This document shows, piece by piece, positions 1 through 64,000 of a stretch of DNA of 64,000 bases (position 1 is its first letter; every line of letters begins with the position of its first letter). The notes beneath the pieces are model-generated. The model saw only the letters and a program-made list of their open reading frames with translations. It was not told the DNA's origin and searched no databases. The translations under genes were made by a program, and so were the position numbers. The stretch is taken from NCBI GenBank assembly GCA_016932215.1, contig JAFGDH010000016.1, positions 1 through 64,000 of the forward strand, written 5' to 3'. Source of the DNA: Candidatus Aenigmatarchaeota archaeon. Its GTDB lineage: Archaea; Aenigmatarchaeota; Aenigmatarchaeia; QMZP01; QMZT01.

Positions 1-702
1 GCCGTCGCCTTCTTCGGGAAGCTTTTCCATTCGGGTCCAGAAAGGATGTGTGTACGGATGGACGTATTTCTCCGGATGAGGCATCATCCCGAACACGTTA
101 CCCTCCGGGTTGCATATACCGGCTATGTCCATGACGCTGCCGTTAGGGTTGTCGGCGTACTTGAAAACCAGCTGATCATTCTCTTCAAGATTCCGGAGGA
201 TTTCCGGGGGAGCCATGAACTTTCCTTCCCCGTGGTTTATGGGGATGAATATCTCCTGTTTTATTCCCTTCGTGAAAATGCACTTCCCTTTGTTAACGTG
301 GCGGAGCCTTATCCATTTGTCCATGAAATATCCTGAATCGTTCATTACCAGGGTGGCTTCCTGTCTCTGCATTATCCCGTCTATTGCCGGAATTAATCCT
401 GCTTTTACAAGGGCCTGAAAACCATTGCAAATTCCCAGAACAAGCTTCCCGTCTTCCACGAATTTCTTCAGCTGGTCACCGATGGAATGCTTCATCATGT
501 TTGCCTGGATTTTTCCCGCGGATATGTCGTCGCCGTAAGAGAAACCCCCCGGAACCATCAGTATCTGGTAATCTTCCAGGAACTTGTTTTTCAGTTCGTT
601 GATATGGACGAGGTCCACTTCCGATCCGGCCAGCCGAAAAGCTTGGCAGGACTCCTCGTCGCAGTTCGTTCCGTCCACTCTCAATACAATCGTCTTTACC
701 AT
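1..702 (-). CDS. purQ: Phosphoribosylformylglycinamidine synthase subunit PurQ (partial, cut by window edge)
   Basis: Glutaminase subunit of FGAM synthase, which supplies ammonia to PurL in step 4 of purine synthesis. Reading from an ATG at 702, 234 codons are open to the window edge and no stop is reached, so the C-terminus lies outside. The class I amidotransferase pattern is visible: an early VDGTNCD segment, a PGGFSYGDD oxyanion loop, the nucleophile elbow LGICNGFQ, and a MPHPE segment carrying the catalytic His and Glu. It is last of a purS-purL-purQ run on the minus strand, 60 bases after purL. Family identity is secure. Confidence 0.96.
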   Translation of the reverse strand, partial: MVKTIVLRVDGTNCDEESCQAFRLAGSEVDLVHINELKNKFLEDYQILMVPGGFSYGDDISAGKIQANMMKHSIGDQLKKFVEDGKLVLGICNGFQALVKAGLIPAIDGIMQRQEATLVMNDSGYFMDKWIRLRHVNKGKCIFTKGIKQEIFIPINHGEGKFMAPPEILRNLEENDQLVFKYADNPNGSVMDIAGICNPEGNVFGMMPHPEKYVHPYTHPFWTRMEKLPEEGDG

Positions 703-762
703 GTCATCTACCTTTCATATTGAATTTTCGTTATGGCTGATTCATTCAGCCTTTCCGTTTGT

Positions 763-3111
763 TTACCAGTCGAATGTCATCTTCCATGCCCTCTTCAGTT
801 CTTCCGCATCCTCGCTGATCACTTCATTCCCATTTGTTCCGGTGATCACCAGCTTCTTATCAATTGTCACTTCGCCAATCCTTCTGGTGTGATCGCCCAT
901 TATCTCTTCGAATTCCTTTTCTTCCCCTTTCTTCACTTCAACCAGAAACCTGGAATTTGATTCAGAAAAGAGGATGACGTAATCCTCGTCACTTTCCGAA
1001 TCGACATTTTTCAGGTTGATCCTCATTCCAAGATTTCCTGCGAATGTCATCTCGGCCGCAGTCACCGCCATCCCGCCTTCGGAACAGTCATGACACGCGC
1101 GGACAATGCCGGAATCCATCGCAGAAACGAGCGAATCCATGGAACCCTTAGCCCTGGCTAGGTTGACTCCCGGGACCTTCCCCCCGTCCAGCCCGTTGAC
1201 CATGTAGAAATGCGAGCCACCCATTTCCTTTTTCGTCTTCCCTATCATGTAAACAGGATTACCTTCCCTTTTCAGGTCCATGGTTACCGCCTTCCTGATG
1301 TCGGGTATTATCCCTACAGCGGTCACCAGCAGCGTATAGGGGATGGAAATCGTATCATTCCCTCCGAGGGAGTATTCGTTGTAAAGGCTGTCCTTCCCTG
1401 AGATGAATGGCGCTTGAAAGCCGAGGGATCCATCATGGCATGCCTTCACCGATTCGACCAGCGCTCCTAACCTGTCAGGTTTCTCCGGGTTCCCCCATGA
1501 AAAATTATCAAGCAGCGCGATTCTTCGTCCTCCGCAGCATAAGTTGTTTCTCATGGCCTCGTCAATCGAAGATAAAGCCATGTTGTAAGGGTCGCTGCAG
1601 AACTTCGGGTTCACACCATTGGATACGACGATTCCCTTCCATGAATCGTTCCTCGGTTTTATTACGCATGCGTCCCCCGGTCCGGAATAACCCTGGACCG
1701 GCTTGATTATCATCTTCGCCTGAACCTCGTGGTCGTACTGCCTGATGACCCATTCTTTCGAAGCGACGTTCGGGGAAGAAAGTATCCTTTTCAGGTCCTC
1801 GTTGTATTCATTCCTTTCAGTAAAACCCGGATCAGTTTCTATCGCCTTCTCGAACCTCGCTTCCCTCATTACCCTCGGGACGCCCTTGTGAAGGAAACCC
1901 ATGTCCAGTTCCGCCACCACATCACCTTCGTGTATTAGCGTGAGCTTTTTGTCACCTGTGAATTCGCCTATGACCGTTGCATCTGTATTTTCGTTCCGGA
2001 ATATATCGAGAACCTCTTTCACGTTCCCTTTCGGAACGGCAAGTATCATCCTTTCCTGCGCCTCGGAAATCCAGATCTCCCACGGCTCGAGGTCAGGGTA
2101 TTTCAGGGGAACCTTGTCCAGCTCGACCCTCACACCGATCCTTTTTCCCATCTCTCCGACAGCACTCGACAACCCTCCTCCGCCGCAGTCGGTGATCGCT
2201 GAATAGAGGGGTATGTCATGCCTGTCCCTTGCTATGAGCTGGCCGTCAAGGACCCTTTTCTCCTCGATCGCGTTACCTATCTGGACGGCTCCGCTGGACG
2301 TCTTTTCCGAATCGGTCGTCAGTTCCAGGGAAGCGAATGTGACGCCGTGTATGCCGTCCCTCCCTGTCTTTCCCCCGACCAGAACTATCATGTCGCCTGG
2401 CTTCGGGTTGCGGACGTATTTGTTGTTCGGCATTATCCCAACGACTCCTGCGTATACGAGCGGGTTGCCGATGTACCCTTCATCGAATCCTATCCCCCCG
2501 TTGGCCGTTGGTATGCCCATCCTGTTCCCGTAGTCCCGGATGCCAGCGACCGAACCTTTCATCAGCCTTTTCGGATGCAAAACCCCTTCAGGCAGCTTGT
2601 CGTGAGGATAATCAGGAGGTCCGAAGAAAAGAACGTCCGTCGAAAGTATGGGTTTGGCTCCCACGCCCATCACGTCCCGGAACACGCCGCCTGACCCGGT
2701 TCCCGCTCCCCCGTAAGGATCAAGAGCTGTCGGATGATTGTGCGTCTCGGCCTTGACGGCTATGTCAAAATCATCATCGAATTTAACTATCCCCGCGTTG
2801 TCCTCGAAGACGCATCTGCACCATGGCATGTTCAGTTCCGTGGTCGCCTTTATTATGTAAGTTCTGAGAAGATGGTCTATCTCCTTCCCGTCCTTCCTTA
2901 TTATCCCGCTGAAGGTCTTGTGTACGCAGTGTTCGGACCATGTCTGGGCGATAGTCTCCAGTTCAGCATCGGTCGGGTTCCTTCCGAGTTCTTCGAAATG
3001 CTTCTGTACCTTTTTCATCTCTTCGAGGTTAAGCGCCAGCATGAACTTTTTGCTAGTTTCCGCCAGGTCCTGGTCGTTCTTCCCCACCAGCGTGATTATT
3101 CTCGGTTTCAT
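763..3111 (-). CDS. purL: Phosphoribosylformylglycinamidine synthase subunit PurL
   Basis: ATP-dependent synthetase subunit that converts FGAR to FGAM with ammonia from PurQ. The 782-residue product is near the usual size of small (archaeal/Bacillus-type) PurL. The N-terminal catalytic part has WSEHCVHKTF and the AETHNHPTALDPYGGAGTG segment that binds substrate and metal, followed by a repeat of the AIRS-like fold. The ATG at 3111 overlaps the purS stop in an ATGA tetranucleotide and follows an AGGAGG Shine-Dalgarno, which indicates translational coupling. It forms a complex with PurS and PurQ from the same operon. Confidence 0.97.
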   Translation of the reverse strand: MKPRIITLVGKNDQDLAETSKKFMLALNLEEMKKVQKHFEELGRNPTDAELETIAQTWSEHCVHKTFSGIIRKDGKEIDHLLRTYIIKATTELNMPWCRCVFEDNAGIVKFDDDFDIAVKAETHNHPTALDPYGGAGTGSGGVFRDVMGVGAKPILSTDVLFFGPPDYPHDKLPEGVLHPKRLMKGSVAGIRDYGNRMGIPTANGGIGFDEGYIGNPLVYAGVVGIMPNNKYVRNPKPGDMIVLVGGKTGRDGIHGVTFASLELTTDSEKTSSGAVQIGNAIEEKRVLDGQLIARDRHDIPLYSAITDCGGGGLSSAVGEMGKRIGVRVELDKVPLKYPDLEPWEIWISEAQERMILAVPKGNVKEVLDIFRNENTDATVIGEFTGDKKLTLIHEGDVVAELDMGFLHKGVPRVMREARFEKAIETDPGFTERNEYNEDLKRILSSPNVASKEWVIRQYDHEVQAKMIIKPVQGYSGPGDACVIKPRNDSWKGIVVSNGVNPKFCSDPYNMALSSIDEAMRNNLCCGGRRIALLDNFSWGNPEKPDRLGALVESVKACHDGSLGFQAPFISGKDSLYNEYSLGGNDTISIPYTLLVTAVGIIPDIRKAVTMDLKREGNPVYMIGKTKKEMGGSHFYMVNGLDGGKVPGVNLARAKGSMDSLVSAMDSGIVRACHDCSEGGMAVTAAEMTFAGNLGMRINLKNVDSESDEDYVILFSESNSRFLVEVKKGEEKEFEEIMGDHTRRIGEVTIDKKLVITGTNGNEVISEDAEELKRAWKMTFDW

Positions 3112-3599
3112 TCAAGCCTCCTGAACCTGAAATTCTGTACGAGTCCGTTCGCGAGACTCTTCCTGCACACGCTTTCTATTTCCTGCTCCGAAAAATCGCC
3201 GTCTATCACGAACGTCGTTCCGGTCCCGACCGATTTCACGCCGGGGACGCCCATGACGCTGATTGCCCTCTCTGACGACAGTCCCACCGGGTCCATCACG
3301 CCCGGCTTGGGCATTATCTCCACCACCCACACGCCTCGGTCTTTAACGAGATTCTCGACGTGCGACCCGTCACCCTTCATTTCACCGAAGTTATAGAACT
3401 GGACGACGTTATCGACAAAAAGATCCTTGCATACCCTTTCGACGTCTTCTCTCGTCACGTCACCGTCGAGAAAGAACGTCTGGAGGGCTTTCACGTCCCT
3501 GACTTTACCTATCCTGAGGTCCTCTATGTCCTTCTTCGTATTGGAACCTACCGGATCAGCCACACCTTCGTTATACCCTATTCCGACAACCCAAGACAT
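3108..3599 (-). CDS. purS: Tandem-duplicated PurS (FGAM synthase subunit)
   Basis: PurS bridges PurL and PurQ in the FGAM synthase complex and is normally about 80 residues and dimeric. This product is about 163 residues and contains two consecutive PurS-like domains, roughly residues 1-83 and 88-163. Both show the order [M/N]xGVxDPVG, a VRDVKAL or VPGVKSV strand, xFxxDGD, and a helix ending in VxNF or VxFYNF. The second copy is the closer match to ordinary PurS. The ATG at 3599 is preferred over an in-frame GTG at 3605; a TTAATA-type box about 28 bases upstream fits a leaderless start. It heads purS-purL-purQ. Confidence 0.88.
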   Translation of the reverse strand: MSWVVGIGYNEGVADPVGSNTKKDIEDLRIGKVRDVKALQTFFLDGDVTREDVERVCKDLFVDNVVQFYNFGEMKGDGSHVENLVKDRGVWVVEIMPKPGVMDPVGLSSERAISVMGVPGVKSVGTGTTFVIDGDFSEQEIESVCRKSLANGLVQNFRFRRLE

Positions 3600-3668
3600 A
3601 AACACACTGGCAAAAGAAATCTGATATTAAGTTTTGATCGTGAGCTATAAAAATATTCACTGAACCAG

Positions 3669-3845
3669 TCATTCGTCTCTTTTCTCTCTGTAATCCCTTT
3701 TCATCCAGATCTGGTATCTTCTGTGGGGATCACCGTTTCCGGTGCGTTTCATTCCGTTATGGAATCTGCTTATAACATCAGGAGGCGTATCAAAACGAAA
3801 ATATTTCCTCAGATTCCATGGCTGCAGGTATTTGTTTTTTTTCAT
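3669..3845 (-). CDS. Small basic protein of unknown function
   Basis: An open frame of 58 codons from an ATG at 3845 (in-frame GTG at 3854) encodes a very basic, aromatic-rich peptide ending in a charged tail. No family recognised. A TATA-like AAATTTAAATA sequence at 3856-3866 lies just upstream and could also serve the divergent plus-strand gene. The frame lies apart from other genes, but the coding evidence is modest because of its size. Confidence 0.45.
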   Translation of the reverse strand: MKKNKYLQPWNLRKYFRFDTPPDVISRFHNGMKRTGNGDPHRRYQIWMKRDYREKRDE

Positions 3846-3855
3846 TTGCGTCACG

Positions 3856-3868
3856 AAATTTAAATAAA
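3856..3868. promoter_or_regulatory. Shared TATA-like element between divergent small genes
   Basis: AAATTTAAATAAA lies between a minus-strand ORF starting at 3845 and a plus-strand ORF starting at 3900. The core is nearly palindromic, so it could direct transcription both ways. Inferred from archaeal promoter consensus only. Confidence 0.45.
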
Positions 3869-3899
3869 CAGTTTTGTCCCGGAAGCATAAAAGCTGTTA

Positions 3900-4229
3900 T
3901 TGAGCCAAAGGAAAAGAATATATTCCTTACTGGCAAGTAATCTTATGGGAACATTCACGTACAGGGGACTTGACATAGACGTCGGCAGCAAAAAAGCCTA
4001 TTTTTTCAGCCAGGAAATCTATGAAGCTGGCGGGCTGAAGGTCCTTGTCACGCCAATTTCAAGAAGACTGGCTATTTTCCATAAAGGTAAAAAAGTAACC
4101 GATGACCTCAGTATCCAGGGGATAATGGACAGGCATTACGTAGAAATCAAAAAAAGAAAAGAGCAGTCCGACAGCGAAATGGCGAAGGCTTTATCCGATA
4201 CCGACAGATTAAATCAGATTAGCCTTTAA
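3900..4229 (+). CDS. Conserved-looking protein of unknown function
   Basis: An open frame of 109 codons from TTG at 3900; an ATG at 3945 would give a 94-residue product beginning MGTFTYRGLDIDVG. The protein is mixed alpha/beta in character with a lysine-rich C-terminus and no signal peptide or membrane segment. The TATA-like element at 3856-3868 would place transcription near 3888, compatible with either start. No family recognised. Confidence 0.5.
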   Translation: MSQRKRIYSLLASNLMGTFTYRGLDIDVGSKKAYFFSQEIYEAGGLKVLVTPISRRLAIFHKGKKVTDDLSIQGIMDRHYVEIKKRKEQSDSEMAKALSDTDRLNQISL

Positions 4230-4290
4230 TCGAATTGATTTATTTTTATTTATTGAACCAAAAACAATTATTATTCTCGGGTGATAATCC

Positions 4291-4857
4291 ATGAAGCAGA
4301 AAATACGCAAGGAGATACTTTCCAAAAGGAATGTGCATCTCCAGAGCGAGAAATGGAGAAAGGACATGCTCATAATGGAAAAATTGTTCTCCACCGGGGA
4401 TTTCAAGAAAGCAAAAAACATACTTTTCTACTATTCCGTCAGGGGTGAAGTCGGGACGGAAAAGATGATCAGGGAGTCTATGAAGATGGGGAAGAAGGTT
4501 CTCTTCCCGGTCACGGATACCGTAAACAGGAGCCTTTCCATTTCCGAAATAAACGAGATGCTGGAGGACCTCAAGCCCGGTCCTTACGGGATTCCGGAAC
4601 CATCCTATCCTATAATATTCCCCCCGAAGGATCTCGACATGGTCATAGTGCCCGGTATAGCATTCGATAAAAAAGGAAACAGGCTTGGGTACGGCATGGG
4701 ATTCTACGACCGGTTTCTTTCTGACATACACAGGAAAATCCCTGTGATAGCCCTCGCTTACGAGTTCCAGATGGTGGACAAGATCCCGCACGAGGAAACC
4801 GATGTCAGGGTGCAAAAGATAATAACGGAAAAGCGGATAATAAGATGCGGAAAATAG
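4291..4857 (+). CDS. 5-formyltetrahydrofolate cyclo-ligase family protein
   Basis: The MTHFS/YgfA family converts 5-formyl-THF to 5,10-methenyl-THF using ATP and returns folate to the one-carbon pool. The 188-residue length is normal. Family landmarks are the N-terminal KQKIRKEILSKR helix, FYYSVRGEVGT, the PGIAFDKKGNRLGYGMGFYD block that forms the nucleotide/folate site, and LAYEFQ with an acidic PHEETD segment near the end. With FolD (10.8-11.7 kb) and the formyl-folate enzymes PurN and PurH nearby, it fits the one-carbon supply for purines. Confidence 0.93.
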   Translation: MKQKIRKEILSKRNVHLQSEKWRKDMLIMEKLFSTGDFKKAKNILFYYSVRGEVGTEKMIRESMKMGKKVLFPVTDTVNRSLSISEINEMLEDLKPGPYGIPEPSYPIIFPPKDLDMVIVPGIAFDKKGNRLGYGMGFYDRFLSDIHRKIPVIALAYEFQMVDKIPHEETDVRVQKIITEKRIIRCGK

Positions 4858-4932
4858 CTGCTCACTTTTTTACGGCAAGAATATAACAAAAGAACATCCA
4901 ATCATTAAACGTTGACACTCGGAGGTGTTACC

Positions 4933-5214
4933 ATGGGAAGAGATCATGAGATGCCCGATCCGGAAAAGATCGCGGAAGTGCTGAAAGTGGTCAGGAAGGA
5001 GATACCCGGCCTGATAAGGGAAATAGTTGACATACTTTACAGCGAAAATTCGGCCAGGAACATGGGTAAAGCCGTGGGGATATATTACAAGACGCTTCAG
5101 CAGAACGGGATACCCAAGGAAATGGCTCTTGAAATGACCAAGGGATACGTGATAAACATAGCTAAGATGTTTGACGGGAAAAGCTGGGGGAAACACTTCC
5201 ATGACCACGACTAA
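4933..5214 (+). CDS. Small helical protein of unknown function, first gene of a wHTH operon
   Basis: The chosen ATG at 4933 has a strong GGAGGTG Shine-Dalgarno at 4920-4926; an in-frame TTG at 4912 would include the Shine-Dalgarno and is rejected. The product of about 93 residues is mostly helical (KVVRKEIPGLIREIVDILYS, then MGKAVGIYYKTL) and ends in a His/Asp-rich tail. I recall similar short proteins in methanogens but cannot assign a function. It overlaps the next gene by 14 bases and is probably co-transcribed with the regulator at 5391. Confidence 0.7.
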   Translation: MGRDHEMPDPEKIAEVLKVVRKEIPGLIREIVDILYSENSARNMGKAVGIYYKTLQQNGIPKEMALEMTKGYVINIAKMFDGKSWGKHFHDHD

Positions 5215-5410
5215 AAAGGCCGTCGGGTTCGCCAAGCTTATACCGTACGGCTTGCTGGTGGGAATGCAGGTTATCGCTATACTGTTGGACATGAAGCTGA
5301 AAATCTGGAGATCCAGGGGGCATTTCGAGAAAGGTCTTGTTGAGGCGGGAGTAGGCAAAGGGGAAGCCAAGATCATTATGAAAGGGTGCTATGATGGAGA
5401 AGATGGATGA
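5201..5410 (+). CDS. Small protein with a hydrophobic segment
   Basis: The ATG at 5201 lies within the last codons of the upstream gene, so translation is probably coupled. The 69-residue product has a hydrophobic stretch of about 18 residues (AKLIPYGLLVGMQVIAILL) near residues 10-28, possibly a single membrane segment, then a charged helical tail. It overlaps the wHTH gene by 20 bases. No family recognised. Confidence 0.6.
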   Translation: MTTTKKAVGFAKLIPYGLLVGMQVIAILLDMKLKIWRSRGHFEKGLVEAGVGKGEAKIIMKGCYDGEDG

Positions 5411-5804
5411 GCTGTCAAAAAGGATAGAGGAGCTTCAGAAAAGACTGGAAAAAATAGAAGAGATCATGCCCATCGCCTCCGAGCTGATGCACCTGAGTGA
5501 GCGGCTCAACATCCCCCTGAACCTGTACAGCAGCCAGCTGAAGCAGATGGTCCTCCTGAATTCGATAAAGGATTCGTTGCCGGAAATCGAGAAGGACGAC
5601 CTTTCGAAATCCATAATACAGTCGCTCATCGAAAAGCCCGAACTCAATATATCCCAGATCTCGGAAAAGGTCAGGATGCTGCGCGGCAAATCCAGCAGGC
5701 GTATAATAGCGGAGAGACTTAAAAATCTGGAAGAGCTCGGGATAGTTGAAATGTTCGAGGGTCAGAACAATGAAAAGAAATTCAGACTTAAAAGACAGTT
5801 TTGA
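5391..5804 (+). CDS. Coiled-coil plus winged-helix DNA-binding protein
   Basis: The 137-residue product begins with a coiled coil (about residues 5-28, KRIEELQKRLEKIEE) likely used for dimerisation. After a middle region, residues 80-137 look like a winged helix: a helix-turn-helix around LNISQISEKVRM, a recognition helix with SSRRIIAERLKNLEELG, then a basic wing ending FRLKRQF. It is last of a three-gene overlapping operon and is probably its regulator. Start is ATG 5391 or 5403. Confidence 0.75.
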   Translation: MMEKMDELSKRIEELQKRLEKIEEIMPIASELMHLSERLNIPLNLYSSQLKQMVLLNSIKDSLPEIEKDDLSKSIIQSLIEKPELNISQISEKVRMLRGKSSRRIIAERLKNLEELGIVEMFEGQNNEKKFRLKRQF

Positions 5805-5825
5805 AGGATGCTCCTTCCTTTTGTT
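5803..5825 (+). terminator. Possible hairpin terminator after the wHTH operon
   Basis: A short perfect hairpin, AAGGA-TGC-TCCTT, begins at the stop codon and is followed by CCTTTTG. It is small, and archaeal termination depends mainly on T tracts, so this is tentative. Confidence 0.35.
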
Positions 5826-5885
5826 ATATGTGATGCTGATTTTCGACTTGATTTGACGTTAAAAATCTAACCGTTCAATTTCTTT

Positions 5886-6164
5886 ATGTTCAATGAAAAT
5901 TATGCTACCGGGACACGCGTAAGACTTAATTACGTTGAAGACGAAGATGTAGTTTTCAGCGTTTTTTCCGCCAATAGAAGAGAAGGAAATAGTTTTAGAA
6001 TGCTTCGGGGCGGCGAAGCCGTACCCGGAAATGCAGCAATTTATTATGTATTGGACGACGGGGCAGGTCACGCGATGACGCAGACCGTTCATCCGCACAG
6101 GGAAATCATTATCCATCGCCACGTTATGTATTTCCCGGAAAATCTGCTCGACTCGGTTGAATGA
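5886..6164 (+). CDS. Hypothetical protein
   Basis: An open frame of 92 codons begins at ATG 5886 and ends two bases before the convergent purH stop. The soluble product is rich in beta-forming residues (TRVRLNYVEDEDVVFSVF) and histidine (VHPHREIIIHRHV near the C-terminus). No motif or family is recognised. It stands alone between the wHTH operon and purH. Confidence 0.55.
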   Translation: MFNENYATGTRVRLNYVEDEDVVFSVFSANRREGNSFRMLRGGEAVPGNAAIYYVLDDGAGHAMTQTVHPHREIIIHRHVMYFPENLLDSVE

Positions 6165-6166
6165 AT

Positions 6167-7765
6167 TTAATGTTTGAACATCCTTCTACCGGTGAACGTC
6201 ATCGACACGCCGAGATCGTTTGCGGTTTTGATGATCTCTTCATCCCTTACCGATCCTCCGGGCTGTACAATAAAGCGAATGCCTTCTTTGGCGGCTTCCT
6301 TCACCGAGTCGTCGAACGGGAAGAAGGAATCGCTTCCCATGACGCATTCAACCAGTGTCTTTTTGTAGTATTCCTCCCTGCTGATGCCAGGTTTTTCCTT
6401 CTCGAAGAAGATGTCCATGTTTTCCTTCGCTTTGGTCACCGCCAGCTTCCGCAGGGAATCCACCCTGTTGGGCTGGCCAGCTCCCATGCCCAGGACCTGG
6501 AAGAGCCCTTTGCTGTATTCCCTTGCTATTATAATCGAGTTGGATTTCGTGTGCTTTGTGGCGAGGCATGCGAACAGGGCGAGGTCCTTCTTGTCTTCCG
6601 GGAATGCCTTTTCAGTGACAGTCCTGAATTCCTTCTTGTCCGCATATCCTATGTCCCTGTCCTGCTGCAGCAATCCTCCGGAAATGATTCGGTAAGAGTC
6701 CTTTTCCGGGGTTCCGAAATCCATCTGTAACAGCCGTATGTCCTTGCTTTTCTCCATCAGGAATTCCAGAGCGTCCTTTTCGAACGAGGGCGCTATCACC
6801 ACCTCAACGAACTTCCCCTTCAGGAATTCTGCCGTCGCAAGATCGAACGGCCTGTTGACCGCTATCACGCTCCCGAAGGCGCTTACAGGATCGCCTTCCC
6901 ATGCTCTTTCCATGGCTTCGCGAAGCGAACCTCCTGTGGCGAAACCGCACGGGTTGTTGTGCTTTATTATCGATACACCTGTCCCTTTCAGATCGGAGAC
7001 AGAATCAATCGCCGACTCGGCGTCGACGTAATTGTTGTATGACATATCCTTTCCGTGAAGCTGCTTTGCCGAGACCAGACCCTTTCCTCCCGGGGAACTG
7101 AACACCTTTGCTTTCTGGTGCCAGTTCTCCCCGTATCTCAGCTGCTTCCCGTTCAGGAATTTCATCCGTACTATATCCTCACCGGCGAACCTTTTGCTGA
7201 GGAACTTGTCTATCCCTGCGTCGTAGTCGGCCGTCCTCCTGAATGCTTTCAAAGCGAGAGATTGTCTTTTTTCGAGGGAAACGCTTCCTTGCTTCATATC
7301 TGAAATTATTGAATCATAATCACAGGGATCGGTAACGATTATTACATCTTTATAGTTCTTTGCCGCTGACCTGATCAGTGTCGGTCCTCCTATATCGATG
7401 TTCTCTATCGCCTCGTCTATATCGACGTTCTCTTTCGCAACGGTTTTCTCGAACTGGTAGAGATTGACCACGACCATCCCTATCTCCTCGATTCCGTGCT
7501 CCTTCATCTGACTCGCATGCTCTGCGTTTTTACGGACGGCCAGAATCCCGCCATGGATCTTCGGATGGAGCGTACGGACGCGACCGTCCATCACCTCCGG
7601 GAAACCTGTGTAGTCACCGATATATGTAACAGGAACCCCGTTCTCTTTCAGGATCTTGGCGGTACCCCCGGTTGAGATGATCTGGACACCCATCTCCGCC
7701 AAAGCCTTCGAAAAATCAACTATTCCCGTCTTGTCCGTTACCGAAACCAGAGCCTTCTTGATCAT
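6167..7765 (-). CDS. purH: Bifunctional AICAR transformylase / IMP cyclohydrolase PurH
   Basis: Carries out the last two steps to IMP. The 532-residue length matches the full bifunctional enzyme. Residues 1-150 form the MGS-like cyclohydrolase domain (VSVTDKTGIVDFSKAL, STGGTAKIL, GRVRTLHPKIHGGIL). The rest is the transformylase, with the Lys-His pair in IIKHNNPCGFA, GDPVSAFGSVIAVNRP, and the typical end PGGSVRDEEII...FTGRR. The start overlaps purN by 4 bases. Many archaea use PurP/PurO instead; a fused bacterial-type PurH points to folate-dependent chemistry and possibly ancient transfer. Confidence 0.97.
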   Translation of the reverse strand: MIKKALVSVTDKTGIVDFSKALAEMGVQIISTGGTAKILKENGVPVTYIGDYTGFPEVMDGRVRTLHPKIHGGILAVRKNAEHASQMKEHGIEEIGMVVVNLYQFEKTVAKENVDIDEAIENIDIGGPTLIRSAAKNYKDVIIVTDPCDYDSIISDMKQGSVSLEKRQSLALKAFRRTADYDAGIDKFLSKRFAGEDIVRMKFLNGKQLRYGENWHQKAKVFSSPGGKGLVSAKQLHGKDMSYNNYVDAESAIDSVSDLKGTGVSIIKHNNPCGFATGGSLREAMERAWEGDPVSAFGSVIAVNRPFDLATAEFLKGKFVEVVIAPSFEKDALEFLMEKSKDIRLLQMDFGTPEKDSYRIISGGLLQQDRDIGYADKKEFRTVTEKAFPEDKKDLALFACLATKHTKSNSIIIAREYSKGLFQVLGMGAGQPNRVDSLRKLAVTKAKENMDIFFEKEKPGISREEYYKKTLVECVMGSDSFFPFDDSVKEAAKEGIRFIVQPGGSVRDEEIIKTANDLGVSMTFTGRRMFKH

Positions 7766-8373
7766 AATATCTTCACCCTCCCGTTATCCAAAACAATCTT
7801 CCCCTCGCTGAACTTCCTTATCGCTTCGATGAAGCATTCCTGCTCCGCTTTCTGGACCTTGTCCTTGAGCGTTTCAGGAGTCTCGTCGTTGTCCACCATC
7901 ACGGGTTTTTGCATTATTATCGGTCCGCGGTCGACGTTCTCCGTAACGAAATGCAGCGTGCACCCGCTGACCCTGCAACCCCTTTTGATGACTTCTTCGT
8001 GCACGTTTATGTCCATCCCGCCCTCGAAAGCAGGGATCAGCGAAGGGTGGATGTTCACTATCCTGTTCTCGTAATGCCCGCAGAACCATTCCGAGAGAAT
8101 CCGCATGAACCCTATCAGAAGGATGAGATCAACGTCCATCTTATCGATTTCTTCGGCCATCTCCCTGTCAAAATCTTCTCTGGTTTTCCCGTTGTGATCG
8201 ATGTATATCGCTTCTATGCCGTGCTTCCTGGCACGTTCCAGAATGTATGCATCCTCCTTGTTGGATATCACCACGGAAATCCTTGCGTCCAGATCGTTCC
8301 TTTCGATGGAATCTATTATCGCCTGCATGTCAGTCCCTTTCGTCGATCCGAGAACAGCGATTTTTAAAGTCAT
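7762..8373 (-). CDS. purN: Phosphoribosylglycinamide formyltransferase PurN
   Basis: Transfers the formyl group of 10-formyl-THF to GAR. About 203 residues, normal for PurN. The catalytic Asn-His-Asp set is visible in IVNIHPSLIPAFEGG, and VSGCTLHFVTENVDRGPII matches the family block. The N-terminal nucleotide fold begins KIAVLGSTKGT, where many homologues have SGxGSN. The ATG at 8373 is preferred over GTG 8379. It is co-transcribed with purH through an ATGA overlap; a TTTAAAATAT box lies just upstream. Confidence 0.95.
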   Translation of the reverse strand: MTLKIAVLGSTKGTDMQAIIDSIERNDLDARISVVISNKEDAYILERARKHGIEAIYIDHNGKTREDFDREMAEEIDKMDVDLILLIGFMRILSEWFCGHYENRIVNIHPSLIPAFEGGMDINVHEEVIKRGCRVSGCTLHFVTENVDRGPIIMQKPVMVDNDETPETLKDKVQKAEQECFIEAIRKFSEGKIVLDNGRVKIL

Positions 8374-8435
8374 AAACACCCCGCGTAATATTTTAAATCT
8401 AAATGAACTAGGTTTTTTATTATTAAGTGGTCGGC

Positions 8436-9542
8436 ATGTTTTTCCACGTAATCATGACAACCGAATGTAATGGCCAGTGCTATTACTGCTACCAGAAGTC
8501 TCTCGATGACATGGAAGAAGATCATGGAATGGAAATAGATTACGATGTGCCACAGACCATTTCCTACGATCTGGAAAGACTGAAAGCTTTCATATCGAAA
8601 GATCCATATCCGACCGTCACGTTCTACGGCGGGGAGCCTCTTATGCAGACCGATAAAATAAAGAAGATCATGGACGCGATCAAAGCGAGGTTCATGATAC
8701 AGACTAACGGCATTCTTCTCCACAAACTTCCTAAGGAGTATGTTAACAGGTTCCATACGATTCTGGTTTCGATAGACGGCAACCGGGAGACCACTGACAA
8801 ATACAGGGGTAAAGGGAATTACGACAAGGTGATCAGGAACCTCAATCTGATCCGGAAGAACGGTTTTGAGGGGGAGATAATAGCGAGGATGACGATCGAG
8901 GATCAGGACATCTTCGGGAATGTGGTTCATCTCCTCGAAAACATCGACTTTCCATTCGCTTCGGTCCACTGGCAGCTGGACGCGAACTTTTGGAATGATT
9001 ATGAACAGAGAAACTTTAGCGAATGGACAGATGGTTCATACAACCCCGGGATATCAAAGCTTATAGAATACTGGGTAGACAAAATGCAGAGAGGTCGCGT
9101 AATAATGCTATACCCATTTGTCGGCATAATCTATGATATTCTGCACGGAAAGAATACATTCCTGAGGTGCGGATCAGGGTATACGAATTTCACCGTCCTC
9201 ACCAACGGCAAGATAATACCATGCCCTATAATGGTGGGGATGAAGGACTTCTATCTCGGGGACATATCGTCTGATCCGAAAAGCCTGCGTATGGATTACA
9301 AATGGAAGGAGCCATGCTGTTCCTGTGACATATTCGGGAAGTGCGGAGGACGCTGCCTTTATTCTAATTATCTGCAACCGTGGGGAATCAAAGGAACGAA
9401 GGAGGTTTGCGATACCATACGTTTTCTGATCAGCGAACTGGAGAGAAAGATGCCGGAAATAAGGGAACTGATCGAAAAGGGAAAAATATCTGTGAAGGAT
9501 TTCGACCACGTCAAGTACAACGGGGCCGAGATAATACCGTAA
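8436..9542 (+). CDS. Radical SAM/SPASM-type protein, AF0577-like (putative peptide-modifying)
   Basis: The N-terminal CNGQCYYC (CX3CX2C) motif binds the radical-SAM 4Fe-4S cluster, followed by the GGEPL S-adenosylmethionine motif near residue 70. The C-terminal third has a cysteine set (LRCGSGY, IPCPIMVG, CCSCDIFGKCGGRC) typical of an auxiliary SPASM-like cluster. Overall it resembles the archaeal AF0577 (TIGR04084) family, described as putative peptide-modifying enzymes; substrate unknown. No obvious precursor peptide is adjacent. Start is ATG 8436, with an alternative GTG at 8427. It stands alone between convergent neighbours. Confidence 0.85.
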   Translation: MFFHVIMTTECNGQCYYCYQKSLDDMEEDHGMEIDYDVPQTISYDLERLKAFISKDPYPTVTFYGGEPLMQTDKIKKIMDAIKARFMIQTNGILLHKLPKEYVNRFHTILVSIDGNRETTDKYRGKGNYDKVIRNLNLIRKNGFEGEIIARMTIEDQDIFGNVVHLLENIDFPFASVHWQLDANFWNDYEQRNFSEWTDGSYNPGISKLIEYWVDKMQRGRVIMLYPFVGIIYDILHGKNTFLRCGSGYTNFTVLTNGKIIPCPIMVGMKDFYLGDISSDPKSLRMDYKWKEPCCSCDIFGKCGGRCLYSNYLQPWGIKGTKEVCDTIRFLISELERKMPEIRELIEKGKISVKDFDHVKYNGAEIIP

Positions 9543-9546
9543 TAAG

Positions 9547-10110
9547 CTAGACGTATCTGCAATTTGATTTGGCTATAACGCACCCTCCATATCCGCCTAT
9601 GGCTTCTTCCATATCGAATCCCACGATGTGATTTAATTTCAGGGTTCGGTTGTTTAAACGGAAATTATTTGGCTGGTAATTCTTTCCCCTCCTGCAATGC
9701 GTTTCAACCTCTGCCATCAATGCCTGAAGGGAAGAAGTGCGGTCAGAGATGACGACATAATCGCAGACGCTTTTTCTGTCGGGTATTTCAGGTTCAATGT
9801 CGACCGTGGAACACACGAGTTCCCTCACATTTATGTCATTTTGTGGGTGGGATCTCGTGACGCCATTAATGTATGCGGGCGATAACCCGTATAAAAAGAG
9901 TTTTTTCCCTTCCAATTTATAATTGAAATCGACAGGGACGCCTCTTTCTTTCATATTCCTTGCGATAGAATCCTTTACCGAGAGTAATTTGCCTTCATGT
10001 TCTGCTTCCACTGAATAATCGCAAATAATCTGCTGATTTTTTCCATTGCTTGCGCGGTTATTCCCGCCTTCCCGATGCGAATTTGCACCCTTATTCCTTT
10101 TCTTTGACAT
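9547..10110 (-). CDS. Hypothetical protein with disordered basic N-terminus
   Basis: The ATG at 10110 (MSKKRNKG) is favoured over ATG 10119 because the TATA box at 10131-10140 would place transcription at about 10110, giving a leaderless message. The first 25 residues are Lys/Asn/Gly-rich and probably disordered. The remaining 160 residues look globular, with cysteines scattered (CDYSVEAEH, VCSTVD, VCDYVVISD, THCRRG, GGCVIAKSNC). No family recognised. Confidence 0.6.
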   Translation of the reverse strand: MSKKRNKGANSHREGGNNRASNGKNQQIICDYSVEAEHEGKLLSVKDSIARNMKERGVPVDFNYKLEGKKLFLYGLSPAYINGVTRSHPQNDINVRELVCSTVDIEPEIPDRKSVCDYVVISDRTSSLQALMAEVETHCRRGKNYQPNNFRLNNRTLKLNHIVGFDMEEAIGGYGGCVIAKSNCRYV

Positions 10111-10130
10111 ATTTACCATATGCTAGTGGT

Positions 10131-10140
10131 ATATTTAAAT
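10131..10140 (-). promoter_or_regulatory. TATA box for the hypothetical gene at 9547-10110
   Basis: ATTTAAATAT on the minus strand is centred 26 bases before ATG 10110, the standard archaeal distance for a leaderless transcript. Confidence 0.6.
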
Positions 10141-10173
10141 AATTTTTATGGAAATTTTCATAAAATCAGTTCT

Positions 10174-10824
10174 TTAACCCGGCCGGGATAATTCCCTGAC
10201 CCTTTCCGGGGTCAGCCGGTCGAGACTCTCCAGAACCAGATCGGCCTTCGAGAAATCCTTGTCCTTCGTGTATTCGCTCGGGACGGCTATCACCTTCATT
10301 CCTGCCACATTGCCCGCGATCACTCCCTTCTCGGCATCCTCGATCACGACGCATTCCCGCGGAGGGAAACCGAGTCTCTTGGCCGCGACCAGGAAGCCCT
10401 CGGGATCAGGCTTCCTTTTTTCCACGTCCTCGTTTACAATGATAACGTCGAACTTATTCTCGATCCCTATTATCCTGAGGGCTTTCAGTACCTCTTCCCT
10501 CCTGGACACGGAACATATGGCCATCGCGAATCCATCCATCCTTTCCACACATTCCTTCGCCCCTTTCATGGGTTTCAGAAGCTTCGCGTGGTTATTTTCG
10601 TACCATTTCCTCTTTTCCTCCCTTACTTTTTCCGGGTCCAGATCAAGCCCTCTTTCCTTTACGTATTTTTCCACGCTTCCTCCCCCGGATGTCCAGTAAT
10701 CATAAAATTCTTCCCTTGTTAGTGTGTGGCCAAAAACAGCGAATGCGTGAGAATAGGCTTCCGCATATACCGGTTCGCTGTCGATGAGAAGACCATCCAT
10801 GTCGAATATTATTGCCCTTATCAT
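10174..10824 (-). CDS. HAD-superfamily phosphatase (beta-phosphoglucomutase/phosphatase-like)
   Basis: A 216-residue haloacid dehalogenase-type hydrolase. Motif I is FDMDGLLIDSEP with the nucleophile and acid/base Asp, motif II lies in the AICSVSRREEVL region (Ser), motif III is the Lys in KRKPDPEGF, and motif IV is CVVIEDAEKG. A helical C1 cap (about residues 15-85) suggests a small sugar phosphate or nucleotide substrate. ATG 10824 is preferred over GTG 10833. It closely follows purF-purD-folD, so a nucleotide or phosphosugar role is plausible, but the substrate cannot be named. Confidence 0.9.
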   Translation of the reverse strand: MIRAIIFDMDGLLIDSEPVYAEAYSHAFAVFGHTLTREEFYDYWTSGGGSVEKYVKERGLDLDPEKVREEKRKWYENNHAKLLKPMKGAKECVERMDGFAMAICSVSRREEVLKALRIIGIENKFDVIIVNEDVEKRKPDPEGFLVAAKRLGFPPRECVVIEDAEKGVIAGNVAGMKVIAVPSEYTKDKDFSKADLVLESLDRLTPERVRELSRPG

Positions 10825-10842
10825 GGGAACCACAAAAAATGA

Positions 10843-11688
10843 TCATTGGTTTTCAGCCGCAGTAACTGTGTTTTCCATCAGCATGATCACGGTCATCGGC
10901 CCGACCCCGCCGGGAACCGGCGTTATGTAACCGGCCTTTTCCTTGACCTTCTCGAAATCCACGTCCCCGCAGAGCTTGCCTTTGCTGTCCTTGGTCGTCC
11001 CGACGTCGATCACCACCGCCTCTTCCTTGACCATGTGTTCCGTTATGAACTTCGGCTTACCGACGGCGGAGACCAGTATGTCCGCCCTCCGAGTGTGGGA
11101 GGGGATGTCCTTCGTCCTCGAGTGGCATACAGTTACGGTTCCGCTCTTTTTGATCATCATCGCGGTCAGCGGCTTCCCGACGATGTTGGAGCGGTTGATT
11201 ATGACGATTTCCTTACCTTCGACCGGTATCCCTTCGATATCGAGCATCCTCATTATCCCTTTTGGCGTACAAGATTCGAATGCGGTTTCCCCTATGAGAA
11301 GATTGCCCACGTTCACCGGGGAGAACCCGTCCACGTCCTTTTTCGGGTCGATGGAATCGATAACCTTCTTTTCGTCTATCTCATTCGGCAGCGGGAGCTG
11401 GACAAGAATACCGTGAACTTCCGGGTTTTTATTGAGTCCCGCGATCTTTTCCAGGAGCTCGTTTTCTGTTATATCTTCCGGGTACCTTATCAGTTCAGAA
11501 GCGATCCCTATTTCCTTTGATCTCTTCATCTTGCTCCTTACGTATACGTCGGAAGCCGGGTCGTTTCCCACGAGAATAACGACGAGCTTGGGTGTTACCC
11601 CTTTCTCCTTGAGAACACCTACCCTTTTTTCAAGTTCTTCCTTTATCTTACCTGCTATCTCCCTTCCGTCGATTATTTTCGCGGTCAT
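10843..11688 (-). CDS. folD: Methylenetetrahydrofolate dehydrogenase/cyclohydrolase FolD
   Basis: Interconverts 5,10-methylene-, methenyl- and 10-formyl-THF, supplying PurN and PurH. 281 residues, normal length. The active-site Tyr/Lys lie in YVRSKMKRSKEIGI, the substrate loop is GILVQLPLP, the nucleotide-binding segment is INRSNIVGKPLTAM (homologues usually have GRS), and the C-terminal signature is PVPGGVGPMT. Its ATG follows the purD stop with no gap. It is third in purF-purD-folD. Confidence 0.96.
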   Translation of the reverse strand: MTAKIIDGREIAGKIKEELEKRVGVLKEKGVTPKLVVILVGNDPASDVYVRSKMKRSKEIGIASELIRYPEDITENELLEKIAGLNKNPEVHGILVQLPLPNEIDEKKVIDSIDPKKDVDGFSPVNVGNLLIGETAFESCTPKGIMRMLDIEGIPVEGKEIVIINRSNIVGKPLTAMMIKKSGTVTVCHSRTKDIPSHTRRADILVSAVGKPKFITEHMVKEEAVVIDVGTTKDSKGKLCGDVDFEKVKEKAGYITPVPGGVGPMTVIMLMENTVTAAENQ

Positions 11689-12999
11689 CTATATACCTTT
11701 AAGCATTTTCATGTGTTCTATCCTTCTCTGGATAAGTCCCATTGTTCCGATATCCTTCCTGAAGAAAACGTTCCCCTTCACAGATCCAAGCGCTTGTTGC
11801 GCTATCCTTTCCGCCTCGTCCAGTTTTTCCGAGATCCCGACGAAGGCGATTGCCCTCGACCCGGACATGTAGAGACCGTCCGGCTTCTGGTCGACCGAGG
11901 CGAAATACATGTTCGCGTTGACCAGCGGGCTGACCTCGATCCTTTCTCCGCGGGCGGGGTTGGCCGGATATCCTTTCGGGACTATGTATTTGCAGACGGT
12001 CGATTTGTTCTCAAATTTCGCTTTCACTTTTTCGAGGTTGCCGTTTATTATCCCGTAGCATATGTCTACGAAATCGCTGGACAAAATAGGGAGGACGTTC
12101 ATGGCCTCCGGGTCCCCCAGGCGGGCGTTGTACTCTATTAATTTTACGCCTTCCTTCGTCAGGATGAATCCTCCGTACATAACCCCCTGGTAAGGGGTTC
12201 CGGTCTCCTTTCGTATGGCGTTTGCCATGTAAACCGTTATCCTGTGGGCGTTTTCCATGTCATTCTTCTCTAGGAACGGGAGCAGATGGTCGGAACAAGA
12301 ATACGATCCCATCCCTCCGGTGTTCGGTCCCTGGTCGCCGTCATACGCCCTTTTGTGATCCTGCGCCGGCGGAGAATCGAGCACATGCTTCCCGTCAGTG
12401 AAGCTCTGTAATGAGAATTCTTCCCCTTCCAGCTTTTCCTCTATCACTACGGCCGGGTGCGTCTTGAAAACTTCCCCGCAGTATTTCACGGCATCCTTCG
12501 AATCCTTCAGGTGTTCTCCGTGGACTTTTACTCCCTTCCCCCCGGTAAGTCCGTCCGGCTTGACTACAAATGAATCCAGCGACTGGATGAAATCCTTAAG
12601 GCCGCTGGTGTCCGTGAATACCTGGAATTTAGGCAGACCCGGGATTTTGTATTTCTCCATGAGCATACGTGTAAAGGACTTGGAAGTCTCCAGCCGTGAC
12701 AGGTGTTTCGTTGGACCGACCGAAGGTATCCCTATACCAGCGAGCGCGTCAACGACTCCGAAATCCAGTGGAGCTTCAGGTCCGACGACGCAGAAGTCAG
12801 GACCGACCTTTTTTGCAAATGTCTTTATCCTTTCTATATCATCATACGATCCAACCTCGAAGACGTTCGACATCTTGGTTATCCCCGGATTCCTCGAGCT
12901 GAGATAAGAGTAAAGCTCGGGTTTTTGTGGCGAACGGAGAATCGCCTCGGCAATGGAATGCTCCCTTGCCCCGTTCCCGATTAGAAGTACCTTTACCAT
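11689..12999 (-). CDS. purD: Phosphoribosylamine-glycine ligase PurD
   Basis: GAR synthetase, ATP-grasp fold, second step of purine synthesis. 436 residues, normal. It opens with VLLIGNGAREHSIAEAI, has FVVKPDGLTGGKGVKV in the ATP-grasp lid, and metal/ATP ligands around EEKLEGEEFSLQSF, QDHKRAYDGDQGPNTGGMG and EYNARLGDPEAMNVLP. The start has a GAGGTGA Shine-Dalgarno with four bases before ATG. It begins 9 bases after purF. PurD uses the phosphoribosylamine made by PurF, so operon coupling makes sense for this unstable intermediate. Confidence 0.97.
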   Translation of the reverse strand: MVKVLLIGNGAREHSIAEAILRSPQKPELYSYLSSRNPGITKMSNVFEVGSYDDIERIKTFAKKVGPDFCVVGPEAPLDFGVVDALAGIGIPSVGPTKHLSRLETSKSFTRMLMEKYKIPGLPKFQVFTDTSGLKDFIQSLDSFVVKPDGLTGGKGVKVHGEHLKDSKDAVKYCGEVFKTHPAVVIEEKLEGEEFSLQSFTDGKHVLDSPPAQDHKRAYDGDQGPNTGGMGSYSCSDHLLPFLEKNDMENAHRITVYMANAIRKETGTPYQGVMYGGFILTKEGVKLIEYNARLGDPEAMNVLPILSSDFVDICYGIINGNLEKVKAKFENKSTVCKYIVPKGYPANPARGERIEVSPLVNANMYFASVDQKPDGLYMSGSRAIAFVGISEKLDEAERIAQQALGSVKGNVFFRKDIGTMGLIQRRIEHMKMLKGI

Positions 13000-13008
13000 T
13001 AAATCACC

Positions 13009-14442
13009 TCAACTTTCCATCTCCCAGTACCTTTTGCCAAGAGTTTTCTGGGTTTTCATCCTGTCTGAAATCTTTTGTGCCATCGGGGTAGGATATTCCC
13101 CGGTCAGGCAGGCCATGCATATGTATGATTTTTTCAGACCGACCGCGTCAACAAGCCCGTCAATAGTCTGGTAGCATAATTTTTCAACGCCTATCTCCCT
13201 TTTTATCTCCGGTATAGTGTGGTTTGCGGCAATTAGTTCCGAGTGCCTCGAAATGTCAATTCCGTAAAAGCACGGCGATATAATGGGAGGGCAGGTGACC
13301 CAGAAGTCGACCTTCCTCGCCCCGGCCCTTTTCAGCATGCTTATAATGTTCCTGGACGTCGTCCCCCTCACGATGGAATCGTCCACAAGAAGGACGTGCT
13401 TGTCCTTTATCACGGACTTTATGGGGTTTAGCTTCATCCTGACCGAGATGTCCCTGGTCTTCTGGACGGGCATTATGAAAGTCCTGTAAATGTATTTGTT
13501 CTTTATCAGACCCTCCGCCAGGGGGATGCCCGTTTCGTCCGAAATCCCCTGGGCCGCCGGCCTCGCGGTGTCGGGAACCGGTATCACGACGTCCGCTTCG
13601 CTCGTGAAATTTTTTGCCAGGTTCTCCCCCAGCTTCTTCCTTACATTGTAAACCGACCTCCCCCCGATAACGCTGTCGACCCTGCTGAAATATACCCATT
13701 CGAACATGCAGTGTTTCCGGTCGGGTTTCACCATCTGTTTCTTTTCCATGTCCCCGTCTTTGTGCAGTATAACCATCTCTCCCGGGTTGACGTCACTGAC
13801 CCCGTCGATGCCGTTTATGTCCATCGCAACGCTTTCCGATGCGAACATGCACGTGTCGCAGTTCTTCCCGTAACACAATGGCTTGAACCCGTTGGGGTCG
13901 CGGAAAGCCACGAGGTCGCCCTCTCCGGTCATCATCCCCGCGGAGTATGATCCTTCCACTCTGCTCATTACGTCGACCAGTGAGCTTTCGATATCATTAG
14001 AACTCATCAGGTGATCGGAGAGCAGGTGAGTGATTAGCTCGGCGTCGCATGTGGTCTCGATCTGCCTCCCCTTTCCGGAGACCACCCCTTTCAGGTCCAC
14101 GTAATTCACGAGATTCCCGTTGTGGGCGAATGCGATCCCCCTCATGGGGTGGCTCACCTTGAAGGGCTGGATATTGGAGACGCAGGAGCTTCCGGTCGTG
14201 GAATATCTGACGTGTCCTATCCCCGTGTTTCCCTTGAGCGCGGACAGGGAATTCTCCGAGAAGCACCTTGAAACCAGGCCCATCTTCCTTTCCATATGCA
14301 TGTCGTTCCCGTTCAGCGTCGCAATCCCCGCGCTCTCCTGCCCCCTGTGCTGTAGCGTGATCAGGCCGTTATAAATCATTCTGGAAATCTGCTGTTCCTC
14401 CATGGAACGTATGCCCAAAACGCCGCAAGCTTCTTTTAACAG
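13009..14442 (-). CDS. purF: Amidophosphoribosyltransferase PurF, probable CTG start
   Basis: Commits PRPP to purine synthesis. The Ntn glutaminase domain (about residues 6-230) has Cys in ACGVLGIRS, GHVRYSTTG, FAHNGNLVN and ETTCDAE. The PRPP loop is LLVDDSIVRGTT. Cysteines in KHCMFEW, SPCFYG and CMACLTG match the 4Fe-4S ligands of Bacillus-type PurF. No ATG, GTG or TTG lies upstream of the nucleophile codon in frame; the first such codon, TTG at 14418, would delete it. A CTG at 14442 gives a five-residue leader MLKEA before Cys6 and sits behind an AGGTG Shine-Dalgarno at 14448-14452. The total is 477 residues. Confidence 0.94.
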   Translation of the reverse strand: MLKEACGVLGIRSMEEQQISRMIYNGLITLQHRGQESAGIATLNGNDMHMERKMGLVSRCFSENSLSALKGNTGIGHVRYSTTGSSCVSNIQPFKVSHPMRGIAFAHNGNLVNYVDLKGVVSGKGRQIETTCDAELITHLLSDHLMSSNDIESSLVDVMSRVEGSYSAGMMTGEGDLVAFRDPNGFKPLCYGKNCDTCMFASESVAMDINGIDGVSDVNPGEMVILHKDGDMEKKQMVKPDRKHCMFEWVYFSRVDSVIGGRSVYNVRKKLGENLAKNFTSEADVVIPVPDTARPAAQGISDETGIPLAEGLIKNKYIYRTFIMPVQKTRDISVRMKLNPIKSVIKDKHVLLVDDSIVRGTTSRNIISMLKRAGARKVDFWVTCPPIISPCFYGIDISRHSELIAANHTIPEIKREIGVEKLCYQTIDGLVDAVGLKKSYICMACLTGEYPTPMAQKISDRMKTQKTLGKRYWEMES

Positions 14443-14452
14443 AAAGACACCT
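14440..14452 (-). promoter_or_regulatory. Shine-Dalgarno and non-canonical CTG start of purF
   Basis: AGGTG (14452-14448) is followed by a spacer and CTG (14442-14440). From GGTG the distance is identical to that before ATG in purD, dhs and the genes at 4933, 46349 and 52970. This decides the start of purF. Confidence 0.75.
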
Positions 14453-14475
14453 GAGAATAGATAATTGAAGTGAGG

Positions 14476-14486
14476 ATTTTTAAAAT
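14476..14486 (-). promoter_or_regulatory. TATA box of purF-purD-folD
   Basis: ATTTTAAAAAT on the minus strand would start transcription near 14455, just before the Shine-Dalgarno. This leaves a leader too short to hold any upstream ATG. It lies back to back with the guaA promoter in a 78-base divergent region. Confidence 0.6.
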
Positions 14487-14498
14487 GATCACAGAATC

Positions 14499-14507
14499 AT
14501 TTAAAAG
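14499..14507 (+). promoter_or_regulatory. TATA box of guaA
   Basis: ATTTAAAAG is centred about 26 bases before ATG 14529, suggesting a leaderless guaA message. An ATGAT/ATCAT inverted repeat (14484-14500) lies between the purF and guaA boxes and might bind a shared regulator. Confidence 0.5.
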
Positions 14508-14528
14508 ACAAAATAACCGATGAATAAT

Positions 14529-16055
14529 ATGGACAAAATCATAGTTCTGGACTTCGGGGGGCAGTACTGCCACCTGATCTCGCGAAGGATCAGGGACATG
14601 GGGGTTTTTTCCGAGATTCTACCAAACGACACTTCAAGGGAAGACCTGGAGAGCATCGACGGGCTGAAAGGGGTTATACTTTCCGGGGGCGCGGCTTCGG
14701 TGGACGACGAGAACTCCCCGAGGATGAAGAAGGACGTTCTGGATGTCAGCGTCCCGGTTCTCGGCATATGCTACGGCCATCAGCTTATCTCCTATCTCGA
14801 GAAAGGGGAAATGATCACCGGAGGGGTGGGGGAATACGGAATAACCGACCTTAAAGTAGAAAGGGGAAGCACTCTTCTGAAGGGCATGGGAACTACTGCA
14901 AGCGTATGGATGAACCACAGGGACAAGGTAAAGAGCATGCCGGAAGGATACTCCGTCACAGCCAGCACGAAGGACTGTCCGGTGGCCGCCTTCGAAAAAC
15001 CGGAAAGGGGCATATACGGCGTCCAGTTCCACCCGGAGGTCACCCACACGGAAAAGGGCTTCAGGATACTCGAGAACTTTGCGTTCGGGATATGCGGGGC
15101 GAAAGGCGGATGGGACATAAAGGAAGTCATCGAGGGAATAAAGTCGGAGATAACGGAGAAGCTGGGTAAAAGGAAAGCACTGATAGGTCTTTCGGGGGGG
15201 GTCGATTCCTCCACTGCGGCGTTGCTCATCGGCAGCGTGATAGGAAGTAACCTGACTGCCGTTTACGTCGACACCGGTCTCATGAGGCACGGGGAGACGG
15301 ATTTCATGAAGCGCGTTTTTTCCGGGTATGGCCTGGATTTAAGAATCGTAGAGGCCAGGGACAGGTTCTTCGGAGCATTGAAGGGAGTTACCGACTCTGA
15401 AAGGAAGAGGAAGATAATAGGGAAGCTGTTCATTGATATTTTCGACGAGATAGCGGTGGATACGGGTGCGGAAATACTGGTGCAGGGGACTATCTATTCG
15501 GACAGGATAGAGAGCGGTATCACACGGCACTCGTCCACAATCAAGTCTCACCATAACGTCGGCGGGCTGCCGGAAGAGATGAAACTCGAAGTATACGAGC
15601 CCTTGCGCGACCTGTACAAGGACGAGGTGAGGAGGATAGCGAAGGAACTCGGCCTCAGCGACGAAATAACGGGGAGGCAGGTTTTTCCCGGTCCCGGTCT
15701 CGCCGTCAGGATCGCCGGAGAGGTGACGCCGGAAAAGGCGGGGATCGTCAGGGAGGCCGGCCGGATTATTGACGAAGAACTGAAAATGGCCGGGATTTAC
15801 GATGAAGTGTGGATGGGGTTCGCGATACTCCTTCCCGTGAAGACGGTCGGGGTCCAGGGGGATGAAAGGAGCTACAAATATCCCGTCGTGGTCAGGATAA
15901 TAGACTCGAAAGACGCTATGACCGCTAACTTCTCAAAGGTACCGCTGGAAGTCCTAGAAAGAATATCCACCAGGATAACGAACGAGATAATGCGGGTCAA
16001 CAGGGTCCTTTACGACATAACGAACAAGCCGCCTGCCACGATGGAATGGGAGTGA
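14529..16055 (+). CDS. guaA: GMP synthase (glutamine-hydrolysing), fused GuaA
   Basis: Converts XMP to GMP with glutamine and ATP. Residues 1-190 are the class I glutaminase (VLGICYGHQ nucleophile, QFHPEVTHT His/Glu). The ATP-pyrophosphatase domain has the P-loop-like GLSGGVDSSTAAL, and the C-terminal dimerisation/XMP domain includes FPGPGLAVRI and ends TNKPPATMEWE. Archaea commonly split this enzyme into two genes; here both halves are one bacterial-style chain of about 508 residues. ATG 14529 is favoured by the TATA spacing over ATG 14520. Kae1 follows after 4 bases. Confidence 0.97.
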   Translation: MDKIIVLDFGGQYCHLISRRIRDMGVFSEILPNDTSREDLESIDGLKGVILSGGAASVDDENSPRMKKDVLDVSVPVLGICYGHQLISYLEKGEMITGGVGEYGITDLKVERGSTLLKGMGTTASVWMNHRDKVKSMPEGYSVTASTKDCPVAAFEKPERGIYGVQFHPEVTHTEKGFRILENFAFGICGAKGGWDIKEVIEGIKSEITEKLGKRKALIGLSGGVDSSTAALLIGSVIGSNLTAVYVDTGLMRHGETDFMKRVFSGYGLDLRIVEARDRFFGALKGVTDSERKRKIIGKLFIDIFDEIAVDTGAEILVQGTIYSDRIESGITRHSSTIKSHHNVGGLPEEMKLEVYEPLRDLYKDEVRRIAKELGLSDEITGRQVFPGPGLAVRIAGEVTPEKAGIVREAGRIIDEELKMAGIYDEVWMGFAILLPVKTVGVQGDERSYKYPVVVRIIDSKDAMTANFSKVPLEVLERISTRITNEIMRVNRVLYDITNKPPATMEWE

Positions 16056-16059
16056 TCAG

Positions 16060-17040
16060 ATGATTTGTCTGGGAATAGAGTCGACCGCCCACACGTTCGG
16101 CGTGGGAATAGTCAGGGACAAAGGGAAGGTGCTGGCGAACGAGAGGGACGTTTACAAGCCGAAGTCCGGCTGGGGAATAATCCCCATAGACGCGGCCGCC
16201 CACCACAATAAGGTCTCCCGCGAAATCGTGAAGAAAGCGATGGACTCGGCGAAAGTTAAAGCGAAGGACATCGACATAGTTGCCTATTCGAGGGGTCCTG
16301 GCCTCCCTCCATGCCTTTACGCAGGGATGAATTTTGCAAAAGAGCTGGCGAACGAGTTCGTTGTCCCCCTGGTCCCTGTCAATCACTGCGTTGCCCACAT
16401 AGAGATCGGACGGGTGACGACAGGACTTGACAACCCCGTCGTGGTTTACGTTTCCGGCGCCAACACACAGATCATCTCCTTTGCGGAAGGGTGCTACAGG
16501 GTTTTTGGCGAGACAATGGATGTTGGAATAGGGAACGCGCTGGACAAGTTCGGGAGGTCGGTCGGTCTCGACTTCCCGCAGGCCCCGAAGATTGAAGAGC
16601 TGGCCAGGAAGGGGAAGTGGGTGGAACTCCCTTACGTCGTTAAGGGGATGGACCTCTCGTTTTCCGGCATACTTACGGAATCTCTCAAGAAGCACAAACT
16701 TGGGGAGCCATTGGAAAATGTTTGTTATTCAATACAGGAGGTCTTCTTCTCGATGCTGACTGAGGTCACGGAGCGGGCGTTAGCGCATCTCGGGAAGGAT
16801 CAGGTCCTTCTAACCGGCGGGGTGGCGGCGAACAAAAGACTCCAGGAGATGCTGAACACGATGTGCATGGAAAGGAAGGGGAAGTTCAGTGTCGTTCCGC
16901 GCGAATATTCGGGTGACAACGGCGCGATGATCGCATGGAACGGGATAATAGCTTATAAGTCAGGACAGAAGATCAAACCGGAAAGAGCGAGCGTGGATTC
17001 GGTCTGGAGAACCGACATGGTAAAAATAGGATGGATTTAA
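16060..17040 (+). CDS. kae1: KEOPS subunit Kae1, tRNA N6-threonylcarbamoyladenosine synthase
   Basis: Transfers threonylcarbamoyl to A37 of ANN-decoding tRNAs. 326 residues, ASKHA fold. Landmarks are GIESTAHTFGVGIV at the N-terminus, AAHHNKV and HCVAHIEIG metal-binding histidines, YVSGANTQI, the MDVGIGNALDKFGR nucleotide segment, and the late LTGGVAANKRLQ. The Bud32 kinase, fused to Kae1 in some archaea, is absent from this chain and not seen nearby. It is probably co-transcribed with guaA. The 3' end overlaps the convergent PurF-like gene by 4 bases. Confidence 0.96.
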   Translation: MICLGIESTAHTFGVGIVRDKGKVLANERDVYKPKSGWGIIPIDAAAHHNKVSREIVKKAMDSAKVKAKDIDIVAYSRGPGLPPCLYAGMNFAKELANEFVVPLVPVNHCVAHIEIGRVTTGLDNPVVVYVSGANTQIISFAEGCYRVFGETMDVGIGNALDKFGRSVGLDFPQAPKIEELARKGKWVELPYVVKGMDLSFSGILTESLKKHKLGEPLENVCYSIQEVFFSMLTEVTERALAHLGKDQVLLTGGVAANKRLQEMLNTMCMERKGKFSVVPREYSGDNGAMIAWNGIIAYKSGQKIKPERASVDSVWRTDMVKIGWI

Positions 17041-18443
17041 TTTTTATCTTCTTTTTTGTCCGAGAAATGCGTCAGGTCCTTCCTGTATTCCGTGAATACG
17101 AACTGCTTGTTTATCGGATACACTCCGTCGAAGCAGGCCTTACACGTGTCTGAGTGACCTATCGCCTCGTCCAGCTCTTTCAGTGTGGGATAACAAACCT
17201 TGTCCACGTTTAGTTTTTTAGCTACCTCTTCCCCTATATCCTCAACCTCTCCTTCCAGGCCCTGTGCGGCGAACGTCTTGCTTCTCGGGTCCTTTATGCA
17301 CGGATAGCAGAGAGGCGGGCAGGAAATTATTGTGAATATCTTTTCGGCCCCTGCGCTCCTGAGCTTGTACACCATCCCGTCCCTTAAAACAGTGCCTCTC
17401 ACTATGCTGTCGTCCCCGCATGCGATGCTCTTACCCTTCACGTGCTCCTTGTTGACGAAGAACTTCACTCTCGCGGCCATCTCCCTTTCCCTTGGGTTCT
17501 CGACCTGGAAGGTCCTCTTCGCACCGGGATTCTTTATTGATATCTCGTCGAAAGGTATGAACCTTTTTTTCACCTCGGACAGACCCTGCTGGTATCCTAT
17601 GGCCACGCCCCTTCCGGAGTCCGGGGACGCCATCACGACATCGACGTCGATGGGATATCTTATTGCAAGCTTCCTCCCGAGCTCCTTTCTTACCGTATAA
17701 ACGTTCCTCCCCTCTATGTTGGATGTCGGATCGGCAAAATAAATCCATTCGAAAGAGCAGTGTGCGTGTCTGTCCCTTTTAAGAATCTTGGACTCAACAC
17801 CATTCTTGGTTATCACTATCAATTCACCGGGTTCGACGTCACGAACCGAACCGGCTTCTAGTATGTCCATCGCTTTCGTCTCGGAAGCGATTATGTGCAT
17901 CCCGTCCTTTTTCCCGTAGCACAGCGGCTTGATCCCCTTCGGGTCGCGAAATGCTATGAGGGAAAGCTCGTCGTCCTTCCCTGCGAGAATCACGACGTTG
18001 TAAGGTCCCCTGCCGTCCAGCTTTTCCATCAGCTTTTCGACTGCCGTGTATACGTTTCCCGTGTCCCTGAGATAGGATAAGAACAAGGTTCTCATTATGC
18101 TGTCGTGCTTCCTGTCGCCAAATCCCAGAAGAACCCCATCCATCGCCAGCGAAATATTCACATTTCTTTCGCCCCACTGCTCTACCGGCTGCAACCCGCT
18201 CGACCTTTCGTAAAGTGTGTGACCTATCCCCGCGTGCGGGTTCATCTTCTTGAGGCTTTCAATGTGATTCTTCAGAAAATAATATACAAGCCCGTCGCTT
18301 GTCATCGTATGGAAATATGTCCCGTCGTTAATGCTTATTCCGCATCCTTCTTCCCCCCTGTGCTGGAGGGCGGTAAGGCCGTAGAACAGTTCGTCAGCTA
18401 TGTTTTTTTTATCTGCTGAATATATACCTATTATCCCGGACAT
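17037..18443 (-). CDS. PurF paralogue with inactivated glutaminase domain
   Basis: A 468-residue protein collinear with PurF throughout. The glutaminase site is degraded: the nucleophile position is Ser2 in MSGIIGIYS, GHVRYSTTG has become GHTLYERSSG, and FAHNGNL has become LAMDGVLLG. The phosphoribosyltransferase half is better kept: GDDSIVRGTV in the PRPP loop and AHCSFEW, YPCIKD and CKACFDG for the Fe-S cluster. It may be an ammonia-dependent transferase, a regulatory partner of PurF, or an enzyme for another phosphoribosyl product. Its promoter lies inside an inverted repeat (18493-18525). Confidence 0.85.
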   Translation of the reverse strand: MSGIIGIYSADKKNIADELFYGLTALQHRGEEGCGISINDGTYFHTMTSDGLVYYFLKNHIESLKKMNPHAGIGHTLYERSSGLQPVEQWGERNVNISLAMDGVLLGFGDRKHDSIMRTLFLSYLRDTGNVYTAVEKLMEKLDGRGPYNVVILAGKDDELSLIAFRDPKGIKPLCYGKKDGMHIIASETKAMDILEAGSVRDVEPGELIVITKNGVESKILKRDRHAHCSFEWIYFADPTSNIEGRNVYTVRKELGRKLAIRYPIDVDVVMASPDSGRGVAIGYQQGLSEVKKRFIPFDEISIKNPGAKRTFQVENPREREMAARVKFFVNKEHVKGKSIACGDDSIVRGTVLRDGMVYKLRSAGAEKIFTIISCPPLCYPCIKDPRSKTFAAQGLEGEVEDIGEEVAKKLNVDKVCYPTLKELDEAIGHSDTCKACFDGVYPINKQFVFTEYRKDLTHFSDKKEDKN

Positions 18444-18492
18444 CCCAAAACCATTTTGATTATTTGAAAAAAACTCAGATAGTAAACATTAA

Positions 18493-18525
18493 CATTGGGA
18501 TTTTTAAGTTTTGGTTTTCCCAATG
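18493..18525 (-). promoter_or_regulatory. Inverted repeat enclosing the TATA box of the PurF paralogue
   Basis: Perfect 8-base arms CATTGGGA (18493-18500) and TCCCAATG (18518-18525) flank a minus-strand CTTAAAAAT box at 18500-18508. A dimeric repressor there would block TBP binding. It could instead be an RNA hairpin at the end of the upstream gene. Confidence 0.5.
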
Positions 18526-18527
18526 AT

Positions 18528-18923
18528 TTATATCCGTATTTTTTTGTTTCCTGCGAATTTTTTCCTGATCTCTGACATTATCTCATCATCCATCGGGTTT
18601 TCGTATGAAGGATCTTTTATCTGAATGACGTAATACCCATTCCCGTTTCTTTCGCTACCGTCTAGTCCTTCGGGAACAAAAGACAATTCAGCCAGTGTTC
18701 TCAACCCATCATTAAATTCTATCTCCACGTAACTACCCCTGACCATAACATTTCTAGGATGTATATCAGTATGTAATTCCCTGTAAATAGATTGTATAGT
18801 TTCAAGTGCATCTCTTTTATGATCAACTTGTTTTATGCACAACACCCCCAATTTCTTGCATTTTTTGGGGGATTTAATGTTACAGAAAACCACCATTAGT
18901 GAGATTCGGAGATTTTTAAGCAT
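18528..18923 (-). CDS. Hypothetical protein with a kinase-like catalytic-loop segment
   Basis: A 131-codon frame (ATG 18923; ATG 18896 is an alternative that fits a TTAAAAAT box at 18912-18919). The central segment ELHTDIHPRNVMVRG then YVEIEFNDG resembles the catalytic loop and metal-binding strand of aminoglycoside-phosphotransferase-like kinases (HxDxHxxN then an acidic residue). The protein is far too short for a whole kinase and lacks a recognisable P-loop lobe. It may be a fragment, or the similarity may be chance. No function assigned. Confidence 0.5.
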   Translation of the reverse strand: MLKNLRISLMVVFCNIKSPKKCKKLGVLCIKQVDHKRDALETIQSIYRELHTDIHPRNVMVRGSYVEIEFNDGLRTLAELSFVPEGLDGSERNGNGYYVIQIKDPSYENPMDDEIMSEIRKKFAGNKKIRI

Positions 18924-18968
18924 TTAGTGTTCCCTCGGATTTTTTAGTTTTTGCTCCAAATGTTATCC

Positions 18969-20255
18969 ATGAAGATTTCGATCATATCGGATTTCCACTT
19001 CGGATTCGGTTCCGGAACCGAGCGGGAGAACGACCCTTACGATGCGGTAAACGAGGCGATGGAGAAATCCAAGGGTTGCGATCTCATAATAATGCCCGGG
19101 GACCTTTTCGATTCTAGGAACCCGGACGCGGAGGTGCTCTCCAGGTCCATGGAGGTTCTCCAAAAACCTCTACTGTGGAAAAGCGGCGTCAGGTTTTCAG
19201 GATTCTCCGGTAACAAGCCGGACGTTTCCAAGATGGCCCTGATAGGAATTCCTATGGTCGCCATACACGGGACTCACGAAAGGAGGGTCAAGGGACTCAT
19301 CAATCCCGTCCAGGCCCTGGAGAAGGCGGGATTCCTGATCCATCTGCACTGCAACGGAGCGGTGTTCGAGAAGGACGGGAAGAAGGTATGCATCCAGGGG
19401 ATGTCAGGGGTACCTGACCAGTATGCGGAATCCGTCCTCAGGGAATGGGACCCGAAGCCGATGGAAGGGGCGTACAACATATTCGTCCTGCACCAGTCCA
19501 TCACGGAATTCCTTTACGCCGACAACACCATAGACCTGAAGAAACTGCCCAGGGGTTTTGATCTTTACATCAATGGCCACATACATGACTCGAAGGTTTC
19601 TGATTATTCAGGAAAGAAGTTTCTCATCCCGGGTTCCCTTATAGCCACTCAGCTCAGGAAGGAAGAGTCGAAGGAACCGAAGAGCTTCTTCATCTTCGAC
19701 ACGAAAACGGGAAAGGAGGAGAAGGTCTTCCTGGAAAAGCAGAGGAAATTCTTCTTCATCGAGTATTCTGATAATTTCGACAGGGAGATGAAAAGGATCA
19801 TAGATGAGAACAGGGACAGGAAACCGATAGTGAGGGTCTCTTTCCCCAAGGAATCCATTCCCTCGGAAGTGGAGGACATCGAGACTAAATATTCGGGAAA
19901 GGTCATACTTTCGGTCAAGCGGGAAAAGGGGGATGAAAAGAGGTTCGATTCCAAGACGCTCGAGGAGCACAAGCTTTCCGTAGAGGAACTCGGGAAGAAG
20001 CTGCTTTCCGAAAACCTTGAGAAAGAAGGGCTGGACCCGAGGACCTTCGAGAATATATTCGTTCTGCTCGGCGAGGGAAAGACTGACGAGGCAAAAGAAG
20101 TTCTGGAGAAGATGCCGAAAGAGAAAACCGCCGTTTCCGTGAAAATGGTGAAGGGGGAGAGAAAAGCGGATGTTTCGAAAGATGACCCGGAACCAAAAGG
20201 AAAGTCATCAGGCGATTCCGTTGAACCATGCCAGAAGGCATTGAACAGTTTTTAA
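18969..20255 (+). CDS. mre11: Mre11-like DNA repair exonuclease
   Basis: Calcineurin-type phosphoesterase with five Mre11 motifs in order: SDFHFGFGSG, MPGDLFDSR, HGTHERR (usual GNH Asn replaced by Thr), LHQS and NGHIHDS. About 428 residues, with a capping domain and a charged C-terminal tail. Double-strand break processing with Rad50 is the expected role, but no Rad50, HerA or NurA gene is within the window. The ATG at 18969 directly precedes KISIISDFH. It is followed after 22 bases by the R15P isomerase-like gene. Confidence 0.9.
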   Translation: MKISIISDFHFGFGSGTERENDPYDAVNEAMEKSKGCDLIIMPGDLFDSRNPDAEVLSRSMEVLQKPLLWKSGVRFSGFSGNKPDVSKMALIGIPMVAIHGTHERRVKGLINPVQALEKAGFLIHLHCNGAVFEKDGKKVCIQGMSGVPDQYAESVLREWDPKPMEGAYNIFVLHQSITEFLYADNTIDLKKLPRGFDLYINGHIHDSKVSDYSGKKFLIPGSLIATQLRKEESKEPKSFFIFDTKTGKEEKVFLEKQRKFFFIEYSDNFDREMKRIIDENRDRKPIVRVSFPKESIPSEVEDIETKYSGKVILSVKREKGDEKRFDSKTLEEHKLSVEELGKKLLSENLEKEGLDPRTFENIFVLLGEGKTDEAKEVLEKMPKEKTAVSVKMVKGERKADVSKDDPEPKGKSSGDSVEPCQKALNSF

Positions 20256-20277
20256 TAAAGGTAACCAAATAGTTATC

Positions 20278-21195
20278 ATGGACAGCTTCTCCCGCACGAT
20301 CAGGGACATAGAATCTGTAAAGATACAGGGAGCCGAGAACGTCGCCATAGCTGCAATAAATGCGTTCAAAACCAGGATAAAAACAAAAAGATATTCAGGC
20401 AGGGAACGGCTTTTATCCGATGTGGAGAAATCCAAAAAACTCCTTTTCAAAACCAGACCCACAGAGCCCCTCATGAGGAACTCGCTCGATTTCGTTACCC
20501 ATGGAATAGGTAACTATTCCGATTCCGGGGTTTCGGAAATAAAGAAGATGATCATCCTAAGGGCGGACAAGGCGCTTGCGCATTTCAAGGAAGCGGAAGA
20601 GAAGATAGCCCTGTACGGATCGAGAAGGATAGAGGAAGGTTACGTCGTCTTCACCCACTGCCATTCATCCTCCGTTATAAACATCTTCAGCTCGGCGAGA
20701 AAGCAGGGCAAATGGTTCAGGGTGTACAACACGGAGACCCGTCCCCTCTACCAGGGACGGAAAACGGCTAACGATTGCGTCAGGCTGAAGATACCGGTGA
20801 CGATGTTCGTGGATTCCGCCGCCAGGGTTGCGATAAAGAAGTCAGACATAATGATGATAGGATCCGATGCGATGACGGCCGAGGGAAGGATAGTGAATAA
20901 AATCGGAAGCGAGATGTTCGCGGTCATAGCGAACAAGTACGACGTTCCGGTTTACGTGTGCATGGATTCCTGGAAGTTCGACCCGAAGAGCATAACGGGA
21001 TATGACGAGGAGATCGAACAGCGTTCGTCGAAAGAGATATGGCCCAAGAAGCCGAAAGGCGTCCGGATCGAGAACCCGACATTCGAAAGGGTACTTCCAG
21101 ACCTGATAACGGGGATCATCTCCGATATTGGCCTTTATCCGCCCGAGGTCTTCGTCGAAGAAGTCAAGAAATCCTCGCCGTGGATGTTCGAATAG
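20278..21195 (+). CDS. Ribose-1,5-bisphosphate isomerase-like (eIF2B-alpha family)
   Basis: A 305-residue member of the eIF2B/MTNA/R15P-isomerase fold. It has the proposed catalytic Cys in FTHCHSSSVINIF, the sugar-phosphate segment YNTETRPLYQGRKTA, and the acid in MIGSDAMTAEG. These agree with archaeal R15P isomerase, which links AMP phosphorylase to RuBisCO in the AMP salvage pathway. Neither partner is in the window, so an aIF2B-like or methylthioribose-phosphate isomerase role cannot be excluded. Confidence 0.82.
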   Translation: MDSFSRTIRDIESVKIQGAENVAIAAINAFKTRIKTKRYSGRERLLSDVEKSKKLLFKTRPTEPLMRNSLDFVTHGIGNYSDSGVSEIKKMIILRADKALAHFKEAEEKIALYGSRRIEEGYVVFTHCHSSSVINIFSSARKQGKWFRVYNTETRPLYQGRKTANDCVRLKIPVTMFVDSAARVAIKKSDIMMIGSDAMTAEGRIVNKIGSEMFAVIANKYDVPVYVCMDSWKFDPKSITGYDEEIEQRSSKEIWPKKPKGVRIENPTFERVLPDLITGIISDIGLYPPEVFVEEVKKSSPWMFE

Positions 21196-21263
21196 ATGAG
21201 TCGGAAATAATGCTTGTTTTGTAAATGTTAGCATTCATGCAGAACGAATTAGAAAATTTGAAT

Positions 21264-21300
21264 GACAGCTCGGATAAATAGAAAAAAGCTGTCCTTCGAA
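21264..21300 (+). repeat. Covarying hairpin repeat, copy 1
   Basis: Stem GACAGCT (21264-21270) / AGCTGTC (21287-21293) followed by CTTCGAA. The loop here is 16 bases and A-rich, making this the most diverged copy of the family also found at 30991, 31038, 43536, 46549 and 49040. Confidence 0.6.
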
Positions 21301-21302
21301 GC

Positions 21303-21665
21303 TCACTGTTTTCTTATGTCAGGGCTCTTCTCCACGTCCACCACGAAATTCCCCCTGAGGACGTTCCTTCCTATTATCATCGGGTATCTCATGTGGGAGC
21401 GGTCGTTGAGGTTCGCCTGTATCTTCATCTTCTGTCCGCCGATCTCTATCTCGATCTCCACCACCGGCCTTTCCTTGATGATCTTGGTTGCCGGCGCCTT
21501 GACTCTCATCGTCCTGACAGGTTCGCCGACTCCGATTTCTTCCGCGATGGCCTTGTCGAGCGATGTGACTGCCGCTCCGGTGTCTACCAGCACCTCCAGA
21601 CCGACGGATTTTTTCTCCCCGATCACCTTCACGTTTTCCAGAAGACCTATGACGCATTTCTCCAT
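21303..21665 (-). CDS. Aspartic-protease-fold protein (ATP-dependent zinc protease-like family)
   Basis: A 120-residue protein with a single aspartic-protease half: the active-site motif VLVDTGAAVTSLD near residue 27 and the downstream strand MRYPMIIGRNVLRG, as in retroviral-type proteases and the RimK-associated PF05618 family. One copy means it would act as a homodimer. Members of that family often accompany RimK-type ligases, but none is nearby. No signal peptide. Substrate unknown. Confidence 0.78.
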   Translation of the reverse strand: MEKCVIGLLENVKVIGEKKSVGLEVLVDTGAAVTSLDKAIAEEIGVGEPVRTMRVKAPATKIIKERPVVEIEIEIGGQKMKIQANLNDRSHMRYPMIIGRNVLRGNFVVDVEKSPDIRKQ

Positions 21666-21737
21666 AAAACCACCACACAGAAATGTAATTTATATTTGTG
21701 AAAGCCTTTTAATAAATCTTCCCGGGAAAGTATTAGC

Positions 21738-23318
21738 ATGGAATTCATGGATCACCGTTTGCTGAAGAAGAACGCACTGCAGTCCAGGATATACCAGGAA
21801 ACGATCCTGGCAAAGGCGGCTGAAAGCAACCTCCTGTGCGTACTTCCCACCGGACTCGGTAAGACCCCGATAGCCATAGTTCTTTCCGTGTTCAGGCTGG
21901 AGAAGTTCCCCGGCTCGAGGGTGATGATACTGGCCCCGACCAAGCCTTTGATAGAGCAGCACATGAAGAGCTTCATGGACACGATCGAACTCCCGGAAGA
22001 AGAATTCGTTCTTCTCACCGGGATGGTGAAGCCCGGCGAGAGGGAAGGAATGTACCAAAACGGCAGGATAGTCTTCGCCACACCACAGACGGTCAGGAAC
22101 GACCTGGAGAACGGGACCCTTTCCTTGGAAGAATTCTCCCTCATGGTGTTCGACGAGGCCCACCACGCGGTTGGCGATTATGCTTATCCATACATAGCGA
22201 AGAAATACGTTTCGGAGGCGAAGAACCCTAGGATACTCGGCCTTACCGCCTCCCCAGGCGGAACCAAGTCCAAGATAAAGGAAATATGCTCAAACCTTGG
22301 GATAGACAAGGTGGACATACGGACGGAAATCGACCATGACGTCGGGCCTTACGTTAAGGACAAGAACGTGGAGTTTGTCAACATCAGCCTTCCTGACACA
22401 TTCTTAAATGTAAGGAGCTATCTCGATAAGGCGTACAGAGAACGACTGAACAAGCTCAGGAGGATAGGCTTCACCAAGCCCGTTCGTCTCATCAACAAGC
22501 GCGACCTTCTCATTCTTCAGAAGAGGCTGATGGACGGACTAAGAAGGGGGAACAGGAAGAACTTCTGGGGCGTTTCGCTGGTCACGCAGTCCATCAAGCT
22601 GGAGCACGCGCTCGGCCTTCTGGAGACCCAGGGGATCCACCCGCTCGAGGAATACTTCACGAAGCTCAGGAAGGAGACCAGCAAGACCACGAAATCCCTT
22701 CTGTCGGACAAGGATGTTTCTCATGCGATGTTCCTGTCCAACGAGCTTTTCGAAAAAGGAGCGAAACACCCGAAGATGTCTAAGCTCTGCGAGATAGTGA
22801 GCGGACAGCTTTCGGGGGAGAAGGAATCCAAGATAATAATATTCGCCAACTACAGGAACACGGTCAGGGAGATCGTTAAGAGCCTTGAAGGCATAGAAAA
22901 ATCCAGGCCGGTAGATTTCATGGGACAGCGTGACGGTTTCACCCAGAAGGAGCAGAAGCAGAGGATAGACGACTTCAAGAACGGCCTTTACAACATCCTT
23001 GTCACCACATCGGTCGGCGAGGAAGGGATCGACATCCCGGAAATGCAGCTGGCCGTATTCTATGAACCGGTCCCGTCGGAAATCCGCTCAATCCAGAGAA
23101 GGGGAAGGGTCGGGAGGACGAAGATAGGAAGGATCGTTGTCATGATCACCAAGAACACAAGGGACGAGGCATACCACTGGACGGCGATGAGGAAGGAGAA
23201 GATAATGAAGCAGACCCTTTACGAGATGAAATCCGAGCAATACCCTTCCGACGAGATACCGACGGAAGAGGAATATGAGAAGAAAGTGAGAGGCCAGCTC
23301 AAGATTGACGAGTTCTAA
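21738..23318 (+). CDS. hef: Hef/FANCM-type SF2 helicase without the nuclease half
   Basis: A 526-residue superfamily 2 helicase. Walker A is PTGLGKTPIA, Walker B is VFDEAHHAVG, motif III is LTASPGGT, and the C-terminal RecA lobe has TTSVGEEGIDIP and SIQRRGRVGRT. Between the lobes is the long helical insertion of the Hef/FANCM group. Full Hef carries an XPF-type nuclease at the C-terminus; this protein ends after the helicase, so the nuclease is absent or encoded elsewhere. Probable role in stalled fork and branched DNA processing. Confidence 0.88.
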   Translation: MEFMDHRLLKKNALQSRIYQETILAKAAESNLLCVLPTGLGKTPIAIVLSVFRLEKFPGSRVMILAPTKPLIEQHMKSFMDTIELPEEEFVLLTGMVKPGEREGMYQNGRIVFATPQTVRNDLENGTLSLEEFSLMVFDEAHHAVGDYAYPYIAKKYVSEAKNPRILGLTASPGGTKSKIKEICSNLGIDKVDIRTEIDHDVGPYVKDKNVEFVNISLPDTFLNVRSYLDKAYRERLNKLRRIGFTKPVRLINKRDLLILQKRLMDGLRRGNRKNFWGVSLVTQSIKLEHALGLLETQGIHPLEEYFTKLRKETSKTTKSLLSDKDVSHAMFLSNELFEKGAKHPKMSKLCEIVSGQLSGEKESKIIIFANYRNTVREIVKSLEGIEKSRPVDFMGQRDGFTQKEQKQRIDDFKNGLYNILVTTSVGEEGIDIPEMQLAVFYEPVPSEIRSIQRRGRVGRTKIGRIVVMITKNTRDEAYHWTAMRKEKIMKQTLYEMKSEQYPSDEIPTEEEYEKKVRGQLKIDEF

Positions 23319-23349
23319 ATTTTTTATAATCCCGATATAATATCTTATT

Positions 23350-24723
23350 ATGTATTCTAACGCGGTCAGGAAGAGACTCCGCTCTGCGGGGGTGAGCGTG
23401 GGCAAAAGGATACTCGTGGAGAAGGAAGGTAAGAAGTTCGAGGGGCTGCTCATGCCGAAGACCGATTTCAGCGATCCCGATTCCCTCGCGATAAAACTGG
23501 ACAACGGCTACAACATCGGAATCAAACTCGGAAAGGACGTCAAAATCCGTAAATCCAGACACAGAGAGCCCAAATCCATACTGGAGGAAGAGAAACTGGA
23601 GACCGGAAAGATCAGCAGGAAGCTGCTGAAGGTCAAGTGGGACAAAAGCAAACCGCCGGTCACGCTGATGTCGGTCGGAGGAACGATCTCTTCGAGGGTC
23701 GACTACAGGACCGGCGGCGTTTACGCTCTCGAGAGCCCGGAGGAGATTCTTCATAACGTTCCGGAACTCTCCGGCATAGTGAACCTCAAGATGGAGAAGC
23801 CATTCAACAAGATGAGCGAGGACATGGGACCCGATGACTGGGCAAGGATAGCGAGGCTTGCCGCGAAGGAGCTTAATTCCGGCAGTCATGGCGTCATAAT
23901 AACCCACGGGACCGACTTCCTGCATTACACCGCAATGGCGCTTTCCTTCTTTCTGCAGAACCTTTCGAAACCCGTAGTCCTGGTCGGGTCGCAGAGGTCC
24001 AGCGACAGGGGATCGAGCGATGCCGGGATGAACCTGATATGCGCGTCCCACGTGGCGAAAAGCGACATCGCGGAAGTGGGCATATGCATGCACGGAAGCC
24101 TGAATGACGATTACTGCCTTTTCAGCCGCGGAACGAAAGTCCGTAAGATGCACACGTCCAGGAGGGACGCATTCCGCCCGATAAACGAACCGCCGCTGGC
24201 GAGGGTATGGCCCGACGGGAGGATAGAGGTGAAGAACTCGAACATCAGGAACAGGACAAACGACAGGGTAAAGGTCGACTCCAAGTTCGAGCCGAAGGTC
24301 GCTATGCTCAAGGTATACCCGGGCGCGGACCCGAAGATAATAGACTATTACATTTCGAAGAACTACAAGGGTTTCGTACTGGAGGTACCAGGACTGGGCC
24401 ACGTCCCTACAACGGTCTCGAAGAAGCCATGGACGACGGTGATCAAGAAGCACGCGAAAGACGGCATCCCGTTTGTTTGTACGCCGCAGACGATATACGG
24501 GAGGATCAACCCTTACGTTTACACCAACCTCCGCCTGCTCTACCTGGATGCCGGCGCGATCCCGGGCGAGGACATGCTGCCTGAGACAGCTTACGTCAAG
24601 CTCTGCTGGGTCCTCGGCCATACGAAGAAGCCGGAAGAGGTCAGGAAGATGATGCTCACCAATTACGCCGGCGAGATCACGAAGAGGACGGAGATAGAGA
24701 ATTCTTTGGGCGGATTTGAATAA
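23350..24723 (+). CDS. gatD: Glutamyl-tRNA(Gln) amidotransferase subunit D
   Basis: Asparaginase-like subunit of the archaeal GatDE complex that turns Glu-tRNA(Gln) into Gln-tRNA(Gln). 457 residues. The N-terminal 90-residue domain precedes the amidase: VTLMSVGGTISSRVDY (first catalytic Thr), ITHGTDFLHYTA (second Thr and Asp), LVGSQRSSDRGSSDA, and KVYPGADP. Its partner gatE lies 857 bases downstream, separated by the proteasome-like gene. All aminoacylation-site features look intact. Confidence 0.97.
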   Translation: MYSNAVRKRLRSAGVSVGKRILVEKEGKKFEGLLMPKTDFSDPDSLAIKLDNGYNIGIKLGKDVKIRKSRHREPKSILEEEKLETGKISRKLLKVKWDKSKPPVTLMSVGGTISSRVDYRTGGVYALESPEEILHNVPELSGIVNLKMEKPFNKMSEDMGPDDWARIARLAAKELNSGSHGVIITHGTDFLHYTAMALSFFLQNLSKPVVLVGSQRSSDRGSSDAGMNLICASHVAKSDIAEVGICMHGSLNDDYCLFSRGTKVRKMHTSRRDAFRPINEPPLARVWPDGRIEVKNSNIRNRTNDRVKVDSKFEPKVAMLKVYPGADPKIIDYYISKNYKGFVLEVPGLGHVPTTVSKKPWTTVIKKHAKDGIPFVCTPQTIYGRINPYVYTNLRLLYLDAGAIPGEDMLPETAYVKLCWVLGHTKKPEEVRKMMLTNYAGEITKRTEIENSLGGFE

Positions 24724-24758
24724 ATATATTTACTTTTTAGTAGTTAAAAATAGTAAAG

Positions 24759-24767
24759 TATTTAAAC
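24759..24767 (+). promoter_or_regulatory. TATA box of the proteasome-like gene
   Basis: TATTTAAAC is centred about 26 bases before ATG 24790, predicting a leaderless message and showing that the gene between gatD and gatE has its own promoter. Confidence 0.6.
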
Positions 24768-24789
24768 CCCTGAATGCAAAACTCTAATT

Positions 24790-25548
24790 ATGACCACTAT
24801 TATAGGTATCAAGGCGTACGGCGGGAAAGACCATGCAGTAGTTATGACCGGGGATTTCCAGGCCACTTTAACAAGATTTGAAGAAGGCGGTGAGGCAATT
24901 TATAAAAGACAGGAAAAATCACCCCAGCCTTACCAAAAGCTCATGGTAGACAAAGACCGGGAACTTGTTCTCGCCATAACAGGAACAGTCGAAACCCCCG
25001 CAACGAACAGATTCATACGCCTGGCGCTCAATCCTGATGAAGGGGAAAGTAAAATCGACCTTAAGAAAAAGCTGGCGAGTGGTTACATTCCGGAATTCCG
25101 TGCGATGAACATGGGTAACTGTGTTTTTAAAAACCAGTACTTTGAACAGAAAAATCAGTGCGAAGCTATGATAGGAACAAGGTTTGACAACGAGCCGAGA
25201 CTTTTTTTCGTATACCCGATGGGAAAGACAAACGACGGAACTAGGAAGGATATGCCGGAATCATTTTACCTTTCAAAGGGATCAGGAAGTAGATATGCGA
25301 TGGAGTTTCTCGACAGGGAACTTGACAAAAAAGGAATCGGTGTCAAATCCATTAATGTCAATGACGCGATAGAGCTTGCTTCGCAGGCATTGCGTGAATC
25401 GATTGGGACAGACATATATTCGTCAGGAATGAACCTTGTTGTAATTGATCCGATGGAAATCCACGAGTTCGGAGAACAGATCCGGAAGGCTTCCGACGAT
25501 GCCGTCAGGAAGACGATCAATGGAATAAAAAATCAGTTCAAAGAATAA
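24790..25548 (+). CDS. Divergent proteasome-beta/HslV-like Ntn hydrolase
   Basis: A 252-residue protein with the proteasome beta layout. It starts M-TTIIGIK, so removal of Met by methionine aminopeptidase would expose Thr as nucleophile, as in HslV. Other catalytic positions can be matched: Asp22 in VVMTGDFQAT, Lys50 in PYQKLMVD, the GSGSRYAMEFL segment, and TDIYSSGMNLVVID matching the RDxxSG block. Length and spacing differ from the core beta subunit, so it is a separate paralogous group. Lower GC than gatD/gatE suggests independent history. Peptidase activity is inferred. Confidence 0.75.
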   Translation: MTTIIGIKAYGGKDHAVVMTGDFQATLTRFEEGGEAIYKRQEKSPQPYQKLMVDKDRELVLAITGTVETPATNRFIRLALNPDEGESKIDLKKKLASGYIPEFRAMNMGNCVFKNQYFEQKNQCEAMIGTRFDNEPRLFFVYPMGKTNDGTRKDMPESFYLSKGSGSRYAMEFLDRELDKKGIGVKSINVNDAIELASQALRESIGTDIYSSGMNLVVIDPMEIHEFGEQIRKASDDAVRKTINGIKNQFKE

Positions 25549-25579
25549 TTCTTTTATTTCACCCCTTCAATTTATTATC

Positions 25580-27454
25580 ATGGACTTCTCAAAGTTGGGG
25601 CTGAAATGTGGGATAGAGATACACCAGCAGCTCGATACCGATCACAAGCTGTTCTGCGGCTGCAGGAACTCACTTTCCGACCAGGAGTTTTCCGTCACCA
25701 TAAACAGGAAACTCAGGCCTGTCGCCGGTGAGATGGGGGATATCGACCCCGCCGCGCTGCACGAAAAGATGAGGAACCTGAGCTTCGTCTACAATGCTTA
25801 TCCCATGGAAACCTGTCTGGTGGAGAGCGACAGCGAGCCGCCACACGAGCTGAACAGGGACGCGCTCGAGACGTCTCTTACCATAGGAATGCTTACCAAC
25901 TGCATGATCCCGGATGAGATACACGTGATGAGGAAGACAGTCATCGACGGCTCCAACACTTCCGGGTTCCAGCGGACCGCGATAGTCGGGCTGGACGGGA
26001 AGATAAAGACAACATTCGGCGACGTGGGAATAACGAACGTCTGCCTGGAGGAGGAGGCATGCCAGATACTCGGGAGCGAAGAGGGGAGGATATTCTACGG
26101 TCTTGACAGGTTAGGCATCCCGCTGGTCGAGATAGGAACCGCTCCCGACATCCGCGATCCGGAACAGGCCAGGGAAGTTGCGGAAAAGCTCGGCATGATC
26201 GTCCGCTCCACCGAGAGGGTGAAGAGGGGACTGGGAACGATAAGGCAGGACATTAATGTTTCAATCAGGGGAGGAGCGAGAATCGAGATAAAGGGATCCC
26301 AAGATCTCAGGCTCATACCGAAACTGGTGGAGAACGAGATATCGAGGCAGGAGAGCCTCATCAAAATAGCGGAAGAGCTGAAAAAGAAGGTTTTCGGGAA
26401 GGCGGTTCCGCAGATGGTTCACGTCTCGCACATATTCAAGAACGCCCAATGCAACATAACGAAAAACAGCAACACTTACGCCATACTCATACCATGCTTA
26501 AGAGGATTTCTGAAGAGGAACATCACCCCGACAAGGACGCTGGGGAACGAGATAGCGAATTACGCGAGGGTCAAAACGGGGATAAAGGGATTCATCCACA
26601 ACGACGAGGACCTCAGCAAGTACAGGCTGATCGACGAGTTCAACAACCTTGAGATACAGATGGAAGCGAAAGCGAACGACACAGTGATAATAGCCGTCGG
26701 GGAGAAAAACCTGGTGCAGTCCGCGATGAACGCGATAACGGAGAGGGTCAACATGCTCACGGGCGGGGTCCCTGAGGAGACCAGGAAGGCGCTGGACAGC
26801 GGCGACACCGAATATATGCGGCCGCTCCCGGGGGCTTCCAGGCTTTACCCGGAGACCGACATACCGCCGATATCGCTCGGGAGGGAATATCTCAAGAAAA
26901 TCAGATCCGGTCTCCCGGAGCTGATCGAGGTCAGGAAGAAGAAGGAAACGAAGGAAATGAAAAAGCACGACATAAGCGACGAGATGATCGCCCAGATAGT
27001 CAACTCCGGGAAGAAGAAGATATTCGACGAGCTGGTGAGGATGGGATTCGACCCCTCGATCGCGTCGACCATCCTCACTTCCACACTCAGGTCTCTGGAA
27101 AGGAAGGAGGGCGTCGACATAAGCAGGCTCGAACTCGCGCATTTCGAGCGGGTGCTGGAGGCGCTGGAGAACGGTAAGATAACGAAAGAGGCGATACCGG
27201 GGGTGCTGAAGATGTTCGCCGAGAACCCGAAGGAGGAACTGGACAAGGCGATAAAGAAGACCGGCGTTAAGTCCCTCGCGGACAAGGAACTCGTTGAGAT
27301 AATAAAGAAGACGTTCGAGGAGAACAAGAACCTCTTCGGAGAGCCGCGGGGGGAGAAGGTCATCCTGGGTCTGGTCATGCAGAAGGTGCGCGGGAAGGCC
27401 GACGCGAAGAAGGTCATACAGCTGGTCGGAGAAGAGTTCAGCAAAATGAAATGA
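25580..27454 (+). CDS. gatE: Glutamyl-tRNA(Gln) amidotransferase subunit E
   Basis: GatB-related kinase/transamidase subunit of GatDE. 624 residues. It begins LKCGIEIHQQLDTDHKLFC, the ligand-binding start of the family, continues with the SDSEPPHELNRDA insertion and the GLGTIRQDINVSI block, and contains the archaeal AspRS-like insert (about residues 280-420). The C-terminal helical and YqeY-like tail binds tRNA. ATG 25580 is the natural start. It works with gatD upstream. Confidence 0.97.
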   Translation: MDFSKLGLKCGIEIHQQLDTDHKLFCGCRNSLSDQEFSVTINRKLRPVAGEMGDIDPAALHEKMRNLSFVYNAYPMETCLVESDSEPPHELNRDALETSLTIGMLTNCMIPDEIHVMRKTVIDGSNTSGFQRTAIVGLDGKIKTTFGDVGITNVCLEEEACQILGSEEGRIFYGLDRLGIPLVEIGTAPDIRDPEQAREVAEKLGMIVRSTERVKRGLGTIRQDINVSIRGGARIEIKGSQDLRLIPKLVENEISRQESLIKIAEELKKKVFGKAVPQMVHVSHIFKNAQCNITKNSNTYAILIPCLRGFLKRNITPTRTLGNEIANYARVKTGIKGFIHNDEDLSKYRLIDEFNNLEIQMEAKANDTVIIAVGEKNLVQSAMNAITERVNMLTGGVPEETRKALDSGDTEYMRPLPGASRLYPETDIPPISLGREYLKKIRSGLPELIEVRKKKETKEMKKHDISDEMIAQIVNSGKKKIFDELVRMGFDPSIASTILTSTLRSLERKEGVDISRLELAHFERVLEALENGKITKEAIPGVLKMFAENPKEELDKAIKKTGVKSLADKELVEIIKKTFEENKNLFGEPRGEKVILGLVMQKVRGKADAKKVIQLVGEEFSKMK

Positions 27455-27469
27455 TTCTATGATACAATT

Positions 27470-28936
27470 TTAGGACTCATCTTCGTTAGACCAGTAATTC
27501 GGAGTGCCTTCCGTTATCCGGATGTTATGCGGGTGGGATTCCTGCTGGCCGGACTTGGTGATCCTGACGAATTCCGCGTTCTTCCTCAGTTCGCCTATGT
27601 TCCTGCAACCGGTGTAACCCATCGCAGACCTCAGCCCGCCCATGAGCTGGTATACAACCTCTGACACTGTTCCCCTGTAAGGGACCATTCCTTCCACTCC
27701 TTCGGGAACGAGCTTCCTGCTTTCCACCCCGCCCTGGGCGTACCTGTCCTTGGAGCCTTCCTTCATCGCGCCGAGCGATCCCATTCCCCTGTACTTTTTG
27801 TATTTCCTTCCCTGAAAAAATGTGATGTCACCGGGAGATTCATCGGTTCCGGCGAAAAGAGAGCCGGTCATTACCACCGACGCTCCCGCGGCAATCGCTT
27901 TCGCTATGTCCCCCGAATACTTCATTCCGCCGTCAGCGATAACGGCTATCCCGTGACTGTCCGCGATCTCGCTGCACTGCTGTACCGCGGTTATCTGGGG
28001 TATCCCCGAGCCGGCGACTATCCTGGTCGTGCATATGGAACCAGGTCCCATCCCGACCTTTATCACGTCCGCCCCGGCGGCTATCAGTTCCTCGGCCGCT
28101 TCAGGGGTTGCTATGTTTCCTGCGATCACGTCTATGTTCAGGGCCTTCTTGAGGTTCCTGACCATGTTTATCACGTTTTCGGAATGCCCGTGCGCGGTGT
28201 CTATTGTGATTATGTCAGCGCCCGCATCAAAGAGCCTCTTCGCCCTTTCCATGTCGAACGGCCCGATCGCCGCGCCCACCATGAGCCTTCCCTCCCTGTC
28301 TATCGAAGAGTCCGGGAACTTCTCGCTCCTTTCCACGTCCCTGACCGTTATCAGGCCCGTCAGCCTTCCGCGGGAATCGATCATTGGAAGCTTCTCCACC
28401 TTGTTCTTGGACATCACTTCCATTGCCTTTTCTATGCTGGAGTTTTCCGGTATAGTTACGGGGTCCTTGGACATCACGTCCCTGACCTTCTCGCTCATGT
28501 CTCTCTTGAACCTCATGTCCCTTGCCGTCAGTATGCCGACCAGCTTTCCGTTTTCCATCACAGGGAAGCTCGCTATGTTCATTTCATCCGTAATCTGTTT
28601 GGCCTTGCCTATGGGATCATCCGGAGACAGGGTGATAGGGTCCTTTATCTTCCAGGATTCCGACCTCTTCACCTTCTCCACCTCCTGGCACTGGTCCTCG
28701 ACTGAGAGGTTTTTGTGTATTATTCCCATTCCACCCTCACGGGCGAGGGCGATTGCGAGAGAAGAGGAGGTGACCGTGTCCATTGGGGACGACATGAGCG
28801 GAATGCGTAAAGAAATATTCTTCGTAAGCCTCGTCGAAAGGTCCACTTCAGCGGGAAGAACATTCGATTTTCTGGGAACAAGCAGAACATCGTCGAACGT
28901 AAGCGCCAGGTCGCCTCTTACCTTTTTGTGATCTAT
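27470..28936 (-). CDS. guaB: IMP dehydrogenase GuaB, probable ATA start
   Basis: Oxidises IMP to XMP, first step of GMP synthesis. The barrel holds the catalytic Cys loop [13 protein letters not shown] and the flap/substrate region MGSLGAM; two CBS domains lie at about residues 100-220. The conserved N-terminal segment [17 protein letters not shown] is encoded upstream of the first ordinary start codon (GTG 28846), and no ATG, GTG or TTG precedes it in frame. ATA at 28936 gives the normal length of 488 residues and follows GAGGTGA (28947-28941) with the same spacing as purD. Confidence 0.93.
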
Positions 28937-28947
28937 AGTCTCACCTC
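28934..28947 (-). promoter_or_regulatory. Shine-Dalgarno and non-canonical ATA start of guaB
   Basis: GAGGTGA, spacer GACT, then ATA at 28936-28934. The purD start has GAGGTGA, spacer TTTA, then ATG. A TTTTTATAGC box near 28979-28987 would start the message close to 28957. Confidence 0.7.
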
Positions 28948-28978
28948 TGAAGGGCTTTATTTTTAGAATGGTTGTAAG

Positions 28979-29755
28979 CTATAAAAAGTTTTTGATCCCG
29001 TTCGAGAATTCCTTCCTGAAGCCCACTATCCTTGCCGGACTTCCGCTCTTCCTCACAGAAACAATGTCTTTCTCTCTCAGCCTTCTCACCTGGTCTTCCT
29101 GGCCGTCTATGCAGAGCTCCCCTTCCCTGTTCAGGCACCTTATCGTGACTTCCTTGTCCGTGAGTATCTCCCCTTCCTTCAGCCTCCCGGTGAAGGGGGC
29201 GGTCTCCATGACGCCGAAACCGATGGAATTCCATTTCATCCTTTTCGCCCCGGCGGAATGGGCGAACGCGTTCGACCCGGTCGGGGTATAGACCAGTATC
29301 CCTGACCCGCGTTCATTCGTTGTTTTCCCGTTTACCCTTATCTCGCTGTCCAGTATCCTCCTGGTGTATATGGCGGAAACTAGAACGTCGTTCAGGGCGA
29401 GAGGCTTCACAGTCTTCCCGTTGACGCTTGTCTCCAGCCTCGTCATCTCGTGTATGAAATAGTCCTTACCCTCCTCCCCGTTTATCGCCAGAATAAGATT
29501 TCTTTTGAAATCCTTCGGTCCGGATGTCATGTAGAAGCCCACGGAGGAACCGGGGTTGACTCCCATTACCGGGCACCTGAACCTCCACTGGTACTTCAGG
29601 AACGTCCCGTCCCCTCCGATGAGGACGGCGAGACCGACATCTTTCGTGTTCCTTTCGCTGTACTTTATCCCCAGGTCCTTTACTATCTTCTTTACCTGAT
29701 TCTTCAGCTCATGCCCGTAAGGCTCCTTGCAGTTCACGAATATCTTTTTTATCAT
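28979..29755 (-). CDS. nadK: NAD kinase
   Basis: Makes NADP from NAD and ATP. 258 residues. The diagnostic GGDGTFLKYQ lies near residue 47, NPGSSVGFY in the second conserved region, NDVLVSAI, and the glycine-rich PTGSNAFAHSAGA NAD-binding loop. It is translationally coupled to tmk (4-base overlap) and ends just before the guaB promoter. Confidence 0.95.
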   Translation of the reverse strand: MIKKIFVNCKEPYGHELKNQVKKIVKDLGIKYSERNTKDVGLAVLIGGDGTFLKYQWRFRCPVMGVNPGSSVGFYMTSGPKDFKRNLILAINGEEGKDYFIHEMTRLETSVNGKTVKPLALNDVLVSAIYTRRILDSEIRVNGKTTNERGSGILVYTPTGSNAFAHSAGAKRMKWNSIGFGVMETAPFTGRLKEGEILTDKEVTIRCLNREGELCIDGQEDQVRRLREKDIVSVRKSGSPARIVGFRKEFSNGIKNFL

Positions 29756-30360
29756 GATCTCAATCCGAAAAGCTCTTCAATCCTTTTTCTTACGTCCGCG
29801 AAAACTTCCTCTCTTGTCCTGTTACCGTTCACGACGAAGAACCCTTCCCTTTCTGTTATTTCCCCGTATGCCTTCATCACCTTCTGCTGGAAATTCATAT
29901 TTTCATGCCTGTCGTTGTCGTGCGTCCTCTTCAGCGACTCTTCCGCCGGGACGTCCAGAAAAATCGTCAGGTCAGGCTTCCTCGCGAACCTGTTGACCTC
30001 CCTGATCCATCCGCTGTCCACGCCGTAGAGGATGCTCTGGTACGCGATCGTGGAATAGTAATATCTGTCAGAGACGACTGATATTCCCTGTTCAAGCTGT
30101 GGGATAACGAAGGTCTTCAGGTGCTCGTACCTGTCAGCGGTGTACAGAAGCGTGACCGCCTTCCCCGAGCTGATCTCGAACTTCTTGTTCAGCCAGTCCC
30201 TTATAAGGCGACCGACCATGTTGTGGGGGTTGGGCTCTTCCGTGAAGACCGCCTGGAAGCCCTTGGACTTCAGGAAATCGACTACCATCTTTGCCTGGGT
30301 TTCCTTTCCTGACTTGTCCAGCCCCTCAAAAACAATGAACTTTCCTTGTTCCATAATCAT
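29752..30360 (-). CDS. tmk: Thymidylate kinase with altered Walker A
   Basis: Phosphorylates dTMP to dTDP. 202 residues. It has FEGLDKSGKETQ at the P-loop, the EEPNPHNMVGRLIRDWL substrate segment, the DR of VVSDRYYYSTIAYQ, and a lid region ESLKRTHDNDRHE. The Walker A normally reads GKTT or GKST; here Glu replaces the first Thr/Ser. It overlaps nadK by 4 bases, so the two are one operon. Confidence 0.92.
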   Translation of the reverse strand: MIMEQGKFIVFEGLDKSGKETQAKMVVDFLKSKGFQAVFTEEPNPHNMVGRLIRDWLNKKFEISSGKAVTLLYTADRYEHLKTFVIPQLEQGISVVSDRYYYSTIAYQSILYGVDSGWIREVNRFARKPDLTIFLDVPAEESLKRTHDNDRHENMNFQQKVMKAYGEITEREGFFVVNGNRTREEVFADVRKRIEELFGLRS

Positions 30361-30388
30361 CTTTCCTTTTTAATCATAAAAAAATTAC

Positions 30389-30925
30389 CTAGTAAGGCAC
30401 CTTCTTCACCTTTATCAGGAAAGCGACACCGTTCGCGATCAGGTGGAGAACCGGCGTGATAGCCAGAAGGATTACTACCCATTCCCATTTGAGTACAACG
30501 AACAGTGAAGCCACTATCAGCATGCCCACCATGAAGTCTTCCTGGTCAAGAAGCGGGGCAGGCCGTCCCCTTTCCATCCCCAATCTTCTTTTTATAAAGG
30601 AACCTCCCAGATCACCTAACATTGCGCCTAAACCCAGGACGAATCCGAGGATCGGGCCCATCGGAATGATATTCAGCGGAACGTCCGATAGTCCCCACGG
30701 AAGATAAGGGAATGCGAGCATCTGGATGGTTCCCACGGCAGTTCCGACGATCACTCCGAGAATGAGGCCTTCCCAGGTCTTGCCCTTGCCGAATACCGGT
30801 TTTCCCATAAAATTTCGATTGAAGTCCACTCTCCGCTTCCCGCGTGTAAGCGTGCATAAACCATTAGCACCGTAAGCGGCAAGAACGAGCCATATCGCCT
30901 CAACGAACGTGTAAATGTCTATCAT
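30389..30925 (-). CDS. carS: CDP-archaeol synthase CarS
   Basis: Membrane enzyme that activates unsaturated archaetidic acid with CTP in archaeal polar lipid synthesis. 178 residues with about five membrane segments. Conserved cytosolic motifs are KPVFGKGKTWEG, GAMLGDLGGSFIKRRLG and RGRPAPLLDQEDF. It probably heads carS-tmk-nadK on the minus strand. This is strong evidence for an archaeal host. Confidence 0.95.
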   Translation of the reverse strand: MIDIYTFVEAIWLVLAAYGANGLCTLTRGKRRVDFNRNFMGKPVFGKGKTWEGLILGVIVGTAVGTIQMLAFPYLPWGLSDVPLNIIPMGPILGFVLGLGAMLGDLGGSFIKRRLGMERGRPAPLLDQEDFMVGMLIVASLFVVLKWEWVVILLAITPVLHLIANGVAFLIKVKKVPY

Positions 30926-30990
30926 AAGCCCAAACCCTGTCGAAAGGAATTATATTAATTCGCTTTATATTATAAATTAATTCACAACAT

Positions 30991-31027
30991 GATGACTTAT
31001 ACTGATCGAACCAAGTCATCCGTCGAA
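30991..31027 (+). repeat. Covarying hairpin repeat, copy 2
   Basis: Stem GATGACTT / AAGTCATC with a 14-base loop ATACTGATCGAACC, followed by CGTCGAA. It lies about 50 bases before tRNA-Ala, downstream of a TATA-rich stretch (30963-30980), so it may be in the tRNA primary transcript. Confidence 0.65.
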
Positions 31028-31037
31028 AACAAAGTAT

Positions 31038-31074
31038 GACAGCTTACAACGATTGATCCAAGCTGTCCATCGAA
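31038..31074 (+). repeat. Covarying hairpin repeat, copy 3
   Basis: Stem GACAGCTT / AAGCTGTC with loop ACAACGATTGATCC, followed by CATCGAA. Relative to copy 2 the stem bases change in compensating pairs while the loop stays similar. Its stem ends 12 bases before the tRNA-Ala 5' end. Confidence 0.65.
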
Positions 31075-31079
31075 ACTTC

Positions 31080-31188
31080 GGGCTCGTAGCTCAGTCCGGT
31101 AGAGCGCTCGGTTCGCATCCGAGAGGCCTCGGGTTCAAATGCATTCGAAACCGTTTTCGGTTTCTGGCTGAATTTCCCGACGAGTCCA
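31080..31188 (+). tRNA. tRNA-Ala(CGC) with a T-loop intron
   Basis: Acceptor GGGCTCG (31080-31086) pairs with CGAGTCC (31181-31187), discriminator A31188, CCA not encoded. G3:U70, the alanine identity pair, is present. D-arm GCTC/GAGC, anticodon stem CTCGG/CCGAG, loop TTCGCAT with anticodon CGC at 31114-31116, variable AGGCC, T-stem TCGGG/CCCGA. The T-loop reads TTCAAA then a 35-base interruption then T. Removing the intron gives the standard TTCAAAT loop. Confidence 0.93.
31140..31174 (+). other. tRNA-Ala intron with bulge-helix-bulge motif
   Basis: A four-pair helix TTCA/TGAA next to the T-stem is flanked by three-base bulges AAT and TTT. Cleavage after the second base of each bulge removes 31140-31174 and restores TTCAAAT. 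The intron interior has a perfect GAAACCG-TTTT-CGGTTTC hairpin. Confidence 0.88.
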
Positions 31189-31221
31189 TTTCTTTTTTAA
31201 TCTTAAAAACAAAATCAAAGA

Positions 31222-31902
31222 ATGATAAATATAATAGAAAGAAAAATCAAGATCAGGGATTTATTGATCCTTTTATTAATGGAAATTATTGTAATATTGA
31301 CAGGAGTTTGGGGTCTTTACACAATCAATGATTGGAGTTATCAAACTGTACTGGTTCCAGTCATTCTTGTGTTTTTCATATCTATGTTTTTATATATTAA
31401 CTCTTTGTTTCTTGATAAAAAGAGTGGTTTGGGAAATACTTTTTTTCATCTTTTGTATTTAACTATTTTTCTGGTTTTTGTAGTACTTTCTTCAATAAGC
31501 CAATTTGTCAGAGGTCAGATGATGGGTATAACACAAAATATTGATATATTTTTACGTTTTTCCATTATACCTTTCTTTCTTAGCATAATTTTCACTGGTG
31601 CGATAGAGGAAAAAAAGATGAGTGAAAAAGATATTTTTGAGGGTGTGAAAAATTGTAGTTACCCTGCGTCATTAGCGGCATTGTCTCTTGTAGCTGCCCA
31701 GTTCTTGAATGAATCCGCAAAGGTTTTGATTACTTATTCTGCGGTTTTATTTTTGATTTCCTCAATTTCAATTCTTTTTCATTCATGGTATAGTTCAGCA
31801 AATATTGATAAGAACGAGTCCATTTTAGGATTATCGAGAACCTTTTCCGTAGGTTTCCTTTTATTTGGACTGTTACTCCTTTTAGTTTCATTCACTCGGT
31901 AA
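31222..31902 (+). CDS. AT-rich multi-pass membrane protein of unknown function
   Basis: 226 residues with about six hydrophobic segments (for example LLILLLMEIIVILTGVWGLY, VILVFFISMFLYI and SAVLFLISSISILF). No enzymatic motif. Base composition is clearly more AT-rich than the flanking genes, and it begins 33 bases after tRNA-Ala. With the next AT-rich gene it looks like recently acquired DNA. No family recognised. Confidence 0.7.
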   Translation: MINIIERKIKIRDLLILLLMEIIVILTGVWGLYTINDWSYQTVLVPVILVFFISMFLYINSLFLDKKSGLGNTFFHLLYLTIFLVFVVLSSISQFVRGQMMGITQNIDIFLRFSIIPFFLSIIFTGAIEEKKMSEKDIFEGVKNCSYPASLAALSLVAAQFLNESAKVLITYSAVLFLISSISILFHSWYSSANIDKNESILGLSRTFSVGFLLFGLLLLLVSFTR

Positions 31903-31966
31903 TAAATGATAATCAGCATTATTGTTTTAATTTTTTCGTTTTTAAACCATAATCCGAAAATTAATC

Positions 31967-32719
31967 ATGGTTTTTGAAGATCAAGCAGCTGGTTATATAC
32001 TTGGCTTATTTGGAGCCTCGTTGGGTTTCTTGATAGGTGGTAGTTTCACATATTATATTAATAAAAGGCTTCAGGAAAAGGATTGGAAACGTGAACTCAA
32101 TGAAAGAATTTATTACCCATTACTTGACGAGTTGCACAGAATAAGAGATTATTATTTAATGGGTTACAAAACAGATATTGATCTAACAGAATGGGATAGG
32201 ATAAAATCTGAACATCTCCATTATCAAATTGACAGAAAAATTGGAGAAATTATAAATGATTTTTTTGTTATAAAATTTCATAATTTTATTGTAAGTGTTA
32301 ACGCAGCAAATAGGAGAATTAAAGAAATTGTGGAAAAGGAGTTAATGGAAGTGTTTGAATTTGATAAAAAATTTATTTGGCATTACAAAGAAGGCGGTTT
32401 TTCTATTAATAATACGCAGGTCAGCAGTTTCATCGAAGCATTCAGTTCTATGTTATTATGTAAGGATAAAATTGGTTGTCCCGGTAGCAATCCAAATGAT
32501 TTTGTACAGGCGAATAACAATTACGAACATATCAAGAAGCATTATGAGGATCTTTTTTCAAAAAAAGCAAAATTCCAGAAGATGGAGGAGTTCCTTCATT
32601 TCATGTGGGAAAAGACAAAAGAAGAAGGAATAATAAAATCTACCAGAAAAAAACAAAAAGGAGTAATAAAAGAAATAAACGATTTGATAAATGAAATTAA
32701 AAAAATTGTTAGAATCTGA
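31967..32719 (+). CDS. Membrane-anchored helical protein of unknown function
   Basis: 250 residues, with one N-terminal hydrophobic segment (ILGLFGASLGFLIGGSFTYY) followed by a long charged, mainly helical cytosolic part with many Lys, Ile and Asn codons. Equally AT-rich as its neighbour at 31222. A TTTTTCGTTTTTAAACC box lies upstream. Function unknown. Confidence 0.65.
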   Translation: MVFEDQAAGYILGLFGASLGFLIGGSFTYYINKRLQEKDWKRELNERIYYPLLDELHRIRDYYLMGYKTDIDLTEWDRIKSEHLHYQIDRKIGEIINDFFVIKFHNFIVSVNAANRRIKEIVEKELMEVFEFDKKFIWHYKEGGFSINNTQVSSFIEAFSSMLLCKDKIGCPGSNPNDFVQANNNYEHIKKHYEDLFSKKAKFQKMEEFLHFMWEKTKEEGIIKSTRKKQKGVIKEINDLINEIKKIVRI

Positions 32720-32787
32720 ATTTCCATTACATTCGTAGCCCTTTTATAAAAATATTTATAAAACTTACTTACCATTCTTTTTTTCAA

Positions 32788-33486
32788 ATGACTACTATTC
32801 TTTACGCCACGGACATCCACGGGGACAAGGAAATGATCGACAGGCTCGTGGATATGGGGAAGCATGAGGGGATTGACGCAGTCATAATAGGAGGGGACAT
32901 CTCCCCGGGATTCGACGTTTTCAGGCAGAGGATGTTCGCCGAGTTCTACCTGGTCCCGAAGCTCTCCGAGCTTAAGGAATACGGAACGGAGGTCTTCGTG
33001 CAGATGGGGAACGACGATTTCGGCGTCAACATGGACATACTCCACGAGGCCGAGAAGGCAGGGAAGCTCAAGGTTACCCACATGAAAAGGCATTCCCTCG
33101 GCAGTTTCAGCATAGTCGGATACTCCTGCGTGAACCCCTATCCCTTCATATTCAAGGAATGGGAAAGGAAGGAATCCGAAATAAAGAAGGACCTGGAGGA
33201 GCTGAAGAAGGGCACTGATCCGAGGAATACGATATTCGTTTTCCACGCACCTCCGCATAACACCAAGCTCGACGTCATGTACACGAAGGAGAACATGGGC
33301 TCCAAATCCATAAGGGAGTTCATAGAGAAGGAGCAGCCCCTGCTGACGCTGCACGGTCACATACACGAGTCCCCGGAAATAACCGGAACTATACACGACA
33401 GGATAGGAGATACACTTGCAGTTAATCCCGGCAGGGGGAGGATAGCCCTAATCGACCTGGAAAAAATGACGGCCGAACCGGTGTAA
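32788..33486 (+). CDS. Calcineurin-like metallophosphoesterase
   Basis: 232 residues with the metal-binding series YATDIHGDKE, IIGGDISPG, MGNDDFG (Asn-Asp), FHAPPHNT and LHGHIHESP. This resembles small archaeal YfcE/MJ0936-like phosphodiesterases. A TATA sequence (AAAATATTTATAAAAC) lies at about 32748-32763. The substrate cannot be deduced. Confidence 0.88.
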   Translation: MTTILYATDIHGDKEMIDRLVDMGKHEGIDAVIIGGDISPGFDVFRQRMFAEFYLVPKLSELKEYGTEVFVQMGNDDFGVNMDILHEAEKAGKLKVTHMKRHSLGSFSIVGYSCVNPYPFIFKEWERKESEIKKDLEELKKGTDPRNTIFVFHAPPHNTKLDVMYTKENMGSKSIREFIEKEQPLLTLHGHIHESPEITGTIHDRIGDTLAVNPGRGRIALIDLEKMTAEPV

Positions 33487-33539
33487 ATAATTTAAATCTA
33501 ATCGACCAAACATAAACAATCTTCTTTTACGTGATTCGA

Positions 33540-33686
33540 ATGACAAAATCCGAGCAAAGCCTGAGGGAAAGAAGAATCTGCAGGAAATGCTGCATTATTT
33601 TCGACAACCTGAAGGCCTGCCCCAGGTGCGGGAAGGGCGACAAGATAGAGGTCTATTTCGAGCTGGTTTCCGTTCCCGGTTTCTAA
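33540..33686 (+). CDS. Small zinc-ribbon protein
   Basis: A 48-residue product with CRKC and CPRCG knuckles separated by 11 residues, followed by KIEVYFELVSVPGF. The arrangement resembles archaeal Spt4/RpoE2-type or other transcription zinc ribbons, but it is shorter and too small to assign. An AATTTAAATC box lies at about 33488-33498. It was found by reading the frame directly. Confidence 0.6.
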   Translation: MTKSEQSLRERRICRKCCIIFDNLKACPRCGKGDKIEVYFELVSVPGF

Positions 33687-33717
33687 CGCTTAAAAAATTT
33701 ACAATCAAATCGGTATC

Positions 33718-33924
33718 ATGGAAAAATACCCTGAATCCGTTCCGGGGAAATCTGATCTTCTGTCTGCCCTGGGATTATACTTGTTTGAGAAGGCAAGGGA
33801 CGGGATATACGGCCTTCTGAAAATACGAAAAACCGGGAGTTGGGACGGATGGACCTGCATGGGGGACAAGGTAGAACATGACCGGACGTTAAGCAGGATG
33901 TTCGAGGACAGCGTCTGCCTGTAG
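33718..33924 (+). CDS. Small hypothetical protein
   Basis: 68 residues from ATG 33718, containing ALGLYLFEKARDGIYGLLKIRK and two tryptophans in GSWDGWTCMGDK. No motif recognised. TTAAAAAATTT about 28 bases upstream suggests a leaderless transcript. Confidence 0.5.
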   Translation: MEKYPESVPGKSDLLSALGLYLFEKARDGIYGLLKIRKTGSWDGWTCMGDKVEHDRTLSRMFEDSVCL

Positions 33925-33971
33925 CCCGGAACATTTTAAAATATATCACTGCTTCTCCAATTATTCATTAT

Positions 33972-34256
33972 ATGGTCTTTCAGACCCTGAACAGGCTGAA
34001 ATGGACGGGAAGGCTTGAGAAGTGCACTGTGACGATAGTGAGCAGGGGGTTTCCCGGGGACGTGAAAAAGATATCCGGCAAGAATATAACCGAGGTAAAG
34101 AGGGACCATTTCGTTTTCAGTGAGAGGGGGAAAGAGACCTTCATCCCCCATCACCGGGTCAAGAGGATAAGGATTGACGGGGAGACAATATGGAGGAGAA
34201 ATTCAAAAAAAGGATGCTTCGGACCTTTCGCTTTCCTAAGGAAGACATGTCTGTGA
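33972..34256 (+). CDS. UPF0248/DUF504 family protein
   Basis: The first 75 residues match the archaeal UPF0248 family: LNRLKWTGRLEKCTVTIVSRG, PGDVKKI, a central KRDHFVFSERGKETFIPHHRV and RIRIDGETIW. The family normally ends near this IWRR; here the frame runs about 20 codons further and overlaps the next gene by 67 bases, so the C-terminal extension may be incidental. Biochemical role unknown. Confidence 0.85.
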   Translation: MVFQTLNRLKWTGRLEKCTVTIVSRGFPGDVKKISGKNITEVKRDHFVFSERGKETFIPHHRVKRIRIDGETIWRRNSKKGCFGPFAFLRKTCL

Positions 34257-34687
34257 GGAACTGGGGCAGGGTGAGAGGGGTATGGACCGTGATGCGAAAT
34301 TTTTTAGTGATCAGCTTATGCAAGGTTCTTCCGGACATAGAGTTCAAGAACGTTCTTTATCGCAGGGTAGGGATAAAGATAGGAAAGGACGTAACGATAA
34401 TGGGATCATCCTTCGACATATTCTTCCCCGAGCTTATCGAGATTGGCGACGGTTCAACGGTCGGTGCGTTTACGGTCATACTCACCCACGAGTTCGAGAA
34501 CGACAGTTGGTCGAGGGGTAAAATAAAGATAGGTAAGAACTGCCTGATAGGGGCGATGACGGTGATCCTTCCCGGAGTGGAGATAGGCGACAACTGCACC
34601 ATCGCTTCGTATTCCCTTGTCAACAAAAGCATCCCTCCGAACACGTTTGCCGGCGGCGTTCCCGTCAGGCCTTTGGGAAAGACTTAA
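34190..34687 (+). CDS. Left-handed beta-helix (hexapeptide) acyltransferase
   Basis: 165 residues. From about residue 60 there are hexapeptide turns (IGKDVTIMGSS, IGDGSTVGAFTVI, IGKNCLIGAMTVI, IGDNCTIASYSLV), a catalytic-type His in ILTHEFE, and the usual C-terminal IPPNTFAGGVPVRPL. It resembles maltose/galactoside O-acetyltransferases; acceptor unknown. The start is ATG 34190 or ATG 34247. It overlaps UPF0248 and precedes a membrane protein. Confidence 0.85.
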   Translation: MEEKFKKRMLRTFRFPKEDMSVRNWGRVRGVWTVMRNFLVISLCKVLPDIEFKNVLYRRVGIKIGKDVTIMGSSFDIFFPELIEIGDGSTVGAFTVILTHEFENDSWSRGKIKIGKNCLIGAMTVILPGVEIGDNCTIASYSLVNKSIPPNTFAGGVPVRPLGKT

Positions 34688-34709
34688 ATGGGTTCAGCGA
34701 AATATTATA

Positions 34710-35339
34710 ATGGCTTCTAAATTCCGGAGGTTCACGGGATACGTTTTCCGGACGAAATGGACCCTTTTGTCCCTGATAATAATCAACATGATCGGCTTCT
34801 TCATCGGCATATACTATTACCTCGACGAGCTTGCGGTACATCCCCCGTATCTGTGGCCCATAGTGATGGACTGCCCTGTCGCCGTCCTTCTCTTTTCCGT
34901 CATCTGCATATTTTACCTGGCGAAAAGGAAGTTCCACAACCTACTGGTGTTCTTCACCTCCGTCTATATGATCAAGTACGGTCTATGGACGCTGACAGCA
35001 ATCGTGCTTTACTGGAACTTTTACATGCCGGGAATCGACCAGACCATAGCGGCCCTTAATTTCATCCTTCACACAGGTCTCATACTCGAGGGAATCACGC
35101 TTTCCGGGAAGGTCTCGAAAAACCAGTACAATGCGGTGATAGTCCTCACCCTCGCGCTGGTTAACGATTTCTTCGACTACTTCATGGGAACCCTTCAGAA
35201 CATGCCTCATACCTACGTGGGAATCCTGATGATAGAAAGCATTATCGTGAGCGTTGCTTTGCCTGTTGCTGTTTATTTATTCCGTAATCAGACAAGGTCC
35301 GAGAAATCCGAAGGTTCGAAAGGAAGATCAAAGCCGTAA
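34710..35339 (+). CDS. DUF1405-like membrane protein
   Basis: About 209 residues with six predicted membrane segments (LSLIIINMIGFFIGIYYYL, CPVAVLLFSVICIFYLA, LTAIVLYWNFYM and others), in the pattern of DUF1405 proteins of archaea and Bacillus. ATG 34710 is chosen because the upstream in-frame extension overlaps the acyltransferase and is hydrophilic. The 3' end overlaps the convergent gene by 52 bases. Function unknown. Confidence 0.75.
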   Translation: MASKFRRFTGYVFRTKWTLLSLIIINMIGFFIGIYYYLDELAVHPPYLWPIVMDCPVAVLLFSVICIFYLAKRKFHNLLVFFTSVYMIKYGLWTLTAIVLYWNFYMPGIDQTIAALNFILHTGLILEGITLSGKVSKNQYNAVIVLTLALVNDFFDYFMGTLQNMPHTYVGILMIESIIVSVALPVAVYLFRNQTRSEKSEGSKGRSKP

Positions 35340-36151
35340 CGGTTCTGCATTTTTTGGCTGAATCTGATAAGCTCCCTGTTTGAAGGGTCGAGAAAGAAAT
35401 CAATTTTGCCCCCGTTAATATTAACGTAGGAATGAAAGCTTCCGGATTCCAGAGACCTCGTTTTTATATCATCCTCCGTTATCGGGAGATCCGGAATACC
35501 TATTTTCATCATGTTCAAATTAAGTTCCATGATATTTCTCGCCTCATCCTCCGTGGGCCTTGCAAAATAATTTATCTGCCACCTGTCTTTCTGCCCTCTG
35601 CTGTCAACGGTGGTTTTTGTCGAGATAAGGACGGAAGCGGAGTCCCTTTCCATTCTTCTTACGAACTCCCTGTCCTGATCAGTTGCCTTCTGGTCCATTG
35701 CCTTTTGCAGCATTTTTATCCTGTATATAGGGATAGTAAGACCAGCCTGTTTTGCCTTCGGTCCGCATTCCTTCGGAATACCCGTTGATTCAAGAGCCCT
35801 GGCTACGTAAGACCCCCCCTCTGTGATTAACATGATAGTACCGTGACCTTCTTTTCCGTATACTATTTCTGAATCTATTTTGAGATTTCCTGCAATGATG
35901 TCACGGATTTTTTCCAATGTCTCATCCTCCCCTGAAATCATGACGTTTTTCCTCATGCACCCGGAATAGAAAGCAAAATTTGCATAAACGTTCAGGTGAG
36001 GGAATTTCTGATCTTCTGCCACCATCGGAATCCAGTTCAAGTCTTCAAGAAATCGCACAGCACCATTCGCATATTTGCATTCTGGTCTGTTATAAGTTTT
36101 TCTAATTGAATCTTCTGTTATTATACTATGATTTCTGAGCGCTGATAACAT
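35288..36151 (-). CDS. Possible LAGLIDADG-fold-like protein
   Basis: 287 residues. FAFYSGCMRKNVMISG around residue 55 and VARALESTGIPKECGPKAKQ with TIPIYRI around residue 115-140 resemble the layout of archaeal homing-endonuclease-like and WhiA-like LAGLIDADG proteins, including the later line often written as GxPxGxK...IPxWI. The acidic catalytic residues of active endonucleases are not evident, so a DNA-binding or regulatory role is as likely. It is a free-standing gene, not in an intron or intein. Confidence 0.5.
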   Translation of the reverse strand: MLSALRNHSIITEDSIRKTYNRPECKYANGAVRFLEDLNWIPMVAEDQKFPHLNVYANFAFYSGCMRKNVMISGEDETLEKIRDIIAGNLKIDSEIVYGKEGHGTIMLITEGGSYVARALESTGIPKECGPKAKQAGLTIPIYRIKMLQKAMDQKATDQDREFVRRMERDSASVLISTKTTVDSRGQKDRWQINYFARPTEDEARNIMELNLNMMKIGIPDLPITEDDIKTRSLESGSFHSYVNINGGKIDFFLDPSNRELIRFSQKMQNRYGFDLPFEPSDFSDLV

Positions 36152-36174
36152 AATCTAATTACTCAGAAAATCTT

Positions 36175-37179
36175 TTAAATCAAACATTTGATAAAAACGC
36201 AGTTACTTCGCCTCTGTGTGGTGAATTTCGCGTCCAGGAACTTTTCTATCGTCCAAATGTTAGTCCTGGCATGGTTGGTAAGCCTGGAAACGCTCACTTC
36301 CGAATCCCCGGCCAGCGCCATGTAAGGAAGAATCTGGTCCCCCATCCATTCGTCGAGGCACGCTCCTGAATCTTTCTGCTTAAGAAGGGTTTCCTTCGTT
36401 CTTTCCCCCACCTTCTCAGCAGGCATCCCCCTCTCCCCGAGGAACGATGATCCAATTCTTGTGTTACCGAAATTCGAAACCAGAAGAATGGAGCATCCGG
36501 TGGAAAAGGAATCCAGATAGAATGCGTTCCTTTCATCCAGCTCCAGCCCAGTCCCCTTGAATATTCGAGTCGCTACGTCTGCGTTTTTCAGATCATTAGA
36601 TGAATAGCAGTAGCCGGATGTTCCTTCGAAATCTCCGCGATCAACGAGCCGTAAAGGTTTCAGTTTCCCCGGCTTTATACGTACCTTCAGGATCCCCCCT
36701 CCCTTCGGGAAGAATCCCGGCTTGACAATTTCCGGATATATCTCGAGACCCATCCCCTTCAGTAAATAACAGAACACGTTTTCGAAATAATCAGCCACCG
36801 GAGACCACTTAACGTGCGTCCCGCCGGTGATCTCGATCTCCAGCTCCTTATCCGTATGTACCAGCGGGATCATCAGCGACTGCAAAACCAAGGTAACTGA
36901 TCCGGCGGTTCCAACGTCTATCTTCATGTCCTCAAAAGCGAGCTTTCCGGGGATGAATTCCAGTTCCTCCGAACCCATTTCCAGTCCCCTGATCTCGGCG
37001 TTGCAAAGCTTCCCGACGGCCTCTATGCCTTTGAGGTGCTGAGCCTTCAGGCCGGGATTAGGGCGTCCCTTCCTTATTCTGAAAATACGGCACGGTTTAC
37101 CGGTCACCGCGGAAAGACCTACGGCCGTCCGGATGATCTGACCCCCTCCCTCAAGGTAAGAGCCGTCTATCTGTATCAT
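36175..37179 (-). CDS. rtcA: RNA 3'-terminal phosphate cyclase RtcA
   Basis: Converts RNA 3'-phosphate to 2',3'-cyclic phosphate through an adenylated His intermediate. 334 residues. Signature segments are DGSYLEGGGQIIRTAVGLSA at the N-terminus, RPNPGLKAQHLKGI, the FFPKGGGILKVRI family block, and the nucleophile His in LTNHARTNIW near the C-terminus. RtcB ligase is not in the window. A role in tRNA or other RNA repair is plausible in an organism rich in tRNA introns. Confidence 0.95.
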   Translation of the reverse strand: MIQIDGSYLEGGGQIIRTAVGLSAVTGKPCRIFRIRKGRPNPGLKAQHLKGIEAVGKLCNAEIRGLEMGSEELEFIPGKLAFEDMKIDVGTAGSVTLVLQSLMIPLVHTDKELEIEITGGTHVKWSPVADYFENVFCYLLKGMGLEIYPEIVKPGFFPKGGGILKVRIKPGKLKPLRLVDRGDFEGTSGYCYSSNDLKNADVATRIFKGTGLELDERNAFYLDSFSTGCSILLVSNFGNTRIGSSFLGERGMPAEKVGERTKETLLKQKDSGACLDEWMGDQILPYMALAGDSEVSVSRLTNHARTNIWTIEKFLDAKFTTQRRSNCVFIKCLI

Positions 37180-37219
37180 AACAATAATTTGAATGATCTA
37201 GTTAAAACTTTTCACGGTT

Positions 37220-38122
37220 TCATTCTTTACTGAATTGCAGAACATCATTTCTCCCGAAAAGATTGAATCTGATGGCGAACATGTCCCCATGTTTCTCCGG
37301 CCTTATTGCCCTTGATTCCCCGAACTGCAGCTTTCTTACCCTCTTTTCAAGATCCGTCTCTGCGTTCTGATCGATATGCGTCCAGTGTCTGTTATAGTTT
37401 TGGCCCTGGCTCTTCAGCCAGTTTTCGCTGATTGAATTCTTGCCGTAAAATACTCTGTTCCTGAAGGCATCCTCCAGCTCGTCGTAAACCGCCCTCAGTT
37501 CTGCCAGGTTGTTGAAAAACTCCAGCTTGAGCCTCCCGGGTTTTACGGAATCGTGCGACAGATGCGTCATTCCCAGCATGATACCAAAATACCAATCCAT
37601 TGCATGCTTCATTTCATGTATTCCCAGTATGCTGTCCGCGTCCCCGTCCCCTGAAACCATATCATCCGAGAAAAGGTTCTCCGTAACGCAGAGATATACC
37701 GGGGTTCTTGTCCCGAAAGAAGGTACCGCGCCGGGCCTCATTATGCAAATGGGGTTTCTCATCTTTATTTCCCCGTACTGACCGACCTCGTATCCTGTCA
37801 TGCTTTTCACCTGCTGGTCGCTGAGCCCCTTTTTCGTGTATATCTCCGTCATCATCTCCGCCAGCTCCTGTTCCGTTGGTTCATAAACTATTCCCCTGAG
37901 CGGGCCGTCCTGCTTTGCCTTTGCGGCTCCCGGAAGGGAGTTCTCCTTTTCCTCTAGATATTTTTCAGGTGATATCATGCCGCTTCTGACGTCTTCCATC
38001 GTATGTGGTCCAGTGCTTCCGAATAGATATTTCGCAAAACCCAGTTCCATTGCCGCGGCTCCGCCAAATACTGCCTTTAAAGACGTATCAATGAATTGTT
38101 TTCTGGTGTATTGTTTGGTCAT
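37220..38122 (-). CDS. Putative exported HExxH metallopeptidase-like protein
   Basis: About 300 residues from ATG 38122. A basic start (TKQYTRKQF) leads to a weak hydrophobic stretch AVFGGAAAMELGFAKYLFG that may be a signal or anchor. IHEMKHAMDWYFG contains a gluzincin-type HExxH, with a possible third ligand in NNLAELRAVYDELEDA about 50 residues later. Family not recognised. It is separate from its neighbours and probably monocistronic. Confidence 0.6.
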   Translation of the reverse strand: MTKQYTRKQFIDTSLKAVFGGAAAMELGFAKYLFGSTGPHTMEDVRSGMISPEKYLEEKENSLPGAAKAKQDGPLRGIVYEPTEQELAEMMTEIYTKKGLSDQQVKSMTGYEVGQYGEIKMRNPICIMRPGAVPSFGTRTPVYLCVTENLFSDDMVSGDGDADSILGIHEMKHAMDWYFGIMLGMTHLSHDSVKPGRLKLEFFNNLAELRAVYDELEDAFRNRVFYGKNSISENWLKSQGQNYNRHWTHIDQNAETDLEKRVRKLQFGESRAIRPEKHGDMFAIRFNLFGRNDVLQFSKE

Positions 38123-38191
38123 GTTGAAAATTGAAGGCAAGTTATTTAACCTGAAAAAATTACGTTTTTTGTTTTGACAAAGGAAAATAAT

Positions 38192-39148
38192 TCACTTTTT
38201 CCCTTTCCCGTTCTTCCCTTCCAGATCCTTTATCCTCTTCTTTAATTCAACCATCTTCAGTTCCCTTCCGACGGCCAGCTCGTTGAACTTCTCCATCTGG
38301 AAGTTTCTGGCTTCAATCTCTTTCCTGGATTTCTCGAGGTCATTGCTAATCCTTTTCTGAGCGTCGATCTCCTCGTCCAGTCTTTTTATCATCGTGTTGA
38401 AGGAATTGGAAAGCGTTCCTATCTCGTCCTTCCTCCTGGTTAGATTCCTGCTTACCTTTATCTTGAAGTCCCCTTTCGTTATCCTGTTGGCGGTTCTCGA
38501 TAGGTCGGTTATGGGATCTGTAAGTCTCTTGGCAAAAATGAACGAGAATGTAACGCACCCCAGCGTGGTAATGATGATCAGCGTCATCACGGTGTTGATC
38601 GTTGTTATGTGAGTTTGCTCTATCCTTTTCTGAATCTCTTCCGCGTAAGACAGTTCTTTCACTATCAGGTTCCCGCTGTTCTCGTTTATGAATCTGGCTT
38701 TGTTCACCACGTCCTCGTACACCTCCGTGGATTCCACCAGCTTTCCGCTTTCTATGTGAACGATCCCTTCATCGCAGAGTTCCACTATTTTCATCACGTA
38801 GTTCTTCAGTCCCCTGTACGCGATCCTGCTGTCCGCGCTGACGATGGAATCGTCCAGTCTGGAGAAGGCGGCGGTTATATCCCCGCGGAGCTGGTCGTAT
38901 TTTTTCACCCTTTCCCTGTTTCCCGGGCTGTTGACCAGATTGTAATAGGACTGGATGAATTCCGGCACGTAATAGCTGAACTTGTTCTCAAGCACGAGAT
39001 TGTCCGTAACTTCCTTGTATTCCGCGACGATTCCGAAATGAACGACCGAAAGATACACTGTTTGAAGCAGCAGTACGGCTATTACTATCATGAAAGAGAA
39101 TATCAACTTGGTTTTTATGCCGTTCAGAATCAAGACATTTTTTTGCAT
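38192..39148 (-). CDS. Membrane receptor with HAMP domain and no output domain
   Basis: About 318 residues. Membrane segment 1 is FSFMIVIAVLLLQTVYLSVV, an extracellular helical sensor domain covers about residues 35-185, and segment 2 is TVMTLIIITTLGCVTFSFIFA. A HAMP follows (RLTDPITDLSRTANRITKGDFKIKV...DEIGTLSNSFNTMI), then a coiled coil to the end. There is no kinase, cyclase or methyl-accepting region. It lies 42 bases downstream of a sugar-binding lipoprotein gene and probably forms a sensory pair with it. Confidence 0.85.
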   Translation of the reverse strand: MQKNVLILNGIKTKLIFSFMIVIAVLLLQTVYLSVVHFGIVAEYKEVTDNLVLENKFSYYVPEFIQSYYNLVNSPGNRERVKKYDQLRGDITAAFSRLDDSIVSADSRIAYRGLKNYVMKIVELCDEGIVHIESGKLVESTEVYEDVVNKARFINENSGNLIVKELSYAEEIQKRIEQTHITTINTVMTLIIITTLGCVTFSFIFAKRLTDPITDLSRTANRITKGDFKIKVSRNLTRRKDEIGTLSNSFNTMIKRLDEEIDAQKRISNDLEKSRKEIEARNFQMEKFNELAVGRELKMVELKKRIKDLEGKNGKGKK

Positions 39149-39190
39149 ATACCAAGTCACCAGTTATTATTATCGGGGAACTGGATAAAA

Positions 39191-40267
39191 TTAATTCCTT
39201 TCAGGTCTCTCGCTTTCCGGTACGTTCTGGTAGACGTCTTCGTACGAATGGAAGCCGTCCGCTATGACCGTGCTCATCAGGTTGTCCCTGGTGACCATCC
39301 GGACATCCAGCAGATAGGAGGGAACCTCTATTTCGCCGTTGTCCACTTCCTGGTTGGTTTCAGCTGTTTCTCCCTTCGCTATCGCGACCGCCATCTCCGC
39401 CGCCTTTTCCGCGATGCTCATGAGCGGCTTGTATACGCTGATCGTCTGTCTCCCCTCGGCGATCATCTGGCATGCTCCCAGCGATGCGTCCTGGCCTGAC
39501 ACGGGGATTCCGGAAAGATTGAATTCTTCCAGCGCCTGTATAGCTCCCATCGCGGTTCCGTCGTTCGCGCAGACCACAGCATCGACCGTCCCGTTCTCTT
39601 CGAGGTATGCCTTCAGCTGCCTGTATGCCTCCTCGGATTTCCATCCGTCGTTGAACACGTCCAGCACGAGGTTTATTTCCCCGCTGTCTATCTTCGGCTG
39701 CAGAAGGTTGAACGACCCTTCCTTCACGAGGAATGCGTTGTTGTCTGTTAGCGAACCGCCAAGGTAAGCGAAATCCCCCTCGCTCACTACGTCCAGCACG
39801 CCTTTCGCCTCGTATTCCCCTACCTTGACGTTGTCGAAAGAGATGTAATAATCCAGATCGCAGTTTTTAATCAGCCGGTCGTACGCTATTACCTGTATGC
39901 CAGCTTCGTGCGCCTTTTCAACTATGGAAGCTGCCTTTTCCCCGTCGTGCGCCACTATCACAAGGGCATCCACCCCCTGGAGAATCAGGTTCTCGGCCTG
40001 CGATTCCTGTATGTCGGCATCCAGATCGGCCGAAACTGCAATAACCGATGCCCCCAATTCTTCCGCCTTTTCGGTGAAGAAGTCCCTGTCCCTTTGCCAT
40101 CTTTCCACGCGGAGGTCAGAAAGCGAGAATCCTATAACTATCATGTCTTCGTTTCCCTGCGTGTTGTCTGTGGTGCCCGTGCCGGAATCCTGGCTGACGC
40201 AACCGGAAACGAATACAACCGAGACTAAAAAAAGCAGAATGGCTTTCTGTAATATGACCCCTTTCAT
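39191..40267 (-). CDS. Sugar-binding lipoprotein (XylF/RbsB-like periplasmic-binding family 1)
   Basis: 358 residues. The signal with lipobox is LLFLVSVVFVSGC, followed by a Gly/Thr-rich linker and a two-domain type I binding fold: IGFSLSDLRVERWQRDRDFF, QGVDALVIVAHDG, VIAYDRLI, VVCANDGTAMGAIQALEE and GIPVSGQDASLGACQ. These resemble xylose/ribose-binding proteins. No ABC permease or ATPase is in the window; the downstream gene is a HAMP receptor, pointing to ligand sensing rather than uptake. Confidence 0.9.
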   Translation of the reverse strand: MKGVILQKAILLFLVSVVFVSGCVSQDSGTGTTDNTQGNEDMIVIGFSLSDLRVERWQRDRDFFTEKAEELGASVIAVSADLDADIQESQAENLILQGVDALVIVAHDGEKAASIVEKAHEAGIQVIAYDRLIKNCDLDYYISFDNVKVGEYEAKGVLDVVSEGDFAYLGGSLTDNNAFLVKEGSFNLLQPKIDSGEINLVLDVFNDGWKSEEAYRQLKAYLEENGTVDAVVCANDGTAMGAIQALEEFNLSGIPVSGQDASLGACQMIAEGRQTISVYKPLMSIAEKAAEMAVAIAKGETAETNQEVDNGEIEVPSYLLDVRMVTRDNLMSTVIADGFHSYEDVYQNVPESERPERN

Positions 40268-40331
40268 CTGACCCCTGAATATTAATTCCGTTGCTTTGGT
40301 ATAAATAGTTTTGTTTAAACGTTACTACGTT

Positions 40332-41579
40332 TCAGACGCTTATCTTTTCCCCGTTTCCGGGAGCAACTGTATCGAAGCCCATGCCATTGAGATCTTTTGA
40401 GAAATCATCGGTGTGCTCGCCATGGATGAGGATGATCTTTTCCGGGCTTACCTTCTTATAGAACTCTAACAGGTGGTCCCTGTCCGTGTGGGCGGAGAAA
40501 TCCAGGAAATTCATCTTCATCTGGGGTCTCAGGTCCACTTCCCCGTTGTCGTATCTCCCGGTATCCATCAGGCCCCTTCCCGCGGTCCCCGGGACCTGGA
40601 ATCCGGTGAGCGTCAGCGAGCAGTCCTGCCTTTTCCACAGATGGGAAAGGTAATAAACGATCGGCCCTCCGTTGAGCATCCCGGCGGTCGTTATTATGAC
40701 GCATGGGTTCTGTATCACTTCCTTCCTCATCCGGTCCCTCTTCACCTTGGTGGCCCTGTCGAACGCCCCTTTGAGGGTTTTGTAGTCCCGGACGGATTTC
40801 TGGTGTTTGAGAATCTTTTCGGTCGCCCTTATGCCCATCCCGTCAACGAAGACAGGGAATCCGAGTTTCGAGAGGATTATCAGCATCTCCTGCGTTCTCC
40901 CTACCGCGAAGGCCGGTATCACCGCTATCCCGTTGTTGTATACGGTGTCCTGGACTATCTTCTTCAGTTCGTCCTCCAGCCCCCTCCGGTCCGGGTGGTT
41001 CCCGTAGGAATAGGTGGATTCCGATATTATGACGTCTATGTCCTTAAACTCTGAAAAGGCGCCCTTCATAAGGGCGGTGTCTATGAATTTTATGTCTCCC
41101 GTGTACAAAATGCGTTTGCCCTTGCTTTCCAGAAGGGTAAGTACGCTCCCGGGTATGTGCCCGGCATGGAAGAATTCGGCATTCGAGACGGAGAACTCCT
41201 GTCTCTGGCCCGGTTCCATGAACTCTATGTGCCTTTCCGCCTTCTTTATGTCGTTTAACATGAAATGGAGCTCGTCTCCCCTCTTCTTCTGGACCTTCAG
41301 GCTGTCGCGAAGCAGGATGGACGTGAGGTCGGCTGTGGGTGGTGTCATGAAAACCGGGCCGCTGTACCCCCTCCTGTAAAGGTCGGGGATAAAGCCGGAA
41401 TGGTCCATGTGCGCATGGGAAATGAATATCCCGTCCAGGCGTATGTCCGGTTGTATGGGATGGGTGTTGTCCTGGACCTCTATCCCGTAGTCGAACAGGA
41501 ACTTTTCCACGCCCGTGTCCAGAAGTATGCCTGATCTCCCGACTTCTCTAGCTCCTCCCAGAAAACGGATGTCAATCAT
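40332..41579 (-). CDS. MBL-fold beta-CASP ribonuclease (archaeal CPSF-like)
   Basis: 415 residues. Metallo-beta-lactamase motifs are ISHAHMDHSGFIP (HxHxDH), HAGHIPGS, LYTGDIKF and the terminal HGEH. The beta-CASP part has IPAFAVGRTQE (motif A region), TTAGMLNGGP and FSAHTDRD. No KH domains are present, so it belongs to the shorter aCPSF2-like or aRNase J-like group. Expected roles are mRNA 3' processing or 5' exonuclease decay. Confidence 0.92.
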   Translation of the reverse strand: MIDIRFLGGAREVGRSGILLDTGVEKFLFDYGIEVQDNTHPIQPDIRLDGIFISHAHMDHSGFIPDLYRRGYSGPVFMTPPTADLTSILLRDSLKVQKKRGDELHFMLNDIKKAERHIEFMEPGQRQEFSVSNAEFFHAGHIPGSVLTLLESKGKRILYTGDIKFIDTALMKGAFSEFKDIDVIISESTYSYGNHPDRRGLEDELKKIVQDTVYNNGIAVIPAFAVGRTQEMLIILSKLGFPVFVDGMGIRATEKILKHQKSVRDYKTLKGAFDRATKVKRDRMRKEVIQNPCVIITTAGMLNGGPIVYYLSHLWKRQDCSLTLTGFQVPGTAGRGLMDTGRYDNGEVDLRPQMKMNFLDFSAHTDRDHLLEFYKKVSPEKIILIHGEHTDDFSKDLNGMGFDTVAPGNGEKISV

Positions 41580-41623
41580 GAGAAAACCAACTCTGCCTAT
41601 TTATAAACCATGGTCGGGATCAT

Positions 41624-42145
41624 TTAAATCTTTGACAATTTCGCCAGTTTCCCCGCTATTTCGTATCCCAGGTCGAAAACGAGCATCGCGGCGAAGACCT
41701 CCCAGAGACCTGTGGCGGCCGAATAGACGAATGTGAACAGCTTCATTGTCATCCTGTATTCGAGGAACCTTCCTAACAGACCCTTTATCTTCCCCCTGTC
41801 GTAAAGGTCGTTCCCTGCCTCGTCGAGAAGCCCTCCCGCCAGGAATATTGTCACCGGTAAAATTCCGATAACCGGCAGGCCGAGGAAGGCGAACGTCAGT
41901 ATTATGGATCCTATGCCCAGGAAGTGGACGGGATGGTCTATCTTCTTCGTGAAAAGGACGGACAGTATGACCGCTATCCCGAGCGGTGCGACCGGAGGGA
42001 ATCTTGCGATTATGAAGCCGGTTATTATCCCGTACGATATCCCCGCAATACTGCCAATATACGTCTTTCTTTTCGTGTCGTCCGCAAAATAATCTGAAAG
42101 TTTCGTCAAGAATCCCGCAATGAAGATTATCAGAATTTCAATCAT
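41624..42145 (-). CDS. Polytopic membrane protein of unknown function
   Basis: About 173 residues, with segments EILIIFIAGFLTKLSDYF, IAGISYGIITGFIIARF, LGIAVILSVLF, GSIILTFAFLGLPVIGILP and others. Charged motifs conserved in appearance are LTKLSDYFADD and GLLDEAGNDLYDRG. ATG 42145 overlaps the pdaD stop (42138), so the two are translationally coupled, along with dhs upstream. It might transport or sense a polyamine-related compound, but this is only context. Confidence 0.7.
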   Translation of the reverse strand: MIEILIIFIAGFLTKLSDYFADDTKRKTYIGSIAGISYGIITGFIIARFPPVAPLGIAVILSVLFTKKIDHPVHFLGIGSIILTFAFLGLPVIGILPVTIFLAGGLLDEAGNDLYDRGKIKGLLGRFLEYRMTMKLFTFVYSAATGLWEVFAAMLVFDLGYEIAGKLAKLSKI

Positions 42146-42605
42146 TCCACCCCTCCGATTTATATACCATTGCAATTACTGCTGAAACCGGAAAATCCCT
42201 GCATAAAACACTGATCGTCCTGTAATGGTATTCGAATTCCTTGTTCCTGGGGCTGGCGTCAGAACGTAACGTCTTCTCCACATGTTCCAGGACGTATTCC
42301 TCTGAATTCCCGCTCACGTATTCTACGACACCCGTGCCGTCTTTTGCAATTATCCATCCAATACCGACCCAAAGTTCTTTCCCGGGCTCGGTTTCGAAAC
42401 CTTCCGCAAGCACAACATACAGTCTGTGCCCTATGTTTTTGTGGTTCCAGTCTATCCTCCCTTCCGCAATTTCAGAATTTTCCGGGAGTATCGAGCTAAG
42501 CCTGATCAGGTTATAATTGCTTATTCCCGCGTCCCATAAGGCCTTGTCGAACGCCGCTTCCCTTGTCGGACCTTCCCCGGTTCCCCGTGTGATATGTATT
42601 TTCAT
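42138..42605 (-). CDS. pdaD: Pyruvoyl-dependent arginine decarboxylase
   Basis: Makes agmatine from arginine, the archaeal route to polyamines. 155 residues. The proenzyme cleaves itself before Ser in NLIRLSSILPENSE to form the pyruvoyl group. Other landmarks are TRGTGEGPTREAAFDKALWDAG and WVGIGWIIAKDGTG. It follows dhs by 9 bases: spermidine derived from agmatine is the aminobutyl donor for hypusine, so the pairing is functional. Confidence 0.94.
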   Translation of the reverse strand: MKIHITRGTGEGPTREAAFDKALWDAGISNYNLIRLSSILPENSEIAEGRIDWNHKNIGHRLYVVLAEGFETEPGKELWVGIGWIIAKDGTGVVEYVSGNSEEYVLEHVEKTLRSDASPRNKEFEYHYRTISVLCRDFPVSAVIAMVYKSEGWND

Positions 42606-42614
42606 TTTACCTTC

Positions 42615-43520
42615 CTATATGAATCCCGAAACTATGAGCGGGAAAACGATTGTCACGTCCCCGTCAACCGTGACGTGCCTTCCGGTTTCCTTTATCTTGC
42701 CCCAGGACTTCGCCTCGTTGGGCCTCGCCCCGGAAAGGGAACCGTCCCATGGGGAGGAAGTGGTCACGTAGACGGCGTAGTCGAAGCCGTCCCTTACCAG
42801 GTTGACGCCGAGGGCGTGGTGCTTCGAAATTCCACCGCCGAGTATGATGCCTCCGGTCTTCTCCGCGTTGAGCACGAGATCGGCCATCTTCTTCATGTCC
42901 TTCGTGACGTCTATCCCGAAATCGGGATGGTCCTGCTTGAAAAAATAAGTCTGAAGCCCTATGGCGGAATCGGTTATCCCCGGGGAAAACACCGGTATCC
43001 CCTTTTTGGAACACCAGTGCATGAAGGAGTTCCTGTCCTCCAGGGTCTTCCCTATCTCCATGATCAGGCCGGAAGGGGAAGTGACCTTCTCCTTCGCGTA
43101 GACGTCAGCGAATATCTTCTGTATCTTCTCCTCGAGGAGAATGTACCTGTCATTCGGGACCAGGACGTTCCCGATCCTGTTTATCCCCTTCTTATGAAGC
43201 TCTTCATCGTTCATCACGAAATCCCCCAGCAGATAGGGCCTGTAGCTCCTTATCAGGTCGTGGTCTATCGATCCCCCGGTGGTTATGATCATGTCCACAA
43301 GTCCCTTTTCGCACATCCCCGCGAACACCGAGCGGAGCCCGGTAGCTACCATGTTTGCGGTGAAGGTAAGGATGATCATGCACTTCTCCTTTTTCATCCT
43401 CTCTATCAGCTTTACCGCCTTCGCCATGTTGGTGGCCTGGAAACCGGCGGAGCCCGTCTGGTTAACGAAATCCTCCAGCTTCATTCCTTCCCTGATATCG
43501 TAATCGCGTATCTCGTCCAT
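42615..43520 (-). CDS. dys: Deoxyhypusine synthase
   Basis: Transfers the aminobutyl group of spermidine to a lysine of aIF5A. About 301 residues. NAD-binding and active-site blocks include LTFTANMVATGLR, ITTGGSIDHDL, SPGITDSAIG, TTSSPWDGSLSGA and the lysine in NEAKSWGKI. ATG 43520 has a GGTGA Shine-Dalgarno with four-base spacing; the longer in-frame ATG at 43553 runs through a hairpin repeat and is rejected. Confidence 0.96.
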   Translation of the reverse strand: MDEIRDYDIREGMKLEDFVNQTGSAGFQATNMAKAVKLIERMKKEKCMIILTFTANMVATGLRSVFAGMCEKGLVDMIITTGGSIDHDLIRSYRPYLLGDFVMNDEELHKKGINRIGNVLVPNDRYILLEEKIQKIFADVYAKEKVTSPSGLIMEIGKTLEDRNSFMHWCSKKGIPVFSPGITDSAIGLQTYFFKQDHPDFGIDVTKDMKKMADLVLNAEKTGGIILGGGISKHHALGVNLVRDGFDYAVYVTTSSPWDGSLSGARPNEAKSWGKIKETGRHVTVDGDVTIVFPLIVSGFI

Positions 43521-43535
43521 AATCTCACCATGTAT

Positions 43536-43572
43536 TTCGAAGGACAGCTTCATCCGGTCAGTGCAAGCTGTC
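43536..43572 (-). repeat. Covarying hairpin repeat, copy 4 (minus strand)
   Basis: Read on the minus strand: stem GACAGCTT (43572-43565), 14-base loop GCACTGACCGGATG, stem AAGCTGTC, then CTTCGAA. It lies directly upstream of the dhs Shine-Dalgarno, so it would be in the dhs 5' leader, and it is also in the dhs/tyrS divergent region. Confidence 0.65.
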
Positions 43573-43728
43573 GAATTAAATCATGATAATTGTATTTTAA
43601 GAAAGCAAATGGTCAGAACTAGGCGTTTACCCCATCCTCAGGCAGATCGCGCTTTCGTAATGCATATAGATAGTTCGGATGAAGAATTTATAAGCATAAG
43701 TAAAAGTTATAATTATATAGTGATTCTT

Positions 43729-44805
43729 ATGGATCTGGAGAAAAGGATCGAATTGATATCGCAGGTCGGGGAGGAAGTGATAACGCATGAGGACCTGCGC
43801 TCGCTTCTCGAGACGAAAACAAAACCAATCGCTTACGACGGCTTCGAGCCTTCCGGGAGGATACACGTCGCCCAAGGGATAATGAGGGCCATAAACGTGA
43901 ACAAGATGATGGATGCGGGGGTCGAGTTCAAGATGTACGCCGCGGACTGGCACGGCTGGGCCAACAACAAGCTTGGCGGGGACCTCGAAAAGATACAGAT
44001 GTGCGGCGATTACCTGGTAGAGGTCTGGAAGGCGTCCGGGATGGAAGTCGGGAAGGTCAGGTTCATACGCGCTTCCGACGTCGTAGACAGCATGGAATAC
44101 TGGAAAAAGGTGCTCCAGATAGCCAGGAACTCCACGGTAAAGCGGATCATCAGATGCGCCCAGATAATGGGCCGGAAGGAATCCGAGGGTCTTTCGGCTT
44201 CCCAGATACTTTACCCCTGCATGCAGGCGGCCGACATATTCGAGCTCGGCGCCGACATCACCCAGCTGGGGATGGACCAGCGGAAGGTAAACATGCTCGC
44301 CAGGGAGATCGGTCCGAAGCTCGGCTTCTGGAAGCCCGTCGTGGTCTCCCATCACATGCTAATGGGCCTGCTCCCGCCGGCTACGCAGGAGAAGGACAAG
44401 CTCGAGAGGACCATCGACCTGAAGATGTCCAAATCCAAGCCCGATTCGGCTATATTCATGACCGATTCGAAAGAGGAAGTGGAAAGGAAGATAAGCAAGG
44501 CATACTGCCCCGAGAAACAGATTCACGAGAACCCGATACTGGAGTACTGCAGGTACATAATATTCGAGAAATTCAATACATTCGAAATCGTCAGGCCGGC
44601 CAAGTTCGGCGGCAACGTCTCCTTCGCAAGTTATCAGGAACTGGAAAGCGCTTATGCGAAGGGGAATGTCCACCCGATGGACCTCAAAAAGGCGGTCGCT
44701 TCCTACATGAACAGGCTCCTCGATCCTGTCAGAAGTCATTTCAGTAAGAACAAAAAGGCGAAAGAACTGGCCGAAAGGGTCGACAAACTCGAGATAACGA
44801 GATGA
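43729..44805 (+). CDS. tyrS: Tyrosyl-tRNA synthetase
   Basis: Class I archaeal/eukaryal-type TyrRS, 358 residues. The N-terminal FEPSGRIHVAQG carries the HIGH-equivalent, AADWHGWANN and the LGMDQRKVNMLAR block bind Tyr/tRNA, and the KMSKS loop is LKMSKSKPDSAIF. ATG 43729 is chosen because the upstream open frame is not protein-like and contains a hairpin repeat. TTTATAAGC at 43688-43696 may be the TATA box. Confidence 0.96.
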   Translation: MDLEKRIELISQVGEEVITHEDLRSLLETKTKPIAYDGFEPSGRIHVAQGIMRAINVNKMMDAGVEFKMYAADWHGWANNKLGGDLEKIQMCGDYLVEVWKASGMEVGKVRFIRASDVVDSMEYWKKVLQIARNSTVKRIIRCAQIMGRKESEGLSASQILYPCMQAADIFELGADITQLGMDQRKVNMLAREIGPKLGFWKPVVVSHHMLMGLLPPATQEKDKLERTIDLKMSKSKPDSAIFMTDSKEEVERKISKAYCPEKQIHENPILEYCRYIIFEKFNTFEIVRPAKFGGNVSFASYQELESAYAKGNVHPMDLKKAVASYMNRLLDPVRSHFSKNKKAKELAERVDKLEITR

Positions 44806-44806
44806 T

Positions 44807-45430
44807 TCATTCAAGTATCCAGGGAACGAAGACGCTCGCTTCCTTCACCCTGGGCTTCTTTTTGTCGAACAGAACCCAGTAAGCGGATATTATTATGTAA
44901 TATCCCATGTACTTGCCGGTCTTTAGAAGGACCCTTACCTTCCTTCCGGTGTCGAACATGGACCACCCGAGCTCCTGCGGGGTGTTGTAGTCCTTCCTCT
45001 TTATGCTGATGAGGATCTCCAGCCACTTGTCCATCTTGAGATTCCTGTTGATCTTCCTCATGTCCTTCAGTTCCTCGGTGATGGATATTATGTCCCCCTG
45101 CGATAGACCGATCTTGGTATAAGGCCATGGATGGGAATGGAAGCCCCCTATTATGTCGAATTTCATCCCGTGCATCGACCTTATTACCCTCCTGAAGGCG
45201 GCCTTGTTGCCGTGCTCCACCTCGGAGGGCGTTCTCCTGTCCAGCTGGAAGGGATATACCTCCCTCACGGATATGACCTTCCTCCTCTCGCTCTCTATCT
45301 TCCTGGTCACGTTCTTCCCTATCAGCGCGCCGTTGGTCTCCCTGTTGTAGACCTCTATTGCGCTCGCTATAAGGGACTTGAAGCATCGGTGTCCGATGAA
45401 CACGTTCCTGGGGTGTTCCTCCTTTTCCAT
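44807..45430 (-). CDS. JAMM/MPN metalloprotease-like protein
   Basis: About 207 residues. The JAMM arrangement is seen as Glu in RETNGALIGK, then GGFHSHPWPYTKIGLSQGD. The spacing between the second His and the Ser is two residues longer than in typical JAMM isopeptidases, while Ser and Asp are kept. The C-terminal half includes a beta strand region and aromatic GYYIIISAYWVLF. Archaeal JAMM proteins can remove SAMP modifiers; no SAMP gene is adjacent. Confidence 0.8.
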   Translation of the reverse strand: MEKEEHPRNVFIGHRCFKSLIASAIEVYNRETNGALIGKNVTRKIESERRKVISVREVYPFQLDRRTPSEVEHGNKAAFRRVIRSMHGMKFDIIGGFHSHPWPYTKIGLSQGDIISITEELKDMRKINRNLKMDKWLEILISIKRKDYNTPQELGWSMFDTGRKVRVLLKTGKYMGYYIIISAYWVLFDKKKPRVKEASVFVPWILE

Positions 45431-45446
45431 AATATACAATTGTACC

Positions 45447-45631
45447 GGTCCGATAAAAAACTTCCCACTGCGGAAAAAAATGGGGAATAAAGATATAAAG
45501 ATTCGTCACCAATTCCTTACTAGGTTTAGATGTCACCGACATTTTGTCACAGAAATCTGAAGATGGATAAGCCTTGTACAGGCTCATTTCTCTCCATCCT
45601 CGTTGTCCCGACATATTGGTGATATCGGACC
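45447..45631. other. Structured intergenic region with nested inverted repeats
   Basis: GGTCCGATA (45447-45455) pairs with TATCGGACC (45623-45631), and immediately inside TCACCAAT (45506-45513) pairs with ATTGGTGA (45615-45622). Smaller helices: TTCCCA/TGGGGAA (45462-45487), and GATGG/CCATC (45562-45598) enclosing AGCCT/AGGCT. GTCAC recurs at 45505, 45532 and 45546. It is either a folded leader of the downstream wHTH operon or a set of operator sites in the divergent promoter. Confidence 0.45.
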
Positions 45632-45664
45632 TGTTTCGTTCTGATCGTTTCCGGGTGTCTCGGA

Positions 45665-45991
45665 ATGGGTTCGCTTGCAGTTTCTCTGGTGAAAGAAGAA
45701 TACGGTTTTGACGACCCAGATTTCATACTTCTTACGAAAAAGCTCGCAGAAAAATCGCTGAAGACGAAGCAGAAGGAGATACTTTACTACATATCCCTGG
45801 ACGAGAACAGGCTCAAGACTTCCACGCGTCTGGTCCTGGAACTGTCCATGGTTCTGCGCTGCTCCCAGTCTGCCCTGTGGAACAACTTCAACTGTCTTAA
45901 GGACCTCGGGCTGATCCACATAAACAACGGCAGGCCGGTGAAGATAACGGACACGGGAAGGTTCGTCCTGGACCTGATCGGATGCAGGTGA
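45665..45991 (+). CDS. Winged-helix DNA-binding protein
   Basis: 108 residues. After a short N-terminal helix, residues 33-108 have a helix-turn-helix: KTKQKEILYYISLDEN, ELSMVLRCSQSALWNNFNCL recognition helix, LGLIHINNGRPVKITDTG wing. Upstream lies the structured region at 45447-45631; a GGGTG sequence precedes the ATG. It probably forms an operon with the 48-residue Cys-rich protein that starts 5 bases after its stop. Confidence 0.75.
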   Translation: MGSLAVSLVKEEYGFDDPDFILLTKKLAEKSLKTKQKEILYYISLDENRLKTSTRLVLELSMVLRCSQSALWNNFNCLKDLGLIHINNGRPVKITDTGRFVLDLIGCR

Positions 45992-45995
45992 TGTC

Positions 45996-46142
45996 ATGGA
46001 GGACATAGACAGCCAGTCCAGGGCGTATGTGAACAAGCAGACCGTCTGCGAGGTCAGCAAGAAGATAGTCAGGCAGGACGAGTGCCTTATCAAGAACGGG
46101 TGCAAGTGCCCTTGGTACGGGTTATGCTGGGCGCACATGTAG
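45996..46142 (+). CDS. Small cysteine-rich protein
   Basis: 48 residues from ATG 45996 with five cysteines, four of them clustered in the C-terminal half (DECLIKNGCKCPWYGLCWAHM) together with a His. The pattern could bind zinc or an iron-sulfur cluster. It follows the wHTH gene at once, so the pair may be a regulator with a small metal-binding partner. Identified by direct reading. Confidence 0.55.
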   Translation: MEDIDSQSRAYVNKQTVCEVSKKIVRQDECLIKNGCKCPWYGLCWAHM

Positions 46143-46159
46143 CGAAACGAGTGATTCAA

Positions 46160-46310
46160 ATGACTGAAAAAAGATCATTGCTGATTGAAGAGGGGAATCT
46201 CTGCAGACTCCCCTCCGTTCACGTGCGGATCGATACGGGCAAGACCTGCGTTTCTCATATTCTCTGGCTCAGTTGAAACTGCCTTTCTGGTGAGATTATC
46301 TTATTTTCCA
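46160..46310 (+). other. Intergenic region with hairpins (possible leader or tiny ORF)
   Basis: Contains a perfect GAGGGGA/TCCCCTC hairpin (46190-46196 with 46209-46215). Further on, TCTCAT/GTGAGA encloses a small CAGT-TGAA-ACTG hairpin around 46267-46279. A 38-codon ORF (ATG 46160 to 46276) also crosses it. Nothing decides between RNA leader of the 46349 gene, ORF or neither. Confidence 0.3.
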
Positions 46311-46348
46311 GTTTTGGCTTTATTTTCCGAAAACGAGGAGGTGAAGGA

Positions 46349-46537
46349 ATGAAGAAACTAGTGACTGACGTCAAGATAAGGTCAGCGGGATGGGGCGGCG
46401 ACATAGCAATCCTGGAAACATTCGATGGTATGCATTACCAGGTAGGACAGACTATCCAGACCAGCCAGATACACGACTACATGGGAGGGATAGAGAACTC
46501 GCAAAAAGGCGGTAAGACGTTCGTTTACGTCAAATGA
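46349..46537 (+). CDS. Small hypothetical protein with strong Shine-Dalgarno
   Basis: 62 residues beginning MKKLVTDVKIRSAGWGG, with a likely beta-rich fold and no cysteines. GAGGAGGTGA precedes ATG with standard spacing, so translation is likely. It follows the small-regulator cluster and ends 12 bases before a hairpin repeat. No family recognised. Confidence 0.65.
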   Translation: MKKLVTDVKIRSAGWGGDIAILETFDGMHYQVGQTIQTSQIHDYMGGIENSQKGGKTFVYVK

Positions 46538-46548
46538 AAACAACGGGA

Positions 46549-46585
46549 GACGACTTGCATGATTCGGATAAAGTCGTCATTCGAA
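46549..46585 (+). repeat. Covarying hairpin repeat, copy 5
   Basis: Stem GACGACTT (46549-46556) / AAGTCGTC (46571-46578), 14-base loop GCATGATTCGGATA, then ATTCGAA. It lies 40 bases before the trpS start. Confidence 0.65.
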
Positions 46586-46624
46586 TGTCGGAAAGTATTA
46601 AATGATGGAGGTAAATAATTAAAC

Positions 46625-47740
46625 ATGCCACTGGAAATCAACCCATGGGGATCGAACGACGTGAAGGATTACGAAAAGCTCTCGAAAGAGTTCGGAATCC
46701 AGCCTTTCGAACCCCTGCTGAAGAGAATAAAGGAGCCTCACCTACTCATGAGAAGAGGTCTCATATTCGGCCACAGGGACTTCGACAAGATACTCGATTC
46801 GGTGAAAAAAGGTGAAAGTTACGCCATGCTTACCGGCCTGATGCCCTCCGGGAAGTTCCATCTGGGGCACAGGATACTCGCCGAGCAGATGATATACCAC
46901 CAGCAGGTCCTCGGAGGGAAGGTTTTCATCTGCGTTGCCGACATCGAGGCCTACAACATGCGGATGAACGACATGGGAAAGCTCCGCGACATCGCGATAA
47001 ACGAGTATCTCCTGAATTACATAGCCTTAGGGCTGAAGCCGGAGAAATGCGAGTTCTACTTCCAGAGCGACCGCTCGAAGGACGCTAAAAAGTCGAACGC
47101 TTTCTATCGCCTGGTCGGGATGGCCGCGAGGAAGACGACCTTCAACGAGATGAAGGCGATATACGGCGACATCTCGCCGGGAAAGGTGATGTCGGTGATG
47201 ACCCAGGTGGCCGACATACTCCATCCGATGCTCCCGGAATTCGGCGGTTTCAGGCACGTAGTCGTTCCGGTCGGGGTGGACCAGGACCCGCACATGAGGC
47301 TGACCAGGGACATCGCCTCGAGATTCGATAAGGAATACGGCTTCCCCTCGCTTCCTTCATCCACATACCACAGGTTCATAAAGGGTCTCAAAGGCGGGAA
47401 GATGTCAAGCTCCGATCCGCTGTCCTACATCGCTTTAACGGACGACCCGAAGACCATAAAGGGCAAGATCATGAAATACGCCTTCTCAGGCGGACGTGAA
47501 ACGATAGAAGAGCACAGGAAGAAGGGAGGAGTCCCTGAAGTGGACGTCTCTTACCAGTATCTTTATTCCCAGTTCGAGCCTGACGACAAGAAGATACGAA
47601 GGATATACGAGGACTACAAGTCAGGAAAGATGCTCACGGGCGAACTGAAGCAGATTCTCGTGGAAAAGCTCCGTAAGTTCCTCGAAGAGCACCAGAAGAG
47701 GAGAGAGCTCGCCAAAAAGCAGATAGACAAATTCATCTAA
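46625..47740 (+). CDS. trpS: Tryptophanyl-tRNA synthetase
   Basis: Class I archaeal/eukaryal TrpRS of 371 residues. GLMPSGKFHLGHR carries the HIGH-equivalent, VGVDQDPHMRLTRDIA is the amino-acid/tRNA block, and KGGKMSSSDP is the KMSKS loop. The N-terminus INPWGSNDVKDYEKL matches archaeal forms. The 3' end overlaps the convergent treT by 4 bases. Confidence 0.97.
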   Translation: MPLEINPWGSNDVKDYEKLSKEFGIQPFEPLLKRIKEPHLLMRRGLIFGHRDFDKILDSVKKGESYAMLTGLMPSGKFHLGHRILAEQMIYHQQVLGGKVFICVADIEAYNMRMNDMGKLRDIAINEYLLNYIALGLKPEKCEFYFQSDRSKDAKKSNAFYRLVGMAARKTTFNEMKAIYGDISPGKVMSVMTQVADILHPMLPEFGGFRHVVVPVGVDQDPHMRLTRDIASRFDKEYGFPSLPSSTYHRFIKGLKGGKMSSSDPLSYIALTDDPKTIKGKIMKYAFSGGRETIEEHRKKGGVPEVDVSYQYLYSQFEPDDKKIRRIYEDYKSGKMLTGELKQILVEKLRKFLEEHQKRRELAKKQIDKFI

Positions 47741-48933
47741 TTCTTCAGGTAATGGCCGAACAGGTTTATGTAATCCTGGATGTGTCTGGTGATCAAGAAA
47801 TTCTTTCTGACGTGTTCCTTCCCCTGCTTACCCATCCTTTCCCTCAGTTTCCTGTCCTCTATCAGCTTTATGCACGCCTTTATGCCTTCCTTCTTGGAGC
47901 CGATCAGGAATCCGGTCTTTCCGTTCCTGACCTGTAACGGAATGCCGCCGACCCTCCTTGCAACAACCGGCGTCTCCTTCCACAGGGCCTCCGCAACCAC
48001 GAGACCGAAACCCTCCTTTTTGGAATTCTGTATGACAACGGATGATTTCCTCTGGAGGGCGTTCACCAGGAGATCGGATTTTATCGTGAGCGCCTTGATA
48101 TCCCCGCCGTTCTTCTCTATGGCTTTCATTATCCTGTGGTATATCATCGGCCCTTCCGGGTCGTCGGCCGCCATGTCGCCAAGCAGGACGAGCTGGCAGT
48201 CCACCTTCTTCCTGACCTGGTTGAATATCTTCAGAACCCCTTCCGGGTCCTTCCACTTGTCGAACCTGGATATCTGGCACAGTATCGGCTTGTCCGTGTC
48301 TATCCCGTTCAGAGACAGTATCCTCTTGTACCTCGTTTCCGACAGTATCCTGTTTTTTGGGGAAAGCGGATCGATGCTGGGACGGATTATGAACTGCGGT
48401 ATGCCGATCTTTTTTTTATACTTGTTCATCGAGATTATCATGCCGTCATACATTTTCAGGTAACCCTTCACGAATCTCCACATGGGTCCGTATGGCCTGG
48501 ATATGTCGATATGGCACCTCCATATCCATGGCTGGGACTTTTCGTAATGCTTTATCAGGGCCAGAGGCTGCGGGTCATGTATAATTACCATGTCGTGGTC
48601 GAAGTGGTTCATTATGGCGTTCCTTTCCGTTTCCTCCTCGTATATCCTTATCCTCTTCCTGGTAGGCCTGAATTTCTCCCCCTGGAGGGAATTGTGGAAC
48701 TTCTTGGTAAGGTTGAAGAACGTCAGGGAACCCTTCATTATCCTCCAGCCGCTCTCTATTTTAAGCTCGTCGAAAAGTATGACAAGGCGGTTGAGGATCT
48801 CGGCGACACCGCCGCCGGTGTAGACTGAATTCACGTGGACGACGTGCTTCCCAGCCAGGGGTTCCGCCGTTTCCCTGATCTTCTCCACAACATCGTTCCC
48901 CACGATCCGCCTGTAATCGTTAAGCCTTATCAT
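47737..48933 (-). CDS. treT: Trehalose glycosyltransferring synthase-like GT4 enzyme
   Basis: 398-residue GT-B glycosyltransferase. It begins VVHVNSVYTGGGVAEILNRL, has HDPQPLALI and RCHIDISRPYG, then in the C-terminal domain ISRFDKWKDPEGVL, and NSKKEGFGLVVAEALWK with VGGIPLQV as the nucleotide-sugar site. This matches archaeal TreT, which makes trehalose from NDP-glucose and glucose, a compatible solute. The donor preference cannot be read from sequence. Confidence 0.88.
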   Translation of the reverse strand: MIRLNDYRRIVGNDVVEKIRETAEPLAGKHVVHVNSVYTGGGVAEILNRLVILFDELKIESGWRIMKGSLTFFNLTKKFHNSLQGEKFRPTRKRIRIYEEETERNAIMNHFDHDMVIIHDPQPLALIKHYEKSQPWIWRCHIDISRPYGPMWRFVKGYLKMYDGMIISMNKYKKKIGIPQFIIRPSIDPLSPKNRILSETRYKRILSLNGIDTDKPILCQISRFDKWKDPEGVLKIFNQVRKKVDCQLVLLGDMAADDPEGPMIYHRIMKAIEKNGGDIKALTIKSDLLVNALQRKSSVVIQNSKKEGFGLVVAEALWKETPVVARRVGGIPLQVRNGKTGFLIGSKKEGIKACIKLIEDRKLRERMGKQGKEHVRKNFLITRHIQDYINLFGHYLKN

Positions 48934-49039
48934 CTCATCACGTACAAGAATCCATTGCTTTATAATTGGCCCCTTTTCATTGAAAAGTGTTAAATTAAAT
49001 TTAATAATAAAAGAAGGATATTATACCATAACGGCGCAT

Positions 49040-49075
49040 GATGACCTGAACCAAAAGCAAAAGTCATCTTTCGTA
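49040..49075 (+). repeat. Covarying hairpin repeat, copy 6
   Basis: Arms GATGACCT (49040-49047) / AAGTCATC (49061-49068), with one C-A mismatch and a 13-base loop, followed by TTTCGTA. The arm ends 11 bases before tRNA-Leu, nearly the same placement as copy 3 before tRNA-Ala. Confidence 0.55.
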
Positions 49076-49103
49076 ATTCGCGGGGGTACCCAAGTCTGGT
49101 CAA

Positions 49104-49147
49104 TCGCATGATCACTACTAACGAACATACAAGTGATCTTGGGCCAT
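49104..49147 (+). other. D-loop intron of tRNA-Leu
   Basis: A 44-base interruption between A21 and A22. The central helix GGTC/GGCC is flanked by three-base bulges AAT and ATA; cutting after the second base of each gives GGTCAA joined to AGGGG. The interior has a perfect GATCAC/GTGATC stem. Confidence 0.82.
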
Positions 49148-49163
49148 AGGGGCAGGACTTAAG

Positions 49164-49216
49164 TGAAGGAACTTAAGTGATGAGCTTTACGCTATGACTT
49201 CAATGCCTTTCAGGTT
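49164..49216 (+). other. Canonical anticodon-loop intron of tRNA-Leu
   Basis: A 53-base intron between positions 37 and 38, the usual archaeal site. Bulges AGT and TTA surround a weak helix CTTA/CAGG (one mismatch), and an inner GAAGG/CTTTC helix follows. Confidence 0.82.
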
Positions 49217-49263
49217 ATCCTGTAGCTTAGTGCTTTCCAGGGTTCGAATCCCTGCCCCCGCAT

Positions 49264-49665
49264 ATGGCTGGCATGAAGGATCTCGGTAAACTTCTCAAAA
49301 CAATGAAGCCAGCCGTCGTCCCGGGCGAATACGTGTTCTGCTCCCTTTCCAACGAGGAATTCCCGAAGCTGGACAAGGAACCCGTGCTCTTTTTCAGGGA
49401 AAGGGAAGGCATAACGGTCATAATCAGTAAGGAAGAAGCGGAATCCAAATCACTGGAATATTCCGGTGTATGGGGAATGATCACCCTCTCGGTCCATTCC
49501 GACCTCCATGCGGTAGGCTTCCTGGCAGAAATAAGCAGGCACCTCGCTGAAGCTGGAATAAGCCTCAATGTGGTCTCCGGTTATTACCACGACCACCTTT
49601 TCGTGCCTTACGGGAAAACAGGCAAAGCCATGGATATACTGGAAAGCCTCTCGGGGTCCCGATGA
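49264..49665 (+). CDS. ACT-domain protein (DUF2241/ACT_7 type)
   Basis: 133 residues. Landmarks are LKTMKPAVVPGEYVFCSL, FREREGITVIISKEEAES, WGMITLSVHSDLHAVGFLAEIS and the closing AGISLNVVSGYYHDHLFVPYG, as in proteins of the ACT_7 group thought to bind amino acids. The first ATG begins one base after the last base of tRNA-Leu (a second is at 49273). There is no room for a separate promoter, so the message must come from the tRNA transcript. Confidence 0.88.
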   Translation: MAGMKDLGKLLKTMKPAVVPGEYVFCSLSNEEFPKLDKEPVLFFREREGITVIISKEEAESKSLEYSGVWGMITLSVHSDLHAVGFLAEISRHLAEAGISLNVVSGYYHDHLFVPYGKTGKAMDILESLSGSR

Positions 49666-49730
49666 TTTTTCAAATATATTAGTTTCCTTAAATAATTATA
49701 TACAGCATATAAAAATAGGGTGATCTCTAA

Positions 49731-50141
49731 ATGGCGGTATTCGGCAAAAGCGACGCACAGGGTTCCCAGAGAATCGTATCCGAGATGATCAACAAGATAA
49801 ACGACAACATCCGGAGGCTCAGGGTGGTCGAGCAGAGGATAAGTTCTCTCGACATAAGGACCAATTCCATGGAGCAGAGCATACTCTCCCAGAACAAGAA
49901 CATGCAGAAGATGTTCAAGGAAAGGGACGTCAAGATAACCGCCATGGAGGACAGGCTGTTCAAGATGGAGACCATGATGAAGGAGATGGTGAAGCAGATG
50001 AAGATGATGGCCACCAAATCCAACATAGACGAGCTCAAGACCATGGTCGAGATATTCAACCCGATAAGATCCAGCTTCACCACGAAACAGGACGTCGAGA
50101 ACATGATCACGGAAAAGCTGTCGGGTACCGGGAAAACGTGA
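49731..50141 (+). CDS. Coiled-coil protein of unknown function
   Basis: 136 residues, nearly all helical with heptads from about residue 15 to 110 (RIVSEMINKINDNIRRLRVVEQRI, MEDRLFKMETMMKEMVKQMK), rich in Met and Lys. Its starting line MAVFGKS resembles the LFGKKKK opening of the next gene, and both have long coiled coils, suggesting they act together, perhaps as structural or archaellum/chemotaxis-like adaptors. No firm family. Confidence 0.7.
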   Translation: MAVFGKSDAQGSQRIVSEMINKINDNIRRLRVVEQRISSLDIRTNSMEQSILSQNKNMQKMFKERDVKITAMEDRLFKMETMMKEMVKQMKMMATKSNIDELKTMVEIFNPIRSSFTTKQDVENMITEKLSGTGKT

Positions 50142-50209
50142 TATTGCGTGCGGACAAATCTTTTAAAGGGGGAAAGACAAAAATCTATTATAAAAACGTC
50201 TGATTGATT

Positions 50210-51070
50210 ATGAACCTTAGTCTTTTTGGTAAGAAGAAAAAGAAACAGATGCCACCGCCCGGAATGGGCAGGCCTGCCGGACAGATGCCGGGCCGCGCCC
50301 CTCCGACTCACGAGGTGCAGGCTCTTTCTTCGAGAGGGGTTTCAGAACCGGACATAATCCGTACGCTCCGCAACGAGGGGTACAACACGATGGAGATAGA
50401 CCAGGCAATGAAGGAGGCCCTGCGTTCCAAGGTCTCCGGGCCTGAACAGGGCATGATGCAGCCGATGAGGAGGCCTATGCCTCCGCCGAGGGAACCGGAT
50501 CTTTCATACGGGCCCCCGGAAGAGATGGGAGAAAGGGAGAACCTCCCCGGGCCGATGGGGCCGCCGAGATTCCCTCCGCAGGAATTTGAAAACGACATGG
50601 GCATGGGACCCGGTGCCGACATGATGGGTTCCGACTTCGACAGGCCTTCGCCTCTCCCGTATGAGAACGAGGAACCTCTTGACCTGATAGAGGAGCCGAG
50701 GAGGAGGCCTGAAAGGGGTAAGCCTACCAGGGGCCATTCCGACAGGAAGGAGATAGAAGAGCTTGTCGAGGTGGTGGTGGACGAGAAGCTCAGGGAGCTC
50801 CAGCACAAGTTCAATTCCATAAACCACCAGTTCACCCAGATGAGCAGCAAGATAGACGTGATAAGCTCGGACATGCACAACATAAAGGAAGAGAAGAAGG
50901 GCGAGCTGAAGGACATAGAGGATAAGATCGATACCTACAAGCAGACCATTTCCGGGCTTTCCGGTAGGATAGAGAGCATGGAAAGGGCTTTGAAGGACTC
51001 TCTCACGCCCATGATGGAATCCATGAGATCGCTTTCCGAGACTATCCAGATGATGCGGGAGAAGGGATAG
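50210..51070 (+). CDS. Proline-rich linker protein with UBA-like and coiled-coil segments
   Basis: About 286 residues from ATG 50210. A basic start LFGKKKKKQ is followed by a three-helix, UBA-like segment (VQALSSRGVSEPDIIRTLRN, then NTMEIDQAMKEAL) at about residues 35-70, a long Pro/Gly/Met/Glu-rich disordered linker to residue 175, and a coiled coil (VVVDEKLRELQHKFNSINHQ onward) to the end. It is probably a scaffolding protein partnered with the upstream coiled-coil gene. Function unknown. Confidence 0.7.
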   Translation: MNLSLFGKKKKKQMPPPGMGRPAGQMPGRAPPTHEVQALSSRGVSEPDIIRTLRNEGYNTMEIDQAMKEALRSKVSGPEQGMMQPMRRPMPPPREPDLSYGPPEEMGERENLPGPMGPPRFPPQEFENDMGMGPGADMMGSDFDRPSPLPYENEEPLDLIEEPRRRPERGKPTRGHSDRKEIEELVEVVVDEKLRELQHKFNSINHQFTQMSSKIDVISSDMHNIKEEKKGELKDIEDKIDTYKQTISGLSGRIESMERALKDSLTPMMESMRSLSETIQMMREKG

Positions 51071-51099
51071 GTTATTTTTAATCCGCGTCAATTATGATT

Positions 51100-51498
51100 A
51101 TGGAGACTTCTGAAGTGGTCACGTGCTTCCTGGAGCACAGGGGAAAGATACTCGTTCTCAGGAGGGAGATGGTAAGCACCTACAAGGGAATGTGGGCCGC
51201 GGTTTCGGGTTACATCGAGGAAGGGGAAACCCCGGGGCAGACCGCCCTGAAGGAGATAAGGGAGGAGACCGGATTAAAAGAAAAGGACGTCACCCTCCTG
51301 AAGGAGGGGAAGACCTTCTCGGTCTCCGACAAGTCCATAGGCAAGGAATGGATCATCCACCCCTTCCTGTTCCGTTCGAGGAAGGATAAAATAAGGCTGG
51401 ACAAGGAGCACAAGAAATACGAGTGGATTGATCCTGACGAGCTCCAGAAATACGATACAGTGCCGGAGCTGGTCAGGTCTTACGAGATGGTCAAATAG
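51100..51498 (+). CDS. Nudix hydrolase
   Basis: 132 residues. The Nudix box is complete: GYIEEGETPGQTALKEIREE followed by TGL, with catalytic Glu residues and the fold opening VVTCFLEHRGKILVLRRE. Substrates in this superfamily are nucleoside diphosphates linked to another group; none can be assigned. ATG 51100 is preferred to ATG 51094. Confidence 0.92.
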   Translation: METSEVVTCFLEHRGKILVLRREMVSTYKGMWAAVSGYIEEGETPGQTALKEIREETGLKEKDVTLLKEGKTFSVSDKSIGKEWIIHPFLFRSRKDKIRLDKEHKKYEWIDPDELQKYDTVPELVRSYEMVK

Positions 51499-51528
51499 GC
51501 TTAAATTTTTTCGAAATATTGGTTTCTT

Positions 51529-51906
51529 ATGAAAAAGAAGTATGATTTCGAGGCACTACACCATGAATACCAGGTGCTTGGCATAGAAAAGATGATCTTT
51601 CAGGAGGAATACGAAAGGGTGGTTGAAATGCTGAAAATTGTCAGCGAAAGGGACAAGAGAATAACAATGACACTGGGCGCGCTTGCCCAGATATCCGCCG
51701 TCAGGATAGGAATGGAATATGGTGAATCAAGTATTTTTGCAGACCGGGAAGAATTCGAAATGGCAAAGGGAGGAATGGGCGACTGTTCCCCCGATGTGGC
51801 ATTCCTGGAAGACGAGAAAGGAATAATCCAGAACACCGGCGATCTGATCGATTTCATACCGGCGGACAATCCTGTCTTAAAATATGCCGAAACACTGCTC
51901 GAATGA
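51529..51906 (+). CDS. Hypothetical protein
   Basis: 125 residues: a helical N-terminal half (HHEYQVLGIEKMIFQEEYER, then ERDKRITMTLGALAQI) and an acidic C-terminal half. No motif recognised. It follows Nudix by 30 bases in the same direction and ends 3 bases before a convergent gene. Confidence 0.6.
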   Translation: MKKKYDFEALHHEYQVLGIEKMIFQEEYERVVEMLKIVSERDKRITMTLGALAQISAVRIGMEYGESSIFADREEFEMAKGGMGDCSPDVAFLEDEKGIIQNTGDLIDFIPADNPVLKYAETLLE

Positions 51907-51908
51907 CC

Positions 51909-52808
51909 CTATTTGTTCTTCAGAAGAAGCTTCACCCTGTTCGTCCTGCCGAGATGCTCTATCTCGACTACCCCCCGTTCCTTCAGGTTCTTCATGATCC
52001 TGGAGACCTTCGCCTTCGAGAAGTCCGTCTCGCGGACGACGACCTTCTGGTTGACCGCCCCGTTCTTGTCCATCAGTATGTCCACCACCCTCTTCTCGTC
52101 GCCCTTCAGGATGGGCATTATCACCCTGACCGACGCCTTCCTCGTGGACTTCATGTAGAACACGCCAAGCGATACTATTATTATCACGGCCAGAACTACC
52201 ATCGCGGCTATATTATACACGGATGCGAAGCTCAGCGGTTTCTGGTATGATATGGAAAAGTGGAGGTCGTCCCCGGATATCACGTTCTCCTTCTCCCAGA
52301 GTATTATGATCCTCTTCCCGTCGGTTATCGTCTTCCCGTACTTGGGGGAAAAGGACCCCTCGAGGTCATTCAGTGAGGCGGTCTGGGGAAGGTAGACCGA
52401 ATTGGAGAACCTCCTGACGAAATAATCCATCGGGTAGTTGACATTGAACTCGTATCCGTTATCTCCCACCTCCACCTCGTTCTCGCTGCCGAACTCGAAT
52501 GTGAACTGGCTCTTCTTTTCCTCGTCCGGGGTGATCTTGCATTCTATCGCGGAACGGTCGGACTGGGATATGCCGCAAAGTACTGACTTATGGTTCGATT
52601 CGAAGGTCAGTCTCGTGATCTCGCTGCCGTACGTATAGACGAAGTCGGTGACCGACTCGTTGAAGATCAGGATGACCGTGTTCTCGATGTTGTTGTCCTC
52701 CAGAACCCGGCTCTCTATGCCGTAATATTCCAGCTCCAGCCCGGACACCATACCGGGCAGCAGTAATGCCAAAACAGCTGCAAAAACCACGACCCTGACA
52801 ACAGACAT
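51909..52808 (-). CDS. Membrane-bound winged-helix transcription regulator
   Basis: About 299 residues from ATG 52808. Signal or first membrane segment VVRVVVFAAVLALLLPGMVSG, an external beta-rich domain (about residues 22-205), membrane segment VYNIAAMVVLAVIIIVSLGVFYM, then a cytosolic winged helix with KRVVDILMDKNGAVNQ, DFSKAKVSRIMKNLKERG and a basic end. It may pass an external signal directly to DNA. A palindromic TATTTAAATA box at 52828-52837 gives a leaderless start; an operator-like repeat lies just upstream. Confidence 0.82.
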   Translation of the reverse strand: MSVVRVVVFAAVLALLLPGMVSGLELEYYGIESRVLEDNNIENTVILIFNESVTDFVYTYGSEITRLTFESNHKSVLCGISQSDRSAIECKITPDEEKKSQFTFEFGSENEVEVGDNGYEFNVNYPMDYFVRRFSNSVYLPQTASLNDLEGSFSPKYGKTITDGKRIIILWEKENVISGDDLHFSISYQKPLSFASVYNIAAMVVLAVIIIVSLGVFYMKSTRKASVRVIMPILKGDEKRVVDILMDKNGAVNQKVVVRETDFSKAKVSRIMKNLKERGVVEIEHLGRTNRVKLLLKNK

Positions 52809-52827
52809 AATAAAGAATTGATGACCG

Positions 52828-52837
52828 TATTTAAATA
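52828..52837 (-). promoter_or_regulatory. TATA box of the membrane wHTH gene
   Basis: TATTTAAATA is palindromic and centred 24-25 bases before ATG 52808. Confidence 0.6.
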
Positions 52838-52846
52838 AAAATGAGA

Positions 52847-52890
52847 CTGTTTCATTCGAAAGTGAAACAATCGGAAACGGAATGAAACAG
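52847..52890. promoter_or_regulatory. Operator-like inverted repeat in a divergent promoter region
   Basis: Ten-base perfect arms CTGTTTCATT (52847-52856) and AATGAAACAG (52881-52890). Inside are TGAAAC (52863-52868) and GGAAAC (52873-52878), so the GAAAC half-site occurs several times. It lies between the membrane wHTH gene and the 52970 gene and is a natural target for that regulator. Confidence 0.6.
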
Positions 52891-52969
52891 TTGCATACTG
52901 GTTTTCTGGGAAATGGTGCGCTTAAAAAAATAATCGTCAAAATTATCTAATCGGAATAAAGGTGTGGAA

Positions 52970-53842
52970 ATGTTTGACGATGATTTTGGGTACCGAGAAA
53001 GCAGATTCCCTTTCAGTGAAGGGCATGAATTCACGATGGAATTCGTCGGAAATGCGATCGGTAGTGAACACAAGGAACAGCCATTCGGATGGTGCCAAAA
53101 AGTAAGGATGATAGTGGACGACCGCTGGAAGGATGATGCGATAAACGTCTATCCGGGTGAGATTGCGACTGTGAGAGTTACCGGCCTCGATCACAACCAT
53201 GCCCATGTCAGCGTGCTTGAAAATCACGGCCCTTTTCTAGATAAATTTACAGACACTAACAGGACTGTCAAGATAACCGGAATGAGCAATGTAGATGCGA
53301 GGGATGCAGTCAGCGATCCGAGATACAAAAAAGGAGGCATAGTCGGCGTGCCCGTTGTTATCGAAAAATGCAAATATTTTAAACCTTCATGGGAAGATAT
53401 GGAACCCTCTTTCAGGGAGGCGGACGTTGTGATTCAGAGATACACGAAAGGCAAGCACGGATACATAATGTTCTCCAAGCCGGCAAGTTACGAGGAGGAC
53501 CTGCCAAGGAAGCCAAAAGAAGACATATTCTTCTCTACATTTTACAGCTTTTTTGGCGGTCTGGATTTCGACAGGCTTCATGAAAAAATAACCGGGGTTC
53601 CGAAAAGAAATCCTCCCGGCATAGTATTATTCATCGATCCAGAAGGGGACAAGAAGATACTTTTCAGGACTTCGGAGCAGGACCTGTCGGATTATGACAT
53701 GGGGAACGCGATCCTTTATTTCATGGACAGGCTGAGGGACGATACCTTCCCGCTGGCTCTTATGGGCTACAGGTCTGAAGACGAATTCCAGGAAGCTGCC
53801 AGAGAATACGGTAAAAACCCCATAAGGCTGCTTACAAGATAA
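52970..53842 (+). CDS. Hypothetical protein beside membrane regulator
   Basis: 290 residues. ATG 52970 has GGTGT with the standard four-base spacing; ATG 52964 overlaps it and is rejected. N-terminal region FGYRESRFPFSEGHEFTMEF and a beta-rich middle (INVYPGEIATVRVTGLDHNH) recall a TRAM/OB-like barrel, but not convincingly. The C-terminal half contains IVLFIDPEGDKKILFRTSEQ. No family assigned. It is divergent from the membrane regulator and may be its target. Confidence 0.6.
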   Translation: MFDDDFGYRESRFPFSEGHEFTMEFVGNAIGSEHKEQPFGWCQKVRMIVDDRWKDDAINVYPGEIATVRVTGLDHNHAHVSVLENHGPFLDKFTDTNRTVKITGMSNVDARDAVSDPRYKKGGIVGVPVVIEKCKYFKPSWEDMEPSFREADVVIQRYTKGKHGYIMFSKPASYEEDLPRKPKEDIFFSTFYSFFGGLDFDRLHEKITGVPKRNPPGIVLFIDPEGDKKILFRTSEQDLSDYDMGNAILYFMDRLRDDTFPLALMGYRSEDEFQEAAREYGKNPIRLLTR

Positions 53843-53895
53843 TTTTTCAACCATAAACAAAGAAAACGAATGAATTAAAGTAAATTAGATAAACA

Positions 53896-54147
53896 TTACA
53901 AGCTTCTCGACATCGCCACGTTCTCGCACGACTGCACCTCAGGAATGTCGTTCAGCTCCTTTTCGAGCTTGTCGAGAACGCCCTCTCCGTCCGGGATTAT
54001 CTTGGTGAACTTGAACGCCATCAGACCGAACGCTACCGGCTCCTCTTCGAGCCTGTTCGGCTTAAGAGCTTCCAGCTTCTCACGAAGGGACGAGAACTGG
54101 TCCATGTTCTCCGGTATTATCTTGTATACCAATATGACTTCTCCCAT
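53896..54147 (-). CDS. ef1b: Elongation factor 1-beta (aEF-1B)
   Basis: Nucleotide exchange factor for aEF-1A. 83 residues, alpha-beta sandwich typical of archaeal aEF-1beta: EVILVYKIIPENMDQF, VAFGLMAFKFTKIIPDGEGV and the C-terminal EVQSCENVAMSRSL. It follows a 52-residue zinc ribbon by 9 bases; that pairing is common in archaea. Confidence 0.95.
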   Translation of the reverse strand: MGEVILVYKIIPENMDQFSSLREKLEALKPNRLEEEPVAFGLMAFKFTKIIPDGEGVLDKLEKELNDIPEVQSCENVAMSRSL

Positions 54148-54156
54148 GTCATCGCC

Positions 54157-54315
54157 TCATGGCCCGATGAAGCCGCAGGACTTGCATTTGTACGTGTTGA
54201 CCATCTTCCTGCACTTCTCGCACCTTACAATGTTCTCCTTCCCGCAGGAAGGGCACGGGAACTCGACCCAGTTCTGGCTGGAACCGATGTTCACTCCGCA
54301 GCTTGAGCATTTCAT
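54157..54315 (-). CDS. Small four-CxxC zinc-ribbon protein (HVO_2753-like)
   Basis: 52 residues with four CxxC knuckles: KCSSCG, PCPSCGK, RCEKCRK and KCKSCGF, enough for two zinc sites. Similar very small proteins encoded next to aEF-1beta are widespread in archaea (HVO_2753 type). ATG 54315; stop 54157-54159. Confidence 0.88.
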   Translation of the reverse strand: MKCSSCGVNIGSSQNWVEFPCPSCGKENIVRCEKCRKMVNTYKCKSCGFIGP

Positions 54316-54442
54316 ATTATATCACCGATACTCCATTTTCGAAAGACGGATTGTTACATTCAGCATGTGCCGTCATGCCAATTATCAATATTATTAATAA
54401 CAGGTATTTAAATGTGACTGGAATACTCCCGGCTTTGGTAAT

Positions 54443-54450
54443 GTTTATAA
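54443..54450 (+). promoter_or_regulatory. TATA box of the VIT1-like gene
   Basis: TTTATAAT is centred about 26 bases before ATG 54473, predicting a leaderless message. A second TATTTAAAT lies further upstream near 54408. Confidence 0.5.
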
Positions 54451-54472
54451 TGAGTCCTGTCAATCTTAAACC

Positions 54473-55360
54473 ATGGTTGTATCCATTGACAATAAAACTA
54501 AAAAGAAGATCCTTAAATTCCAGCAGAACGAGATAAACGAGCATCACATATACGAGAAGCTTTCCGCTTCGTTAAGGGACGAGCACAACAGGAACATCCT
54601 GAAGCATATCTCCGCTGACGAGCTCAGGCACTACAACATATGGAAGAAATACACAGGGAAAGACCTTAACCCTTCAGGACTGATCGTCTGGAAATACTGC
54701 CTGATATCGAGACTGCTGGGCATGACCTTCGGGCTCAAGCTGATGGAGAACGGGGAGGAGGAGGCGCAGGAATCTTACGACAAGATATCCGAAAAGGTGC
54801 CCGAAGCGGCCAGGATAAAGGCCGAGGAGGACGGGCACGAGAAAAAGCTCCTGGACATGATAAACGAGGAGAAGCTCAAATACGTAGGATCCATCGTCCT
54901 CGGGCTCAACGACGCCCTCGTCGAGCTGACGGGAGCGCTTGCCGGGTTCACATTCGCCTTCCAGAATTCCGGCATAATCGCCCTCGCCGGCCTCATAACC
55001 GGGGTGGCAGCTTCCCTTTCCATGGGGGCATCGGAATACCTCTCCACCAAGTCGGAAGGCAGCGAAAACGAGGAGAAAAGCCCGGCGAAGGCATCCTTCT
55101 ACACCTCTCTCGCCTACATATTCACCGTGGTTTTCCTCATACTGCCCTTCTTCATTCTGACGAACGTCTACGTGGCCCTCGGAACGACCCTTGCAAACGC
55201 CATAATAGTGATATTCATTTTCACCTTCTACATCTCAGTGGCCAAGGACCTGAATTTCAGGAGAAGGTTCGCCGAGATGGCGCTAATCAGCATAGGCGTC
55301 GCAGCCCTCACCTTCGCCATAGGATTCCTGATAAGGGTGTTCTTCGGCATAGAGATATGA
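54473..55360 (+). CDS. VIT1/CCC1-type metal transporter with ferritin-like domain
   Basis: 295 residues. The N-terminal half (to about 140) is a ferritin-like helical domain with metal-type ligands in QQNEINEHHIYEKL, ADELRHYNIWKKYTG and EEDGHEKKLL. The C-terminal half has five membrane segments, opening with VLGLNDALVELTGALAGFTFA and ASLSMGASEYLSTKSE as in CCC1/VIT1 Fe2+/Mn2+ transporters. It probably exports or stores iron or manganese. Confidence 0.92.
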   Translation: MVVSIDNKTKKKILKFQQNEINEHHIYEKLSASLRDEHNRNILKHISADELRHYNIWKKYTGKDLNPSGLIVWKYCLISRLLGMTFGLKLMENGEEEAQESYDKISEKVPEAARIKAEEDGHEKKLLDMINEEKLKYVGSIVLGLNDALVELTGALAGFTFAFQNSGIIALAGLITGVAASLSMGASEYLSTKSEGSENEEKSPAKASFYTSLAYIFTVVFLILPFFILTNVYVALGTTLANAIIVIFIFTFYISVAKDLNFRRRFAEMALISIGVAALTFAIGFLIRVFFGIEI

Positions 55361-55421
55361 GAATGCCCAGGAAACCGGTTTCAGGTATAAAAAACTTACA
55401 CAGAAGATTAAACCGATAAAC

Positions 55422-55622
55422 ATGAAATTCAGGTATTCCGGGGAAACCGATGGAATAAACGTAAGTCTGGTTATTAATCTGGCATTATCCGGTTATGGCG
55501 CTGATCCGGTTCCAGGTAAAGGAAACGTATATGAAGTTGAAAAAATTACCGGGAAATCAGATTCTGGTGATATTGAGTTTCTGAGGAAATCCGGCCTCAC
55601 TCCAGTCGAGTTGAAAGAATAA
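55422..55622 (+). CDS. Small hypothetical protein
   Basis: 66 residues from ATG 55422: a beta-type start KFRYSGETDGINVSLVINLAL and a charged end. No motif. Separate from neighbours by about 50 bases on each side. Confidence 0.5.
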   Translation: MKFRYSGETDGINVSLVINLALSGYGADPVPGKGNVYEVEKITGKSDSGDIEFLRKSGLTPVELKE

Positions 55623-55670
55623 ACAAAATACCCTGATTTTTATAAATCACCAAACCAAAAAATTACTGTT

Positions 55671-56951
55671 ATGAATGCGAACGCGTGCTTCGGGGTGATT
55701 TTGGCTCTTCTCGCGGCTTCACTGATTTTAGCCCCACCGGTCCTCGCGAAGGAAACGGTTAACATAAACTTCCTGGCCATAGAATCCGACGCCGATTACT
55801 ACATCGTGACCGCTGGGCCGACCGTACTCTCATTCGAAATCGACGGGACCAAAGCGAAGGTCGTCAAGATGGAAGACTCGGGAGGGGAAATATATTCAAG
55901 ATACTACACAGAGAAGCTCCAGGGCTCCTCTCTTACTATATCCCACGGGGAAACCAACGATTCCGTCTTCACCCCGTTGACAATCAACATAAACGAGAAC
56001 CTGTACAAGGGAGACTGTGCTGATACGGACGGGATAAACTTCTACGAAAAGGGTTCCGTCACAAGCGACGGAACAACGAATGAGGACGAGTGCGATTCCC
56101 AGTGGAACGTAAAAGAATACAACTGCTTCGGGGATCCAATCATATTCGAATGCCCTAACGGCTGCATGCACGGCACCTGCCTGGTGGGGACGGACGCATG
56201 CGAGGACTCCGACCACGGGAAGGAGTATTATTTCAAAGGCACGCTCACCAGCGGACCCACAAACGTGGTCAGCGACTACTGCGACGAGGACGGCGACCTT
56301 ATCGAGCACTACTGCTTCAAGCTCGCGGGACACGCCTTCGAAGCGTACGAATGCCCGAACGGGTGCGAGGACGGGAAATGCGTGAAAAGCGGATGCACCG
56401 ACTCCGACGGGGGGAAGGATTATTTCACGAAAGGGACGGTCACCAACGGCATCACGGTCCTGACCGACTACTGCATGACAAAATACGATCTCAAGGAATA
56501 CTCGTGCATGACCGCCAGCAGCCACAAGTCCGTCGTATATACGTGCCCGAAGGGATGCCTGGAAGGGGCGTGCAAGACCGGCGAAGCGCCACCACCAGAA
56601 CCAACGCCGGAACCTAATATAACCTGCGTTGATTCAGACCAGGGAAAAAACTTCCAGACCAGGGGAACGGTGACCATAGGAAACTCCACCTACGAGGACA
56701 TATGCGAAAATAACGTTCTGAAAGAATACGAATGCAAAAACAGCACTACCAAGTCAACCTCTTTATACCAGTGCCCCTACGGCTGCGAGCAGGGGAGATG
56801 CAAGGACAAACCAGCGGAGCCGCCCGCGAATGAAACAGATGACCAGACGGATGATACGCCAGGCGATGAGACACCTGAACCGGCACCGGCCCCCCAGAAG
56901 AACTTCATCGAGCTGTTTTTTGAATGGCTGGCCAGTTTGTTCGGCTGTTGA
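55671..56951 (+). CDS. Secreted surface protein with four six-cysteine repeats
   Basis: 426 residues. Signal peptide CFGVILALLAASLILAPPVLA. After about 85 residues come four modules of about 55-65 residues (roughly 105-165, 166-231, 232-295 and 310-373). Each has six Cys in the order C-D-x-D...[D/E]xC...EYxC...Y/FxCP.GC..G.C, after a G[S/T][V/L]T turn. A Pro/Glu/Thr linker splits repeats 3 and 4, and the end NFIELFFEWLASLFGC may anchor it. Such repeats are common in DPANN surface proteins, to my recollection. Confidence 0.85.
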   Translation: MNANACFGVILALLAASLILAPPVLAKETVNINFLAIESDADYYIVTAGPTVLSFEIDGTKAKVVKMEDSGGEIYSRYYTEKLQGSSLTISHGETNDSVFTPLTININENLYKGDCADTDGINFYEKGSVTSDGTTNEDECDSQWNVKEYNCFGDPIIFECPNGCMHGTCLVGTDACEDSDHGKEYYFKGTLTSGPTNVVSDYCDEDGDLIEHYCFKLAGHAFEAYECPNGCEDGKCVKSGCTDSDGGKDYFTKGTVTNGITVLTDYCMTKYDLKEYSCMTASSHKSVVYTCPKGCLEGACKTGEAPPPEPTPEPNITCVDSDQGKNFQTRGTVTIGNSTYEDICENNVLKEYECKNSTTKSTSLYQCPYGCEQGRCKDKPAEPPANETDDQTDDTPGDETPEPAPAPQKNFIELFFEWLASLFGC

Positions 56952-57019
56952 TACGGCACAACCATACAAATTTAAACCCAGTAACGAATTCTGAAACAAA
57001 TGATTTTTTCGGGGTTAAA

Positions 57020-57073
57020 ATGTCCAGAAATTTCGGCGTTTGCATAAGATGCGGCAAAACTTTTTATGAGTGA
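57020..57073 (+). pseudogene. Truncated duplicate of the 5' end of the zinc-ribbon gene at 58188
   Basis: A 17-codon remnant, MSRNFGVCIRCGKTFYE, ends in TGA. A block of 28 bases (57032-57059) is identical to 58200-58227 in the intact zinc-ribbon gene, and the flanking start region is about 80% similar (GGTTAAaATG versus GGTTAAtATG). The toxin-antitoxin pair lies exactly between the two copies. Confidence 0.75.
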
Positions 57074-57082
57074 ATTGGCAGT

Positions 57083-57682
57083 ATGAAAGAAAAACATTTA
57101 AATATAACTGATTTATATAAAAGTCATATGACACCAATAAAAATCAATTACTCTTATGAAGTCCTGTTGTTCTTGTTAAAAAAGGACATGCATGGAAGAG
57201 AGCTCGCAAAAGAACTGAAAACTTCGCTTACAAGGGTGCAGTCAGTATTAACGGAGCTTAGAAGCATAAATGTTTTAGACTATAAAATCGAGGGAAAAAA
57301 TCATATTCATTTCATCAAAAAAAACCTGATATCAAAATCTTTCATCTTAAACGCAGAAAACTACAAACTAGCAAAAATACTAAACAAACATCCGGAACTT
57401 GAACCAATAGTTCAGGACATAATTAAAAAAAGCAAATGCTGTTTAATACTCTTATTCGGAAGTTATGCAAAAGGCACGGAAAAAAAAGACAGCGACATCG
57501 ACATCTATATCGAAACAACCAATTCAAAAATAAAACAGGATGTTGAGAAAATCTATGACACGATAAGCGTAAAGATCGGAAATTTTAATCCGGATGATTT
57601 GTTAATGAAGGAAATCATAAAAAATCATGCAATAATCACCGGAGGGGAAGATTACTATGAAAAAATCAGTTTTTTTGAATAA
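57083..57682 (+). CDS. HTH plus minimal nucleotidyltransferase (MNT) antitoxin
   Basis: 199 residues. The N-terminal winged helix (about 22-85, LLKKDMHGRELAKELKTSLT recognition region) is followed by a minimal nucleotidyltransferase with FGSYAKGTEKKDSDIDIYIE, the GSx(10)DxD signature. In known MNT/HEPN systems this protein AMPylates and neutralises the HEPN RNase. It overlaps the HEPN gene by 26 bases. The region is AT-rich relative to its surroundings. Confidence 0.88.
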   Translation: MKEKHLNITDLYKSHMTPIKINYSYEVLLFLLKKDMHGRELAKELKTSLTRVQSVLTELRSINVLDYKIEGKNHIHFIKKNLISKSFILNAENYKLAKILNKHPELEPIVQDIIKKSKCCLILLFGSYAKGTEKKDSDIDIYIETTNSKIKQDVEKIYDTISVKIGNFNPDDLLMKEIIKNHAIITGGEDYYEKISFFE

Positions 57683-58142
57683 ACTGAAAGCCAAAGAATC
57701 TTTAAAACTTGTAGAACCCTCTGAAGAAATATCAAAATCTTATCTGATAAAAAGCGACAAATGCATTCGGGTTGCAAGACTGGCATACGAAGCTGGAATA
57801 TATGAGAATGCAGTGTCTGAAGCATACTATTCAATATATGACACCGTAATGTCTTTATTTTTCAAATGCGGGATAAAATGCGAAAACCATTCGGGAGCGG
57901 TTATCCTGACAAAAGAGCTTTTCAAGCTGGAAAGCCTTTACTTGATATTTTCAGAATTTAAAAAAAACAGGATAGACAACCAGTATTATATTCCAATAAT
58001 CGACACGGAACCAATAAACAAAGAAAAGTGCAGCGAGAGAATAAAAACAGCACAAAAATTTAATGCGGAATTGAGAGCTTATTCCGGAAAAATAACAAAT
58101 CAGGAAATAAACGATATAAGGAAAAAATTCGAGGAGATTTAA
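57657..58142 (+). CDS. HEPN-domain toxin
   Basis: 161 residues, all helical. SYLIKSDKCIRVARLAYEAG and ENAVSEAYYSIYDTVMSLFF are the standard HEPN helices 1 and 2. Where related HEPN RNases carry RxxADY or Rx4-6H, this one has KNRIDNQYY, so the RNase motif may be altered. The partner MNT gene is directly upstream and overlapping, which supports the toxin-antitoxin assignment. Confidence 0.82.
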   Translation: MKKSVFLNKLKAKESLKLVEPSEEISKSYLIKSDKCIRVARLAYEAGIYENAVSEAYYSIYDTVMSLFFKCGIKCENHSGAVILTKELFKLESLYLIFSEFKKNRIDNQYYIPIIDTEPINKEKCSERIKTAQKFNAELRAYSGKITNQEINDIRKKFEEI

Positions 58143-58187
58143 AGCCAATTAATAATTTTCAGAGGAGTGATCAGTTTCGAGGTTAAT

Positions 58188-58391
58188 ATGCCCAAAAAAT
58201 TCGGCGTTTGCATAAGATGCGGCAAAAAAATCAGGCTTGACATCAGATTTCCTTACTGCAAGAAATGTTATAACCTCTGGAGCAGGTTCGGGAACAGGAA
58301 TTTCCAGGAGAAGAAATGCCATGTCTGCGGAAAGAGCTTCAAATCAACCGTAAACAGGCCCTGCTGCTATGAATGCCGCAAGAAGGGATGA
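58188..58391 (+). CDS. Small zinc-ribbon protein (intact copy)
   Basis: 67 residues with CIRCGKK, YCKKCYNLW, KCHVCGKSF and CCYECRKKG knuckles, probably two zinc sites, and basic throughout. ATG 58188 is preferred. Its first 14 codons also occur as a truncated copy at 57020-57073, on the other side of the MNT/HEPN pair. RNA or DNA binding is likely; no specific role known. Confidence 0.75.
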   Translation: MPKKFGVCIRCGKKIRLDIRFPYCKKCYNLWSRFGNRNFQEKKCHVCGKSFKSTVNRPCCYECRKKG

Positions 58392-58447
58392 AATGGTCTG
58401 ATAATGAACGCAATGATTTTAAACCGGACTGAAACCAAATAATATAC

Positions 58448-59803
58448 ATGTGGAAGCTTTTCATCGTTTTTATCTTCATTCTGGTGGTTCTCGTCAGCGG
58501 GTGCGTGGGAGACCCCATGACCGGAATCATCAAGACGGGCAGGCCCGGCGAAGAGGGCGGACCCCAAATCACCACCCCCGGCACTTCGAATGATATAGCC
58601 GGCTTTTCCGACTACACGGAATTCCTCCCGGAAGAGATAGCCGACCTGCCTGAGGACTTCTATCCCGCCAACCTCACCAGGAAAGACATACTCGGCCGGC
58701 TCCCCGAAGCCGTCCAAAAAACAGGCCATATAGGGGATGACACATGGTCCGGGGTCATTCTCGTTACCGGCGACGTGGAAGCGGACAACATCATTATAGA
58801 ACCAGGCACCATTATTCTCGTCGAGGCCAACAGGGACGACCAGGCCGGAGGCGAAGGAGAACCGGAAGACCCCGTCAACCCCCACGAGTTCCTGGGAGAG
58901 GACTACCAGAAAACCCACATAAACATTAGAATAAACGAGAAGCTCACCGCCAGGGGGACCCCCGGAAACCCGATAATATTCACCCCCACTTCCGAAGATC
59001 CAAGTCTGTCCGACTGGGACCACCTGGAATTCGAGAGCGGAACCCTGGAATACGCAGTGGTCGAGAACCTCTGGGGCATAAGCCTCCGCTCTTCCGAAAC
59101 AACGATAAAACACTGCATAATAAGGAACCTCCTCCAGCAGGGAGTCATGTTCGGCAACTGGCCTGAAGCCGGAATATACGGTGAACCGGTCTCCCCGAAC
59201 ATAACCTATAATTTCATATACGACTTCGGCCACATGGGAATCCAGTCATTCTTCTCCGACCCGTACATCGCCCACAACATATTCATCCAGAAGCGTACCG
59301 AAGACCCAGAAACAATCGAATACCTGGGGAAGGGGGAGAACGGCGGCCTGGACATCCACGGTGGAAACGGGACCATAGAATACAACTTCTTCTCCTGCGG
59401 ATCGCTTTCCCCAGCGGAAACACAAAACCTCGGCTGCCCGGGAATATGCATAACAGAGGCATCCTACCCGAAAATTAGCCACAACACAATCACGGGCAGC
59501 AAGTGGGGGATCGAGCTCCAGGGAGGCCTTCCGGAAGTGAACGGCAACAACATCTTCGGCAACGAGCAGGGCCACATGGTGGTCAGGACAATATACGCAG
59601 AACCCGGCAAGACCGACCAGGCAATGGCCTATGACCAGCCGCTTGACCTCACGAACAACTGGTGGGGCACAACCGACACCAATCAAATCACGAGCAGGAT
59701 GGACATCGGATGGAGCATCCGGAAGGATATCGATCCCATCGCCCAGAACCAGATCGAGGATGCCCATCCGGATTGGGAAGAATTCGGGTGGATGTGGAGG
59801 TAA
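58448..59803 (+). CDS. Exported lipoprotein with right-handed beta-helix
   Basis: 451 residues. The lipobox signal is FIFILVVLVSGC. A Gly/Pro-rich linker precedes a parallel beta-helix (about residues 95-420) with coil repeats such as TIKHCIIRNL, NITYNFIYDFGHMGIQS, YIAHNIFI, GTIEYNFF and KISHNTITGSKWGIEL, and NNWWGTTD at the end, as in NosD/PbH1 proteins. A carbohydrate-binding or -cleaving surface role is possible. Confidence 0.85.
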   Translation: MWKLFIVFIFILVVLVSGCVGDPMTGIIKTGRPGEEGGPQITTPGTSNDIAGFSDYTEFLPEEIADLPEDFYPANLTRKDILGRLPEAVQKTGHIGDDTWSGVILVTGDVEADNIIIEPGTIILVEANRDDQAGGEGEPEDPVNPHEFLGEDYQKTHINIRINEKLTARGTPGNPIIFTPTSEDPSLSDWDHLEFESGTLEYAVVENLWGISLRSSETTIKHCIIRNLLQQGVMFGNWPEAGIYGEPVSPNITYNFIYDFGHMGIQSFFSDPYIAHNIFIQKRTEDPETIEYLGKGENGGLDIHGGNGTIEYNFFSCGSLSPAETQNLGCPGICITEASYPKISHNTITGSKWGIELQGGLPEVNGNNIFGNEQGHMVVRTIYAEPGKTDQAMAYDQPLDLTNNWWGTTDTNQITSRMDIGWSIRKDIDPIAQNQIEDAHPDWEEFGWMWR

Positions 59804-59833
59804 GGATTTTAAACTTGTTGTGAAGAATGAACT

Positions 59834-60196
59834 ATGGACCATGAGACAAACATTCATGCGATAAAAGAAAAAATCAAAGAATTCTGCGAGGAAAGGGATT
59901 GGGACCAGTTCCATGGTGCAAAGGAACTTGCCGTAGCACTGATAATAGAGGCAGCCGAACTGCTTGAACATTTCCGGTGGAAATCCGATAAAGAGGTTGA
60001 AGAGCTTTTCTCTGATCCGGGAAGGAAGGAAAAAATAAAAGAAGAAATGGCAGATGTTTTGTATTTTTTAGTCAGGCTTGCCCAGAGATACGAAATCGAT
60101 CTTTCAGAAGCCCTGGAAAATAAAATGAAAATAAACGAGGAAAAATACCCCGTTGAAAAATCAAAAGGAAGCAACAAAAAATACAACGAGTTGTAA
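59834..60196 (+). CDS. MazG-like nucleotide pyrophosphohydrolase
   Basis: 120 residues. The all-alpha NTP-PPase signature is ELAVALIIEAAELLEHFRW and KEEMADVLYFLVRLA, i.e. the EExxE...ExxD metal site. These enzymes hydrolyse NTP or dNTP analogues to NMP and PPi. It starts 31 bases after the lipoprotein gene and ends two bases before the nuclease-ATPase gene, so the two form an operon. Confidence 0.9.
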   Translation: MDHETNIHAIKEKIKEFCEERDWDQFHGAKELAVALIIEAAELLEHFRWKSDKEVEELFSDPGRKEKIKEEMADVLYFLVRLAQRYEIDLSEALENKMKINEEKYPVEKSKGSNKKYNEL

Positions 60197-60198
60197 TT

Positions 60199-62070
60199 AT
60201 GAGACTATATTCCGGAACCGTGAACGAGTTCATAGAAGATGCTTTTCATAACAAATTAAGCAGTATACTAACCGAGAAATTTGAAATTTATTATGGAAGA
60301 AGGGTTAACCCGAGGGAAGTGGTCTCCTGGAACAACTCTCTCCAATTTCTCAAGAACGTTGTGGAAAGATATGCGAACAAAGATAACATGATAGTTCTTG
60401 AGTCCGAGCTCCCATACTGCGGAGAAAGGATTGACGCTATTCTTTTCGGAGAAGATGATGATAATAAGGAAAACATAGTAATCATTGAACTGAAACAGTG
60501 GGAAAATGTTGAAAGCTGCGAAATAGAAGACAATGTAATAACCTATGTAGGAGGAGCAAAGAGAATGGTTCCCCACCCATCAGTTCAGGTGAAGGGATAT
60601 CACTATTATCTGACAGATTTTGTTGACATTTTCCATGAAGAGAAAGTTGGACTTTCTTCGTGCGTTTACTGTCACAATTACTCTAAAAACAGGAACGCAG
60701 TGCTGTTCCGGCCTGAATTTGAAGAGGAACTTAAGAATTTCCCTGTTTTTACGAGGGAAGACTTCGAAAAGCTCGGTGAATACATAAAGAAAAAAATAGG
60801 GAAAGGTAAGGGAATTGAGCTTTTCAACCGTTTTCTCAGTAGCAACATAAAGCCTTCGAAAAAGCTGGTGGATTACACCTCAGAAATGATTAAGGGTCAG
60901 AGGATATTCAACCTGATAGATGACCAGATAGCAGCAAACAACACTATCATAGACAGGGCAAAAAAATGCGCCAAGCTTAAGAATAAATCCGTCATAATAA
61001 TCAGGGGAGGTCCGGGAACAGGGAAATCCGTCATAGCTCTGAACGCCCTGGCCGAACTCCTTTCAAAAGGTCATACCGTTTATCATGCAACCGGTTCTGC
61101 GGCTTTCACTCAGACTCTTAGGAAGATTGTCGGGTTCCGGGCTTCAAAACTCTTCAAATATTTCAATAATTTCGGAGACAAAAAGGAAAACGAGATCGAT
61201 ATACTTATATGCGATGAGGCGCACAGAATAAGGAGGAACAGCAATCTCAGGTATACTCCTTCTCACCTCAGAACCGACACACCTCAGGTAGAAGAACTTA
61301 TTAATTCATCCAAGGTTTCCGTCTTCTTTCTTGATGAGTACCAGATCGTAAGACCTACCGAAATAGGCGGAGTGGAACTTATAAGGAAAACTGCGGAAAA
61401 ATTCGGGGCGGACATTTACGGATTCGAACTGAAGACCCAGTTCAGGTGCAACGGTTCTGATGGATATCTGAACTGGGTGGATAACCTTCTCGGTGTGAGA
61501 GAAACGAAAAATACTTTCCTAACCCAAAAAGAGAAGATGGAAATAAAGATATTTGACAGCCCCCATAAGCTTTACGAAGCCATAAAGAAGAAGAACGAGA
61601 AAAAGCCTAACTCCGCAAGAATGGTAGCAGGCTTCTGCTGGCCCTGGAGCAACCCCAGACCAGATGGGACCCTTGAAAACGATGTTGTGATAGGTGACTT
61701 CAGAATGCCGTGGGAAGGAAAAACGGGTTACAAGCTCGCCCCAAATATACCCCCTGCTCCCCTCTGGGCATACGAAATTAACGGAGTAAACCAGATAGGA
61801 TGCATATACACCATACAGGGATTTGAGTTCGATTACGTCGGAGTGATCTTCGCCGAAGACCTTTCATATGACCCCGGAAAGAAGGAATGGGTCTGCCACC
61901 CCGAAAATTCATCCGATCCTGCCCTACGCATAAATAAGGAAAACTTCATGGATTATGTTAGGAACGTCTACAGGGTACTATTGACGAGGGGAATGAAGGG
62001 ATGTTACATTTATTTCATGAACAAGGACACAGAGAACTTCTTCAGATCCAGGATTAAAGAGACAGAGTGA
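60199..62070 (+). CDS. PD-(D/E)XK-like plus DUF2075 (SF1-type) ATPase
   Basis: 623 residues. N-terminal residues 70-110 read ESELPYCGERIDAILFG...NIVIIELKQW, a D...ELK restriction-nuclease-like site. Residues from about 270 form a DUF2075 ATPase: Walker A IRGGPGTGKSVIALNALAEL, Walker B ILICDEAHRIR, LDEYQ, LKTQFRCNG, and late SF1-type elements IYTIQGFEFDYVGVIFAED and VYRVLLTRGMKGCYIY. Such proteins occur in bacterial defence and repair loci. Coupled to MazG, it is a candidate defence or nucleic-acid surveillance module. Confidence 0.85.
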   Translation: MRLYSGTVNEFIEDAFHNKLSSILTEKFEIYYGRRVNPREVVSWNNSLQFLKNVVERYANKDNMIVLESELPYCGERIDAILFGEDDDNKENIVIIELKQWENVESCEIEDNVITYVGGAKRMVPHPSVQVKGYHYYLTDFVDIFHEEKVGLSSCVYCHNYSKNRNAVLFRPEFEEELKNFPVFTREDFEKLGEYIKKKIGKGKGIELFNRFLSSNIKPSKKLVDYTSEMIKGQRIFNLIDDQIAANNTIIDRAKKCAKLKNKSVIIIRGGPGTGKSVIALNALAELLSKGHTVYHATGSAAFTQTLRKIVGFRASKLFKYFNNFGDKKENEIDILICDEAHRIRRNSNLRYTPSHLRTDTPQVEELINSSKVSVFFLDEYQIVRPTEIGGVELIRKTAEKFGADIYGFELKTQFRCNGSDGYLNWVDNLLGVRETKNTFLTQKEKMEIKIFDSPHKLYEAIKKKNEKKPNSARMVAGFCWPWSNPRPDGTLENDVVIGDFRMPWEGKTGYKLAPNIPPAPLWAYEINGVNQIGCIYTIQGFEFDYVGVIFAEDLSYDPGKKEWVCHPENSSDPALRINKENFMDYVRNVYRVLLTRGMKGCYIYFMNKDTENFFRSRIKETE

Positions 62071-62122
62071 TATGTGAAATAAGCCAGAATATTAATTTAA
62101 AACCAACAACGAATTCTCAAAC

Positions 62123-62699
62123 ATGAGATTAGAAACTCATATTGCTTTTGGGTTATTGTTTGGAGCGTTTTTTTTACTATTTTTTTAACGTGGGTTTCGA
62201 TTTCATAATAATAACCGGATTTTCTGCTTTTCTTCCGGACATTGACTGGTCAATGCAATTTAAATGGAGTATGGGTAATAGACACAGAACATTTGCACAT
62301 AATATCTGGTTCATGTTTTTGGTTTCGTTAATTTCATTTGTGATAGTACAAAATGTTTTCTTTTCTTTTGGTGTGATAATTGGAATACTCAGTCACCTAA
62401 TTGCGGATTCTTTAACTGTGACAGGTATTAGTTGGTTGTATCCGTATGGATATGAGAAAAAATTTTATTTCAAGGGTCCTTTAAACATGAGTAACGAAAG
62501 CGAGAGAAATACTGAGAAAAAAATTACAATCGAGTTGGTGTCAATTAGTGGTTTTCTTTTCTTGTTTAAGAGCGTTTCGGTTAACATCTTTTCTTTGGAA
62601 GGTGTGATTACAATTTTAATACTAATTTTTGTTGGGTATATGTTGTTTAAAAATTTTGACAAAATAATAAAGAAAATTATCAGAAATTTTAATATTTAA
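62123..62699 (+). pseudogene. DUF457/YdjM-like membrane hydrolase gene with frameshift
   Basis: ATG 62123 opens a frame (MRLETHIAFGLLFGAFFLLFF) that stops at 62186-62188. The family continues from NVGFDFIIITGFSAFLPDID in the +1 frame to 62699. The break falls in T8 and T7 runs (62168-62186), so removing one T restores a single chain. Conserved metal-site pieces remain: ETH, PDID, NRHRTFAHN and GILSHLIADSLT. It is AT-rich with several membrane segments. It may be a real lesion, slippage or a sequencing error. Confidence 0.7.
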
Positions 62700-62743
62700 T
62701 ATCATCCGCCAAAAACCCTCTTTAACTCCCTGATGTTTTTCTC

Positions 62744-63313
62744 TTATCTTATGAAATCGCTTTTTCTAAGTTGCACGTGTTCTGAAACGCAGTTTATCAG
62801 CTGGTTGGAAGTGGAAAAATTTGAATCCCTGAGTTTATCGAAATAAATGTAAAGCAGTGTTTTTACACCCAGATCCTCCAGGTTTCTTATAACTGGTACA
62901 AAATCACTGTCACATGCGATGAGTATTATTTTACTGACATCCTTCTGCCTTATGGGAACGTTCATCAGGTCCATCGTCAGTAATGTGTCAACTCCCTTTT
63001 GATGGTAAGTGGCTTTCCCGCCTTCCACGATTTTTTGACACCTTCCTTCCCTGATTGTTATTATCTCGTTCCCGGAGAGTTTTCCGATGAAATAATCATA
63101 GTTTTCTCTCCTGTGCCTTTCATCATCGTTCGGTTTTGATGACTGGAATGGGGGAGCCGTGTAATAATATACGTGCTTCAGTTCGAGATTTTGTTTCCCT
63201 GCAAGTCTTTTTGAAAGTTTGATTATGTCAAATTTTAGGTATTTTCCCCTTCCGAAATACTTTGACAGCTTTGAAAGGAATCCGGCGTCTATGAATACCA
63301 GTGTCTTTTTCAT
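62744..63313 (-). CDS. NYN-domain (PIN-like) ribonuclease
   Basis: 189 residues, LabA/DUF88 type. Acidic active-site residues lie in LVFIDAGFLSKL, QKGVDTLLTMDLM and LIACDSDFVPVI, with the usual YYYTAPPF strand. An AAAGGAG Shine-Dalgarno precedes ATG 63313. A 24-base hairpin lies in the predicted 5' leader and could be a self-regulatory target. Likely role: RNA processing, decay or defence. Confidence 0.88.
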   Translation of the reverse strand: MKKTLVFIDAGFLSKLSKYFGRGKYLKFDIIKLSKRLAGKQNLELKHVYYYTAPPFQSSKPNDDERHRRENYDYFIGKLSGNEIITIREGRCQKIVEGGKATYHQKGVDTLLTMDLMNVPIRQKDVSKIILIACDSDFVPVIRNLEDLGVKTLLYIYFDKLRDSNFSTSNQLINCVSEHVQLRKSDFIR

Positions 63314-63356
63314 GTGAAAACTCCTTTAATGAAGCCAGAATAAGAAAAACAATCAT

Positions 63357-63380
63357 CCGGTAACCCGTGAGGATTACCGG
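63357..63380 (-). promoter_or_regulatory. Hairpin in the 5' leader of the NYN gene
   Basis: CCGGTAA (63357-63363) and TTACCGG (63374-63380) form a perfect 7-bp stem with a 10-base loop. A TTTATAAAT box at 63412-63420 predicts transcription near 63390, placing the hairpin about 10 bases into the message. Confidence 0.5.
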
Positions 63381-63411
63381 GGCTCATTTTATTAATATTA
63401 ACATCGCTGTC

Positions 63412-63420
63412 TTTATAAAT
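63412..63420 (-). promoter_or_regulatory. TATA box of the NYN gene
   Basis: Minus-strand ATTTATAAA. The predicted transcription start (about 63390) leaves a leader of about 75 bases, unusual among the many leaderless genes here. The rest of 63381-63578 shows no gene. Confidence 0.45.
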
Positions 63421-63578
63421 ATTCATTTCGATTTTTTTCTGACAAAAAGCAGACCACACCACCGGTAAGCTGTTCATTTTGTTCATAAGTGATATTTCAG
63501 ACCCGGGAATAAATTGTTATGTTTAAACACGAGAAAAATCAAAAAATAGTGGTGGTAACCCCCTTCCACTCCTCCCGA

Positions 63579-64000
63579 CTAAATGAGGAAGTTCTGGCCG
63601 GTTTCGGCCAGTTCGCAGCCCGTTATGTTGCCTACCAGGCTTCTTTCGCTTATCATTCCTTTTTCTCTCAATATGCCGTATATTCCAAGCTCTTTGAATC
63701 TTTTTACGTGCGACCTGGCGTCTCCCTCGGGATGCCGTCTCCCCCCGAGCGATTTTGCCACGAAATTGCATAGCTGTGTTTCCGTTGGATAAATAACGTC
63801 CTTTAATATCGTGCGATTTTTCAGCTGCCTCAGGGATTCGGCCACGTAAGGTACGGTTTCTTTGTTGCCGATTTCAGTGAACAGTGATTTTTCCATATCA
63901 TCGAAATAACACGAGGGGTCAGGCACCATATCCCACCAGAATTTGTAATCGCCTTTCCTTATCCTTTCCAGCATCTCCTTGTTCTGCCTGAAAACGGGGA
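63579..64000 (-). CDS. Hypothetical protein, partial (continues past right edge)
   Basis: The frame is open from 63579 to the window edge without needing a start, so the N-terminus lies outside. The visible 140 residues include EMLERIRKGDYKFWWDMVPD, an aromatic segment, and a C-terminal part (QLCNFVAKSLGG, HVKRFKELGIYGILREKGM) that looks like a helical or winged-helix DNA-binding end. An ATG at 63974 would give 131 residues. No family recognised. Confidence 0.55.
   Translation of the reverse strand, partial: PVFRQNKEMLERIRKGDYKFWWDMVPDPSCYFDDMEKSLFTEIGNKETVPYVAESLRQLKNRTILKDVIYPTETQLCNFVAKSLGGRRHPEGDARSHVKRFKELGIYGILREKGMISERSLVGNITGCELAETGQNFLI

Follow-up and report, generated by a model that had tools for sequence, protein, structure and literature searches.

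The 64,000-nucleotide stretch of DNA analysed here (the window; contig JAFGDH010000016.1 of a Candidatus Aenigmatarchaeota archaeon) encodes a full-length paralogue of PurF in which the catalytic Cys is replaced by Ser, hereafter the Ser-type protein. Together with seven orthologues it forms a clade of its own (the Ser clade), under purifying selection along the whole length of the protein and with an inheritance uncoupled from that of de novo purine synthesis. The reading towards which we lean, if only slightly, is that of a neofunctionalised, predicted phosphoribosyltransferase outside purine synthesis that uses some nucleophile in place of channelled ammonia. PurF paralogues without the Cys are already known (PurF', described in 2011 by Brown and colleagues), and the Ser clade is separate from them. 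PurF itself is the textbook gate to purine synthesis. The Ser clade, a PurF-type enzyme found mainly in genomes without the rest of the pathway, makes the PurF' puzzle of 2011 testable, and offers a clear-cut system in which to ask with which other partners PRPP can be coupled.

The Ser-type gene and its neighbourhood

The genes of the window that bear on the argument are the following:

17037-18443, minus strand: Ser-type PurF paralogue, 468 amino acids, intact open reading frame with an ATG start (stop codon counted in)
13009-14442, minus strand: canonical PurF, a short propeptide followed by Cys (TIGR01134, 481 bits), probable CTG start at 14442
11689-12999, minus strand: PurD, adjoining PurF (TIGR00877, 442 bits)
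16060-17040, plus strand: Kae1/TsaD-like gene, convergent with the Ser-type gene with a 4-base overlap (named by sequence likeness, not by a model scan)
20278-21195, plus strand: IF-2B family protein whose nearest match is ribose-1,5-bisphosphate isomerase (221.9 bits against a cut-off of 314); 1.8 kb separate it from the Ser-type gene

At 17037-18443 the minus strand alone is open, the plus-strand frame being interrupted by stops. The encoded protein, whose N-terminus reads MSGIIGIYSADKKN, was matched over residues 3-443 by the NCBIfam PurF equivalog model TIGR01134 with 254.8 bits (E 2e-75), and the scores of all eight Ser-type orthologues fell under the 350-bit cut-off of this model. The best solved relative was B. 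subtilis PurF (PDB 1ao0), aligned over residues 3-444 (E 7e-57). The same structure was the top fold match of the AlphaFold model (mean pLDDT 89.9; TM 0.82-0.84, E 1e-39), for which matches 1-17 were all PurF structures, and the Ntn plus type I PRTase fold of PurF is present throughout this model.

The canonical PurF lies 2.6 kb from the Ser-type gene on the same strand, with guaA and Kae1 between them, and the window is the only locus where the two are near each other. A Kae1/TsaD-like gene is close to the Ser-type gene in all four Aenigmatarchaeota loci (the window and three others), and an isoleucyl-tRNA-synthetase-like gene comes next in two of the four; neither link was found in the carriers outside the Aenigmatarchaeota. 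A conserved operon partner was sought across the Aenigmatarchaeota, Pacearchaeota and bacterial carriers, and none emerged.

Two side observations concern other genes of this genome. Between the upstream stop and the Cys codon (14427) of the canonical PurF, no in-frame ATG, GTG or TTG was seen (14425-14499, minus strand). The sole likely start is the CTG at 14442, which corresponds roughly to an ATG in L009 and to a CTG in L006; this PurF probably starts at CTG. On another contig (L180), a second, divergent PRPP-synthetase-like protein is encoded at 3061-4035 beside the PRPP synthetase (TIGR01251, 65 bits against a cut-off of 113), possibly another paralogue with changed function.

Glutamine site, PRPP site and channel residues

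The Ser clade was compared with 32 canonical PurFs, a column being taken as conserved when at least 90% of the canonical set agreed. Residues were assigned to pockets by alignment to E. coli PurF, not from a ligand-bound structure. The positions discussed, all on the minus strand, are:

18438-18440: codon of Ser2, at the glutaminase nucleophile position (Cys in PurF); Ser in all eight orthologues
18135-18146: A100-M-D-G103, oxyanion Asn replaced by invariant Asp102 and Gly retained
17757-17759: Fe-S cysteine C229
17499-17516: RTFQVE (310-315), PRTase flexible loop, with Gln313 for the channel-wall Ile and Glu315 for Pro, both invariant in the clade
17391-17417: PRPP loop GDDSIVRGT (343-351), GDDSIVRG in all eight orthologues
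17298-17300: Fe-S cysteine C382
17286-17294: K384-D-P, a clade-specific motif with Lys for the Asp (GID) that is invariant in the PurFs sampled
17142-17144: Fe-S cysteine C434
17133-17135: Fe-S cysteine C437

The eight orthologues all begin M-S-G and none has Cys at position 2, whereas Cys occupied the nucleophile position in 100% of the canonical PurFs sampled. The glutamine-binding HVRYST of PurF reads HTLYER, with L77 for Arg and R80 for Thr; D102 and G103 are found in eight out of eight sequences, and the conserved Asp (column 113) of the CDAE motif is gone. Ser2, D102 and GDDSIVRG recur in every orthologue, which goes beyond what chance would give. Glutamine-site columns lost in the clade include 2, 77, 80, 102 and 113, and the combination of Cys nucleophile, Arg/Thr and Asn-Gly that marks a PurF is missing. 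Judged by three of these replacements (Ser for Cys, Leu for Arg and Asp for Asn), glutaminase chemistry is predicted to be gone from the protein.

The PRPP loop and the Fe-S cysteines, likewise marks of PurF, are present in the Ser-type protein, as is the KN..RTF segment (residues 304-312). Conserved canonical columns were retained by the clade in 32 of 41 cases in the PRTase half and in 24 of 36 in the Ntn half, the PRTase-loop columns lost including 273, 313, 315 and 384. Among the invariant replacements are C2S, N102D, N107G, V273S, I313Q, P315E and D384K, with Q313 and E315 in 8/8 orthologues. Ile335 and Tyr74 form the wall of the ammonia channel in E. coli PurF (PMC7953260); alignment column 313 corresponds to Ile335, and Tyr78, the counterpart of Tyr74, is retained. 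Four residues, D102, Q313, E315 and K384, differ from PurF, are invariant in the Ser clade and map to the former glutamine pocket and to loops of the PRTase. On this alignment, the loss of glutaminase appears to be more than mere loss, in that pocket and loops carry new and invariant residues. With the PRPP site kept and the route of the nucleophile apparently rebuilt, a new nucleophile would be favoured over simple use of free ammonia.

The initial annotation of this gene had described a protein collinear with PurF, with Ser at the nucleophile position, the PRPP loop and four Fe-S cysteines kept and a real PurF 2.6 kb away, all of which held. It had also listed Arg/Thr and Asn-Gly as lost, which is right for Arg, Thr and Asn but not for the Gly, kept as G103. 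Relatives with Cys at position 2, or signs of decay such as a relaxed PRTase half, which it had named as evidence against its view, were not seen in the clade.

Distribution, descent and selection

Besides the window's genome, the Ser clade was found in three Aenigmatarchaeota, two Pacearchaeota, CSMAG_44 (an unplaced MAG labelled bacterium) and Planctomycetes bacterium DG_23, at 52-75% identity to the window's protein. When 84,980 species genomes were scanned with two motifs of the clade, all seven of these orthologues were recovered, and no further member was found among the sampled 156 genomes of the host's class and 378 of the Pacearchaeota class. The clade is therefore rare and scattered, which suggests horizontal transfer. 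A virus-borne origin was rejected, since a scan of viral contigs gave three relatives of 27-30% identity, none of them in the clade. Nothing on the clade was found in the literature. One Pacearchaeota orthologue (L057, 10001-11254) diverges after residue 400 and ends early, at 418 amino acids, likely owing to a frameshift or an assembly fault near the contig end. Divergent PurF-like proteins that bear the Cys are numerous in the host's archaeal class (L012, L014, L016-L018, L022, L026, L045 and others); two genomes of the host's family (G001 and G002) were tested for PurD, and it was not found in either.

The phylogeny of PurF and its paralogue, which the initial annotation had called for, united the Ser-type orthologues as one clade (support 100/99) in three trees. 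The Ser-type protein was not sister to the local PurF in any of them, and a recent duplication of the latter was rejected.

In the eight carriers, all of them incomplete MAGs (the window's genome included) in which single absences weigh little, PurF scored above its family cut-off in two, the window's genome and DG_23, and was absent at that cut-off from six. PurD and PurM passed their cut-offs in the window's genome only and in none of the other seven, PurD having been sought also with the window's own protein as query; PRPP synthetase passed in four.

Between the window gene and an orthologue 75% identical to it, synonymous change was saturated (pS 0.85-0.87), whereas pN stood at 0.145 for the glutaminase and 0.133 for the PRTase half, with 75.7 and 77.2% identity between the proteins in these halves. 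Across close pairs of Ser-type genes (about 70-77% identity) pN ranged from 0.13 to 0.19, again with saturated synonymous sites. The true PurF of the same family shows quicker evolution of its glutaminase half than of its PRTase half (54.9% vs. 64.7% identity). If anything, then, the dead glutaminase half is relatively better kept in close pairs of the Ser protein than in PurF. With both halves equally constrained, decay is ruled out and some role of the Ntn domain is implied, which bears out the earlier proposal that selection has preserved a whole pseudo-amidotransferase.

Function and comparison with known systems

In the reading that we narrowly favour, the Ser-type protein would still bind PRPP and transfer its phosphoribosyl group. 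As acceptor we would expect a small nucleophile that is not channelled, glutamine-derived ammonia; its binding would be at or through a site into which the former glutamine pocket and channel have been remodelled (D102, Q313, E315 and K384). By analogy with glutaminase-less relatives of asparagine synthetase, the Ntn domain may remain as a lid or as an acceptor-binding domain. That PRPP synthetase passes its cut-off in only four of eight carriers is hard to square with an enzyme that uses PRPP, except where salvage or scavenging supplies the PRPP.

An ammonia-dependent PRPP aminotransferase, in which PRPP and free NH3 would give phosphoribosylamine (the proposal made for PurF'), is unlikely. 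It would be in line with the retained PRPP loop and KN..RTF segment and with the ammonia-dependent activity that E. coli PurF keeps when Cys1 is changed to Ala or Ser, as stated where PMC3261824 cites Mei and Zalkin. However, the users of phosphoribosylamine, PurD and PurM, are missing from most carriers, where ammonia for purines cannot be the answer, and plain loss of glutaminase requires neither the exchange of the channel Ile for an invariant Gln nor that of the next-but-one Pro for Glu. The initial annotation had suggested free ammonia or another amine; another amine or nucleophile stands as the best general idea, whereas ammonia-derived phosphoribosylamine for purines is unsupported as a general role, with no PurD or PurM above the cut-off in seven of eight carriers.

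It is similarly doubtful that the protein is a non-catalytic PRPP or nucleotide sensor controlling another enzyme of ribose-phosphate metabolism or nucleotide salvage. PurF is allosteric and has nucleotide sites, seven of the eight carriers have no PurD or PurM above the cut-off, and the glutaminase half has stayed conserved despite losing its activity, all of which would suit a sensor; the strict retention of the PRPP-loop catalytic residues and Fe-S ligands speaks against it, as does the lack of a partner gene conserved across Aenigmatarchaeota, Pacearchaeota and the bacterium.

A tie of the protein, as a PRPP-using transferase, to the archaeal AMP/ribose-1,5-bisphosphate/form III RuBisCO pathway is a long shot. 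The RuBisCO large subunit was detected in seven of eight carriers, namely all those of archaeal type, and was absent from the planctomycete DG_23; type III RuBisCO and AMP phosphorylase pass their cut-offs in the window's genome, while form III in the other six is assumed from lineage and not from a form-specific model. The two genes lie near each other on another contig of the window's genome (L180, 8394-12197). Counting in the IF-2B-type isomerase relative at 20278-21195 of the window, the AMP pathway of this genome looks complete. Six RuBisCO genes have been reported from 23 Aenigmarchaeota genomes (PMC8407114), and comparison of the four Aenigmatarchaeota carriers with this set gave an uncorrected Fisher p of 0.012 in a post hoc test on one of several families, with differing genome sets and kinship ignored. 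The association is a lead only, because of these features of the test and because the bacterial carrier has no RuBisCO. Transfer from PRPP to phosphate would yield the beta anomer of ribose-1,5-bisphosphate, which an alpha-specific isomerase should reject. Phosphate is thus disfavoured as the nucleophile on stereochemistry, and a different exact reaction would be required.

That the protein regulates the neighbouring PurF, as the initial annotation had proposed, or is a subunit of it, is very improbable and unsupported as a general role: the two genes share a strand in the window's genome, 2.6 kb from each other, but six of the eight carriers have no PurF above the cut-off, which speaks against an ancestral role, and the three other Aenigmatarchaeota loci have Kae1 nearby and not purine genes. 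A decaying pseudogene or assembly artefact, to which the lost nucleophile might point, can be dismissed given an intact, stop-free reading frame, orthologues spread over several lineages and eight assemblies, and low non-synonymous against saturated synonymous change in both halves.

With PurF (glutamine PRPP amidotransferase, EC 2.4.2.14; TIGR01134; PDB 1ao0 and 1ecc), the Ser clade shares the full-length, collinear Ntn and type I PRTase domains, the PRPP loop, KN..RTF and the Fe-S cysteines. It differs in having Ser for Cys, Leu for Arg, Asp for Asn, Gln for the channel Ile, Glu for Pro and Lys for the GID Asp, and the Ser-type protein, under the PurF family cut-off, is 32-39% identical to the canonical PurFs sampled.

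PurF' of Crenarchaeota was described in 2011 as a group of Cys-less PurF paralogues near purF, with a proposed dependence on ammonia (PMC3261824). As recovered here from Thermoproteota genomes, PurF' has Ala, Ser, Gly or another residue at position 2 and mostly Asp at the oxyanion position. The two groups share the lack of an N-terminal Cys (Ala or Val in PurF', and here also Ser), the change of oxyanion Asn to Asp in most, and the Fe-S cysteines. In contrast, PurF' has PRTase motifs of its own (YAFD..W, VPETAIPFAMAYS, GVQLKLN and CP[YF]G..VPP.DELI), and VPETAIPFAM, RTG...R.A and GVQLKLN are absent from the Ser-type protein; PurF' is also in tandem with purF in many genomes sampled, whereas the Ser-type gene is near PurF in the window only. 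Each clade is monophyletic (100/100 for PurF', 100/99 for the Ser clade) and a tree joining both was rejected (AU p = 0.0136), so the Ser clade is not the orthologue of crenarchaeal PurF'; it is a second, independent case of this kind of change, in a different genomic setting. In some Thermoproteota PurF' genes (L127, L132 and L135) the first codon is one for Val, probably GTG, and Ser comes next, so that Ser at the nucleophile position has a separate origin in them.

Mlab_0150 of Methanocorpusculum labreanum, a PurF paralogue with Ser for Cys, is described as a recent duplicate of that organism's own purF (PMC3261824). The Ser clade, by contrast, is old, and the local PurF is not its sister; in this it differs from Mlab_0150 as described.

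Further Cys-less PurF relatives occur in DPANN archaea (L020, L021, L024, L113, L119, L111, L044 and L027; Met-Gly-Ile, Ala, Asp and Gly forms), nearly all with Asp at the oxyanion position and some without Fe-S cysteines; loss of glutaminase seems to recur in PurF. A common origin of all Cys-less DPANN forms was rejected: most of them group weakly in the full-length tree (90/32), but in PRTase-only trees the group of L020, L021, L024, L113 and L119 falls elsewhere, only L111 joining the Ser clade.

Among relatives of asparagine synthetase, beta-lactam synthetase and lasso peptide cyclase keep an Ntn domain with inactive glutaminase while the partner domain uses another nucleophile. That partner is an unrelated synthetase and not a PRTase, so the likeness is one of analogy only. 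The Ser clade and PurF' together indicate that the glutaminase of PurF was lost more than once in archaea, with the full-length protein retained.
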